From contig OZ022588.1 in assembly GCA_963669155.1 (NCBI GenBank), forward strand, positions 11,267,067 to 11,331,066: DNA of 64,000 nt. The letters run 5' to 3'. A program made the position numbers and the translations under genes. Below the pieces are notes generated by a model. The model made no database searches, was not told the origin of the DNA, and worked only from the letters and a program-made list of their open reading frames with translations. Positions within the stretch are counted from its first letter, which is position 1, and every line of letters begins with the position of its first letter. This document shows, one piece after another, positions 1 to 64,000 of the stretch. The DNA is from Arbacia lixula (Eukaryota; Echinodermata; Echinoidea; Arbacioida; Arbaciidae).

Positions 1-532
1 CCTTCGTCTTTTTTCTTTACCTATATTTTCTATTTCTCTTTTTCTTCTGCTGCCCTTTGTTTACTCTCTTATTTGTTTTCAGATTCTACCTCCTTCTATA
101 TTTTCTTCCGAGTCGTCTCCTTTTTCTTTGTTCCATCATCTTGTAGATCTTTCCTTTCTTTATATTTCCTTCCCCAAATTCTCTTATTATTTTCCTCCTT
201 CAACTCAGCCCCTGTGTCTCCCGCCGTCTCCTTCTCTTTCTCCCCATTTCTTCTCCATTCTACACCTTCTTCCTCATCTGCTCATGTTATGCCATTCGTC
301 CTTCTTCAACACCAATGCACCTCGAAAATGAAACAATTCTCATATTCGATTTAACTGCCGTCCTCGTCATTTCCACTGATATATCCCTGTTCTTGAAGTT
401 ACACGAATTTATGCAAACAGACCTTAAATAAATGACAATACGAAATACATCTCTGTCCCTGTCTCCGCGTCTCTTCCTATCTTTTCCTTTTCCCTGTTCA
501 TCTCTCCATTTCTCCCCTCCTCCACCTCACTC

Positions 533-563
<31 letters not shown>

Positions 564-928
564 TCTCTCTCTCTCTTTCCGTCTCCGTCTCTCTCTCTGT
601 TTAGGTCTGTCTCTGTCTCTGTCTCTGGTCTCTGTCTCGGTCTGTCTCTGTCTCTGTCTCTCTCGCCATCCTTATGATTTCATGTGTCCTCTCGCTCAGT
701 TCATTTCTCTGTATATATATATATATGTGTGTGTGTCTTTATTCATTTCTTTCTTTCTCTCTCCTTCTTTCGCCTCTTCCCCCATCCCCCCCCCCCCCTA
801 TCTATCGCCCTGTTTCTCGCTCTGTCTGTCTCTTTGTCTGTCTGTCTGTCTGTCTTCCTTTCTTTCTTTACCTTTTTCTCCGTCTCCCCCCCCCCATATC
901 TCCTTCTCTGTTTGTCTGTCTGTCTGCC

Positions 929-980
<52 letters not shown>

Positions 981-1038
981 CCTTTTGCTATGTGTGTTTC
1001 ACTCTGTTTCTCTGTCTGTCCCTCTCTCTCTGTCACTC

Positions 1039-1072
<34 letters not shown>

Positions 1073-1155
1073 CCTCTCTCTCTCTCTCGCCATCCTTGTT
1101 ATGTCATATGTCCCAGTTCATTTCTCTCTCTCTGTATGTGGGTATGTCCTTATTC

Positions 1156-1196
<41 letters not shown>

Positions 1197-1250
1197 GCTA
1201 CACTATCTCATTTATTTCAGTGAAATCTTCTTTGTCCCTCTGTCTGCACT
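1..1250. repeat. CT-rich and CTGT microsatellite block
   Basis: The plus strand is almost wholly pyrimidine. Runs of CT dominate 536-600, 1021-1095 and 1155-1195, a CTGT tetramer array occupies about 911-977, and there is a C run at 786-798. Ser/Leu/Cys-rich and Arg/Glu-rich open frames cover it on both strands, but they are products of the repeat and not genes. Confidence 0.9.
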
Positions 1251-2756
1251 AAGTCATATCAATTGTTATTGCTTATGATCTCTACATGACCATCACAATC
1301 TCAATTGTAAATCACTTACGTTAAACGAAAACCACTTCACAAGGCTTACTTTATAAAAACACAGGTACGTCCACGCAAGTGTACTTGACCGAAAGTGTCC
1401 AGCTTAAAAGAGGCTTGGATAAATAAATACTAGGGAAACCTATACTTCAAAGCCGGGAACACCAGCAAGTGTCCCACGCGTGTGTTATGTAAACAAACAG
1501 ATTAGAAGACTTAAAACTTTGTGGTATATTGATACCATTCAAAAGTATACATATACATCAAGTGGTTATTATAACAAAACTATTCCAACTCGCGAATAGT
1601 TTGATTGATTTTGGTATATAGGGTATCAGTCATGAAGTTACTGGCACGTGTGCTTCAAATAAAAAACAGTATGAAAGGTGAGAAAACTATGCAGACATTT
1701 AATTGTGGAATTCTACACAAAATGCAGAGTGGTGTTGCCGTGTTCTGTGTGGTTAAGCTGGCCTAGTGCGCCCACTATCGACACAAATGAATTGTGTGCA
1801 ACGCTTTTGAAGGTGGTATTCATAGAAAATCCAAAAATATGAAGATATTCATCTACAGAAAGCTTATAAGCCATACAATGAGCTCGGATGACATTCAAAA
1901 AATATATCACTTTCCTAAAAGCGAAATTAGGGTGAAAACAATCACCGTATTCTCGGGGACAAATTTGACCTACTGTCATCCGAAACGGCCTTTAGGTCTG
2001 ACGTAAGAAACGGGAGGGGTTATTGTGCATCAAACATGCTAATCCGCAGCTTCTTTTCCGCCAGAAGCATCAGGCATTGTTAATGAAACTGTGACGGCAG
2101 TTGCTAGTGGATTAACAGGTGTGATACACAATGGTCATTGTGAAGCATATCCCGGCTGTGACGTACACACAACGCCACTTTTCCTCAGGCGATTTCGTAG
2201 GTCAGGAAGAGAGTCAATTTAGTGAAATTTGACTTTCATTAAACACATAACTGAACCCTTTCATGGCATGTTAGCTGCATAAATTGCTTTGATAACTCGT
2301 TCAATTATAAAATAAACTATATTTATTTGATTTTATTTCCTATGAATATCACCTTTAACAGCGTGAGGAGAATGATGGAATATATCAATTAAATGTTTCC
2401 ATAAAATCATTTCATTGATATATAGGTTGATAGCATTCAAGGACACAAAAGAAAGTAATTAGAACATGTTTAAAAGTGGGATATAATACCGTAACATTCA
2501 GCTAATCTCAAAATGTTCTGCTGTTCCTGCTTCTATATGATGTTTCTACAGCATGATTATTATGACTTATTCGGCAACAAAATACAGCATACGAAATAAC
2601 ATAATAAGATGTACCATATGTACACATCAAGTGAAAACTCAGCTCCGACAAGGCAGTCAGTGAAAGATCCTTTCACATGTGCACCTGTCTCTATTGTTGT
2701 TCCTGGAACGCTCTAAAATTCCTTTGCACCCATCATCCAAAAGATTGAAAAAAGTT
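1251..2756. other. Intergenic, no recognised feature
   Basis: AT-rich unique-looking DNA. Open frames of 60-90 codons at 1713-2006 on both strands have no family signature. I see no RNA gene or transposon end. Confidence 0.5.
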
Positions 2757-3420
2757 TGAAGTCACGGTGAGACCAGCTAACTAGTGACGACAAACGATGT
2801 TGGTATGTGTATGTTACGTTTGACGTCACGGTCAGACCAACATACCAGTAATAACCATCAATATCGGTACATGAATAATACAATTGACGTCATGGTGAGA
2901 CCAACTAACCAGTAACAGCCTCCCAATCACTGTTCACTGTTGTAATACTCTCACAAAATTTAAATCAGATGTGCGTCGTATAAGCTACACCTGGGCACTG
3001 CGTTAGGCCGGGGGGGGGGGGGGGGGGGTCACTCACTCACTTACACATTTGTGTGACTTTTTTTTTTCTTTTCCTTCTTCAAATGTGTTTTTGTGTTAGT
3101 CTTTGTTATTGTTATCTTTGATCTTTGTATTAATTGTATTTGAATGTTACATATTTTGTTATGTTTACGTGATTTGTATCACAGGGCTCCTTTGGAAAGC
3201 AGTCCTCGAGACTGAAAGGACTACCTTGTCTAAATAAAACGTGAAATGAAAAATAAATGAAATGAAAAATGACGATCAATGTCGGTAACATGAGTGTTAC
3301 GTGTGACGTAACGGTAAGACCAACCAGTGATGGCAGCCACAGTTGGTACGAGTATGCTAGGTTTGACTGGAGTCGTGCTTGTGTAACTCTTGGTCTTATA
3401 AATTGGGCTAACTACCATGG
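2757..3420 (+). repeat. 64-bp minisatellite, forward arm, copy A
   Basis: Diverged units of about 64 bp with the order TGACGTCACGG, AGACCAACTAACCAGT, GATGACGATCAATG, TTGGTACGTGTATGTTACG. Perfect TGACGTCA octamers lie at 2821-2828 and 2885-2892. The array is interrupted by the retrotransposon-like insertion at 2916-3269. The reverse-complement units follow from about 3590, so the two arms face each other. Confidence 0.85.
2916..3269 (+). mobile_element. 5'-truncated LINE-like 3' end inserted in copy A
   Basis: Copy B has an uninterrupted minisatellite unit at the matching place (AGTAATGACGATC), so this segment is an insertion. It ends with CTTTGGAAAGCAGTCC, a GACTGAAAGG motif, TAAATAAA and short GAAAT/AAAT tail repeats. 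That is the usual layout of the 3' terminus of CR1/L2-like non-LTR retrotransposons. A 19-base G run sits inside (3010-3028). No coding remnant is visible. Family assignment is an inference from the tail style. Confidence 0.6.
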
Positions 3421-3589
3421 CTACCTGTTTTAACTCTCAGAGCTCGACGTTAAATAACAATGCTAAATCGATACTTGGAGAATTGGTCCCAGTCTAATTG
3501 AACGATATTAATCATTGCGTTGTTAGGAGAGTTCGTCTGGAAGGTTGAATATGAAATCGTAGAATACATGCAACAAACCCTGGAAATGT

Positions 3590-4170
3590 TGTCCATCATC
3601 GCTAGTAGGTAGGTCTTACCGTGACATGTATGCACCAACATTGCTCGCCACTGGTGAAATGGTCACAACTGGTCGTGCGTGTTTTTACACATGTGTGTCT
3701 GTGGCTTGCGTCGAGTGTGGGCCGATTTCTGTGATGCGTTGCGTTTCAACATAGCTGAGACAAGATTACGACCACCTTGCAGGCAATCTTGCAGGCACGA
3801 CGTCAACCGTAACATACATGTACTAACATCGATCGTCATCACTGGTTAGCTGGTCTTCCGTCACGTCAAAATTACCATACTACCAACATTGATCGTCATC
3901 ACTGGTTATTTAGTCTTACCGTGATATTCAACTGTAGCATACACGTACCAATATTGATCGTCATCACTGGTTAGTTGGTCTCACCGTGACGTCACACGTA
4001 ACATAAACGTACCAACATCGATCTTCATCACTGGTTATTTAGTCTTACCGAAACATCAACCGTATATAGGTACCAATATCGATGGTCATCACTGGATAGT
4101 TGTTCTTACTATGGCGTAAAACCCAACATACACGTACCTGTACCAACATTAGCCAACATCGGTTGTTAGT
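3590..4170 (-). repeat. 64-bp minisatellite, reverse arm, copy A
   Basis: The same unit as the forward arm in reverse complement: CGTACCAACATCGATCGTCA, TCACTGGTTAGTTGGTCT, CACCGTGACGTCA. About eight diverged units. One perfect TGACGTCA lies at 3987-3994. It grades into GA-rich sequence at 4200-4320. Confidence 0.85.
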
Positions 4171-4526
4171 TAGTTTAGAGACGCGGAATGGAAACATATC
4201 ATACACCGACAGAGAGAGGGAGAAGAGTAAGGAGAGAGAGAGGGAGACATATATTGAGAGAGATTCACTGACAGACGGATATACACGCGACAAACAGAGA
4301 GAAAGAAAGGAAGGGTGAGGTGAAGAGACAGAAAACAGACATTCAAACAAGGATATACAATGTCAGAGAAAGCGACAGATAGAACCTTACAAGAAAATCA
4401 AATATGGCAAAGTTCTATCATTTGTTCTATTCTCAGTTGAAAAGAAGACAAATATCTATGACCACAGCCTCCCGTACTTTCCCCCGTCATAACGCACTAT
4501 GTACACCTGTGGTCATCGTGGTGAGA

Positions 4527-4549
4527 GGGGGGGGGGGGGGGGGGGGGGG
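4527..4549. repeat. Poly(G) tract of 23 bases
   Basis: An uninterrupted G run. Copy B has only a short G stretch at the same place (near 10320), so the tract length differs between copies. Confidence 0.9.
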
Positions 4550-5109
4550 CTTCGAACTCTAAGAGTGTGTTACCCCTTAGGTACTCCTTAGTAGCACCCT
4601 CTTGGCGACCACACCCGAAATAAACACGAGCGACCGAGGTGCGTGCGGCGTGACCCACCCTGTTTGTTTGGGTCCTCCGCACTATGTTGACTTATACCCC
4701 CGAGTCAGGGACCAGTCATCATGGTCATGCTTGGAAGGAAGGAGCTACACCATGGAAACACCATGTGGTACGGGTGACTCCGCCAGCGGTATTCAAAATG
4801 GGATGACAAAAAAGACTTCGCTCATTCAGTCACGCCGCACGGAGATTAAATCTGGGTAGACAAACTGTCCGTTAAGAGTGTTTAAATAGGGGGAAAAGTA
4901 CAAAATACGACGGAAATGCCGAGATAATACTTATCAATATGGTAGAAATTATTGCATTCTATTCGATCAATAATTCATTTTGGAAAAGAAAATGCAGGAA
5001 AGAGGTAACGTGATATATTTTGAAATATAATTCAGTTCGAATGGGTATCTCTAGCTGGCTGGAGATTAGTTGGCGACCTGGTAGAGACTTAATGTCCGCG
5101 ACCTCTTCT

Positions 5110-5268
5110 GGGTCCTGTTGCATAAAACTTACCACTGATGGTAACTTTGCTACTAATGGCAATTTCTATGGCACCTTGAATCTCATCGGCTGTCAAGCAA
5201 TGTTACCATGGCAGTTATCACTGATGGCAGAGTTACCATTAATAGTGAAGTTTTATGCAACGGAGCCC
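5110..5268. mobile_element. TTGCATAAAACTT MITE, copy A1
   Basis: About 159 bp with terminal inverted repeats of about 35 bp. The left end reads GGGTCCTGTTGCATAAAACT and the right end is its near complement, ending TTTTATGCAACGGAGCCC. TGGTAAC/GTTACCA motifs lie just inside. It is too short to code for anything, so it would need a transposase supplied elsewhere. Superfamily unknown. Confidence 0.8.
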
Positions 5269-5950
5269 AGGAGACCAGCCGGCTCTCCGGGGAGCCGCAA
5301 AAATTTCAAATAATCATATTCATTGTTTTCCAGGCTCCAACAGGTCATAGAGACTAAATTTATCTCTGCGACGCGTCGCGACGTCGCGGAGACGTCGCCG
5401 CAGCTAAGAAGAAGTCGAGGAGATTGGTTGTCACCATGTCTGTAGACGTCGAAGAGACATCACCTTGGTGGGAGCATAAGCCATGACTTGGTGTCGGGAG
5501 TCGCCGCCAATCGGTATTTCAAAACCTTTCCGCGTTGACCCAGATTTGTTTGCGTTGCACAAGGTAGTCACACTGATAGTATATTGGTCTACACCCATTA
5601 ATTCCCATTTTCGATGAACGGGGGTTAGGGTAAGGGTGGCATATCGCGGGAAGATTTATGGCATATGGATTTTGCTTAGATTACCTAATCATAGACTTTA
5701 TTCCGTCCGCAGTCCGTTGGTGTCACGTTCAGCTCAAGTAAGATTTTCCGTTCACTTCATGCCGACGTTTTCAAGCGGTCCAGGTCTTGTCAGTTTAAAC
5801 CCGCTCCAAACTTACTCCTACCTCGTTCTAAATACGTCCAAACTCTAGTTCTTAATCCAACCCCCTTGTTTCAAGATAGCTCACCTCATTCTTACTTCGT
5901 CCCCATTTGGCCCCTGGTGCGTCACGGAACACAATTGCAATTGCCTCTTG

Positions 5951-6106
5951 AGCCCCGTTGCATAAAACTTACCATTAATGGTAACTCGGTCATTAATGCT
6001 AACTACCATGGTAGCATCGCTCAACAGCCAATCAAGTTCCAGGTTTAAATAGAATACCATCGGTAGTAAAGTTACCATCAATGGTGAGTTTTATGCAAAA
6101 GTGCCC
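5951..6106. mobile_element. TTGCATAAAACTT MITE, copy A2
   Basis: Same family as at 5110, with ends AGCCCCGTTGCATAAAACTT and TTTTATGCAAAAGTGCCC and an internal CTACCATGGTAG palindrome. The matching copy in the second block is 11851-12006. Confidence 0.8.
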
Positions 6107-6477
6107 TGACCCGACTGCACGTAGTTTCTATTCCCCATTCCTAACAAAAATGTTTTTGTTACAGCAGTCAGTAATCCCAAAGAAGTAATCTTTATTTGGG
6201 CTCTACATGTATATAAAATGAATTAGTAACGTACCTTATATATGTGTATAATAGTCATGGCACCAGCGTGCACACATGTATGTACAAGTAGTCTCGGCAC
6301 TAGGCGTTCGTACATGTATTTACACGTAGATTTGGCAACAGGCGATCGTTCATGTATCTACACATAGTCTCTGCACCAGACGTACGTACATGTATGATCA
6401 CTAGAACAGCGACCCTCCTGCCTACTAGTCACAAAGTTTGAATTATTCTAACCCATTGTGTACCAGACAAACTTCAA

Positions 6478-6635
6478 GGCCCCATTGCATAAAACTTCCC
6501 ATTAATGATAACTCTGTCATCGATGGTAACTGCCATGGTAGTACCGCTCGACAGTCAATCAAATTCAAGGTTTCCATAGAAGTTTCCATTGGAAGCAAAG
6601 TTGCCATCAATGGTTAGATTTATGCAACAGGGCCC
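6478..6635. mobile_element. TTGCATAAAACTT MITE, copy A3
   Basis: Same family, with ends GGCCCCATTGCATAAAACTT and TTTATGCAACAGGGCCC. The internal CCATGG palindrome is kept. The matching copy is 12450-12607. Confidence 0.8.
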
Positions 6636-7364
6636 TGATCTATGATGTACATGTGCATTACTTGTGTCAAAGTGCACACGTGACCATGGTGACGGTGAAA
6701 GCGTTAACTTGCTATCTAGTTGGTCGAATATGTGCAAACTAGCTATTGCATCCTGATGTAACAAAAAAAACAAAGAAACGCATACACAAACGACACGTGC
6801 ACAAATAAGGAAATATAATGGACATATGTACATAAACGGAAGAAAGAAGGAAGGAATAGATATAAAATGGGGGAATTAATTAGTGATTGAATGAAGAAAT
6901 AGATAAATAGATTGATGAATATAAAGATAATGAGATATCTAGTAAATGAAATTAATGAGTGAATGATTAATGATTTGTTAAATTCATTGTTAATCTGCAA
7001 ATACCGTATTGCAAGGCGATTATTTCGTATGAGGTTTTTCAATCATATTATGGGACTTTATTTTCTGACTATGCCTACAACCGTCCTGTCCTTATGCCCA
7101 TAATGTTAACGATCTTTCTTTAAAATGTAAATTGTGTGTCGTTTAGGGAAATAAAGAAAATGAAATTAATTAAATAAATTCCATTTCATAAATTAATAGA
7201 AATACATGAAAATAAATGAATGAAATCAAATAGACAAGTTTGTATAAAAGATGGGAGACGGATTATGGGGGTGAAACTTTGCCCCTCTATCACCCCTGGG
7301 CCAAATTTGCACACCCCTATAAGTATCGGATGGAGTCGAGTGATTAATGCAATGCTTACATGGG

Positions 7365-7564
7365 NNNNNNNNNNNNNNNNNNNNNNNNNNNNNNNNNNNN
7401 NNNNNNNNNNNNNNNNNNNNNNNNNNNNNNNNNNNNNNNNNNNNNNNNNNNNNNNNNNNNNNNNNNNNNNNNNNNNNNNNNNNNNNNNNNNNNNNNNNNN
7501 NNNNNNNNNNNNNNNNNNNNNNNNNNNNNNNNNNNNNNNNNNNNNNNNNNNNNNNNNNNNNNNN
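7365..7564. other. Assembly gap, 200 N
   Basis: Exactly 200 undetermined bases, the kind of fixed-size spacer used in scaffolding, so the true distance is unknown. The right flank (7570-7630) is G, T and G homopolymer of doubtful quality. Any translation across this point is meaningless. Confidence 0.99.
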
Positions 7565-7569
7565 TGAGC

Positions 7570-7630
7570 GGGGGGGGGGGGGGGGGGGGTAGTGATTTTT
7601 TTTTTTTTTTTTTTTTTTTTGGGGGGGGGG
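7570..7630. repeat. Poly(G)-poly(T)-poly(G) at gap edge
   Basis: 20 G, a short spacer, 24 T and 10 G directly at the gap edge. Likely a sequence that stopped assembly or a low-quality contig end. Confidence 0.85.
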
Positions 7631-8569
7631 TCCATAATCCCGCCCAGTCTCTGTTCATGATTTAGGCATCAATATGGTACTCGGAGATAAATCATTCTAT
7701 ACGTTGTGATTCGATCTTGTTCTTCAAGCTGTCGTTGCGCATCGCGGCACTTGCTTTGACTTGCCGAGACGTAATAGCAATGTTGGGATGCGCAATGGAA
7801 ATGCGCCGTTCCGGTCAATCTGTTGTGTTTTTATGTATATATATATACATATAGTTTTGAGCCTACGACTCAATTTTTCGTTGCGTTTCATACCAAATCA
7901 CATTACCTGTTCGTTTCTTTTTGTTAGTTTATTTCATGTGTCGCTTCTGCATTGAATTGATTGGTAAATATTGTCTTGATTATTCGTTCCTCGTTGATTA
8001 TTCATTCCCTAAATCGTAAGAAATTCGTGTTGCATTCTTGCGGTTCTTTGCACACGATCTCAACAATGAAACTGCTTTACAAGTTGCGCCACTTCTGTAT
8101 TCACTTTGTTCTCACATTGATAATTTACATTTTGAAATATTTAAAAGCTATTTTAGCAATGTGTCACTCTGATAATATATTTGTATCTAGTGTAGAAGAG
8201 GATTGATTCACTTGTGTGCAGCAAATCATTGCTACTCGTAATAGAGCAATTTTGATTTAACATGTTAAATGAAATACAAAAGATTGAGAGGGACAAAATA
8301 AAAAAACAATAAGGACGAAGAAGAAGGAGACGGAGGAGGAGGAGGAACAGGAGGAGATGGGGGAGATATGTGACAATGAAAATGAAGGAGAAGATGGAAC
8401 GAAGAAGTCGATGTGGTTATGAGAATACAAAGGAAGAGGACGCTCCGTGTAGGACCCGATTACAGGGACAGTCAACTATGAAATTAAGTTGGTTTTAGTA
8501 AAAGCAGAAACATGAAAGAAACATATAAGTGAAGGTTTGTTGAATATCCGTCAAAGGAAAAGAAATGGT
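7631..8569. other. Intergenic between the two block copies
   Basis: Unique-looking AT-rich sequence with a purine-rich GGAGGA stretch at about 8320-8365. No gene or transposon end recognised. Confidence 0.5.
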
Positions 8570-9110
8570 TATGACCATCAATGCTTGTACATGTTTGTTG
8601 CGTGTGACGTCATGGTAAGAACAACTAATCAGTGATGACCAGTCACGGTTAGACCAACTAACCAGTGATGACGATCGATATTAGTACGTGTATGTTACGT
8701 GTGACGTCACTGTAAGAACACCTAACCAGTGATGACGATTAATGTTGGTATGTGTATGTTTTGTTTGACGTCACGGTAAGACCAACTATCTAGTGATGAC
8801 GACTGATGTTGGTACGTGTATGTTACGTTTGAAGTCACGGTGAGACCAGCTAACCAGTGACGACGACTGATGTTGGTACGTGTGTGTTACGTTTGACGTC
8901 ACGGTCAGACCAACATACCAGTAATGACCATCAATATCGGTACATGAATGTTACAAACGTCATGTTGAGACCAACTAACCAGTAATGACGATCAATGTCG
9001 GTAACATGAGTGTTACGTGTGACGTAACGGTAAGATCAACCAGTGATGGCGGTCACTGTTGGTACGAGTATGCTAGGTTTGACTGGAGTCGTGCTTGTGT
9101 AACTCTTGGT
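8570..9110 (+). repeat. 64-bp minisatellite, forward arm, copy B
   Basis: About eight units. The GACGTCAC core recurs at 8703, 8767, 8831 (as GAAGTCAC) and 8895, which fixes the 64-bp period. Perfect TGACGTCA octamers are at 8605-8612, 8702-8709, 8766-8773 and 8894-8901. This arm has more units than the copy A arm. Confidence 0.88.
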
Positions 9111-9299
9111 CTTATAAATTGGGCTAACTACCATGGCTACCGGTAATAACTCTCAGAGCTCGACGTTAAATAACAATGCTAATACGATACTTGGAGAATT
9201 GGTCCCAATCTAATTGAACGATATTAATCATTGCGTTGTTAGGAGAGTTCGTCTGGAAGGTTGAATATGAAATCGTAGAATACATGCAACAAACCCTGG

Positions 9300-9970
9300 A
9301 AATGTTGGCCATCATCGCTAGTAGGTAGGTCTTACCGTGACATGTATGCACCAACACTGCTCGTCACTGGTGAAATGGTCACAACTGGCCGCGCGTGTTT
9401 TTACACATGCGCATGTCTGTGGCTTGCGTCGAGTATGGGCCGATTCCTGTGATGCGTTGCGTTTCAACATAGCTGAGACAAGATTACGACCACCTTGCAG
9501 GCAATCTTGCAGGCACGACGTCAACCGTAACATACACGTATTAACATCGATCGTCATTGCTGGTTAGCTGGTCTTCCGTGACGTCAAACTTACCATACAT
9601 ATACCAACATTGATCGTCATCACTGGTTATTTAGTCTTACCGTGATATTCAACTGTAGCATAAACGTACCAATATTGATGGTCACAACTGGTTAGTTGAT
9701 TTTACCGTGAGGTCAACGTATACATAAATGTACCAACACTGATCGTCATCACTGGTTAGTTGGTCTCACCGTGACGTCACAGGTAACATAAACGTACCAA
9801 CATCGATCTTCATCACTGGTTATTTAGTCTTACCGTGACATCGGCCGTATATAGGTACCAATATCAATGGTCATCACTGGATAGTTGTTCTTACTATGGC
9901 GTAAAACCAAACATACATGTACCTGTACCAGCATTAGCCGTCATCGGTTGTTAGTTAGTTTGGAGACGGG
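9300..9970 (-). repeat. 64-bp minisatellite, reverse arm, copy B
   Basis: About nine units in reverse complement to the arm at 8570-9110. Perfect TGACGTCA octamers are at 9579-9586 and 9772-9779; the other units carry one- or two-base variants. With the forward arm it forms a long imperfect inverted repeat around a ~190-bp centre. Confidence 0.88.
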
Positions 9971-10885
9971 GAATGGAAACGTAGCATACACCGATAGAGA
10001 GAGGGAGAAGAGTAAGGAGAGAGAGAGAGAAGGGGACATATATTGAGAGAGATTCACTGACAGTCGGATATACACGCGATAAACAGAGAGAAAGATAGGA
10101 AGGGTGGGGTGAACAGACAGAAAACACACAGTCAAACAAGGATATACAATGTCAGAGAAAGCGACAGATAGAACCTTATACAAGAAAATCAAATATGGCA
10201 AAGTTCTATCATTTGTTCTATTCTCAGTTGAAAAGAAGGCAAACCTCTATGACCGCAGCCTCCCGTACTTTCCCCCGTCATAACGCACTATGTACACCTG
10301 TGGTCATCGTGGTAAGAGAGGGGGGCCTTCGAACCCTAGGAGTGTGTTACCCCTTAGGTACTCCTGAGTAGCACCCTCTTGGCGACCACACCCGAAATAA
10401 ACACGAGCGACCGAGGTGCGTGCGGCGTGACCCACCCTGTTTGTTTGGGTCCTCCGCACTGTGTTGACTTATACCCCCGAGTCAGGGACCAGTCATCATG
10501 GTCATGCTTGGAAGGAAGGAGCTACATCATGGGAACACCATGTGGTACGGGTGACTCCGCCAGCGGTATTCAAAATGGGTTGACAAAAATGACTTCGCTC
10601 ATTCAGTCACTCCGCACGGAGATTAAATCTGGGTACACAAACTGTCCGTTAAGAATGTTTAAAAAGGGGGAAAGTACAAAATACGACGGAAATGCCGAGA
10701 TAATACTTATCAATATGGTAGAAATTACTGCATTCTATTTGATCAATAACTCATTTTGGAAAATAAAATGCAGGAAAGAGGTATCGTGATATGTTCTGAA
10801 ATATAATTCAGTTCGAATGTGTATCTCTGGCTGGCTGGAAATTAGTTGGCGACCTGGTAGAGACTTAATGTCCGCGACCTCTTCT

Positions 10886-11045
10886 GGGTCCTGTTGCATA
10901 AAACTTACCACTGATGGTATCATTGCTACTAATGGCAATTTCTATGGACACCTTGAATCTCATTGGCTGTCAAGCAATGTTACCATGCTCATTATCACTG
11001 ATGGCAGAGTTACCATTAATTGTGAAGTTTTATGCAACAGAGCCC
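10886..11045. mobile_element. TTGCATAAAACTT MITE, copy B1
   Basis: Counterpart of 5110-5268. Ends GGGTCCTGTTGCATAAAACT and TTTTATGCAACAGAGCCC. Several substitutions and small indels against A1. Confidence 0.8.
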
Positions 11046-11720
11046 AGGATACTAGCCGGCTCTCCGGGAAGCAGCAAAAATTTCAAATAATTATGTTCAT
11101 TGTTTTCCAGGCACCAAGAGGTCATAGACACTAAATTTGTCTCTGCGACGTCGCGGAGACTTCGCCGCAGCTAAGAAGAAGTCAAGGCGATTGGTTGTCA
11201 CCATGTCTGTAGACGTCGAAGAGACATCACCTTGGTGGGAGTATAAGCCATGACTTGGTGTCGGGAGTCGCCGCCAATCGGTATTTCAAAACCTTTCCGT
11301 GTTGACCCAGATCGCTTTGCGTTGCACAAGGTATAGTAACACTGATAGTACAGTGGTCTACATGGTCTACACCCATTAATTCCCATTTCGATGAACGGGG
11401 GTTAGGGTAAGGGTGGAATATCGCGGGAAGATTTATGGCATTTGGATTGTGCTTAGATACCCTAATCATAGACTTTATTCCGTCAGCAGTCCGTCGGTGT
11501 CACGTTCAGCTCAAGTAAGAGTTCCCGTTCACTTCATGCCGACGTTTTCAAACGGTCCAGGTCTTGTCAGTTTAAACCTGCTCCGAACTTACTCCTACCT
11601 CCTTCTGAATACGTCCAAAATCTAGTTCTTAATCATGTTAATCTGACCACCTTGTTTCAAGATAGCTCACCTCATTCTTACTTCCTCCCCATTTGGCCCC
11701 AGGTGGGTCACAGAACACAA

Positions 11721-11834
11721 TACACCATTTCGTAATTACACCATGGTCGGACAATGCACTGAATAAATACTATTATACTATTTACTAAAAGAATTAATCT
11801 GCTCATGCGCAAATTGCAATTACGAAATGGCTTA
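11721..11834. mobile_element. Small TIR element present only in copy B
   Basis: Copy A reads straight through (AACACAATTGCAATTGCC) where copy B has 114 extra bases. The insert is bounded by CCATTTCGTAATTAC and its complement AATTACGAAATGG, so it looks like a very short inverted-repeat transposon. The presence/absence pattern gives its borders to within a few bases. Confidence 0.65.
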
Positions 11835-11850
11835 TTGCAATTGCCTTTTA

Positions 11851-12006
11851 AGCCCCGTTGCATAAAACTTACCATTAATGGTAACTCGGCCATTAACGCT
11901 AACTACCATGGTAGTATCGCTCAACAGCGAATCAAGTTCCAGGTTTGAATAGAATACCATCGGTAGCAAAGTTACCATCAATGGTCAGTTTTATGCAAAA
12001 GTGCCC
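11851..12006. mobile_element. TTGCATAAAACTT MITE, copy B2
   Basis: Counterpart of 5951-6106 with the same termini and internal CTACCATGGTAG. The 114-bp element lies immediately to its left. Confidence 0.8.
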
Positions 12007-12449
12007 TGATCTGAATGCTTTGAATACCCAGCACGTAGTTTCTATTCCTCATCCGCTATTTGCCCTTCAAGCTATACACATCGAGACAATGACTGCATTT
12101 CCGACCATCTTCGATCAACTGCCTCTACCAAAAATGGTTTTGTTACACCAGTCAGTAATCCCAAAGAAGTAATCTTTATTTGGGCTCTACATGTATATAA
12201 AATGAAAAAGTAACGTACCTTATACATGTATATAATAGTCACGGCACCAGCGTACACACATGTATGTACAAATAGTCTCGGCACTAGGCGTTCGTACATG
12301 TATTTACACGTAGATTTGGCAACAGGCGATCGTTAATGTATCTACACGTAGTCTCTGCACCAGGCGTACGTACGTAAACAGCAAACCTTCTGCCTACTAG
12401 TCACAAAGTTTGAATTTCTCTAACCCATCGTGTACCAGACAAACTTCTC

Positions 12450-12607
12450 GGCCCCATTGCATAAAACTTCCCATTAATGATGACACTGCCATCGATGAAA
12501 ACTACCATGGTAGTACCGCTCGACAGTCAATCAAATTCAAGGTTTCCATAGAAGTTTCCATTGGAAGCAAAGTTGCCATCAATGGTTAGATTTATGCAAC
12601 AGGGCCC
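12450..12607. mobile_element. TTGCATAAAACTT MITE, copy B3
   Basis: Counterpart of 6478-6635. Termini GGCCCCATTGCATAAAACTT and TTTATGCAACAGGGCCC. Confidence 0.8.
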
Positions 12608-13338
12608 TGATCTATGATGTACATGTGCATTACTTGTGTCAAAGTGCACACGTGACCATGGTGACGGGGAAAGCGTTAACTTGCTATCTAGTTGGTCGAA
12701 TATGTGCAAACTAGCTATTGCATCCTGATGTAACAAAAAAAAACAAAGAAACGCATACACAAACGACACGTGCACAAATAAGGAAATATAATGGACATAT
12801 GTACATAAACGGAAGAAAGAAGGAAGGAATAGATATAAAATGAGGGAATTAATTAGTGATTGAATGAAGAAATAGATAAATAGATTGATGAATATAAAGA
12901 TAATGAGATATCTAGTAAATGAAATTAATGAGTGAATGATGAATGATTTGTTAAATTCATTGTTAATCTGCAAATACCGTATTGCAAGGCGATTATTTCG
13001 TATGAGGTTTTTTCAATTATATTATGGGACTTTATTTTCTGACTATGCCTACAACCGTCCTGTCCTTATGCCCATAATGTTAACGATCTTTCTTTAAAAT
13101 GTAAATTGTGTGTCGTTTAGGGAAATGAAGAAAATGAAATTAATTAAATAAATTCCATTTCATAAATTCATAGAAATACATGAAAATAAATGAATGAAAT
13201 CAAATAGACAATTTTGTATAAAAGATGGGAGACGGATTATGGGGGTAAAACTTTGCCCCTCTATCACCCCTGGGCCAAATTTGCACACCCCTATAAGTAT
13301 CGGATGGAGTCGAGTGATTAATGCAATGCTTACACGGG

Positions 13339-14090
13339 CCTCAAGAGGACCCAGTCTGCTCAAGCTGGCGGAGATAAGCCGTAACAATCATCACCAGCAT
13401 AACGATGATTTAATAGCAGCGTGAAGAGTGCTCCTCTTCAGAGACACCAACGGGGCGCTACCGGGACAGGGCGGGGGCGTGGCCCCAGGGCAATCAAACT
13501 TTAACACCGGCTCAACTCGATACGCTGACGAAAGTAATGGTCTATTCATGAAACCTTATTAGCCGTTTTAGCGAATTGGGTTTTAATGCTCGTTGAGCCC
13601 TGGATTGCGTCAATTCATTTAGCGAGCTGGAGTGACACGGGCATTTGGGGATGATTCGAAATTGTAACAGAATCCTTTCATGAACAGGCGTCCTGCGTAG
13701 AGGGATACTGCATTAGCAGCAGGAATGCTAGCAGTAGTAGCAACAGTAAGATGATATCGATAGAATGGATGGAGAAGGAGTAGGTGGCAACGCAAAAGAA
13801 GAGCGATAAAGGAGATGAGAAACGAGAGCAGAAGAGAGAGAAGAAAGAGGCTAAAATGTACACATGTACACATTGAAGGAGGAGATCATGTAGGAATAGA
13901 AGTAGTAGGAGAAGTAATGATAGTCATGATGGTGTAGTACAGGATTCTATAACTTGTCTTTCGGCATTGAATTGGAAGGAGCGATGCGTTCGTTAAAATG
14001 CTCACCCCACTCACTCACAGGGTATGTCATGTTCAACTTTAATGTAGCATACTTATTACTCATCATGAGAGTTAGCGCGATGGGAGCTCT
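13339..14090. other. Intergenic, no recognised feature
   Basis: Unique-looking DNA directly after block B. It includes a GC-rich stretch at about 13440-13500. No coding signature. Confidence 0.5.
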
Positions 14091-14545
14091 TTCAACATTG
14101 GATGAGTGAGGTAAACAAAAAATGAAACTGCTTTCAATCTCCCCTTTACATACTGCATGAATGAGATAACCAAATGATTAAACTGTTTTCAATCTCCTCT
14201 TTAAATATTGGATGAGTGAGATAACCAAATACTGAAAACTGTTTTCAACCTTTCTTTCCCCCTTTAAACATTGGATGAGTAACATAACCAAATAATGAAA
14301 ACTGTTTTCAATCTCCCCCCCTCCCCCCCCCCCCCGCCCTTAAACATTTGATGAGTGCGATAAACAAATAGTGAAACTGTTTTCAATCTTTCTCTTTCCC
14401 CACCCCTTTTAACGTTGGATGAGTGCGATAAACAAATAATAAATCTGTTTTCAATCTTTCTCTTTCCCCACCCCTTTAAACATTGGATGAGTAACATAAC
14501 CAAATAATGAAACTGTTTTCAACCTCACGCCCCCCCCCCCCCCCC
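14091..14545. repeat. Seven-unit minisatellite, 54-77 bp units
   Basis: Units start near 14091, 14145, 14199, 14262, 14339, 14406 and 14474. Each reads ACATTGGATGAGTGAGATAA, CCAAATAATGAAACTG, TTTTCAATCT and then a C-rich spacer. Unit length varies mainly through that spacer, which reaches 13 C at 14323-14335 and 16 C at 14530-14545. No protein reads through. Confidence 0.88.
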
Positions 14546-15708
14546 TTCTCCGTGTTCTCGTCGCTATCCACATGCCATGATGTTCATGCGCGGAAAAAGA
14601 AGACAACACGCATCAAAAACGTAATGGATGATCATTGCCAATCTCCCTAACGGAGGGTATTCAACGGTAATTATGATGACGATCGTAAATGAGTTGTGAG
14701 TGTAATACGGTTGGCGGTGTCGGGGGAGATGCGGCGGCGAGGATGATGGGGCGAAGATGGGGGGAGATGCCCGCCAGTGACTGACGTCTCTCGTGGTGGC
14801 GCGAGCCGCCGCGGAAAGTCAATAACAACTGTTCAAAGACCGGCCCGGCCCGCTCCAACCCCGTAGTATTCATGAGGTGATTTTCATTCAAAACATTATC
14901 GCGAGAGAACAAAAGGATGCGGTAGCCCCAGTGATGTATACGGTCATCCGTCTGTCATGGGTTCTGCTTTGCTCTCTACATCTGTGTGCTTTGCGGATTA
15001 AAAGAGGTGAAAGATAAACAATGTGCTCCGAGAAAGAATGGTGGATAGAGGGGGGGGGGGGGGGGAAGAGAGAGGGGGAGATAGACATAGGAAAGGGAGG
15101 ATGGTAGTGAAGAGAGTACATTTTGATGGGTGTAAATCGGGATTACACGTGTTCCTAATGAGTTATTAGGGAGATTATTTCACTGAGAAAATACTCGCGA
15201 CAGCCGGCTGGCTTTGAATGGTGATTGCAATTAGCGTTAATTCCAATAGTTGCGCTGCTTTTGTTAACAACATTTTATTGTAGTGATTGTGAGCAATTTA
15301 TTGGATTGCTTCATGATAAATTTAATTTCACATTATTACGCTTTACCAAAATATTGTTTCCTGACAAACGCAATACGTTTCAACGTTGTGCTTGGCAGAT
15401 GTTGTCTCCATTGCAACCAATACAATAATCATAAATTACGTCTCAGATATAATCCAGTAAAAGCGGAACTCTAACGACATGTTGATTGGGATAAGAGGAG
15501 GAAAAATCTGACAAGTCGATCGGAGAGAGTTTAGGGAGAAGCGGAATGAATCATTCGTAAGTTTCATGTGAATATTTACAAAAGGTTTAGTAGAAGCAGC
15601 AAACACTCGAGAACGGAGTGTTAAGTGTGAATTTGTCGTTTAGTAGAATCCACAGAAACCATAGAACAATCAACGCTACACTACACTCGCCACCCCCCCC
15701 CCCCTTCC

Positions 15709-15710
<2 letters not shown>
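14546..15710. other. Intergenic, no recognised gene
   Basis: Contains a relatively GC-rich, CpG-bearing segment at about 14690-14870 and a 16-base G run at 15050-15065. I could not attach a promoter, RNA gene or exon to it. Confidence 0.45.

Positions 15711-15786
<76 letters not shown>
15711..15786. repeat. (CT)n microsatellite
   Basis: Almost perfect CT dinucleotides, preceded by a 12-base C run at 15693-15704. Confidence 0.95.
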
Positions 15787-17059
15787 AGCCTTCGTTCCTC
15801 CCCTAACTCCCCCTGAATACGACCCTCACTACTACCGTGTTAACAGGCAACATCTTGTCATGTTCCATTCGCGTTTTATACCAGGATGACGTAAAACAAA
15901 TGCCTTGATCTGACACAATCCTGAAAAACAGACGAGAACGTGACCCGTGATCACGTGATGTTGTGTGTCCCATCATTCCAACCACCGCCACCCAGTCAAC
16001 AGTCCCTTTAAACCGTCAAGTTGGTTGTGCTAAACGGGAGACCGTTGTTTGCGTATTGTGCATAACGTGCGGGGGACAGGGTGACGTTTAGCACGCTTCG
16101 GCGGGTTCATGGCCGACATGACAATGGAACAAAAGGGTCTGAATGTTCTCGACACCAAATCAATTAGCTCCCCTGACAGGACATGATTGGGGACGGGTTG
16201 GGGGCCGGGCCCGTTCGGTGTGCACTTTTTTGGTGGCATAATTCTTGTTATTGCTCGCGGATTGTATCATTGTCGACGAATAGCAAGATATTTCTTGGGT
16301 TTCGAGAGAAAGGCTGATTTCGCGGAGGGATCATAGAGGTCGAGTCAGAAGAAGACAAGGGGGGGATAGAGGGAGGGAAGCGGATATCATCATGACCTTA
16401 ATATCAATCGATAGGATCAAGGAAGACTTCTGAGATATGACTACAAATTAGGGAAAAGGAGATGATTATAAAGAAGAAAAGTGGACGAGGAATATTCCTT
16501 GTCCGTATTAGAGATAAAAAAAAATAGAATAAATTGGCAGATAACGAGTGTTTAAGTCTACAGGACGGTGAAAGGAGGGGAGAGAAATCAAAGAGAGGGA
16601 ATGCTGACAGTGTGGCGGATGTGATACTATACTCCGCATAAATATGCTAACTCAACCGTTGTCATGGATATTTTGTATTATATTCCACATACTAAGAATG
16701 TTGCTATATGATTGGTCAAGAGTTGATCACGTGATGAAGCGTAGCCCATCTGATCACCTGAGAAGAAAAGTTCGTTACACTCGAGGTGATAGTACTTTTT
16801 CGTTTCGCTAATCTCTTCACTCCTCACAATCCTAACGCGTGATCAATATTTTGAGTACGCGCAAAATAAAAGTGCGTTACACTCGGACTATCAATTGAGA
16901 GTAGCTCCTACTGACGAGTCCTAATGCGCATCCCAAGGCGCGTCCGAACGCGTGTTCCCCATGGCAGCGGCTCGGGGTTTGGTAGAGAAGTAAAGATTAC
17001 TTTTGTACGTCAGATTGTAATTTTTATGTATAGATAGTTGGTTTCAGATGTGGAATATA
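15787..17059. other. Intergenic, no recognised gene
   Basis: Unique-looking DNA. A short motif GCGTTACACTCGG at about 16870 repeats TTCGTTACACTCGAGG from about 16770, with a similar following GATAGTA/CTATC context. This suggests a degenerate ~100-bp duplication. No gene found. Confidence 0.4.
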
Positions 17060-17208
17060 AAGCAAATAATCAACTTTTGGTTTCAGGCAATGAGACGAAC
17101 AATCACTTCCTCGGCGATCTGAATGTATACGCTATCTTTCCTCAGCGCATCCAGATCGCCTCGGAAGTGATAGTTCGTCCCATTACCTTCAACGTTGATT
17201 ATTTGCTT
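17060..17208. mobile_element. Foldback element, ~149 bp palindrome
   Basis: The left arm begins AAGCAAATAATCAAC and the right arm ends GTTGATTATTTGCTT. The inner arms share GACGAAC, ATCACTTCC and GGCGATCT with their complements, around a short centre near 17134. Because the DNA is self-complementary, both strands carry similar open frames, which are artefacts. Probably a MITE. Confidence 0.75.
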
Positions 17209-17510
17209 AATGTAAAGTATGCAAACGTGGAGATATAATATACTCAAATGAATTAAAAACATCGTAATGGTCATGGGAGTTTGGGTGTTCCGAAGGAATG
17301 TATCATAAACAAGTCATGTGTGATATTTCTACAAAAATAAAGGGATATTTAAAAGCAACGTGAAGGGAATGGGGCAGATTTTAATTGCTATGAAGACAGG
17401 TTGACGTATCATATCACACGAATGGAAATACATCTACCCCCAAATCCATCCATTGTTAGAAAGGCTTTGACAAATGAAGTAATAACAGGGGCAAGACAGC
17501 TAAACAGTAT
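17209..17510. other. Intergenic, no recognised feature
   Basis: AT-rich, no signal. Confidence 0.45.
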
Positions 17511-17615
17511 GAGGGAGAGAGAGAGATAAGATAGAAAGAGATAGGAAAGAGAGACATCGTGTGTATGTGTTTGTCTGTTTGTGTGTGTGTGTGTATGTGT
17601 GTGTGTTAGAGAGAG

Positions 17616-17700
<85 letters not shown>

Positions 17701-17960
17701 GAAGAGCGAGAGAGAATGAAGATAGAGAGCAAAGGGGGAGAGGGGGGAAAGAGGGGAAAAGGGGAGAGAGAGGGGGTGAAAAAGAAAGAGAAGGAGACAT
17801 AGAGAGACAGAGAGACAGAGAGACAGAGAGACAGAGAGAGACAAAGAGACAGAGAGACAGAGAGACAGAGAGACAGAGAGAGACAGAGAGAGACAGAGAG
17901 AGACAGAGAGACAGAGACAGAGAGAGAGGATCAGGGAGAGACAGAGAGAGAAACAACAAA
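17511..17960. repeat. GA/GT/TA compound microsatellite
   Basis: Successive GA, GTGT, TATA (about 17617-17632), a long GA array (17633-17700) and an AGAGACAG array (about 17800-17945). Ser/Leu and Glu/Arg frames on the two strands are translations of the repeat. Confidence 0.93.
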
Positions 17961-18600
17961 AAAGAACATGTAACACCCGCAGGGCTTTCACAACTATGTC
18001 GACCACAAGTTTATTCATTTAAATACATCACAGTGGCTCACATGATGTCATGCCAACCCCTCCAACCTCGTGTATTCATTGAGCCAGTCCATTCAATTAG
18101 AAAGACCAAATTAATTGTGTGGATTTTTGGCTTCACAGTTTCCTCGCTCGCCGCACAGCCAGAACACTCCCTGACCATGATGCGTTTGACCGCAGAGCGA
18201 GCCGCATGTGGTTGCATGCCCATTTCAATGCTTTTTTGATTCCCCCCCCCCCTTTTTTCGATTTTATTTTAAGCGTGTGTGATCGTTTTGGGGGATCTGG
18301 TATTACGCCACATTGCTGCGTTATGATTGTGAACAACCTGTTCGATGGTGAGGTGTATAAACACCGGGAAACGTGGCGGTTTGTTCAGGACGGGTCGAGT
18401 AGGAGACTCGGGTGATTGCTGCTAAATATTTTGATAAGATGAAGTGTTTGATAAATGATATCAACTATTTGGCGATATAGACGATATATTTACTCATTTA
18501 CGTATTCCGTAGTTATATTACTGCCCTGTGACTTCTACCTATTCTTGATGTGATTCTCCTATTAATTCGATTTCTCCTACCTTTACTACTTCTACTTCTT
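17961..18600. other. Intergenic, no recognised gene
   Basis: Mixed sequence with an 11-base C run at 18242-18252. Frames of 60-100 codons on both strands overlap each other and lack domain motifs. Confidence 0.45.
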
Positions 18601-18601
18601 C

Positions 18602-18607
18602 TTACTG

Positions 18608-18652
<45 letters not shown>

Positions 18653-18815
18653 TTTAAACTGCTACTACTACTTCTACTACTTCTTCTACTACTACTTCGA
18701 CATGTACATCTGACACAATTCAATTAAGTAAAAATGATACTGCTATATGTACCTTTACAACTAATACTAAAATTTCTAATACACTGTCTTCATACTACTA
18801 TTTCTACTACTACTT

Positions 18816-18878
<63 letters not shown>

Positions 18879-18895
18879 TTACTACAACTACTACA

Positions 18896-18967
<72 letters not shown>

Positions 18968-18968
18968 T

Positions 18969-19029
<61 letters not shown>

Positions 19030-19052
19030 TACTATTACTAAGACTACTTCTT

Positions 19053-19102
<50 letters not shown>

Positions 19103-19115
19103 GCTACTACCATCT
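18602..19115. repeat. (CTA)n triplet array
   Basis: Two tracts (18602-18710 and 18795-19115) of CTA/TAC triplets with scattered CTT and CAC variants. A poly-Thr frame on plus and a poly-Val frame on minus result from the triplet period. Confidence 0.95.
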
Positions 19116-20619
19116 CATGTACTACTATTTTATTATTGTTATTTTATATATTATTATTATTTAATGAGTGGGCTTTCTTTTTTTTTTACCAGTGATTCTA
19201 AATATTTAAACCATTTTCCAGGATTTCTCATCAAACACATGCAGGTAATTTGAATCGAATTTCAGATGGGACTCCTCTTGACTATCACAACCAATCATTA
19301 TTTGAATATGAAATAATTTAACATGAGATGGTCACGTGGTATCGATGTGTTACGACAGGAATCGCCGTGCCGAAAGTGGTACGGAAATTAATTATTCACT
19401 TTTTTTTCTTTTTCAAGAAGAGTATACTCGCTTGGTACTCTCCGCCCGAGCACATCTGTCCACATCAACAATATAATTATATATATTTTTTTGTGTGATA
19501 TTCTTGGCAACTTCTACCTTGCTCCACGCTGTATTGTCGTAGAGAAATGTTCAAATTACACAAAAACAGGAAAACAAATAGCAAATATAAGATATAGCAA
19601 AGGTTAAACACAGACAGGTTTAGTGAATAGATGAGTTCTGATTGGCTGATTATCGCAACCAATCACAACGACGAAGCTTGATCGCTCACATGAGCCAGCA
19701 TTGGTTAATGGTTTAGCCAATCAGCGAGCTCGAACTGTTGAAGGAGAACCGTGCGCACGAGCCACATTGCTCGCGTGCCGTCGCGTGAGAAAGACACGAG
19801 ATCAACAGATATGACAGTGAGATACACATTCGGACAAAAGATGGCGCTATAGACATTGATATTTCTCCTGCGTTAGAGTTCTGAGACACGGAGCATCTGG
19901 GGGTATACCATCTTGGAAAGGGACACTGCCGCAAAGCAGACATAAGACAGATTTCATGAATAATGTTTAGTGTAGAATAGATCATAACCTTTCTATTTTT
20001 CAGCCAACACAAATAATGTGAAGAAATTGCAAGTAAGGGTACTTACATATTCCAGGGGAGTAGTCCGACATGATATCACGATCAACGTCGCATGACAACT
20101 TAAAGGTCCCTTTTTTTATTATTACGATTGAATTTCAGCAGCGTTTGTCCACAAAGAAGCAGAAGTTATAGTTTGTGTGTCTGTGGAACTCTGCATGGTT
20201 GTTTATCTTTTTTTCTTCAAAATATGGTTCAAATTTGGGAATGCGAAAAATACTAGTGAAAAAACATCGATTTTCCATCATGATTATGGATGTCAAATCT
20301 GATTTATTTCGAGAGCGGTCTTTGCTGAATGGTTAGCTTGTGATATCCAAACTTGATAATGTATGCTAAATATTGTACATGATTTATGTATTTGTGGTTC
20401 GGGAAGGGGAGGGATAAGACGAAGTCTTGACTGCTCGAGCGAGGTTGATGTCGCGAGAGATTAGAAACAATGAGATCCTTGTGACAAACAGCGATAATTA
20501 TCTACAATATCATCTCCACACAGCGCATTTGGCAGGAGTTAGGATACCCTTATCTCATCCGTATGTGCTTTGATGATTTGTATTAGATTCCAAAAATCCA
20601 CGTATTCTGTTTACGTGGT
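19116..20619. other. Intergenic, no recognised gene
   Basis: AT-rich with CpG-containing patches at about 19730-19800. No domain-bearing frame, no tRNA-like boxes. Confidence 0.45.
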
Positions 20620-20925
20620 GGAGGTAGTAGAAGAGAAAAGGGGAAATGGGGAGAAAAAGAGTGGGTAGAGAGAGAAGATGGACAAGGAGAGATGCAGAGA
20701 CAGAGACGAAAGAGAGAAGGGATAGAGGAGAGGGGGGCGAGGGGAATAAAAAGGCATACAGAAATGGAAGATAGAATGAGCAAAAGCGAGGAGAGAGATA
20801 AAGAGAGAAGAGGGAAGAGAGAGAGAGAGAGGGGAGATCGAAATAGAAGGAAAGAGAGGGTGAGGGAAAGGAGAGGAGGTGGAGATATTAAAAACAAAGA
20901 TAGACAGAGAGAATTTATGATCTTG
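20620..20925. repeat. Purine-rich GA/GGA tract
   Basis: About 300 bases nearly free of pyrimidines on the plus strand, with irregular GAGA, GGAGA and AAAGAGA motifs. Arg/Glu/Lys frames are composition artefacts. Confidence 0.85.
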
Positions 20926-21480
20926 ATCAGTCACAATTCCATTCGTCACTGCATGGGCGGGGCTGTCGTCATGGTGACACATGGCTGCAGATATCAAGCC
21001 CTCCGCATCCCAATTGAATGTGAGGTGAACTCTCGGGTTACCAGCAGAAACATCGATTTGAAGTCCGCCTCGTCACTGCCCGCTACGCCTGGCCTGGCGG
21101 ACCATGGCGAGGGACCCGCAAGCCCAGGTATCACATTGTCACGCCGGGCACCAGAACAAAACTGTACTGCCGGTATCTAGAGTGAGGCATAGTCCGCTAG
21201 AGATTAACGCGATTAATGACAATATGATACGAATAGTACTACGTGCATCTTTTCCATTGATCTCTTGATTAATTTCGCGTCATGCATACTATACCACGTC
21301 ATTTCTCCACATAATTCTGATGCTACCCTCATATTTCTGTAAAGTGTTTTTATGATGCAGAAAACGACCATATTTGGATAGTTTTTCAATGAATCGTCTG
21401 CAATTTGAAGGCTGCATGATTCGGGCCTTTGTTTTGATCAAGCGCTTTGTTCAAGTTACAACCCACCCTTTGATTTAAAC
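20926..21480. other. Intergenic, no recognised gene
   Basis: Includes a more GC-rich portion (20940-21180) with one continuous frame, but no recognisable protein family or clear splice context. Confidence 0.4.
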
Positions 21481-21600
21481 ATATATTATGTGCAAGAGTG
21501 TTTTGTGTCTTTTTAATTGCGACAGGGTGGCCATATACGGCTATCCTGATGCAATTAAAAAGACACAAATCACTGATATCTCTCTTGCACTGTATATATT
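21481..21600. mobile_element. ~120-bp hairpin, MITE or small-RNA precursor
   Basis: TGTGTCTTTTTAATTGC (about 21505-21520) pairs perfectly with GCAATTAAAAAGACACA (about 21551-21567). Outside it, GTGCAAGAG at 21490 pairs with CTCTTGCAC ending at 21590. The loop side (CAGGGTGGCC against GGCTATCCTG) also pairs with two G-T-type mismatches. Length and pairing would suit either a tiny MITE or a microRNA-like stem. Expression cannot be judged here. Confidence 0.6.
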
Positions 21601-21725
21601 AATCACAAATCACAAATTAATCACTGAAATAATAAATGAAATAAGAAAGAAGAAATAACTAAATAATTAAAAAAATATATCAATATATTACAAGTTTGGT
21701 GCTTGACCTTTCTCCTTTAATCAGA

Positions 21726-21846
21726 CGGAGAAGAAGAAGAAGAAGAAAAAGAAGAAGAAGAAGAAGAAGAAGAAGAAGAAGAAGAAGAAAAGACAAAGGA
21801 AAGAGGAAGAAGAAGAAGAAGAAGAAAAGACAAAGGAAAGAGGAAC

Positions 21847-21878
<32 letters not shown>

Positions 21879-21880
21879 CG
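21726..21880. repeat. (GAA)n and (GA)n microsatellites
   Basis: GAA triplets, then a duplicated AAGACAAAGGAAAGAGGAA segment and about 28 bases of GA. Basic and Leu-rich frames here are artefacts. Confidence 0.93.
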
Positions 21881-22450
21881 AAAAGGTGGGTACCTTCGCA
21901 ACCAGTGTATCACCGGATGCTATTGATTAGACCAGAGAGGTGGCAGAGACCGAGAGCATAATGCACTTTTGAAATAGTACCCTTTATTCTCTATTTTGAT
22001 GAGGCCGTTTTTTGTACATGTCTTTCATTTGTCTATTTGGGTGGGTGCACAGCTTGAAACCAGATAGTAGCGGCATGGAGCTGGTAAAGGAGGAGAGAGA
22101 GAGGAGGGAAAGCACCGTAACATTGAGTCTCATGTAAGCCACATCCCCCTCTCCACGCTACATGTGAGATATGATCTTTGGTGCAGCTACCCGCATGGCT
22201 GACTCCGTAACATTCATCATTTCATAACAATTATAACACACAGCGATGGAGTCATAGCAGTCTCCCCCGCCCGTTACACGCTCCCATCAATTATACGGAG
22301 ACATATCCGCATCAACCTCGTCGTCATCAATCTGTTTGGCGGCTTCTGTTTTTACTTTTATATTCACCTTTGTTTTTTTTCTCTCCATTTTCCTACACTT
22401 CTGCTGTTCTCATCATAAATAGTAGTTGCTGTTCTTGTTATGCTACTCAT
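21881..22450. other. Intergenic, no recognised gene
   Basis: Unique-looking DNA, nothing recognised. Confidence 0.45.
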
Positions 22451-22454
22451 ACTG

Positions 22455-22606
22455 CTGCTACAACTACATGCTCTGCTACTACTACTACTACTACTACTAC
22501 TACGTGCTCTGCTACTTCTTCTACTACTACTACTACTACTACTACTACTATTACTACTACTACTACTACTATTACGGCTACGACTACGACTTCGACTACG
22601 ACTACG

Positions 22607-22656
<50 letters not shown>

Positions 22657-22800
22657 AATTACTACTACTACTACTACTTCTTCTTCTTCTTCTACTACTG
22701 CTACTACTACTACTTCTTCTACTACTACTACTACTACTACTCCTACTACCCCTACTGCGACCACTACTTCTTCTACTACTATTACTACTAATTTTGCTAT
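22455..22800. repeat. (CTA)n triplet array with CGA and CTT variants
   Basis: Second large CTA/TAC array. It contains a GACTACGACTACGACT higher-order stretch near 22575-22605. Poly-Thr, poly-Tyr, poly-Leu and poly-Val frames are artefacts of the period. Confidence 0.95.
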
Positions 22801-23090
22801 TGTTACTACTACTATATTTTACTACATTAAGCTACTTGGCACTTTCACTTTCAGTAGCTGTGTAATGTAGAGAAATATGGCATCCGCAAAGTAAAACCAG
22901 ATAATAGACTAGAACATAGTTATATAATATAAAAACCTGATTAATGCAATGGTAAACATGTTTCATTTTCAAATGATATTTCGTTTAATTTCTCAAAAGA
23001 AAGTGGCAGCAAGTAATAATCACATTTGAAAAGAAGAGCATTTTTTGTATTTTCAGAGCGTTTTATATTACTTATTTCCAAATCCCCACC
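22801..23090. other. Intergenic, AT-rich
   Basis: No signal seen. Confidence 0.4.
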
Positions 23091-23108
23091 CCCTTTTATC
23101 TCTCTCTC

Positions 23109-23169
<61 letters not shown>

Positions 23170-23320
23170 CACTCCCCACTTTCTCTATCTCTCTCTCTAC
23201 CTTCTTTTTCACTCCTTTTCCCCTTTTGCTGTATCCCTTTCTCCCAACCCCCCTTTCTCTCTCTTTCCACATCTTTTTTCTTTCTCCCAACCCTCTCTTT
23301 CCATCTCTCTGCTCTATGTT
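23091..23320. repeat. CT-rich microsatellite
   Basis: A pure CT core at about 23107-23165 followed by TTTCTCC/CCCTTTC-rich pyrimidine sequence. Confidence 0.92.
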
Positions 23321-24194
23321 TAACATAGGATATTTGTTTGATTGTATCATCAAATTCCCAAGCCCACACCTGTATTCCCATCCCTGTGAACATGACAGAA
23401 AATGACGAAGCTGCAATCCTTTCGTCAGGTGCATTGATCCAAGTCATTCTATACGACCACAAATCCACCTCCCACATCTGATCTGAAATTCCTATACATA
23501 TTTTGTTACTCGCCTAAATGCCTGAACTATCAATTCCGATTCTAGTTGAAACCGATGGTATCACTTTTCACAACCACGGAGACAACGTCTAACCTCAACC
23601 AGGCTTCTCGCTCCTGTAATCCCTGCAAAGAAACCCGATCATCCTCTCAGAGTTTCATCTTTCAAACAATTGAAGGAGTAATATATGGAAAGTACACGAA
23701 TCGGTGTATAATTAACTAGAACAACACGATAGCGAAATGTCCCATCTTTGAGTCGGAGTATAACTAGGGATTTGACGGACTCAGGAGAGCAATGCGCCCG
23801 GGCCGATCCGGCGAAAGCTCGGCCTTGGGCGCGCTGGGCGAGATGTGTCGGCTGCTTCGGTAGTCGCCGATCACGCATTGGGTTCACATGTTGCGGAAAA
23901 TATTGCGACATATGCGGAAAAGGGGGAAAGAGTGACAGACAATAGTCTCAAGGGAGAGCCATTTTCTTGGGGTGTGATTTTCGGGGAGAATAGTGGTCGT
24001 CAAAGAACGACAATGAATTGGTAATTGAAAGGATCATGTGTGAAAGACGGCTTCCCCTGAAGCATGGGTCACTGACCCATACCCTTCCCGCCGGAGCGCC
24101 GGCGGAGGGGACCCGTGGGATCCCGGTGCGATGGAGCACTGGCAGCAGCACGAGCAGTACGGAGTCTGCTCACTTGGACCAAGAGTCTCCATTC

Positions 24195-24197
<3 letters not shown>
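23321..24197. other. Intergenic, no recognised gene
   Basis: Contains two GC-rich, CpG-bearing islands (about 23790-23870 and 24045-24180). Possible regulatory DNA, but no exon or promoter element could be supported. Confidence 0.4.
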
Positions 24198-24256
<59 letters not shown>

Positions 24257-24415
24257 TCACTCTTTTTATTTCTTCTTTCTCTTACTTTCTCTCTTTTTCT
24301 TTCTCTCTCCCTCCCCATCTCTCTCTGTCTCTCTCTCTATCTCCCTTTCTCCCCCTCCTCTCTCCACTTCCCCTCCTTTTCTCTCTCATTCTCTGTCTCC
24401 ATCTCCCTCTTTCCA

Positions 24416-24451
<36 letters not shown>

Positions 24452-24515
24452 TCTCTCTCTTTCTCTCTCTCTCTCTCGCTCACTCTCTATACCCCTCCCC
24501 ATTTCTCTCTCTCTC
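24198..24515. repeat. CT-rich microsatellite
   Basis: CT dinucleotide cores at 24199-24250 and 24420-24478 within pure pyrimidine sequence. Confidence 0.93.
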
Positions 24516-24958
24516 ACACACACTCTTCTCCTCTTTTCCATATTTTTCCCCCACACACAGACCCCGTCAAGTTGGATTTTGCGTCAATGAATAATACATT
24601 GAACATGATATTTGTGTCAGTGTGTCTCGCCTGGGACATCGATGTACACCGAGGGGGAAATAGGAGGGGCTCTATACCCGTTTCCATGGACCCGTGGACA
24701 GCAAGTGCTACATCAATGCGCAGATGGACGCTTGGTCGAGAGAGGGCGTGAAATTAAGTAAAGAAGTTTCTGGCTTACAAATAGTCGACTGTTCTCTGCA
24801 AGTTGCACAGCAAATTGACCATTTACAACATTATTAACACCATCGAATTATTCCATGTTCACCCGGCAGGAAGTTTAAAAGCAATCACATGGTGTTATAC
24901 AGCAAAAGCAAAAACAAATAAGATTACGGTTTAAGAGTAGTTTGTCCTCTGTTCACGC
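24516..24958. other. Intergenic, no recognised gene
   Basis: No signal seen. Confidence 0.4.
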
Positions 24959-25157
24959 CAGTGGCGTAGACCGGTTCGAACACTTGGGGGGGGATGACTG
25001 GGCTGCCAACGCTCGAGAGGGCGCGCAAGCGCCCGAGCGAGGGAGCGAAGCGACCGAGCCGGGGGGAGGGTGTGGGAGGGGGGTGTCCCCCCTCCCACGG
25101 TAGGGAGCTTTTGCAATTTTGAACTTGAAATCGTGCAATCTGATGCATACTTAATGA

Positions 25158-25199
25158 GGTAAAATAACACACACAAGCGTGTACGCACACACACACATA

Positions 25200-25232
<33 letters not shown>

Positions 25233-25252
25233 CCACGCACACACACACACAT
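25158..25252. repeat. (AC)n and (TC)n microsatellite
   Basis: Alternating ACAC and TCTC tracts on the plus strand. Confidence 0.9.
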
Positions 25253-25431
25253 ACTACGCCTTAAATGGACAGTCATATAGTTTCGACAAGATCTACACAC
25301 CGTGGCATACGAGTACAGAATGAACTGACACATATTGCAGGGAGGGTTCGTAATGGATCCCGGGGTAGTTTGGGTACCATTTGGCTTGAAACAGAATTTT
25401 CTGCGGTTTAATTCCTAGTACTGGAATGGAA

Positions 25432-25520
25432 AAAGTATTTTTATTTTTATTTTTATTTTTATTTTTATTTTTATTTATTTATTTTATTTTATTTTTTTTT
25501 TTTTTTGGGGGGGGGGGGGG
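25432..25520. repeat. ATTTTT hexamer array, poly(T), poly(G)
   Basis: Repeated TTTTTA hexamers, then T homopolymer and 14 G (25507-25520). Confidence 0.92.
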
Positions 25521-25753
25521 ATTAGGGCTAACCCAGTCTTTAAAACCGGCATCAGTTTCATCATCATTTTTCGCCTCAGATGCTCCATCACCCTCAACGG
25601 CACTTTCTTCTGGTTGAATTTCTGGAAGAACAGGTCTATCTCCGACATCATCCGATTTTGACGTAGACGGCTGTTCGTCATCATGTTCTTCTTTCTTATT
25701 ATGCTTGAAAAAGAAGTGATCCTTGATGTTTTCAACTTCTTATTATGAGCCAT
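25521..25753 (-). pseudogene. Possible hAT-type transposase N-terminus, frameshifted
   Basis: Read on the minus strand from ATG at 25753, the frame gives MAHNKKLKTSRITSF. A different frame then continues FKHNKKEEHDDEQPSTSK and an acidic DD/EE-rich segment down to the poly(G) at 25520. The switch falls in a T-rich run (CTTCTTTTTCA) and looks like a one-base indel. A short basic start, a SFF-K box and a DEQPSTSK-like acidic linker resemble the N-terminus of hAT/zinc-finger-TTF transposases. The body of the protein is absent. Assignment is tentative and rests on this pattern plus the hAT-like ends around it. Confidence 0.35.
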
Positions 25754-25871
25754 CCTAGAATCCGAAAATCAATTCACGCTGTGAATTATGTAAGGAACAC
25801 ACTCACATATATTTCCCCCTTAAAAAGTTAAGGAAGACAAGCCCTCCTGCTTAGCGAACTCACCACGTATT

Positions 25872-26612
25872 TTTGTTTTCTAAACACAACAGAAAAGTAA
25901 GCCCCCCCCCCCCCCCCCCTCCCTAAGAAAATTAGCATAACTTTTTATCGAAGCGGTTTTGGGCAAAACAATTTGCAGGATTGTTCCTGAACTTAATGAC
26001 TAACGTCTGTGTGAAAATGATATTAATCCAATTAGTCATACATGAGTGGGCAAATTTTAAAGGCAAAAATGTAACTTTTCAAAAGTCACAAGGGTAATTA
26101 TTTATGCCGTTTTAACAGTACATTTTAGCATTTCTTGTGCGATATTTAAAGTGTATTCACTGAACCATGACACGGAAATGACTTCTAATGTGTACATAAC
26201 AGGTCATGTTACATTTTTGTCAAAATATCCAGTTGTATATTTTCACAAAAATAAAGGGGTTTTAAAAGTTTCAAACCCAAGAAGGATGAGTATTTTTCAA
26301 ACGGTGCTCACTCAACCAGAACAATTGGTGAAATGTCGGGATATGTGTAGGTGCATCGAGAGATGGATGATAAACAATGAAAGGACATAAGTTATGCATC
26401 AGAAATGGAATTTATCCAAAATTCATATGACAGTAACCCCAAATTACCCTTGTGACTATTGCCTCTTAAATTTGCCCACTCACGCATGACTTATTGGATT
26501 AATGTGATTTTCACACAGAAGTTAGTTGATAAGGTGAGAAACAATCCTGCCGAATTATTTTGCCCGAAACCTCTTTGATAAAAAGGTATGCAATATTGCT
26601 TAGTGGGGACAA
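25872..26612. mobile_element. Inverted-repeat element with ~170-bp arms
   Basis: The left arm (to about 26102) contains AGCATAACTTTTTATCGAAG, GCAGGATTGTTCCTGA, GTCTGTGTGAAAATGA and GTGGGCAAATTT. The right arm (about 26439-26612) carries the same blocks in reverse complement and reverse order. The ~340-bp centre has no coding signature. The left arm also occurs alone at 43900-44011. Probably a non-autonomous DNA transposon. Confidence 0.75.
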
Positions 26613-26724
26613 ACCACAAGATAACCACAAAGTACTTGTACGATTTTCTCTTCTTTACCGTCTGAATTGGCTTTCACCGTGTGAATGCGGCTAATACCAA
26701 TAAACACAATTACAATAATGATGA

Positions 26725-26818
26725 GGATTATTATCATCATCATAATTATCATTACAGATATTATAATTGTTATCATTATTATTTGTATTATTGTTATTAT
26801 TATTATTATTATTATGAC
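26725..26818. repeat. ATT/ATC triplet microsatellite
   Basis: ATTATC and ATTATT triplets in a ~90-base tract beside the right hAT-like end. Confidence 0.85.
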
Positions 26819-26952
26819 TAAGTAAGCAAATATCATTCCCCCAAACCTGGGGGGGGGATGATTGTACATGCCATCCCCCCCACCTTGTGAGTTGGGGGGG
26901 ATGCATCCCCCTCATCCCCCCCCCCCCCCCCCCCCCGTTGTCTACGCCCCTG

Positions 26953-27180
26953 GTACGCAATAATATCCTTAAAACATTGTATGAACGAGCAAGTTTGTGA
27001 AATTTTAAAAACAGTGACGAAGATTTTTTTTTTTAAATGCGAGGAAAACCTTTTATTCTGTTGTTTGTCTCTCAGCTCATATTTGTTTCCAAATACAAAA
27101 TACAAATTAAAACAAACAGTTGGAATTTAATTTCCCCTATATTATGATCACAAACTTGACAATAAACTTCATTGCATGCA
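26953..27180. other. Intergenic, AT-rich
   Basis: No signal seen. Confidence 0.4.
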
Positions 27181-27713
27181 GCATTAAAGATTGTCCGTCC
27201 CTTTTGCAAGCTTAAAATTGGAAATCGTCTATCACGATCGTGAATTGAAGAAAGTGTGATTCAAGACCATTTCTAAGAATATAGCATGTTGAAGCTTTCT
27301 GTGTATGTAAAAATTTCAGCCGTTAAATTTCAAACCGACTTTTTTCGTACTACGAAAAAAGTATTAGTCGTTGTTACAGTATCTATGTGGTTATTATGCA
27401 TGTGTGAAATCCTAATTTTATGAGTAATTACCAAACTTTGGAGATGATTCCTTCTATACAACATTTTTTTTTCATAATTTGATAAACAGATTAATCAACA
27501 TGATCAATATAGCAATATTTCAACACAAAATCCGCTAAGAGTCTGAGGTAAAGACTATTAATCAGACGTTGTTTACGTGCATTATTTGAATTTTACACTA
27601 CGTATCAGTTTTAAATTATGAATATACAGCTTGCTAGCATTGCTCTATATGTTTTGCCAATGTTTCGATGGTTTTGTGGTGATCTGAAAAAGGGACGGGC
27701 TGTCTTTAATCCC
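27181..27713. mobile_element. Putative TIR element, ~24-bp imperfect ends
   Basis: The left end, GCATTAAAGATTGTCCGTCC and CTTTT, is mirrored on the right by AGGGACGGGCTGTCTTTAAT and CCC. The interior is AT-rich, non-coding, and contains a perfect 25-base palindrome (ACTTTTTTCGTA, one base, TACGAAAAAAGT) at about 27341-27365. Target duplications are not clear. Confidence 0.5.
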
Positions 27714-30700
27714 ATCAATATCTAATTGATTGAGATGCTCAAAATCACATTGTCCGTGTAAGGGTGTGCTATACTATAATGCACCATACTGTTTAGACCA
27801 CCCGCTCATATACCTCATTTTCTGAAGTTAAACGTCAAAATCAACTCATTAAAAGTCAATTTTTAGGTCCTAAACTGCTGAGGGAAGTTCTTAAGCTATA
27901 TATTACGTATGCCAATTGCAGTTAAGGAATTGTATAATATGTTCGGCCTGAAAAACGATACACCAACTTTGAAATTGTATTTCTATAGATACGTTGAAAA
28001 ATGCGATTTTGATTGGACCCGAATCTATTTTAAATTTTTCTCCAAATGAAAATATTTGTTGAATTCTTCCTGTTTAATGCTTTACATAATGTATTTACGT
28101 GTGCATGAATTGTGGTTTAATGTAATGTTTATCACCGCTAAATTAATAATGTAAATCAAGATTATGAAGTAATAATGTCTCAACCAATGTCTCAATGATA
28201 TGTAATGTTCAGCTTATTTCATTTAGATGCTCATCCATGTAATTCGGTAGTGCCATGTCACGCAAGCCTTTTGGCATCGCGTGGAGTCGTCATCGACACA
28301 TTTTGTTAAGTTTGACAGAGAAAGCTAGTCTGTAATGGGCCGATCTTGAAGGACAATATTTTACTACACATTTCAGAGTCAAGTAAGCTCGAAGACGGGG
28401 GTTGGGGTCGGAGGACACATTAATCCTTTTGTGCCAATGTCGCCATCAATACCCACATAACAAGTTGAGTAAAATTTGGGCAGATACAGGACATCTCACT
28501 AAGACTTAATCGACATTTCAGATTCCATCGAAAAAAAAATTACTCTGGTCGTTGACCGTTCATGAATGTTTTTCAAAATCAAACCAATCGTTCAGTTTTG
28601 AAAATATTTGAGGCCAATGATACGATGAAACTAAGCGTTTATCACAATACTTCGCCTTTTGGGTGAGAACAAAAATAAATGCGTTTCCATTAACCAAGAA
28701 CGCGATTAGGAACGATCCCTAAAGAGAGTCGTTTAACAAAATCCAAAGTCCCTACCTCAGCATTTTATTCCCCCCAAACAAAAACCCACTTTCTAACTTC
28801 CTTTTGTTTTGTTTTTCCCTTTTTCAGTGAACATAATCAGCAGCCGATGATCAGCCATGGAGGAATCGATCTGTCAGCAACTTTAAGTGAGAAGGGAGCC
28901 GAGGGTTTAACTGCCGTAGGCCAACAGAATCAGGGCGTAAAATTAAGAGCTTCTCTATTTTCCTCTCGTTTTCTATTCTTTCCCATTTGTCCTCTCTCTC
29001 TTTCTCCGGGCCCGGTCCTCGTTCATCGGGCAGTCTTTCCGACAGCGCCAAAGAAAGGAAATTGTGCCCTCGGATCTATTGAATTAAACCTCTATCATCT
29101 TCGGTGAGAGGGTCGGAAGCCGGGAGAAATCAGGCGGGACGAATGAGAATTGAGGGCGGGTCAGACGAGGGGGGGGGGGGGGCGAGCTACCAAAGTTGGG
29201 TATAGGGAGGGGCTGGGGATAAGCCAGACTTAAACAGCTATATTTCGATGTTTTATTTTTTCTTAAAAGTCGATAGAATGGTGTGGGGTGACACCTCATA
29301 ACTGTAAGACTGCATGCAAACCTTACGATGCTGGGACGGACGTCTTGTTAGGGATGGGGGAAGGGGAAGGAGGTGACGGTCATAAAACTTTGAAATATGA
29401 TTTCGTCGAAACAGTCTCTGGAATGCCGTCGGGCTATATAATCATTTCAAAACGCCACACGCTGACTTTGGAAGGGATGGGAACGGGACAGCCGGCAAAC
29501 GGAAAAAGAAGAAGAGACATTTTCCCAAGGACATATACTATATCAACGAGACGAACAAGAAGAAGGAGATTTATGAGTTTGAAAAGAAATAACAATGAAT
29601 GATAATAATGACAACGTTGAAGTTTTCAATTACCTAATTAAAGTAGCGTTTTAGTTAAAAATGAGGTGTCGGCTGAATAAACAATTATGAGTTTCCAAAC
29701 TTTTCCCATGCACATCCCTGCTGTAACGTGTCTTCAAAGTGTGAAAATAAAATACAACAACAACAACTCCAGATCGCGAGTGGATGAGACCCCGGAAGCT
29801 GGTAACGATGGCAATATCATTTCAGTCACATCAGCGTGACTTGCAGACAGACTAAATTTAGAGGTTTACCCAGCATGCAGTATTGGCGCGGAGAGATTAT
29901 CAACTGATTCCGGCGGCCGCGTTTCATGACGTGATGACTTATAAATTGCCGAGTCGCCCAATCTGATACAAAAGGGTGGGGAGCATCACATCCTTTGTTT
30001 GATATCTAAAATCGTTCAGGAGACAAGATCGAGAGAAAACCTTTAAACTTATTAGATAAAATTGATTCAAGCCAAACTATCGTTTTAACAAGCCCTTGAA
30101 TTGTATTCCAATGCCCTAATATCCATTCATGAAAACATTTTTGTAGAGAAATGTTATTTGTTATTATCATTTGGTACTCCTTCCGCATGGAGGCTGTAAA
30201 TACCCAATCTTCATCATTCAGTTTGGCCCATACTGTGGGAATACTCCCATTTTGCTCCATTGAAGGTACTGCAAGCACAGCCCCAAATTGCCATGGTAAC
30301 TAGGTTGTCCTTCCGGAAAGTCCACGACCTTTTGTTCAAAGATACCTGCATATTTAGACATAACGGTAATAAACCTGGCAACTGCAGGGCTCCCTCGAAA
30401 AGACAGAATTTCAGAAAAGAATCAGCCATTGTAAATAATAAACATGTGATACAGTAATAAATACACTGAATTACAATCACCTTTGTCAGGATACGTACGC
30501 ATCTTGCCTGTATAATTATAATTGCCAATAATCATCGCTTCGATGGCTGCGCGAAACAAGGAAAGCACCCAGCAGAAATACTCGAAAGTAGCGTTAATTG
30601 AAATGCATTTGAATATCGTTTTCATTGTTTTTATGTTACTGTAACTTCCGCGTGATTAATACATATGATTAATTGCAAATGATTCACAGTCATTCCGATC

Positions 30701-30888
30701 ACGTATTGTACGCGTACCCGGAACAATCGTCAGCAAATGAAATACCGTAGGTTAATATACTCTCAGCATGCTAACCATATTGATCCTGCGTACCTGCTTA
30801 TGCTTGAAGAAAGCGCGTTCACACACAGTTCATCCAGTCAATCGGAGTAATCCTTCTATGAATTGCAAGGATCGTGCATGGTATTTTG
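27714..30888. other. Intergenic, no recognised gene
   Basis: Long AT-rich stretch with a 14-base G run at 29169-29182. A TTGCCATGGTAAC sequence at 30288-30300 resembles an RFX X-box. Open frames of 60-104 codons (for example 28847-29107 and 29288-29602) lack domain motifs or supporting splice structure. Confidence 0.45.
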
Positions 30889-31102
30889 AAAGGGCATACT
30901 GTACTGGGAAGACAAAAAAAAAACTTTCAGAAGGTGATCGTAATGTATTGTCCATTTTAGAAACTTGCTGAAAGTTACTTTCCCTCAAAATTAATGATCT
31001 ACATTTTATTTGGCGAAATGAGTGATTAAATCACGAAAAGAAGATTGCTCACCATCACCATTTTGAAGGCTTTTTGTCTTCCCAGTACAGCATATGCCCT
31101 TT
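30889..31102. mobile_element. MITE, 214 bp, ~29-bp TIRs
   Basis: The left end, AAAGGGCATACTGTACTGGG and AAGACAAAAA, is the near-perfect complement of the right end, TTTTTGTCTTCCCAGTACAG and CATATGCCCTTT. The interior is non-coding. Confidence 0.78.
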
Positions 31103-31612
31103 AAGGCCGCCGCACACGACACGATTTTGTCACAATTCTACAGTCGTAAGGGACTCCGGACTGGACAGTTGACGTCACCTTCATGTACAAATGCAATACC
31201 CGAGTTCCACGATTTAGTCAGTCGTAGTTTGTATGCGATGGCCTTTTACAGGTACATGTATTGTCAATGTATTACAAGTATTAGGTAATCTGAACACTCA
31301 AAGTTATTTTTGTTAAATGATAGATGCACGATATGCAGCCCGTGAATGGAGTAACCCCCACCCCTAACCCGCGGGTTAGAATTACGCTAGACACGGATTG
31401 ATGTAATGTTAGTCCGGGAAAGGATTGGTCTGGGGATGGACCTTGCATGGTTCGGGCTATTACCTTCGCCATCATCTGTTATAAGAGAGGTAAGTCTAGG
31501 TCGGTTTCATCGTGTCGCAACTCGGTCGTGATGTTTGTTGCCCCAATGCTATATTATTCAATCGATAAAGCATGTAAAGAGTGAGAGGAAGAAAGATAGA
31601 GATGGGAATGGG

Positions 31613-31614
<2 letters not shown>
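31103..31614. other. Intergenic, no recognised feature
   Basis: No signal seen. Confidence 0.4.
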
Positions 31615-31653
<39 letters not shown>

Positions 31654-31704
31654 CAGGGACACATATTGAGAGAGAGTAAATGAGTGCGAGAGATACTGAG
31701 ATAA

Positions 31705-31737
<33 letters not shown>

Positions 31738-31796
31738 GAGAGGGACAGGGACACATATTGAGAGAGAGAGTAAATGAGTGCGAGAGATACTGAGAT

Positions 31797-31832
<36 letters not shown>

Positions 31833-31905
31833 GGTATAGGATAGATATGGGGAGACAAAGCGAGAAAGACAACAAGGAGAGAGAAGGAGAGAGAGAGGGG
31901 CAGAC
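31615..31905. repeat. (GA)n array with a 92-bp tandem unit
   Basis: GA dinucleotides carrying two copies of a longer unit that begins GGGACAGGGACACATATTGA at about 31650 and 31742 and continues AAATGAGTGCGAGAGATACT. So the microsatellite itself was duplicated. Confidence 0.9.
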
Positions 31906-32592
<687 letters not shown>

Positions 32593-33484
32593 TCTCCCCT
32601 CTTCTCCATGACCGATTTCTCCTTCCCTCTCGAAGGCATTCCACACAGGGTTGGGTTGATCCGAACTCCCCCGACGAAGCCGAACACTGCTCCTGAATGG
32701 ACCCGACAATGTGTTAAGAAATAACCACTGGCTGCCATTGGTTTAAGCAAGGCTTAAAAATTAACCGTTTTATTACCATTGTTGCATTGTTATATCAGTA
32801 ATACACGCTGATCCCATTGGACAGATTTCTCTCCACGCAGGCCGGAAGTGCAAAGTGAAATAATGTCAGTCCCTGAACCCATCTTGCTCCTAAGTCTAAG
32901 AACCACACACCACAGAACAAAGAAGCAGCTACGCATCGTAATATCATAATTCACACTTCCAGGAGGATCGTTCATGAACGACAAAAAAAAAACACACCAT
33001 CAGAACTACAAAGTTCACGATCAAAAGAGAAATATACCTCCAGCTCCCCTCCCGCTTATAGACATTAAGTAACAGAACACCGCCTACTCACATCTGTTGC
33101 AGTATTTACATACTATTGAACTTGAGATTTTACCCGATTCGGACACTCTTCTTTGTTTTAATGGGCGGCATCGTCCCCATGTACACAGCCTGGGCAGGTT
33201 GATGAGTAAAGCAAAGGATGATGTGAATATAGGCCTAAACGGTCTTGGCTTTCCAAATTAATGTTGATAACTTTCCATAAATGGATTATATACGGACAGA
33301 TAACGTTTACCATATTTATAGAATGAAATGAGAACGACCCACATAGCTTTAGTTTAGTCACGCAGTGAATATAACATTTTACGAGTCATTAAAAATCTAA
33401 TCGACATTCTCTACAGAATTCATATAAAAATCTGTTTGGCTTTTCTTCCTTTTAATAAAAACAACTGCCTATCAAAATAAAATG
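32593..33484. other. Intergenic, no recognised gene
   Basis: No signal seen. Confidence 0.4.
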
Positions 33485-34019
33485 TCTCATAATGGTCTTT
33501 AGAAAATAGAGGTAGGACGTGAGGTGCAAGACAAAAAGAATGGATGATAGGAATTTGTAATAATGATGCAAGCTACAGTTCGTGTACAAAGATGCAATTA
33601 TGATTTAAATATCTGGACATATTATGTTAATTAGACAAGATAAACTGCAGCTTGAAAGAAACAAAATCATATGAAGTTGAATTGTGTATCAGTAATGTAA
33701 GACCAAAAGAAAATCAGAAACAAACTACATGTGTAGTGGAAGTTTGAAGAAAATGACAAAATACGGAGGGGGCGGGGAAGTATAAATCAGACAGAATTAG
33801 AAGGGAGTGGCGAATTTAGGCAACTTCATATGGTTTTGTTTCCTTGAAGCTGAAGTTTATCTTGTCTAATTAACACAATATGACCAGATATTTAAATCCT
33901 GATTGCATTTTTGTACACGTACTGTAGCTCGCATCATTATCACAAATTTATATCATCCATTATATTTTGTCTTTCACATATTACCCCTATACATGTATTT
34001 TCTAAAGACCATTATTAGA
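33485..34019. mobile_element. Foldback element with ~195-bp arms
   Basis: The left arm 33485-33679 and right arm 33821-34019 are reverse complements over nearly their whole length. Shared blocks include AATGGTCTTTAGAAAATA, AATGGATGAT, ATTTAAATATCTGG, GTTAATTAGACAAGATAAAC and CATATGAAGTTG. The ~140-bp centre is non-coding. RNA from it would form a long duplex. Probably a non-autonomous DNA transposon. Confidence 0.82.
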
Positions 34020-34949
34020 AATTTGTTATGAACGGGCGTACCTCAACTGTCACTTGTTTGGGCCTTTACTGTTTTGTAATTTTAAGTATCATTCCCATAC
34101 CAAAACAGTTTTACATGGTGACTAAAACGCAATTATCGTAAAGGTATCATGTTAAATGAATGTCAAAAGGTCTTAAAAAATTATTATACGTCATTACTAT
34201 TGGTTGCAAATTAATAAGATGAACATTAATTCTTAGAAAACTTAAGTTATGTTTTTTGCACCAACAGAAGGTTTGAAAATAAATATCTGAAAATTAATCA
34301 ATCTGCAACAACAAAAAAGCTCTTTTTTGCACTTTCAATAGCGTAGCAATAAGCCTATTAGAAAGTAAGCTTTGTAATATCGTTTTCTCTTCATGTTCAC
34401 GATATAAAGGTTTAGTTTTTATTTTGCGATTTTGTTTCCAGGGGCAGTGTTAGCATGGTTAGGATAAGGGTTGGGTAAAGTGTTGGGTCCCGAATTGATT
34501 TTCCTTTTTGCGATGAACGCGATCACCACGCCTGACCCCAAAATATAATAAATGTGATAGGATCACAACGATTGCCACACGATTCGCGCTTACGATTTCA
34601 ATCGTGGCGCGAATCGTGAAAGTAGGAACCCGTTAACACGACGCTAAAATATGGTGCAGAACCGCAGAACAAATCTTGTTTTATGGTCATCCAGTGCAGT
34701 TATTAATCTCTGTTTGCGCCATTGGTGCAATTTTGCACATGTAGTACACACAAACCCTATAGGACAGTATGCTGCCTAGGACACAAAGGATTAAAGTGTG
34801 TTCACTTAAGTTCGTTTAGCATGATAAGTGCGGCACTTTTATCGGCTAGCTGTGTTGAATGTGTTCGAAAGTTGACATTCTCTTCTTACAACTTTTTACT
34901 CTGTCTTCGTTGATGTATTGGATACGTAAAACCCTACTCTACTCATATG
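34020..34949. other. Intergenic, no recognised gene
   Basis: AT-rich, no signal seen. Confidence 0.4.
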
Positions 34950-35110
34950 ATTGCTTGTTCCATTTATTTATTTATTCATCAACAACAACATATATACATA
35001 GCAAACAAGGATATGAATAAAAACTCCATTCATATCATAAACACACATATCTTCCAATAAACCAATACTGGAAAATGGACAGAAAAAACGAGAGAAGGTT
35101 GAGGAGAAGC
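34950..35110 (-). mobile_element. LINE-like 3' end fragment
   Basis: On the minus strand the segment ends with AATAAATAAATAAATG after an AT-rich UTR containing CTGTCCATTTTCCAGTATTG. This is the style of a 5'-truncated non-LTR retrotransposon tail. No coding part remains. Low certainty. Confidence 0.35.
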
Positions 35111-35113
35111 CCC

Positions 35114-35114
<1 letters not shown>

Positions 35115-35153
<39 letters not shown>
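35115..35153. repeat. (AC)n microsatellite
   Basis: About 19 perfect AC repeats. Confidence 0.97.
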
Positions 35154-35156
<3 letters not shown>

Positions 35157-36578
35157 AATATATGCAAATCTAGTCAGCATATTTGAATGGGTAAAAACGA
35201 CTCCGACTTAAAGAAAAAAAACTACTTGATGAGACTTCTGATATAAAACCCTATTAAAATTACGATTTAAAATTCCTTTAAAACTAAGTGTATGTACAAT
35301 ATTAGTAATGTACATGTTGACAAAATTGCAACGCGCTTAGAGAGTTTTAGAAAATGTGCAATAGTTTCAGCTAACTATGAAACGCTATACATAAGCGCAG
35401 TGTCATCACTATCATCATCATCATCATCATCATCATCATTATCATCATCATCATCATTAATGGTATATGCAGGTTCTTTCTGGATTTTCCCACATAAACA
35501 TATCGATATACTTCATGATAATCTACGCTGCAATGTCTACATAGCATTATAAGAAGTATATAACTTGAACTCACTTTTTTAGAAATTGTATTATCGTAGT
35601 ACTGATCCCAAATCAACACGGATCTTGACAGAAAACGAAATTGATATTTTGAATCAGTAAAAACAAAACAAATTCTCACTTGTAGATGGGCTCGTCCTGA
35701 CTGTTTCAGTTCCCTTCGACCAAATATAACTTACAATCCATAATCAGAATACGATTCGGAGAAAAAAAAATGGCGTCATATTGTTTGTTTGTTTTTTTTT
35801 ATCTCAGATATCGTTGATATACATGCTGGCAAATATCGAATATGAGTGCCCAATGCCATACTCTTTAAATTTAGTGTTATCCCTGACGTAAATGTTGTTA
35901 AAAACGCATTTCTTTCATCTTTTTTTTTTTACTTCTGCAACCATATCAGGAATATTATTGTTTATACTGCAAATTTTTTTTGTGAAATTAATACGAAAAA
36001 TCAACAATCAAGCTTATACCAATTCAGCTGCAACCATACAACGTCGCGAAGCACTTTGCTTGTCATCAATAAGATACTTTACATGTCGCAAAGAAACAGA
36101 AAATGTTGTTGTTGTTGGTGTCACCTTTGTACCAACTTCGTTGAGCAACTTCAGTTTCTGTTTTCACAATCTCATTACATCTACATATTCGTTTAAAAAA
36201 TTTGTAATCTTAGGAGGAAAATGTTTCTGGGTAAAAAGTTGGGTAAAAAGTTGAACCCGTATGCCAAAATTAGAAAGAAAAATTGCATCATAAAAGTACT
36301 TAATAAATCCAAAAGTTGTTTGGAAAATGTAGCGAAGAGTAGTAAATAATTATTCAGGGTTCCATCTCACTTTGGGCATATAGTAAGACCAGAACTAAGT
36401 AAGACTAGAATGAAAATGCAGTTTTTAAAGAATGGGAAGCAGACTTACCAGTTTTGGAAAGCATAAGGTAGCTGAGATGGATGAAATTATGACAGAAGGC
36501 TACTCCTAGATTTGAAGATGTCTTCAGCGATGATTTCAATCAAACCCACTAGTATTCGATTTGATGTGTTCCTCCGTG
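35154..36578. other. Intergenic with a TCA triplet array
   Basis: A (TCA)n tract lies at about 35404-35457. The rest is AT-rich with no recognised gene. Confidence 0.5.
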
Positions 36579-36866
36579 TTAGCGATCTGAGATGAACACA
36601 TAAGCTCCTTCAGGTAATATCATCGGTGGTCTGACTAGCTCTTCGCCCGACACTAGCGGCTTTGAGAGATAGCGATGCTGCGTTGGAGACAAACCCCGTC
36701 CGTCGTGAAGTCCGCTTCCAAAGTTTGGACCACCGTAAGGTTCTCTTTTTGATCGGTCGAAACGGCGCATCAGCGTCGCGATGATACAGGACAATGCGAG
36801 GGACAGTCGTACTAATCGGTCATTTATGATATCAACCTCGATGAGTCGGCGAGGGGAAGTGAGCAA
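36579..36866 (-). other. Unassigned 95-codon open frame
   Basis: This minus-strand frame runs from ATG at 36866 to a stop at 36579. Unlike its neighbours it is not low-complexity and its DNA is more GC-rich. The C-terminal half, around LVSGEELVRPPMILPEG, looks protein-like. I recognise no family, and no flanking exons were identified. An ETS-like CCGGAAG at about 36955 lies upstream. It may be chance. Confidence 0.15.
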
Positions 36867-37449
36867 GGGAGGGATGAGGGAGAGGGAGAGGGGGAGGAGG
36901 GTGGGGTGAAAGCGAAGTGTATCTGGGACCTAGCGGCACGAAGCATCCATTTTCCGGAAGAGAGATTTCTTCTGTTCGTGGCTGTCCTTGGACGTGCATG
37001 CTTGCCGCTTCACCATTGTGCAAGCATCACTCGCGCAGTCAATATGGTTTGAATCAAGACCGGCTATACCCTCCACGCCATTCTGAGCGAATAGTCCGGA
37101 ATCTTTCTATCCCCCCTTTTGAATTAATATGTCAGCTATTGAGCTAAAAACAAGCTTTTAGCCAAAATCTCCTCCTCCTTTCCATGTGTCCACTAAACCA
37201 TCGGACCGTCACGTGGGATGCGTTGTTTAATTTGATTGGAGCATCCTCGCTTGCTCCTCTCCATATTTGACTCTTCTTGATTTCTGTGTCATTTCTTGGT
37301 ATTTCATTCTGCTGTTCCTTATCTTCTTCACTTTAATGCACCATCTCTTCCTCTCCATTTTCATCTTCCTCATCTGCCACTGTTTCATGTCCGTTTTCTG
37401 CTCATTGCGCTCTTCATATTTTGATATTGCCTTTTTTGTAAATTAATGT
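36867..37449. other. Intergenic, no recognised gene
   Basis: A purine-rich GGGAGAGG patch at 36850-36905 and a pyrimidine-rich stretch at 37300-37400. Nothing else. Confidence 0.4.
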
Positions 37450-37690
37450 TTCTATGTATGTATGTATTTACTTACTTCAAGACACTTTGAGAACATAGAT
37501 TAATCAAGGTCCACCTTAACACGTGTTTTTCTTTACCAGCATGACCAGAAAAACATGCAATGATAAAAATACATAACATATATACATACACATGAATACA
37601 ATATAATACATAAACAACAACGAATATGATATAAAAATAATAAATAAATATAAAGATGATAGAACATTGATGCAATTTTACATTGCTTAC
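37450..37690 (-). mobile_element. LINE-like 3' end fragment with ATAC tail
   Basis: Minus-strand reading shows a UTR with GTTAAGGTGGACCTTGATTA and CTCAAAGTGTCTTGAAG, ending in AAATACATACATACATA. This matches the general look of CR1/L2-type 3' ends with a microsatellite tail. No coding remnant. Confidence 0.4.
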
Positions 37691-37884
37691 TTAGGCAGGT
37701 TAAATGTTATGATTCAAATAAGTTAATGGACACAATCAATAATATCTTTCTTAATTCAATGTTATTTTTCTCTCTCTTCATCTCTCCATATCCGCCTTCT
37801 TCTCTCTTTTCTCTTCTTTCTTTGTCTTCCTTTTCTCCTTAATCTTATCTTCCCTGCTTTCTCTCGTTTTTCTCCTTCCTCGCG
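37691..37884. other. Intergenic, pyrimidine-rich
   Basis: Leads into the TTC array; no other signal. Confidence 0.4.
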
Positions 37885-38098
37885 TCCCCTTCTTCTTCTT
37901 CTTCTTCTTCTTCTTCTTCTTCTCCTTCTTCTTCTTCTTCTTCTTCTTCTTCTCCTTCTTCTTCTTCTTCTTCTTCTTCTTCTTCTGCTTGTTCTCCTTC
38001 TTTTTTTTCTTTTCTTCTTCTTCTTCTTCTTCTTCTTCTTCTTCTCCTCATACTTCCTCGTATTTTTTCGTCGTCCTCCTCCTACTCCTCCTCCTCCT
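37885..38098. repeat. (TTC)n triplet array
   Basis: CTT/TTC triplets with TCC variants. Arg/Glu frames on minus and Phe/Ser on plus are artefacts. A long polypurine/polypyrimidine tract with potential for triplex formation. Confidence 0.95.
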
Positions 38099-38299
38099 CG
38101 TACTTAATGTCCTCCTTTCTTCACCCTCGTCCTCATCTTCCCCACCTCTTAGTCTAGCTTTAAGTTTATATGCATTAACCCTTTGCCTAGCATAAAGAAT
38201 TTCTTCAATGGGATTTGTCTACATGACTTGTGCAAAAACGCACCGATGGCGCATAAAGAGTTAATCCTAACATATACGACTATATATGGACTATGTGGA

Positions 38300-38300
38300 G

Positions 38301-38336
<36 letters not shown>
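38300..38336. repeat. (TA)n microsatellite
   Basis: About 18 TA repeats, flanked on both sides by TATGGACTAT, so the array sits in a small direct repeat. Confidence 0.95.
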
Positions 38337-38338
<2 letters not shown>

Positions 38339-39239
38339 ACTATACCAGCAACACGCGAATTAAACACATACATGATTATTCTCAACAAAAATCTACAGTT
38401 GTTTTCGCTCTTACCAATCCTTTGTTATTGTGCTACTACAGCTTCCATGGTGCGTACGTGGTCGATCTGTGAAGAATCTATGATATTGTTTTGCGGTTGA
38501 TCGAACTTTATGGACTTTAGCTAAGGGGACAATGGAACCGTCAGTTGCGATGCTCGCACACAGCACTTCTCGTTGAAAAGTAGGTTGATGGCCTATATTT
38601 AATCGGCTCAGCACCCATCCCAATCATATCTCTTGACCGCAAATATATGTTTTAATTAACCTTTACGTTCGTGCATTAACCTTCCGATTTGAGACAATTC
38701 TCAATTGCAGCAGCTGTATCCTAAAATACTGACAGATATTGATGTGAATCTATCAAAAGATTGAGACGGAAAGATGAGGCAGTTTACTTAGAATTCAACC
38801 GTTTTTTCTCCGTCATCAGAGCACTTGCTGCAACATGATACCTGAAGAATCACACAAAGTAAATTTGCAAGATAACAAATTACTATAACAAAATTTGCAA
38901 TCAGCTAACTTTAACAATATATATATATATATACTACTTTTATACAAATGGTGTATTTATCCAAGTTGCAGAATGATACATTCTTCTTTGCCAGATAAAG
39001 TGCTTCTCCTCAAAATTCATGTACATGAATAAACACGAGCATTATCATGATTTATAGAAACGAAATAATTTACCAATTACATAAGTTGTATATATGACGT
39101 TTAAAAAGCAGGGTAAAAGAATGATCAGAATGGTAGATACTTTGTTTCATGTCATTCCTATCTCAATACGTTAAGGTTATCGATGTAAGAGTAACACATG
39201 ACAAGCAAAACAGACAATGAAAAAAAATGTAATTGAACG
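38337..39239. other. Intergenic, no recognised gene
   Basis: A short TA run at about 38919-38932; nothing else. Confidence 0.4.
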
Positions 39240-39510
39240 ATATTGATTGATGAATCATCAATGATTAATGCTTTATCGATCATCATGATTAACGAGAAGT
39301 AAACTGGGGCTCTATAATTGGTATTCGGTGACACCTCCGAGGGACGGAGTGCTCTCCCAACTTTGCCCAAGGAGAGGGAGGAACACCCACACGCAATGTT
39401 GGCGCCCTTTTGTAAGGACCCGCGAGGGATTCGAACCCATTGCATGACTTCGGCTATGAGACACGACCACACGCCTGTCTCTGAGCGATGTGCTTCCCAT
39501 ATACGCCATA
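39240..39510 (-). mobile_element. tRNA-derived SINE
   Basis: The minus strand carries an intact pol III box B, GGGTTCGAATCCC (complement of 39426-39438). An A-box-like CGCTCAGAGACAGG lies about 45 bases upstream (near 39470-39488). The body continues toward 39240 with a GGGCGCCAACATTGCGTGTG segment and an AT-rich tail rich in ATGATT. No full cloverleaf forms, so it is not a functional tRNA gene. Confidence 0.65.
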
Positions 39511-40664
39511 CATTGTCTTGAACCGATAAGGAAAGTTAGTCAGAAAAGCGTAGTTTGTAAAAAAAAAAAAAACAAATCCTCGAATACGTCGATTCACATC
39601 AATGACATTAAGAAGAGATTTGAATATAGCCTTGTAGAATTGTCTTTAATTTAAGATATATTACTTGGAGGAGGTCTTAGTTCAAGTGAAAAAAAAGGAA
39701 ATATTTCCATGGCAACGTAAATTTAGGAGGATATCTTAGACTCATTTTCGGGGTCATCTGTGGAAATCTACCTTCAGACGGACCCCCAAGCTCCCCCTTC
39801 CCCACCCATCAACACCACCACCACCACCACCACCCCCTGTTCCTCGAACATGTTTATAGTAGGTTACCATTGTCGCGCGATCCGTAACGAATTGGCCATT
39901 TGTGCATGATCGTGGTACTCTCTGAAACTTCACGTTTCGATACGACTCGAGGTGATGGGAGTTGATACGTGCTGGTACGAATTTGCGCGCTTTGATGCGA
40001 TCCGTCTCAATCTGGTCACCCATTCAGATATAATACTTTCCGGTACGATTGTCGAGACCGAGTCCACTATTGGGCCCCGATTTGACATGATGGTCACAAT
40101 CAGCGTTCCCGATTCGGGACTATCAGGTTCGTGCAGATAAGATTGAAAACGTTCCAGTACGACCACTCCGACCCAATGCACTCTCCAGCGATATGATATG
40201 AGAGATACGATTGGACCCTGACGGAATAATACAGCCCGGCTGACCATTAATTCAGTGATTTCTTGCCTCTCAAATGCTCAATAAATTTACTAGATGTTCC
40301 TTTTTCAAGTTTAGAACGCTGCCTGAAGGGCATTACAAAGTCAAAATGCACTAAGTTCTTGGAATGAAGGATGAAATTACGAGCGATAGGCTCAAATCGA
40401 AATGAGATTAATTTTTGATAATATCTGCCACAAACGGAACGTTGTGCCGCCTATTCAGACAGACATTCGACAATCCTTTCGATGCATTAAGCTCTAACTA
40501 GCAATCGCTGTCACCATTGTCGGCAACACAATTCAAACAATGGCGTACTTTACTCAGCAAAAAAGCGGCTGATTTCTCGCTTATGTTTAGCGCAGAGTGA
40601 TCCACAATAGGTTGGACATGAGCGCGCGAGGAGAAGGATGAAGGGCGATTGTTCCTGTGACAGC
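39511..40664. other. Intergenic, no recognised gene
   Basis: Short A runs and a CACCAC triplet run at about 39811-39833. Otherwise no signal. Confidence 0.4.
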
Positions 40665-40755
40665 ATTCTGTAAAGGATGCACACGTGGACTCGAACGCAT
40701 CACGTGGTACTAATCACCCGCGCGTAACGCGCGTGCTTCACATATTACGCCACAA
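40665..40755 (-). mobile_element. tRNA-like SINE head, candidate
   Basis: On the minus strand GTGGCGTAATATGTGAAGC (A-box-like, complement of about 40734-40752) is followed 45 bases later by GCGTTCGAGTCC (B-box-like, complement of 40687-40698). A tRNA-sized spacing, but the T-stem does not pair, so it is at best a diverged SINE or tRNA relic. Confidence 0.4.
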
Positions 40756-43700
40756 CAATTCACCCCGAGGCATGAACAACAAGCATAACAAGGGGGGAGC
40801 TAGAGTAGGCAGCAAAAAGAGACCATTATGAAGGTTGGCAGAATTATCATTAGAAGGGTGTTAGCTGCTCGTCAGTGAAGATCGAGGCGCGCGCGTCGGG
40901 CGTTGTTTCCGGTAGAGTCATGGTCTGGAAGGATGGTTAGGGACGGGGGAGATCCGGAGGTGGTGGGGGCGGGGTGGGGGTGGGGTGGCTTGGGGAGGGG
41001 GGTGAGAGGCATGGATGGGGGAAGTTGAGTATACTAAGAAATGATTATGCAAGAAAAAAATGTCGTCTTTATTTGCGTAGCAGTTGGTTGGGTATCGTCT
41101 GAAATCGCTTAGCGATTCACGAGACTTTGCTCAAATAAACAAACAATATACGGCTGTGGACATTTCGCCTTCTACTGTGAGAATCATAATCATCTATGTC
41201 CATATATTTTTCCCGATTCACCTGAAGACGTCATCGGTTATCATTACTCCATTGATCAATAGCGTATAGTATGTTAATATCGATGTTGTGTTTCAAGTTT
41301 AAAAAAAAAAATAAGCATGACAAGGGGGGAAATTCAATAATAAAAAAAATGTGAAAGTGAAGTTGGGTTTGACGACAAGCGGGGGGGGGGGGGGGGGGGA
41401 GAGAGACGGGGTGGGGGTTGAGAGATACAACTACAGTATAAACGAGATTTAATCGTCTATCGTGTTGCAGGTGCACGCGCGCGCTTCTCCGCTTGAGTGA
41501 CTCTTGTTCAACCAATTCAATAGACGCGTGCGCATCTCCGACACGTGACCGACTATCTCTGTCTCTATCCGCGCATCACGCCGGCCATTACGGCCCCAAG
41601 ATTCCTAGCCTTAACATTCATGCGCTAATAAGCACACTAACTACCATTCAGACGGGCACCCAAATGAACAAAGCTAAACTGCTGACGGAGATAAAAAGCC
41701 AATATTACCCTTATAGAACTCACACTATACGTCAGAAGGTCGCTGAAAAAGAGTATGTACAACGCTTTGCATTTTTGGTAACCACCCCAACAAAAATGGG
41801 AGTTTGTCGGAACAATGAGGCACGCGAACTAACCTGATTGTGACATTGACATTTGCGGTGAGGTATTGTGTGTGATCAGCGTTTGTGCGGTTCGAGGACC
41901 GTTGATTATTACGATAACAAATGACGTTTGGGTAGGTCAACACGTCATTTTCTTCACGTCAGTGGTGATTGTAAAGATATTAAATTTGTAATTGTCAAAA
42001 CTTGTAATTCGGTCTAATGTTTATACAAGCCGGCCAAAAGATAAGATGAAGTCTAGAGAACAATCGAATCTCAATAATAGTCTCTTTCGAGCTCCTTTTT
42101 TTCTTAGCGAAGCTCTTAACCACTCTTTTCTTTCATACAATCTTTCGATTTCAATTTTATTTTGAAACATCTATTTCGTTAATTTCTTTTTCAAAACTGA
42201 ACAATAATAACCATACATAATCGAATAATGAAATAATGATATTGAATACATAAAATGAGTATTCAAAAGAATTATACGAAGGATTGTAGAGTCATAAACC
42301 GGTTAAAAGCAGAAGATAGTGACGGGTAAGTCTTGAATACACATAAAACACAACAGCAAATATGGCAAATCAGCACAAGAAACACGAGACAAACGAAATA
42401 ACGTAAAAAAGTGGGGGGGGGGGGGACGTAATATGAGAAGATGTGAAATTAACAATAAAATAAAAACACTGATGTTGATAATATGTAATGGAAATACGAC
42501 AAGCGATGTGAAATTATGGACTTCGGAGCGATGTAGTTTTTTAGGTGTGCAGGTGCATCACACTTTTTATTGTTTATGAGTGCAGTGAAAGTAAGTAAAT
42601 ATACTGTGATTCTGACACAGTTCTCCTTTTTTTTTTATAAAGCCTTCACCTGCTTCCGAAGTGTGTATCAACATTCACTCGTGCGTTTCACAATCACATC
42701 GTAGCCTAGCTTTCAGGCTGTAAGGCATTTTCAATCCCAACTACAATATTCAATAAACGGGACTAATCATTCTCAATTCCTACTCCGGGTCGCCCAAACG
42801 GAAGATGGAGAAGAGAGGAAGAATGAAAGAGTGATTAGTCTTGTAAGTTTTAATTAGCCATTATATCCAAAAGCCTGAAAGTCAAGCCAATCGCATCATT
42901 TCACGTACCGTGTACGTCAATCATTCCAACGAAGACATTTTTTCTAAAGAAAGGGGCAACATGTTTGTTGTATATACCATAACGGAACCCTGCCATGAGG
43001 TGCTTATGTCATATTCATACTTTAAAACTATTTCTAATGTACATTTGTCTAACAAATTTGTAGCAATTATTGTTTTTACTCGGGCCTTTAATTTCAGTGA
43101 AAATTAGGAAATTATCATAAAAGCCTCGTACTGACTACAGCCCTAGATATATACATGATATAATAGAGCGAACAGGGTCCGATAAGACCCATGGTGATCA
43201 ATTTGAATCGTAAATTTTGCCTCAGTACAGATAAAGAATTCAAAGCACCCTCCAGCTCGGAATGAGAAATTAAATAAGAAAAGTTTAAAACTAAACTTCA
43301 CATTCAGCCGTGGCACCGTATAAACGTCGATACAACCGATTATTTTGAGGAGAATACCCAAAACAGAAAACAAAGTGTCCCTCTGTGAACATGCCGTGTA
43401 TTTTACAAATGTTCAAACTGAAGCATCAACTCGGACAAGAATATTGTCTTAATCAATATTAGCTTCCCTAAAACAGTAAAAATGCCTTCTTTACATCTGA
43501 AAATGCAATTTTGTTGAATTCTACCCATTGATCCCTCTGTCCCCAAACCGCTAGATGATCTTGAAGTCCTTCGAAGGATTTGAAGTCTAAATCCCTTCGA
43601 CTCCACGCCAATTTTCACCTCCGTATCCAAGGAGATTACCCCAACTCAAAGTACAGATGGAAAATCAAGAAAAACAGTGTGTATTTTGCATGAGGTAGCT

Positions 43701-43899
43701 ATATAGGTGTTCGGTAAACGTAGATATTATCGTCGTGGGGGAGGGGGGATTTCGCCCAGCCCCTCCCTCCATAGTAGGTGACTTTAAAGGTAATGAATCC
43801 TTTTATGGAATCTATGGAATCTCACAGTCATAACTCCAAGAGCCTTTTCAGGAGAGGTAAAAAACTGTCCGTGGTAACGTTTGAAACACCCCCGTTTCA
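40756..43899. other. Intergenic, with a G-rich stretch at 40930-41010
   Basis: GGTGGTGGGGGCGGGG, GGGGGTGGGGTGG and GGGAGGGGGG fall within 80 bases and could form G-quadruplexes on the plus strand. G runs also lie at 41381-41399 and 42413-42425. No gene recognised. Confidence 0.5.
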
Positions 43900-44011
43900 T
43901 ATCGATTTTAAACACAACAAAGAAAAGTAAGTCCCCCCTTTTTCAAAATAGCATAACTTTTTTAACAAAACGGTTTTAAGCCGAATAAATTGGCTGGAGT
44001 GTTCCTACTCT
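43900..44011. mobile_element. Solo arm of the element at 25872-26612
   Basis: AAACACAACA, GAAAAGTAAG, CCCCCC, AGCATAACTTTTT and the TGGCTGGAGTGTTCCT-type end match the left arm of the inverted-repeat element at 25872 in order. The opposite arm is missing. Confidence 0.65.
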
Positions 44012-44014
44012 CAA

Positions 44015-44130
44015 GCCCCATTTACACTTGGTAAGATCGAGATTTTTTAAATCGCGATTTTATGTCTCACCATTTACACTTGCCCCCAAAAACCGCGATC
44101 TGCAAAATCGCGACTTTTTGCTAGGTTCTG
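44015..44130. repeat. CACCATTTACACT repeat, left fragment
   Basis: Contains two CATTTACACTTG motifs and AAATCGCGATTT/CCGCGATC motifs, which recur at 45222-45420 on the far side of the LINE fragment. Either two members of one repeat family or one element split by the LINE. Confidence 0.5.
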
Positions 44131-44159
44131 CGCATGTCCACTGGTCATCCAAAGACAAT

Positions 44160-45149
44160 GACAATGACAATGACAATTTATTGATCCCATGTCACCTTGT
44201 TAGGTATTGGGGGTAATCATGTCCGTTTTACAATGATATTGTTCTGTATTATTTACAATATTTACAAAAGATATATACAGAAAATAAATCATGATATAAA
44301 TTCAGGTATATACGCTTGCAGAGAGTGATAAACAAGAAAGTGATTGTAAGCTCATCGCATAAAGCGTACTAAAGAATCATAACGAGTATAAAGTAAAAAT
44401 TAACATTTTAAAAGAAGAAAAAAAAAGAGAAAAAGAGAAAAGAAAAAAAATATGTATAAAAAAATAAAAAAAATATCGGCACAAGTAAAGTTATTTGCGA
44501 CTTTAAAAGATATTTTTGAATATGAATTAACAAAATAAAACAATAATATCAACAACATCAACACACAGGTATATAGTCAAACATTGTTATTGATACACAT
44601 AAATTAGCTTTAGCAAAATGTACAGTTATTTAAATTGATTCATTATCTTTTTACAAAATTTTACAAGATTTAGACGCACTTTACAATTGGAAGAATTAAA
44701 AAGTTGTTCCATTTTGCATGCATTTGATGTGTTGGTAAAATATCTGCTAAGTAATGACTTTCTTTCGCCTGCAAATAAGGGGCATTCAAATAGATAATGA
44801 AATTCGCCCCTAATGATTGAAGAGTGCAAAGTTTACATAACCTCATATTCCTTGGAGTATAAGAATATCTCCCAGAGACAATCGGTGAGTGGTGATTGGA
44901 ACATCTGAATCTACATAATATTATTTTCTCTCTTTTGGGGAGGTGAATCAAGTATTTCTCAAAATGTAAGGACTGTTTAAATATTCGATAAGTTTTGGCA
45001 TGAGAATTTTCAAATATGATTGACGACAAACACTGAGAGTGTATATCTGAAAGAAGGCGTTCTACAGAATTCTTAACCCGTTCGCGACTGGTAAACTCGC
45101 GGTGCAAGGTTATTATGACATCATAGGTGGAGCCTTTTGACAATGACAA
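44160..45149 (-). pseudogene. LINE C-terminal region and 3' UTR, frameshifted
   Basis: The minus-strand reading from 45149 gives LIHLPKREKIILCRFRCSNH, then a GRYSYTPRNMRLCKLC segment, in one frame. Near 44820 it shifts to another frame reading GEFHYLFECPLFAGERK. Together these form the conserved C-terminal Cys/His region (H..P...GR...R.C..C, then EFHYLF.CP) found after the reverse transcriptase in several LINE families. The break lies in a G run. The 3' end is an AT-rich UTR with a GTCATT-type microsatellite tail at 44155-44180. The reverse transcriptase itself is missing, so this is a dead 5'-truncated copy. Confidence 0.72.
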
Positions 45150-45221
45150 AACATTAAACTGCGCGCGTAATTTTACAGAGAAAGATCAAAGTCAACCCGC
45201 CGGGAGTGCTGCAAGTCATGT

Positions 45222-45420
45222 AGCAAAAAAAATCGAGATTTTTCTTCCCTCACCATTTACACTGGCAAACTTCGAGATTTTTCACGCGATGTTTCAAAAA
45301 ATCACACTCCGGGAAGTGATTTTTCTGGCGCGATGTTTTGGTTGTTTGGATGTAAGTTGCCGAGCAACTTACACCCAAAAATCGCGATCTTAGAAAAACC
45401 GCGAATTTTGCTTGCCAGTA
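45222..45420. repeat. CACCATTTACACT repeat, right fragment, with palindrome
   Basis: Shares the motifs of 44015-44130. It contains a perfect palindrome GTAAGTTGC-CGA-GCAACTTAC at about 45352-45372 and AAATCGCGATC near its end. Non-coding. Confidence 0.5.
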
Positions 45421-46735
45421 TTCTCTTCCATTTTCCGTGGTATTTACAGATTTGTATTGGCTGACCTGCAAGAGGGATGCTCTACCTTTCAGCTAGCCCA
45501 ATGCACCCTCCAAGTGCACATACACACTTTTCTTTCTTTTTTTTTTTTTTTTTTTGGGGGGGGGGCATCTTTATTTTGATTTCATTCAAACACAATTATT
45601 ACATAAATCATATCTTTCAATTGAAGTGTACAAAAGCAATGGAAATTAAATACAATTATCAATCAATTGAAAACAAATTTACATACTAATTGATATTAAA
45701 TCATTCCAAACACACACACACACACACAAACACGTATATACATCCCCGAAACACACCTTTTGTGGCTGGTCGTTTTCATTCCTTGATGCAACAAGTGGAC
45801 GTTACCAATGTTTATGTATTTACATAAACCGATGTGTATTCTGCAGACACATACGGGACCCCCACCCCCCCCCCCCTCCCCCTCCGCTAGCACAGCCCAC
45901 ACCCACTTCGATAAAAACCAATCCATGTATATAAATGCTTGAAGTCAGAAACAACGTCTTGACAACCTTTACGCCCTGGAAACAACTCTTCTAAGCAAAG
46001 CAGCAATCTAAGTTAAAACGGTCGTATATGTACTCGAACACTTCGACAAGTACATGTAGTACAAATGTTGTGCCCCGCCGCTATGCCCGCTTCATTCGAC
46101 TTTAACATCACTGATTGTTACTCATCAATGCTAATAAAAAATAAACAAAAGCTGTTTTAGTGCTCATCAGTCATTGGTTGAAAATTCATTGCTGTATATA
46201 CCAATTTGCTTAACGAGTGGCTAGGCCATATGGGTTTTTTTTAACCGACTGCAGTTCAAGACAAAGTTATACGCGTTTTTACCCCGGAAAATTAATAAAT
46301 TAAACATGGTCCGAGCAGTATTAGTGACCAACCCTCCATTACCGAGCTCCCCATCACCAAAGGTTTTATCAATGCATTAAGATTGTTTTATGCATTGATC
46401 GAAAATTTAAGTAGGGAAATGGTACATTAGCTGACCTGTAGGCCGATATTGGGATAGATTTTATTTTATTATGTTTATTGATAAATTTGTCCAGTGCAAA
46501 AATGCCGAGCTTTCAATTACCCAACTTCTTGCCAATGCTCCAAGTTGGTTAATTTGATTTGGTTCAAATCAGTATACTTTAATAGACATGTGTGCATCAT
46601 TCTTCTCTTCGCATGACTTGTGATATAAACTCACATTTAGCCGTGTTGATAGAGTACAATATGTACTTGAATTCCGTACTGAGATTTATGTTTTTTTATC
46701 ATCATGATAACGGTGCCTCAAATACAGAAAATAGG
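45421..46735. other. Intergenic, no recognised gene
   Basis: Poly(T)/poly(G) at about 45536-45565, an AC run at about 45711-45730 and a C run at 45865-45876. Otherwise AT-rich with no signal. Confidence 0.45.
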
Positions 46736-46900
46736 GTTGATAATAGAGGGAGACTGTGGGAGATACGGGGGAGGGCGGAGAGGGAGAGAGAGAGAGGGGG
46801 GAGGGGGCATGGATGGAGAAGGGATAGAGACAGAGAAAAAAAGATATAGGAGGAGACAGAGAGAGAGAGAGATAGAGAGAGGGAGAGAGACGAAAAGGCT
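46736..46900. repeat. Purine-rich GA tract
   Basis: GAGAGAG, GGGAGG and AGACAGAG motifs on the plus strand. Confidence 0.85.
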
Positions 46901-48429
46901 TCTACACAAAATCGGAAGATGGACGGGCGTTTGGATAATTCTATGGTACAGAGTGATCATTGGTTAATACGGGACCCTCTGGGGATGGCTATTGTAAATC
47001 CTTCGGCGCGGTGATTTACAGTAAATTACCGACTTACGGCCGAACTTGACAGGCAACCATTATTCGCTCAAGGACAACGTAAGAAGGTCAAGGGTTAAGT
47101 GTTTTTATTAGTCTTCACTTACAGACCCCGGTCTGCATACAATCTGTGAGGAAGAGCTGAACTTGGGGATCCACGTGTCTGCTAGTACGTGGCGCATAAC
47201 TAGGATCCACTACTGGAAGATGAATATCAGTGATGAAAACAATATCATTACATTGAATAACTTATTGACATAACTATTCATCGATTAGACTGGATTTAGA
47301 ATATCACATGCATAAATATATTGACAAGAACAAGAACATACCTGCCACACAAAATATGTAGAAAATGTAATTATGTACTGGATATGTACGTTAAACATGT
47401 TATGCGTGTAATATTGTGCTATTTTGGGGTAACAAAAAGGAGAACCGAAATGCAATCATGAAAAAAACAAACCAGACAGCTTTGAATGGAGACTATCGCC
47501 ACGCCCCCAACGCCCCGAGCCGCCTCGCTCTTAACAAACTTTCATTTCCGGGTGACAGCGAAGCATAACGCCACAGCTGTGGGTCATTAAAATATGAAAA
47601 TTACCAAATACGCCAAATATACCCCTGCTTTTCACCGAGTCGACACATATCGGAACAATATATCGTGCGTTAACTGCACCCCCACCTCTTGCTCTCCTTC
47701 GCCCCCTGTCTCTCCGTCAGAATAATGACGAAATTACACGTGAATGATGTCATCGTAAATAATTTGTTGAGGGAAGGGGGAGATTTGATACCAAACTCAA
47801 CCTCTAATTGTTTGAACGATTTAGTCTCCACGACAGATGAAAGAAAAGAATCTCAGTCAAGTTTTACGTAAACCATCAGTATCACTTTTCAAAATGTTTG
47901 TGCAAAATTGCAAATACATGAACACGATAGGCCTAATGGTGTTTCATTTTCCACTTGATTGCGGGAAAATATATTTACCGTGTCGTTTATTTCTGCAGAT
48001 TTGATGAAGTAATGCAAACAAGGTTTAAACACAATGACGCATTTCGTCGACTCTTGACTGTACATGTAGTAATCACAAGAATACTTGTAATGATAATCAT
48101 GGTTTTTATTTACCAAGTGCAGCATCATCAATGTGAGCAGAATTTGAATATAGTACCACCAAAGTGCGAGACCATATAAGCATGTTTTAGAGACAATTGG
48201 TTCTTATGTCAGTAGAGCAAGTATCGGTGATCATGGCGGGGACTCTCTTTAGGGGTGCCTTCACCAGCCCGCTAGACAATGTCGACCAGCAGGTCTAAAT
48301 GTATACACGTGTACTAGAGTCAAGTAGACCTTCATCATGATTGAAATAGGCGATTGAATACACCAAGCAGTCCTCGGGAAGAGCTATCGATAGCAATAGT
48401 AAAGGCAAGATAGAATACAATGTTATCAT
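46901..48429. other. Intergenic, no recognised gene
   Basis: A GC-richer, CpG-containing stretch at about 47490-47580. No exon or RNA gene identified. Confidence 0.4.
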
Positions 48430-48499
48430 AATAATTCGAGAAAGTGGGTGTAGGTTGTGTGTGATTTACGTGCATTTGTGTATGTGTCAGAGAGTGAGT

Positions 48500-48505
48500 G
48501 GGTGA

Positions 48506-48600
<95 letters not shown>

Positions 48601-48620
48601 ATACACACACATACCCACAG
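48500..48620. repeat. (AG)n-(AC)n compound microsatellite
   Basis: AG repeats at about 48509-48530 followed by AC repeats at 48531-48594 and CACATACACATACAC. Poly-Cys-Val and Thr-His frames are artefacts. Purine-rich GA sequence continues to about 48845. Confidence 0.95.
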
Positions 48621-48845
48621 AAAAGTACTTAGCGAGATGGAGAAAACACGGAAAGAGAGATCGGGAAGGGAAAGAGAGATGCAGAAATCGACAGAGGACG
48701 GGCAAGGAGACAGAAAAGGGGAGAGAGCGAGGTGGAGAATGAGAGGAAATAAAGAAAGGAGAGAGAGAAGAGAGGTAGAAAGCGAGATTGGGAGAAGAAA
48801 ATGTGCGATATACAATACATGTAGAGAGAAAGAGAAGGAGAGAGA

Positions 48846-49448
48846 CGGCATAACAGACGATGTTTGTGCGTCATTATGTGTGTCGCGTGTGCATGTGTGG
48901 TGAACATAATACGCCCCAATTTGCATCTTTGTGTTCTCTTATCAACATGATATGAAATTTATGCACTAAATCAGCATGTTCATGCATCATATTCTCACCG
49001 ATATGGAAAGATTCACCCAACAAACAATCCAGGGTACCCTAAGACTACAAGTTGCTAGCGATGCATATAGCTGTCATTGCGAAGAGACATTATTTCATTG
49101 TCGTGTTTAGGATGTAAATCCTGCAGTGCAATCGAACCTAAAGGGATTTGAAAATTCGAGCAGAAGCAACGCCCTGAGAGCCGACTTGAGGCATCACATG
49201 TAAGTCTGCGGGTAGAAGTACCGCGAGTGGTGGGCCTTAAATCCATGGGCAAATCCAGGCAGTATTGGATGGTTTTCTGCGAGTTCTCGCAGGAATATTT
49301 ATCTATTTGTTGTTAGAAGACTCCGGATTAGGCATCCGATGGCCTTGAGCGTTTCTTGCCTTCTCCTCATCGAACTTCCATTTCCCACTCTCTCTCCTTT
49401 CTTACCTTTCTGTGCATTTCATACTTCTTTCCTCTTACTGTGTCATAT
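48846..49448. other. Intergenic, no recognised gene
   Basis: No signal seen. Confidence 0.4.
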
Positions 49449-49770
49449 TCTGCTTCTTCTTCTTCTTCTTCTTCTTCTTCTTCTTCTTCTTCTTCTTCTT
49501 CTTCTTCTTCTTCTTCTTCTTCTTCTTCTTCTTTTATCCTCCTCCTTCTTCTTCTTCTTCTTTTTCTTCTTCTTCTTCTTTTTCTTCTTCTTCTTCTTCT
49601 TCTTCTTCTTCTTCTTCTTCTTCTTCTTCTTCTTCTTCCTCTTTCATCCTCCTCCTTCTTCTTTTCTCCTTCTTCTTCTTCTTTTTCTTCTTCTTTTCTC
49701 CTTCTTCTTCTTCTTCTCCTTCTTCTTCTTCTTCTTTTTCTTCTTCTCCTTCTCGTCTTCCTCCTCCTTT
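49449..49770. repeat. (CTT)n triplet array
   Basis: More than 300 bases of CTT/TTC triplets with TCC interruptions, the longest polypyrimidine tract in the window. All long frames across it (Leu, Phe, Ser, Glu, Arg, Lys) reflect the repeat. Confidence 0.96.
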
Positions 49771-51181
49771 TTTCGCCATAAACACCGTGATCATCACCAG
49801 GAACATCGACTTGTTCCTCCTCCTTTGTTGTTTTCTTCTTCTCCTTCACATTCGTCTTCGTCTTGATCATCACCGTCACCACCGTCAACCTCTTCATCTT
49901 CCTTCTCCTCCAACTCATCAGGTCAAGCCTCGTAGTATTGTATGATTCTGCGGGATCCTACGTGAATAATTCATGAGAAAGAGCTTGCCTTCATTATACT
50001 CCCTCTTCGTTCGTCTTCCCATGCCCTTTCTCTTCTATCTCAACCTCGTTCTTCCCTTCGTTTTGTTTTCTTCTTCCTTCCTTCTCCTTCTTCCTCTTCG
50101 CTGGTCTTCTAGTGCCCTTTCTCTTCTCTCTCATGTTTACTCCTTTCCTCTTTTTCGCTTCTTCTTCCTCTTCCTCCCTCTTCGCTCGTCTACCCGTACC
50201 GTTTCTTTTATCTCTCATGCCTACTCATTGCCATTCTACCCTCTGGTTTCTCCGTCATTTCTTTCTCCATCTTCACCTGCAAAGTTAACACGGGCAGACC
50301 TCATGTAAAGTGTCGGGCATACTCCAAAATTTGATTTTCCATGATCATAGAGCATCAGATTCGTCTGTTCTCCTCTCCAGCCAAGATCCCCTCCTCCCAA
50401 GCCGCCCCAAAATAAATGAAAGATAACACCAACAACAATAACAGCTCAATAGTTAGAAGTCAAATCGAGCTGAAATTTGGTTCAGGCCAGAGCTTTGTTT
50501 CAGACTCAGCTGCACAAGATAGAGAGGTCTATATGACATAATGTTACAGAGATATGATAGGGGAAAAAGTGAAGTACAAACATGGTGAGCATGATAAAGC
50601 TAAAAGATGTCACATCATTTTTAGGAGCGCAGTTTCTGTGTAAAGTTGTATCTACCTTGTGATTCCTATGACGCTGGACTCAGTTAAAACCTTGTTTAGT
50701 ACTTATGTGCCACGAACACATCCTTGTATACCGGTAAATGATAAGTGCTCTTATCTTTCATTATGTTGATTAGCTCCTTTTATATCCATTCATTATTGCA
50801 GTATACAGTTTAATAATGTTATGTTGCGGATTCAGTTTGGTTCCTTATTTCAGCTTTTAAAATATGTCTTTCTATTCTACTCAGTACCTTATTAGAAATC
50901 CATAAACACACTCAAAATTCGTATTTTGGTTGCAATATTTCAGTGCAATATAATGTAATTTAGCATAAACAAGTTTTGTATTTTCATAATTGTGTTCAAT
51001 ATAGCTTAATTATTGTGACATTATAGGTATGATTATTATTGTATTGTAACATATATATATAAATTCATTAATTCATATTCTTGTTATCATCCTTAAATGC
51101 TTTGTATGCCGGACAAGCTTATTCTCTAAGGGGGTTCATGTGCACGTTGAGATTTAGATGTTCAATAATAATACTAATGAT

Positions 51182-51182
<1 letters not shown>
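49771..51182. other. Intergenic, pyrimidine-rich then AT-rich
   Basis: 49771-50290 is irregular CTTC/CTCTTC-rich sequence. 50290-51182 is AT-rich unique-looking DNA without a gene signature. Confidence 0.5.
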
Positions 51183-51225
<43 letters not shown>

Positions 51226-51350
51226 TAATAATAATAATAATAATCATAATCATAATCATAATCATAATAATGATAATAATAATAATAATAATGATAATTA
51301 ACAACATTTATATAGCGCTTATCACAAAGAATGTCTCGAGAGCTTAAGGA
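51183..51350. repeat. (AAT)n array plus ATTTATATAGCGC repeat tail
   Basis: AAT/AATC triplets at 51183-51300 followed by ACATTTATATAGCGCTTATC, which looks like the end of an interspersed repeat with a microsatellite tail. Confidence 0.85.
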
Positions 51351-51429
51351 AATAAGATAGAAAGACAAGGAATACAGCTAAAATTCAAAATGTTGTACAT
51401 GTTAACAGTTGACAGTACACAGTTAAAGC

Positions 51430-53720
51430 TACATTGAATTGAATTGAATTTTACTTCCACATATAACATAAACATACAACGTAGAAGTACATAAAATGAT
51501 ACGTTCATATGCATATAAATAAGTGAAGAGGGACATTAACAACGTAAATAGAATGCATATAGAAAACATTATTAAATGACTGCCTGTACACTTCAATAAC
51601 AGAAAATCGATAACATATGACAATGTGGGGGGAGCCTATAAAAAAGCGAAGCTTGTAGGGTTAAAGACTCCCCGTTACAATATATGAGATTTCATAAAGA
51701 TTTACACATTTATTAAATCAAAGTGCGGTAAAGGGGGGGGGGGGGGGGAGAAAGTTAAAGGTGAAGGGCATACGTACCTGCGCTTGAATGTATAGATGGT
51801 TACGGATGATGCAGTTCACTGCTTAGTCTTTGATATATTGTTCTTTGGCGACATAATGTCCGGGTCAGTGGGAGATGATAAAGGCTTGATTGTCTTGTGG
51901 GATAATTAGGTACGTCTCAGTTTCTGCAGAATAAACCAAGGATGTTTTGAAGTAATATTTCTTATGCTAGCTGGTATATGAAGGAACTTAGACTTAAATT
52001 GTAGAGATCGTGATATTTTAGGACTCGGTTTTGGTAAAATAAATTGTTTGTATGTTCTCGGTAGTCTGTACCACTTATTATTCTCATTGCTCCTTTTGTA
52101 GTAATACTATCTTATTTGTTTGTGACGTGCCAGAATACAAAAATTCAAGTGTGAAAGCACCAAAGCGGAATAGAGGCATAGACGTGCGTGTTGAGGGAGA
52201 AAGTGTTTGAGTTTGTTGATAATTCCAATGTTACGTGAGACTTTCTTGCATAACTCATCAACATGGAGTTTCCAAGTGAGAGCATCGTCATCGTATACCC
52301 CCAGGAATGGGGTTTGGAAGAAGTGAGAGAGTTTTGCTGATTGGCATATAATTCGTTTGTCAAGGTTTAGAGAAAGTCTATTTGCATGTATCCTGCTGTT
52401 GACGTTTTTTCAATTCCTTATTCATGACATTGACAAGTGTATCGGGGCTTGAATGTGAGAAGAATATATTGGAGTCGTCTGCAAATAATATAAATGATAA
52501 CAATTTGGAAGATTTGCATATGTCGTTTATGTACAAAATGAATAGTAAGGGACCTAGAATTGAGCTAGGGCACGCTGCTTGAAACATTCCTCATTTCAGA
52601 TTCACAGTGTTTTGTTACTTCATATTGTTTCCTGTTGTCTAGGTAACTCCTGAATCACTCCAAGGCCATACCTCTGACACCGTAATCAATGCGACAATTT
52701 ATTTAACAATAATTATGTTGTGGTCAACTGTGTCAAAGGCCTTGGAGAAGTCCAGGAACACACCAATAGTATGCATGTAGCCTATCATCCAGTGATTTAC
52801 TTATTTTGTGTACTAGGGTCAGTAGGGCATGTGATGTGTTGTGGTTTTCGCGAAAGCCAAATTGTGTGTCATTAAGAATGCTGTTTTGTTTTCCGAAGTA
52901 GACAAGTCGCGTATAAAGATTTTTTTCTAGGATCTTTGAAAAGGTTGTGAAGCGAGATCGGACTATAATTGGTAAAGGGCTGTGTTTCCTTTTTTTAATA
53001 TTGGTACAATTTTCGCAATTTTCATTTGATCGGGAAATATACTAGTTGTCAAGGATAAATTGAAGATATGATTTAGTGGGATAAGAAGGTCGGGTAGAAT
53101 TCTTTTCAGCAATGTGTTGTTGATATTATTGAAGCCTGGACTTTTGTCGTTTTTGAACTGTGTAACAATGTTTGATATTTCTGCCGCATCCGTTGGATAC
53201 AGGAAAAGTGTGTTCAGATTGGGGTCCGGCATAAAGTCCTTGAAGTCAATATTTGTGCGTGGTAATTTATTTTCCAAGTTTGGACCAACATTTACCAAGT
53301 AATTGTTAAAATATGCTAGGGAAAGTCTATTTAACAAAAAATGGGTTTTTAATATAGATTTATATTGGTCTGTTCAGTATGCTTGTTTTGTGCTCTGAGG
53401 TAGATTGTTTCAAAGTTGAGGGGATGGTGAATAAAAAGATCGGGAACCATAAGACTGGGTCTTGGTGGCAGGAACTTCTAAGAATAATTTTTGCCTGATG
53501 AGCGCAAGTTGCGGGAGGACGAGTATTCTGATATTAACTGTTGAAGATAGACCGGAGCTGATTTCATCAAACATTGGCAAGTAAGCAAGAGAATCTTAAA
53601 ATCAACTTGTTCACGAACCCTTAGCATATGAAGCTCCCTTAGCAGTAGAGTGACAGACTCACGTGAACGACGTTTAGCAATAAGCCTAGCTGTGAATTTT
53701 GTATTCTCTGCAGTTTGTTA
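51430..53720 (-). pseudogene. Decayed CR1/L2/Jockey-like LINE with reverse transcriptase
   Basis: Minus strand. 52963-53337 encodes the start of the RT domain, including DKSPGFNNINNTLLKRILPD and PDQMKIAKIVPILKKG. 52378-52587 encodes SILGPLLFILYINDI and the catalytic FADD box (FILFADDSNIFF). A third frame near 52100-52280 reads LTWKLHVDELCKKVSRNIGI and a C-terminal LCLYSALVLSHLNFC. These are the ordered RT landmarks of non-LTR retrotransposons. Frame changes and stops between them make it non-functional. The 3' end at 51430 has an ATTCAATTCAATTCAATG tail. No endonuclease domain was identified, so the copy appears 5' truncated. Clade placement is tentative. Confidence 0.85.
51733..51748. repeat. 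Poly(G) tract, 16 bases
   Basis: An uninterrupted G run inside the LINE 3' region. Confidence 0.9.
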
Positions 53721-56220
53721 CAGTAATTTGTGCATATTTTGTTTGTCGACAAATCTGGACCATAAATGCGTGCGTGTTAGCTAACTACAGATGCTGACAC
53801 GCAAACGAAAAATCTAATTGGGCCTAAATATTTTAAGGATTATTGAAAAAAATATCTCTTGTATGAATTTCGCAGAACCTGCGCGTAACGATATAGATGG
53901 CATTCTTCAGCTTCAAAGTGTGTAACTGTTTGTTCATGTGTAAATGTTCTAAATGTTCGATAAGTGTAATATTTATTCTTGTAATCTGGAGCTCATGATA
54001 TCGTTGTATTAAAAAAATAAGTAAATATAAGAGTTTTTTTAAAGAAGTGCAGTGTGTACGAATTGTTTTTTCAGAAAATGTACAAATTGAAGTACTCAAG
54101 TTAAGCATTGTGTATATTCATTCATTATGTGAAAATAAAATTAGGCTAAGTTGTATACACATTGTGTATATTCAATCATGAGTTTTGAGTCATGTTAGCG
54201 GTACTGCATGATAACTCACTTGACGTTGTACAGCTCGCGGTAAATGATTTCAGAAACCGAAACAATTTGTGTACATGAAATGAGTTCTTATTTTCATGCA
54301 TTTTGCCTTGTAGTTTAGCTGATAGTAAGTACATTACCATTCTGATTGCGCTCTTATAATCATGTACAGTATATGGTACAATTAATAAAATTGTTTAATG
54401 ATAATTTATTCATGGACTGCCTTCGTTTCATCCTTTTGTCTTTTGTTAACGTTCTTCAACCTTTTACTGTTCAGGTCTGGGCCAAACAGGATATACATGT
54501 ACATGGCACCAGCCTGGACAGGCCGAGCAGGATATGAGAACACAATGGTGTGCTTTAAACCACGCATTCAAGTTCACGGATGTCTTGTCGGGCAAAAAGC
54601 GTGTTTGTCCGTAGTCATGGTAACGATTTGTTGGGTAGCTCAACGTGCAAACCAATCGAGTCAAGTCAATAGCGTATAACCAAACTATAGACGAATTCAC
54701 AAGGTTACATTTCAGAGAAGTACATAACTTTGTGTTGAACATTGTGCATCCAGTTGCTACTAGTATACGTGTAGGATAGTTTCATACCTTGATTTGGTAA
54801 GTTCAGTTTTCTTTCATATGTATAATCATAGATTGCTTGTTGTATATATGTTTTTAAAGGTTTTTCTGATGTGTTTAAGTATAGGACTTAATGAACGCAA
54901 AAGAGAGATATTGTTGTTATCTTAACATGACATTTGATGCGATGTTAATTGTTAGGTGAGTGAAAGCAAATTGAGTGGAAGATATGACTATGAACGCAAA
55001 ATTGATATTTCACTGCTAACTTATGATTTAATTTCCATCGGTCAATGTAAGATAAACGCATGATGGGCAAATTACAAAGTTGCCCTAAAAAGTTCTGCAA
55101 GTAAATTTGTTGTAGTAATAAATCTTTAGGTGTTGCGTTATCGTGTGTTAATGCGGTATCCGTTGACAGTTTAGCTATTCGTCTTTACAATGGTGTATAA
55201 TTGGTAAGTTAACATGAAGATTCATTTTTTTAAAATATATGTAATGCCTGCATGCGAAGACATAATTAGCTTCTTTTCTTTTTCGATAAAACGGGTAAAT
55301 ACATTCTGACTTGTTTTTCACCATTTTTCCTAGAAGACAGAGGTCGTTTTCTCCACCAACAAGTGGATGCCCATTGCCTAACATGTATTTTCTTAAGATA
55401 AAGAAAAACGTTTCTAAAAACAAAATATTAGGACATTTTGGTCACCTCAGCAAGCAAAATGATAGCAGCAAGCGCGCCTCATGAACGAGTTAATTTCTCC
55501 ACAAAATGTCTTTCTTCGTAATGAATTAAACATTTCTAATTATTTCTCCGATTTTCCTGAAATGTGTTTGGCTCTGCTTCCCAAATGTTTCTGCTTTTAT
55601 TGAGAAATGGAAACATGTTTGGATCGGAATACCCCCTCTTAAATTCTGTTTTTGGATTATGCTCAGTGCAGAAAGCTCACCATAGAACCAAGGGCATATA
55701 ATAAAATGCACGGCCATTGATAGATACAAAGCGGTTGATGTTTGTTTTGTTGGATGATTTGAGGAAGATTTTCAAAGATCTGTTCTTCTCATGAAAAAGC
55801 TATTTCCTTCAAGTTGAAATCATGATGACATTTTATGTGAAACATTATTGTGCGAAAATATTAGTTTTATGTCATATTTGGGATAAATTTTGAGAATAAA
55901 TTATGGCCTATAGAGATATAAGAACAAACAAAATGTCCTCAAGATCAATGACCAAAAATTAGTAAGCGTAATTTGGCCAGCACAGGGAATCGAACAGGAC
56001 TGGACATGAGCAAACCTTCCCGATCCCCGCTAAACAAACTACATGTATAAGCAAGGATGTATAATATCGCCAGTATAGTATATTCCCGCGTCAGCGCTGA
56101 GGCAGTGCTGTCATTGGCTAACACACCCGGCGTATAATCGCGACGAGCCATACAAAGAGCAAGCCGAACCCGCATGGGGTATGCAGCGTGGCGCTGGTTT
56201 GCTCGCTCGGGCATTGTGCC
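53721..56220. other. Intergenic upstream of the FUBP gene
   Basis: AT-rich with no recognised gene. The last ~260 bases (55960-56220) are distinctly more GC- and CpG-rich and may belong to the promoter region of the downstream gene. Confidence 0.45.
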
Positions 56221-56531
56221 CAGGCTCAATATGCAAGGGATTTTTTCCGTGACGTACGTGCGTACATTGCGTGATGAGAATTTGCATAATTGAGTGTTGC
56301 CAATCTAATATATATGTTTTAAAAACAATCTTTTTTATTTATTCAAAATATATTTTTACTCAATTAATAATAAATAGAACTATTTAAATTATTATTAATT
56401 AGGAAATGCACTTTTATTTGTTAATATAAAATTTATTTCATTTCAAATTTTCAATCTTCGAATTAGCACGAGTGGAGATGATTTTTGAGGGGCCATCTTG
56501 GTTCAGACTATCCAGTTTTCTGGGCTAAAAG
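56221..56531 (+). promoter_or_regulatory. Candidate FUBP promoter and 5' UTR
   Basis: Directly upstream of the FUBP start codon. GCCATCTTGG (56492-56501) matches a YY1 site, a motif often found just downstream of transcription starts in animals. Further up are a TGACGTA half-CRE (about 56251) and an ATTTGCAT octamer (about 56281). The middle part (56310-56460) is very AT-rich. The transcription start itself cannot be read from sequence. Confidence 0.4.
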
Positions 56532-56621
56532 ATGACCGATTATACATCCGCAACGCCTCAAACATCCACAAATCTGGACGGGAACGCAGCTTTTGCTGAC
56601 GCCGTGCAAAGGGCGAGAGCG
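56532..56621 (+). CDS. FUBP1: FUBP exon 1: start and N-box first half
   Basis: 30 codons, phase 0, donor GTAAGT. It encodes MTDYTSATPQ to QRARA. The final AFADAVQRARA is the start of the N-box helix, which in vertebrate FBP contacts the repressor FIR (PUF60). Confidence 0.93.
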
Positions 56622-59600
56622 GTAAGTAAAAAATGACAAATATTACACCCATTTTAGACTTGTCTAAAATGTTCATATCTGTTCGCCAGAAAGTCGAGGA
56701 AGGTATGTGCACACAATGCTGAACGTGCGCTTTATGCATGCAACAGTGCCGTGGTCCGCTAGTGCTCACACAATACAATCCAGGCGTGCTCATCATTGCA
56801 ATCATGCCAATATGTTGAACTAACTTGTGCTTTGGTGCATTCCTTCGTCTCCTTTTAATCCTTTCAAGATTGTATTTTATTTGAACAGGAACCCACGAAC
56901 TTAAAAATACTGCTGATAATAAGATGGGATCTTGAAAGATAGAATCGCACTCACAAACAGTGACATCAAATTTTAAATTTGAGTTGGTATGCATCGGATG
57001 CTGCGTGGCTCGAGTTAAATTAAGCCGGTCCCTTTCTACTAACTTAACACTTCTTTGCTTTCAGTTTTCAATATATTGGTACCGGCAATCCCGTACAATA
57101 GGGGACCAGGCAGTATAGCACATGTATACTGCACGCAAATGGGAACGCTGCAATACTGATTGTCGTCGGCAGAAAGTGACCTAGAAATCACTTTTTTTGA
57201 CAAATTAAGCAGCAAAAATTTTGTCTAGGGTTAGGGTTTGGGTCAGTGTTAGGTTCAGAATTAGGTTTAGGGTTAGGGTTAGGGTCAGGGATAGGTTTAG
57301 GGTTAAAATTCATAAAATTAGTGGGATACCCTGGTCCCCTATTGTACGGGATTGCCTTGGTACCAAGCTGTTCAACTGAAAAATTTCAGAATATTGCAAT
57401 AAAATTAAGTCAAAGACTGTCCAACTTAAATGCCTATCTGCTATTTAATCGCTGAACATTGAAACCGTCCCCCATCATGCCATGGCTTCATGCCCATTTG
57501 ATTTATGGGCGATGTCTGTATGGCATGGTGGTGGTGCTGTGCCAAAATTTTATTCCCATACACTCCAGCTCAAAGGAATTGACATAGATAGGGAAAAGGA
57601 AAGGGAAAAAGAAAGGGAAGTAGCTGCAGTTTTAAACCATGTTATATTTTGTTCAGTTCAGCATGAAACATGATGCTTTTTAGGCTAAAGCATCATGTTT
57701 CATGCTGAACTGGACAAAATATACAGCGGTTTGAAACTGCGGCTCCTTCCCTTTCTTCCCTTTTCCTATGCCAATTCCTTTGAGCTGTAGTGCATATACC
57801 ATTTCAGCTGTAGGCCTACATTTGATATCATTAGGCACATGTTTTTATACACATGCGTCTTTGGAAAAATGAATTCCATCGCCAAAAAACAAAGGGTAAT
57901 TTATGGAATTATGGAATCGCACACAACACAATACACAACGCAATAAAAAAATCTTCTCTCTGAAATTTGTGTAAAATCCAAGACATTCGGTGATAGAGCT
58001 TTTGCAAAATACGGCACCCAAATTATGGAATAACCTCCCCCAAGGGCCTTGACAGATTTCGATCAGTTAAAATCAACACTAAAAGATGTATCTGTTTGAT
58101 TATTATGAGTTATTTTCAAATTCTCACATAATCAATTTTTTGCTTCCACACGCATAGAGACTATTTGAATGGTAATTATTTTTATATTGGGAGAGCACCA
58201 CACATGTGACATCACAATATATTGAAAATTATGACAATGCAGAAATTTATCTTTAAACTGTACACTAAAAGGTGAATCATCACATGGAGTTGTGCTGAAG
58301 TGATATGAGGTCTAGAATTAGAAAACTTGCCTTGAATTCATGTCTTTCACAGTAACTGAAGTGTGTGAATTTCAACCAAACAGGTAAGTATGGTAATGAC
58401 CTATAAATGCATTTCAGGTCTGTCCGAGAAAAATGTGGAGTGCAGTTCAATTTAAACACTCATTTCTTCTTGTTTGCTTTACATGTGTTGCTGGTTTGTA
58501 CGTATAGATCGCTGCTAAGATTGGCGGTTCTAGTACAGTAGGAGTAAACTCAGGTTCCGGCACAGCCGATGCGAGCGTACTGCCCTCTGCTGGTGGATTA
58601 GGAGCACTCACTGGAGGTGACGCAGCGAGCAGAATCAAGCGCCCGCTTGAAGACTCAAACTCAGACGCAGAACCCGCAACCAAGAACTTAGCCATGCAGA
58701 ACGACAATGACTTCAACAGTAAGTGCGCTTCAAATTTCATGGTTGGACCCTTTTTTTGAAATCACAATATACATTTTACAAACAGGTTTTACCACCCAAG
58801 CTGTTGGCCATTCCAAAAGCTTTTCTTTCTCACAATTTTTGGAGTGAAATCCCCTTAGGAAAATGGATTAGAATTATTCCAATACTTAATGTGGATGTAT
58901 TTGTTTGTTCTTGAGCAATTCTTTATCCAGATCATCAAACTTTCTTTGTTTTTCTCTTTTTGTAGCCTTTGGCGCATCGCTTCCGGGCATGCCAAGAGCA
59001 TCGCCAGCTTCTGGTAGCAATATGAGGTAAGATTACTTGATCTATGAAAGAACAATGCCTTTTAGTACGCAAAAGTTTTGGTTTTAACAAGTCAGAATGA
59101 GTATTGATTTGCAGTGACAGTTCGCAGGTTGTATATTATACTAATACAAATACTGTAACTTGATTTTATTTAATCAATCCATCTTCTGTTTAGGAGAGAG
59201 GTTATTCCACAGGGATGGGGCAATTTTTGTGTCATACCACTACTCCAAATCCATATCTATTGGCAAATGTAGTCCAATAATGGCATGAGCAAAAAAATGA
59301 GGTCCCATCATATTATTTCTCAAAGACCATATCATATTGCAATTTCACTTCTTGAAATTTCTTGTCCATGTAATAACAATATGATCTCTATGTAACGGTG
59401 GTAGATATTTGTATGCCTGTTGCTTCAAATCCATGGAAGATTTCCAATTTGAAAGTTTATTACTGAGAAAAGAGAGCAATTTTTCATTGCCAGCTCAAAA
59501 CTTAACCACATCTGAATTGATCTTCATGGTGAACTGCAAAGGTTCATACCTCTGTTACATGGACATTGCATGAAAAGTTTGCCCAAAGCCCACAGAATGA

Positions 59601-62600
59601 CCCAGAGAATAGGAGTGTAAATGGGATACTAGAAAAGCAGTGTACAATTGAAAGGACAATGATTAACTGTTGTAATTTGACACACATACCAGCACTCCTT
59701 ATTGTAAACAAGTTGGTCTTGAAGTAAAACACCAAGCACATTTCAATGTGAAATTTCTTAGGGGTATTTTGCAGTACAAAAGAAAATTGAATGGGGAGGG
59801 CTCTATGCCCCCTCCCCCACCCCCTTCCCTCTAATTATTTTGGTATTGAATGCTTTCATTACATGAACAATTTTATCAGTTTCTTGGGGAGTTCCAACTT
59901 ACTACCAGAATGTCTCTCTCACCTCCATAACAATGTTTTACTTGATTGTTGAAAGAATAGGTCCCTGCCTCTAAAGTACACAAACAATTTTGCTATTATC
60001 TTTGAAGCCCTTTTCATCCTTGGTCATAATTGTATTATCTTTGATGTTACACTGTTTTATTGATGTTTCTGTTGCAGTGGTCAAGTCAGTGGTCAAGGGT
60101 CAATAAATGAAGAATACTTTGTGCCAGACAATCTAGTCGGTCTGAGTAAGTATCTCTGGCTGAAATCACTCACCATTTGTTCTGCTTTATTGTTTCAGTC
60201 GTGCTGGTCAGGGGTCTGAAGAATTCTTTGTGCCAAATAAGATGGTTGGTCTCAGTGAGTATACCAGATCTCTTTACCAAAAAGCAAACCAATCCTATAA
60301 ATTGCCAGCTCAGTATTCTTCCCAGTGGGTTTTCATCTCAGTGGGTTGGGAAGTGTGCTTCCAAGCTTTCTTTCTTCCCTGCACAGCCCTTGCCCATCCA
60401 GGGACGCACCGAGTCCAGACCTATTTTATCATCACTGCTGCTCTCTTTATTTTGTGACAAGCGTTTTGTTTGTTCAAGTGCTATTCCTCTTTGGATCAAA
60501 CAAATTCATTCATTTGAGCTTGTGCAAGGGTGAACAAACTGCCATTTGTCATGGTCTCTCTAGAAAAATAATGGAGATGACAATTTGGCAGGCCTTTTGT
60601 GTTTTTGTGTTTCATTTGTTTAGCCTGTACAAACTTTTAATTCGTTTCACCAATATACAAAGTGCAGGAAATGGTATAAATAACATAAATGCTCATGTTT
60701 GCTTGAATATGTCGTCTCAACTTACATGCATGTTTGTGCATGTTATATTCTTTATATATTGCAAGTTCGTTCTTTATATGTTAATTTATGTATTTATTTA
60801 AAGGGGGAGCAAACTGTGTGTGGTCTCTCACTGACTGTTATAAATACGTAGTCTTAAGATGTACATTTTTAGATAACTATACTAATAATGCAGAGAATAA
60901 GTTCCCGCAGCACGCCAAATGATTTTCCGCTAAAACACCAAAAGGCAGCTTGAAAGAAATGTATCGCATAGATTTTGCGTGTCGCGCATTTACCCGGGAT
61001 GAACTGATATCGCGACAGAACATCGTTTCTTCTATCCTTTAAGTTTTTCATCATTATTTGTATCATTTGCTTGTGTGACAATGTAAAATCCAAATGAGCG
61101 ATATTGTGGTATTAATTATATAAAGTTGACATCTCATTTTCTCTCTTGTAATAATTGTAGGATATAAATCAAATATAACATGCACTATTTTCGAAGTACC
61201 AGGTGAAATTATGGATTCCTCGGTGTTGGGAATAGTACTATTCCTGCCACCTTGGAATCCATAATTTCACTGGAACATCTCAGTGCATGGTATATTTGAT
61301 TATTATTTTAGGGGGGGGGGGGGGGCAGATGTTACTTCATAGCTTCATAGGCCTATCTAAAAAACATGAGCAGAAGTGGTGTACAGGGTTACATTGTGAA
61401 TCAGGGAACTCTTTTGGAGATATTTGCTTGCAGTATCTAAGTTTGTGGCAACATAAGTGTGTTCAAATTATTTTTACATTCTTGTCAATGTGTTCTGTCT
61501 ATAAAGCAGTGTGTATAGTGTTGCTGTACTGAAATGGCATTACATTTCTCTGTCGAAAGTGCAATATATGGTATTTCTTTTCAATGGCTGTGAATGCATG
61601 CAAATACTGACAGCAATATCCTTTATCTTTTACTTTCATTGTTACTAGTTTGCAATGTGCAATTTGGGGCAATGAAATGATATTACCCATTTTCTGTAAA
61701 ATTGACAGGTTGCATAAGATGTGGAAAGACCTAATTTAGAATATATATATCGTTTGTGGGTTGAATGTTGACATTGAGTTCAACATGATGCAATATGCCA
61801 GGTTCCCATATAGTAGAGTGCCCTCTTCCATCGCCTTGAATTCTATTTTGAGATACAGAAGCCCATCCAAGGCAGCTAAGATTGCCTCTGCATAGTGCAC
61901 TCATGATTATGGATTATTGAATATTGAAACCTCAAAGTCCAAAAGTCAATTGAACTTGAAATCTGATTGTAAGTTGTGAATGTACAAAGTTGGTGCGAAG
62001 GTGGTGCAGTCCAGCATTAGGAGTTTTGCCAAATAAAGTTCTCGATGCTGTGGGATTTGTATGTTTTAGTGGTGCTGAAATTGCTTGATCGGCATTCTAA
62101 AGGATTAATGTGATGTGGCTTCTTTCCCCTGTGCAGTCATTGGCCGAGGAGGACAGCAGATCACGGCGCTGCAAGCTGAGTCAGGCTGCAACATCCAAAT
62201 AGCCCCAGGTATGAAGCATACAGAATTGGTTCTAGTATTGCACATGGTAAAGTGTGCATCTATTATTGGTAGTACTAGAAGTAGTACTAGTAGTAACTGA
62301 ACTTCTCTGTTCAGTACTTCATCACTTTTACTTGTACCACTTTGCAAGTAACCAGTACATGTAATACTACTACTTCTTTCCTTTTGACAGAAATATGCAA
62401 AACTCTCTTTTATCATATCGTGATTCATGCAGTTCCTATATTATGTGCAAACTGCTGGCATGTAAAAAAATATGTGTTGATTAGCCCTTTGTGAGCCAAA
62501 AAAAATAGTTGCTCTTTGGGATTGTGTATTACTTGCGAAACAAGCTAAAATGTACACATAGTGTACAAAGAGTTCTGAAAGTATTGATTGTAGTCCTCTG

Positions 62601-64000
62601 CAAGATTCAATTCAGTTCAATTTGTTTATTTTCCACAACTTAACAATACAATCAATACAAGATATATCATGAAAATACAATTCAATGCAGTAAAGGAGGT
62701 AATACAATTCAATGTGGAGGGAAGAACAAAGGCCATTGGCCTATCAAAGGTTCTTCCCTACAATCAATGCAGGGGTTAATTTTGTTTGCTATTGACCGGC
62801 TTTGTGTGTTGCGTTTCAGATAGCGGATCAGCTCCTACTCGACAAGTTACCCTCACTGGAACCCCAGAGGCTGTTGCGTAAGTATTATGGATGCTAGATA
62901 TTGAGATTAGTTTGTGTTGTATAGGAAGGTTTCAAGGGAGAGAATATTATTGGAGAGGAGGTCTGCAGTTACTTCATGTAAGTTGGGATGTATGTTGTCG
63001 AAATGCTCATTTAGTCATGGAGACCCATTCTTCATTCATTTTCAAATGTAGTAGACAAGGATGTGGAGCATAGTTTCCTATTTACAGCAGGACTGGAGAA
63101 TGTTCACTTCAGTGAACTGAAATTTGCTCAATACAATGGTTTTTTTTATTCTGTGAGGAGAGTTACATTTGAGCAATTTCTGTGGGCATCAAACTTTCTA
63201 CTTTTTCCATGTATAATATCTGAATGCCCAAGGGTTGTTTCCCAAGAAGAAACGGTTAATTGCAAGTGGCAGTAATCGTTACATTTAAGTCTAATAGATA
63301 CACCAGCATAACTTACGTTGGCTCTCTGGTTTCTTGCAGGCATGCCAAGACATTGATTGACGAAATCGTGTCCAAGGCCAATCAGAACGAGTCTGAGGGA
63401 AACTTCACTTGTGAGATGATCATCCCGTCAACCAAAGTTGGACTCGTGATCGGTAAAGGTGGCGAAACGATCAGGCAGTTGCAGGTAAGTAACAGGTTTT
63501 ATGACCTCGACCATCGCATAGTAAATGCCATCTCAAAGCATTCTTTCAAAATTGTGCTTGTTTGCTGATTTTATTCATGCCAGATCTTACAAAGAGATCC
63601 CTTATGGACATTACATGATAGAAATTATTACAAAACTATGTTCGGAACGCAAAGGAAGATATTTTCTTTCATTTTTCCCGAAAGGTATGTCGAGCTATGA
63701 CTGAGATTTCATACTCGTTACTGTACACAGCTGATAATTGCCAAGCTTCATGATTTGTGTTTAACTCTATAATGTGCCATGTGTGTATTACTTCAACAGT
63801 AATGCAGACAAATCCCATAGAGAGGCATTTTGCCTGACACACAAAGGGTTAAGAGACTCATGAAGTGTTCCAGCAGAGAGGTCACTCTGCATTAAGTCCA
63901 TGACCTTAATTCCGAGTTTGTTTCTGTCTCTGTTCTTAGGAGCAAGCTGGTGTCAGGATGGTGATGATCCAAGATGGGCCTGGAAACATTGGTGTTGACA
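56532..64000 (+). CDS. FUBP1: Far-upstream-element-binding protein (FUBP/KHSRP family), 3' partial
   Basis: Single-stranded nucleic-acid-binding KH protein. Vertebrate members act in the nucleus in MYC transcription control and in RNA splicing and decay. Coding exons: 56532-56621, 58508-58718, 58966-59026, then 60078-60145 or 60199-60254, 62137-62208, 62820-62877, 63340-63484 and 63940-64000 (continues). All junctions are GT..AG and phases agree. Domains: N-box AFADAVQRARAIAAKIGG (residues 20-37), basic patch RIKRPLED (72-79), KH1 (about 133-197) with GRGG at 146-149, and KH2 from about 210 with GKGG at 225-228. The window ends at residue 255, inside KH2; the family normally has four KH domains plus a Tyr-rich C-terminus, which must lie beyond. 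The start ATG gives MTDYTS, similar to the MADYS start of FUBP1. Invertebrates usually have one gene for the three vertebrate paralogues, so the symbol marks the family, not one-to-one orthology. Confidence 0.95.
57076..57366. mobile_element. TIR cassette with TTAGGG-like repeats in FUBP intron 1
   Basis: Terminal inverted repeats of about 40 bp. Left: TTGGTACCGGCAATCCCGTA, then CAATAGGGGACCAGG. Right: CCTGGTCCCCTATTGTACGG, then GATTGCCTTGGTACCAA. Within it, 57225-57304 is a degenerate array of TTAGGG, TTAGGTTTAGGG and TCAGGG units on the plus strand. Probably a non-autonomous element carrying a telomere-like minisatellite. Confidence 0.75.
57557..57797. mobile_element. Long foldback hairpin in FUBP intron 1
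   Basis: Two ~115-bp arms meet at a 7-base loop near 57683. The inner part is perfectly paired (AGTTCAGCATGAAACATGAT then GCTTT, against its complement). The outer part, rich in GGGAAAAGGAAAGGG, pairs with one length difference, and CAGCTCAAAGGAATTG closes the base. Transcription through the gene would produce a long RNA duplex. Confidence 0.85.
58508..58718 (+). CDS. FUBP1: FUBP exon 2: N-box second half, basic patch
   Basis: 211 bases, phase 0 in and 1 out. It starts IAAKIGG, completing the N-box helix, then a Gly/Ser/Ala-rich linker, RIKRPLED and an acidic SNSDAEPATKN stretch. The order matches FUBP1, where KRPLED is likewise followed by acidic residues. Donor GTAAGT. Confidence 0.93.
58966..59026 (+). 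CDS. FUBP1: FUBP exon 3: linker
   Basis: 61 bases, phase 1 in and 2 out. FGASLPGMPRASPASGSNM is a flexible linker, comparable to the FGTQLPPMH segment before KH1 in FUBP1. Acceptor TTTTTGTAG, donor GTAAGA. Confidence 0.9.
60078..60145 (+). CDS. FUBP1: FUBP exon 4a: alternative KH1 first strand
   Basis: 68 bases, phase 2 in and 1 out. It encodes SGQVSGQGSINEEYFVPDNL then VGL, the start of KH1 just before the IIGRGG loop of exon 5. Acceptor GTTGCAG, donor GTAAGT. It is homologous to exon 4b, 53 bases downstream, and is twelve bases longer. Confidence 0.88.
60199..60254 (+). CDS. FUBP1: FUBP exon 4b: duplicated alternative of exon 4a
   Basis: 56 bases, phase 2 in and 1 out, the same as 4a. It encodes SRAGQGSEEFFVPNKMVGL. 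It has its own acceptor (TTATTGTTTCAG) and donor (GTGAGT). Differences from 4a in the shared core are conservative (Y/F, D/N, N/K, L/M) or silent, and there is no stop, so it is unlikely to be a decayed duplicate. The MVGL end resembles the vertebrate sequence more than 4a does. Confidence 0.82.
61168..61300. mobile_element. 133-bp palindrome in FUBP intron 4
   Basis: ATCAAATATAACATGCACT on the left pairs with its complement ending at 61300; TGAAATTATGGATTCC pairs in the middle; GGAATAGTACTATTCC is the centre. Almost the whole unit is self-complementary. Likely a MITE. A 15-base G run follows at 61311-61325. Confidence 0.8.
62137..62208 (+). CDS. FUBP1: FUBP exon 5: KH1 GXXG loop and helix
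   Basis: 72 bases, phase 1 in and 1 out. IIGRGGQQITALQAESGCNI then QIAP is the KH1 core with the GRGG nucleic-acid-binding loop. It joins equally well to 4a or 4b. Donor GTATGA. Confidence 0.95.
62590..62775 (-). mobile_element. LINE-like 3' end fragment in FUBP intron 5
   Basis: The minus strand reads a GGAAGAACCTTTGATAGGCC segment, CTTCCCTCCACATTGAATTG and a GAAAATAAACAAATTGAACT tail ending in TTGAATTG-type repeats. The CCCCCCACATTG and TTCAATTCAATTCAATG elements of the LINE at 51430 are similar, suggesting the same clade. No coding part. Confidence 0.45.
62820..62877 (+). CDS. FUBP1: FUBP exon 6: KH1 last strand
   Basis: 58 bases, phase 1 in and 2 out. DSGSAPTRQVTLTGTPEAV matches the variable loop and third strand of KH1 (the family pattern is L/V-TGTPE-V). 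Acceptor TTGCGTTTCAG, donor GTAAGT. Confidence 0.93.
63340..63484 (+). CDS. FUBP1: FUBP exon 7: end of KH1, start of KH2
   Basis: 145 bases, phase 2 in and 0 out. AHAKTLIDEIVSKANQNESE closes KH1. CEMIIPSTKVGLVIGKGGET then IRQLQ starts KH2 with its GKGG loop. Donor GTAAGT. Confidence 0.95.
63940..64000 (+). CDS. FUBP1: FUBP exon 8: KH2 continued, cut by window end
   Basis: Starts in phase 0 after GTTCTTAG and encodes EQAGVRMVMIQDGPGNIGVD, the KH2 helix and strand matching the MVMIQDGP segment of FUBP1. The exon and the gene continue past 64000. Confidence 0.95.

Follow-up and report, generated by a model that had tools for sequence, protein, structure and literature searches.

In the window, by which we mean the whole 64,000-nucleotide stretch of Arbacia lixula DNA analysed here, two neighbouring exons of a FUBP gene, termed 4a and 4b, probably form a tandemly duplicated pair of mutually exclusive coding exons. 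The duplication itself is real, and the two copies are homologous. According to the mechanism we propose, either 4a or 4b would join exons 3 and 5 directly, and the choice between them would swap β1 and the first turn of α1 in the first KH domain (KH1).

The FUBP-type gene and its duplicated exon

The window covers the 5′ half of a FUBP-type gene, with all exons on the forward strand. Exon 1 (56532..56621) runs from the ATG at 56532 and encodes MTDYTSATPQTSTNLDGNAAFADAVQRARA, a FUBP N-terminus; the donor GTAAGT follows it, and its join to exon 2 is in frame (...AVQRARA-IAAKIGG). Exon 2 (58508..58718, 211 nt) encodes the N-terminal region, and exon 3 (58966..59026, 61 nt) the linker ahead of KH1, its last two bases beginning a split codon. 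Exon 4a (60078..60145, 68 nt, GQVSGQGSINEEYFVPDNLVGL) and exon 4b (60199..60254, 56 nt, RAGQGSEEFFVPNKMVGL) encode alternative versions of KH1 β1 and the α1 start, the former with the aspartate equivalent to D109 of human FUBP1 and the latter with N-K replacing D-N. Between them lies an intervening sequence of 53 nt (60146..60198), whereas all other introns of this gene that fall inside the window measure at least 247 nt, with intron 1 reaching 1,886 nt. Exon 5 (62137..62208, 72 nt) encodes the GRGG loop and, at the 3′ end, the counterpart of the human acid D139, whose codon it shares with exon 6 (62820..62877, 58 nt), which encodes the remainder of KH1. Exon 7 (63340..63484, 145 nt) holds the end of KH1 and the start of KH2, and exon 8 (63940..64000), also part of KH2, is cut by the window end.

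In regard to the identity of the gene, the best solved-structure matches of the joined protein in a structure-sequence comparison were KH1/KH2 of FUBP1 and KSRP (1x4n, FUBP1 KH1, 4.1e-26; 4lij, FUBP1 KH1, 5.7e-25; 2opu, 7.9e-25), and Pfam KH_1 matched it at 4.7e-32 with 4a and at 2.5e-33 with 4b. Visual inspection of the next stretch of the contig, rather than a full gene model, showed KH3 and KH4 stretches and a tyrosine-rich C-terminus with AAYYQQYY and QWAEYYR blocks; such C-terminal repeats we take to be a hallmark of the FUBP/KSRP/Psi family. With four KH domains, of which KH1 and KH2 are closest to FUBP1/KSRP, and with a tyrosine-rich end, the gene can be assigned to this family on sequence grounds, in agreement with the earlier note, which had named a FUBP gene as the host of the exon pair. 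When the species' own assembly (607 Mb, 590 contigs) was searched at the protein level with the 4a isoform as the query, 16 matches at E<=1 were obtained among the best candidates, which alone were scored. Seven of these fall in the FUBP gene and nine in other KH stretches with 32-46% identity, and thus a second FUBP gene was not found in the 607-Mb assembly. The same 16 matches included no processed mRNA copy recording the splice choice and no separate match to 4b. The 193-bp stretch with the exon pair matched only itself in the assembly, so that a second haplotype copy was not seen. Relatives of exon 7 in public prokaryote and viral contigs came to 0 confirmed of 162 and 27 pattern matches, and Rfam gave no match.

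The duplication is evident from several comparisons. The cores of 4a and 4b form an ungapped 46-nt direct repeat of 80% identity, 109 nt apart and extending through both donors. Their local alignment score of 51 compares with a maximum of 29 among 5,000 first-order Markov pairs; it was reached by 28 of 468 pairs of real adjacent pieces of the window, 27 of which overlap tandem arrays, while the remaining one (49951-50221) is pyrimidine-rich. In a scan with 4a as the query, which took AG...GT segments with the same frame and a comparable length, 4b ranked first with a relative score of 0.46; the next best segments not overlapping 4b scored 0.12 on the forward strand of the 64 kb and 0.25 on the reverse strand, and the maximum among 300 Markov-shuffled introns was 0.18. 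For exons 2, 3, 5, 6 and 7 the scan of the gene region gave no such duplicate (best <=0.15). Both 4a and 4b have GT-AG sites, equal phases and no in-frame stop, the first base of each completing the codon of exon 3 and the last beginning the codon that exon 5 completes. The coordinates, lengths, sites and phases (2 in, 1 out) given in the earlier note for two homologous exons were therefore exact, and its claim of a duplication is borne out.

Other repeats were observed elsewhere in the window. A tandem segmental duplication of about 6 kb (3268-7364 and 8984-13338) consists of pieces with 91-96% identity (3799-5935 with 9580-11721, and 6141-7364 with 12125-13338) and adjoins a 200-base N run (7365-7564); it may be real, or may represent two haplotypes joined in the assembly. 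Satellite-like arrays with a 64-base unit lie at 8642-9083 and 9517-9894, their consensus units looking reverse-complementary by eye. An open frame at 52963-53373 on the reverse strand resembles a piece of a non-LTR retrotransposon, with no Pfam match at E<=0.001. Intron 1 contains a TTAGGG-like interstitial repeat (57226-57305, 13.3 copies of a 6-base unit) and a long, nearly perfect inverted repeat at 57601-57770, which aligns with its own reverse complement and is foldback-element-like.

Reading frame, the short spacer and other explanations

The joins 3-4a-5 and 3-4b-5 both keep the frame. Inclusion of both exons leads to a premature stop in exon 5, as does skipping of both, and retention of the 53-nt spacer leads to a premature stop in 4b; the frame therefore survives only in mRNAs with one exon or the other. 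A stop that lies well ahead of later introns is expected to trigger nonsense-mediated decay (NMD), by which such slips, whether both, neither or a retained spacer, would be cleared. A frame broken by double inclusion or double skipping, as found here, is a common but not a required property of mutually exclusive exons, being recorded for 377 (60%) of the human clusters in PMC5740500.

The spacer itself offers a likely reason for the exclusion. Its best branch-point-like motif is CTCAC, with the A at intron base 27 (60172) and a T-rich tract after it, which would place the branch point used by 4b about 26 nt from the 4a donor and 26 nt ahead of the intron end. A further match to yTnAy, TTTAT, places the A just 9 nt away from the 3′ site. 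Some animals can splice introns of around 50 nt; a literature search for the minimal length of sea urchin introns yielded no paper. A distance of about 50 nt between the 5′ splice site and the branch point has been proposed as a threshold, with 41 nt in intron 2 of rat Tpm1, although the precise role of the short distance is called unclear in the same source (PMC7969005, available text). Similarly, a distance of <50 bp serves as the steric criterion in PMC5740500, where 57 (9%) such clusters are listed. The 4a donor lies below this limit from a branch point predicted by motif, and crowding in the 53-nt spacer is thus likely to exclude the joint use of 4a and 4b, the spacer probably not being removable as an intron. 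The short spacer described in the earlier note agrees with the 53 nt measured, and the single-exon joins are the only ones in frame.

Shared phase, splice sites and an open frame are also used to recognise exon duplicates in PMC3228551. Both exons have these properties with conserved splice sites; they are neighbouring internal exons of similar length and clear homology (68 and 56 nt, 80% over 46 nt including the donor), only one of them at a time preserves the frame, and the predicted branch point is close to the donor. By these sequence criteria, 4a and 4b are a candidate member of the class of tandem-duplicated mutually exclusive exons.

An alternative, which we regard as decidedly unlikely, is that 4b is not used and represents a copy of 4a undergoing decay. 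The earlier note credited both exons with good splice sites; the GT-AG sites are intact and usable, but their strength is middling by an approximate splice matrix. With this matrix the acceptors rank within the top 5.0% (4a) and 2.9% (4b) of all AG, and the donors within the top 6.7% (4a) and 5.8% (4b) of all GT, as compared with the top 0.06-1.4% for the sites of exons 3, 5 and 7; the sites of exons 2 and 6 have roughly the same weakness as those of the pair. Middling sites would suit a decaying copy, yet on the same matrix the sites of 4b score slightly above those of 4a, and its KH score is higher too; two similar sets of sites that fall short in strength of those in exons 3, 5 and 7 would also be expected if neither exon always wins. 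The coding changes speak on both sides. The 12 core codons differ at 8 bases, giving four amino-acid changes and two silent codon changes, so the description of conservative replacements with the other changes silent holds. A stop-free frame would survive in about 81-87% of random trials, and random substitution equals or exceeds the observed amino-acid identity without stops with P 0.18-0.29, as a decaying copy would predict; against it, the BLOSUM score is reached or exceeded without a stop with P 0.017-0.046 under random substitution (both P values uncorrected). Moreover, the similarity of the copies persists in the core (P ~0.0005) and the leader (P 0.0005-0.001), while the flanks are not detectably similar (P 0.06-0.91, in tests of low power), which, provided that the duplication once included the flanks, favours the retention of both copies. 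The claim that the changes are as expected under selection is thus weakly supported, by their conservative character and not by the identity, and the evidence for selection on 4a and 4b is modest.

It is also possible, though unlikely, that the pair serves dose control, with one exon working and competition between sites producing skipped or doubled transcripts that are removed by NMD, so that FUBP sets its own level. The three non-exclusive outcomes tested were all frame-shifted, and in the available part of PMC13247117 the C. elegans genes fubl-1 and fubl-3 regulate themselves through the skipping of exon 2, an essential exon of non-triplet length; in fubl-1 this exon would end inside the codons for the KH1 start, as suggested by a printed primer with the frame assumed. 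However, a single non-triplet exon would suffice for such control, and the well-scoring KH half of 4b, with its conservative changes, would be left unexplained. We consider it very improbable that both exons are real but owe their exclusivity to regulatory proteins or to RNA structure within introns 3 and 5 and not to the short spacer. Other mechanisms are left to account for 484 human clusters in the available text of PMC5740500, and intron 5, after exon 4b, contains four TGCATG hexamers (60727, 60737, 61284 and 61595), with at least four occurring in only 1.6% of 311 window steps. On the other hand, their excess has P = 0.075 against a first-order Markov model and three of the four lie inside inverted-repeat arms, one such arm pair being only 76% complementary. 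TGCATG is an RBFOX-like motif; the hexamers are a possible regulatory clue, and RBFOX-like regulation through them is not claimed. RNA structure was rejected as the cause of exclusion, since local folding was no more stable than in shuffled sequences (z = 0.43; equal or greater stability in 128 of 200 shuffles), and none of the 14 inverted-repeat pairs in 59027-62136 has an arm inside 60078-60254.

In intron 5, at 61162-61306, loopless 34-nt arms (61203-61270) are nested within 25-nt arms, an arrangement that resembles a short palindromic transposon. Of the TGCATG hexamers, one is located in the arm at 61282-61306 and another in a related arm at 60736-60759.

Pocket charge of the KH1 domain

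Returning to the exon pair, alignment to solved KH domains places the end of either exon just ahead of IIGRGG. The exon runs on through VGL and therefore encodes β1 together with the start of α1, the secondary structure being assigned by analogy with PMC7417555, in whose available part D109 sits in α1. The earlier note had assigned the pair to the first KH1 strand; β1 is indeed included, but by the same alignment so is the first turn of α1. Within this turn 4a has VPDN and 4b VPNK, i.e., the α1 aspartate is replaced by asparagine, followed by lysine, and this swap of D-N to N-K is probably the most consequential change between the two exons.

According to the accessible text of Ni et al. 2020 (PMC7417555), the KH1 pocket of human FUBP1 is less positive, for which a shorter loop, D139 and the α1 residue D109 are given as a feasible cause, while the differing pockets of KH2, KH3 and KH4 come partly from A194/A197, R284 and T385/T388. 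Counted along chain sequences, human D109 is the D of VPDG, as this count puts the D of IAPD at position 139. In the alignment, the D109 column is shared by R284 of KH3 and T385 of KH4; KH2 was mapped onto it through KSRP KH2, which has A there. In the sea urchin gene the equivalent of D139, again within IAPD, belongs to the constant part and is located at the exon 5/6 junction. By reading, the D109 column of the gene's own protein holds S in KH2, R in KH3 and A in KH4, so that 4b removes the sole acid at this place among the four domains. From 4a to 4b the net charge goes from -3 to -1 in the core and from -3 to 0 in the whole exon. For a Nova KH3 residue at the place equivalent to D109, a literature search found no paper.

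Both versions score as sound KH domains, with Pfam KH_1 giving 69.6 bits with 4a and 74.5 bits with 4b, and the best PDB matches of the two are alike, namely KH1 of FUBP1 and KSRP. Reading the pocket effect across from human FUBP1, we infer that the choice between 4a and 4b would be a specific switch of KH1 pocket charge. The 4a form would retain the acidic α1 residue and with it a lower positive charge of the pocket, while N-K in 4b would make the pocket edge more basic and nearer to KH2-KH4, with a different affinity or base preference as a possible result.

Known exon pairs and meaning for the FUBP family

Mutually exclusive exons are a known kind of arrangement, and several systems share parts of the one described here. 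The exon pairs of Tpm1 and OGDH likewise have less than about 50 nt between the 5′ splice site and the branch point of the intervening intron, as described in the available text of PMC7969005, although they belong to genes other than FUBP. For OGDH the same source reports remote branch points and a pyrimidine tract that is very long; in the FUBP gene, by contrast, the whole spacer is only 53 nt and the branch motif stands at an ordinary distance from the 3′ site. U2AF1 exons Ab and 3 are likewise duplicated exons in the gene of an RNA-binding splicing factor, and a stem-loop upstream of exon Ab binds FUBP1/2; in contrast to 4a/4b, they alter the U2AF-homology motif and not a KH domain, and the control described in PMC5224494 lies in a branch-point cluster and secondary structure. 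Within the family, exon 2 of C. elegans fubl-1/fubl-3 is a regulated non-triplet exon of a FUBP homologue whose skipping leads to a premature stop, but it is a single exon, skipped or included, and sets the level and not the kind of KH1 (PMC13247117, available part). Human FUBP1 has a tissue-regulated alternative NAGNAG acceptor, which, unlike 4a/4b, adds or removes three bases and has no duplicated pair in the account given in the accessible text of PMC3250501. No FUBP-family exon pair of this kind appeared among the open-literature titles listed, closed journals and gene-database annotation lying outside that scope, and the names 'FUBP' and 'KHSRP' are absent from the main texts, as available, of PMC9741552 and PMC5740500.

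FUBP proteins bind single-stranded DNA and RNA and have roles in transcription, mRNA stability and splicing. If the pair is used as proposed, a regulated form would be added to a family whose members themselves regulate splicing. The link between KH1 pocket charge and target choice was drawn by comparing different domains, according to the available part of PMC7417555; a natural matched pair differing at the residue named there, in an otherwise identical protein, would allow a direct test. Should the charge switch be true, KH1 with 4b would be expected to bind TTGTGTTA-type ligands more tightly or with different selectivity. As a tentative and rather doubtful extension, a single FUBP gene may toggle the acid of the KH1 pocket with an either-or exon and obtain two nucleic-acid readers by splicing; since each failed choice tested ends in a stop, the same switch could then also let FUBP, a splicing regulator itself, set its own form and amount. 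Vertebrates have three FUBP paralogues, and in the sea urchin splicing would, if this is true, do what vertebrates may do with the three.
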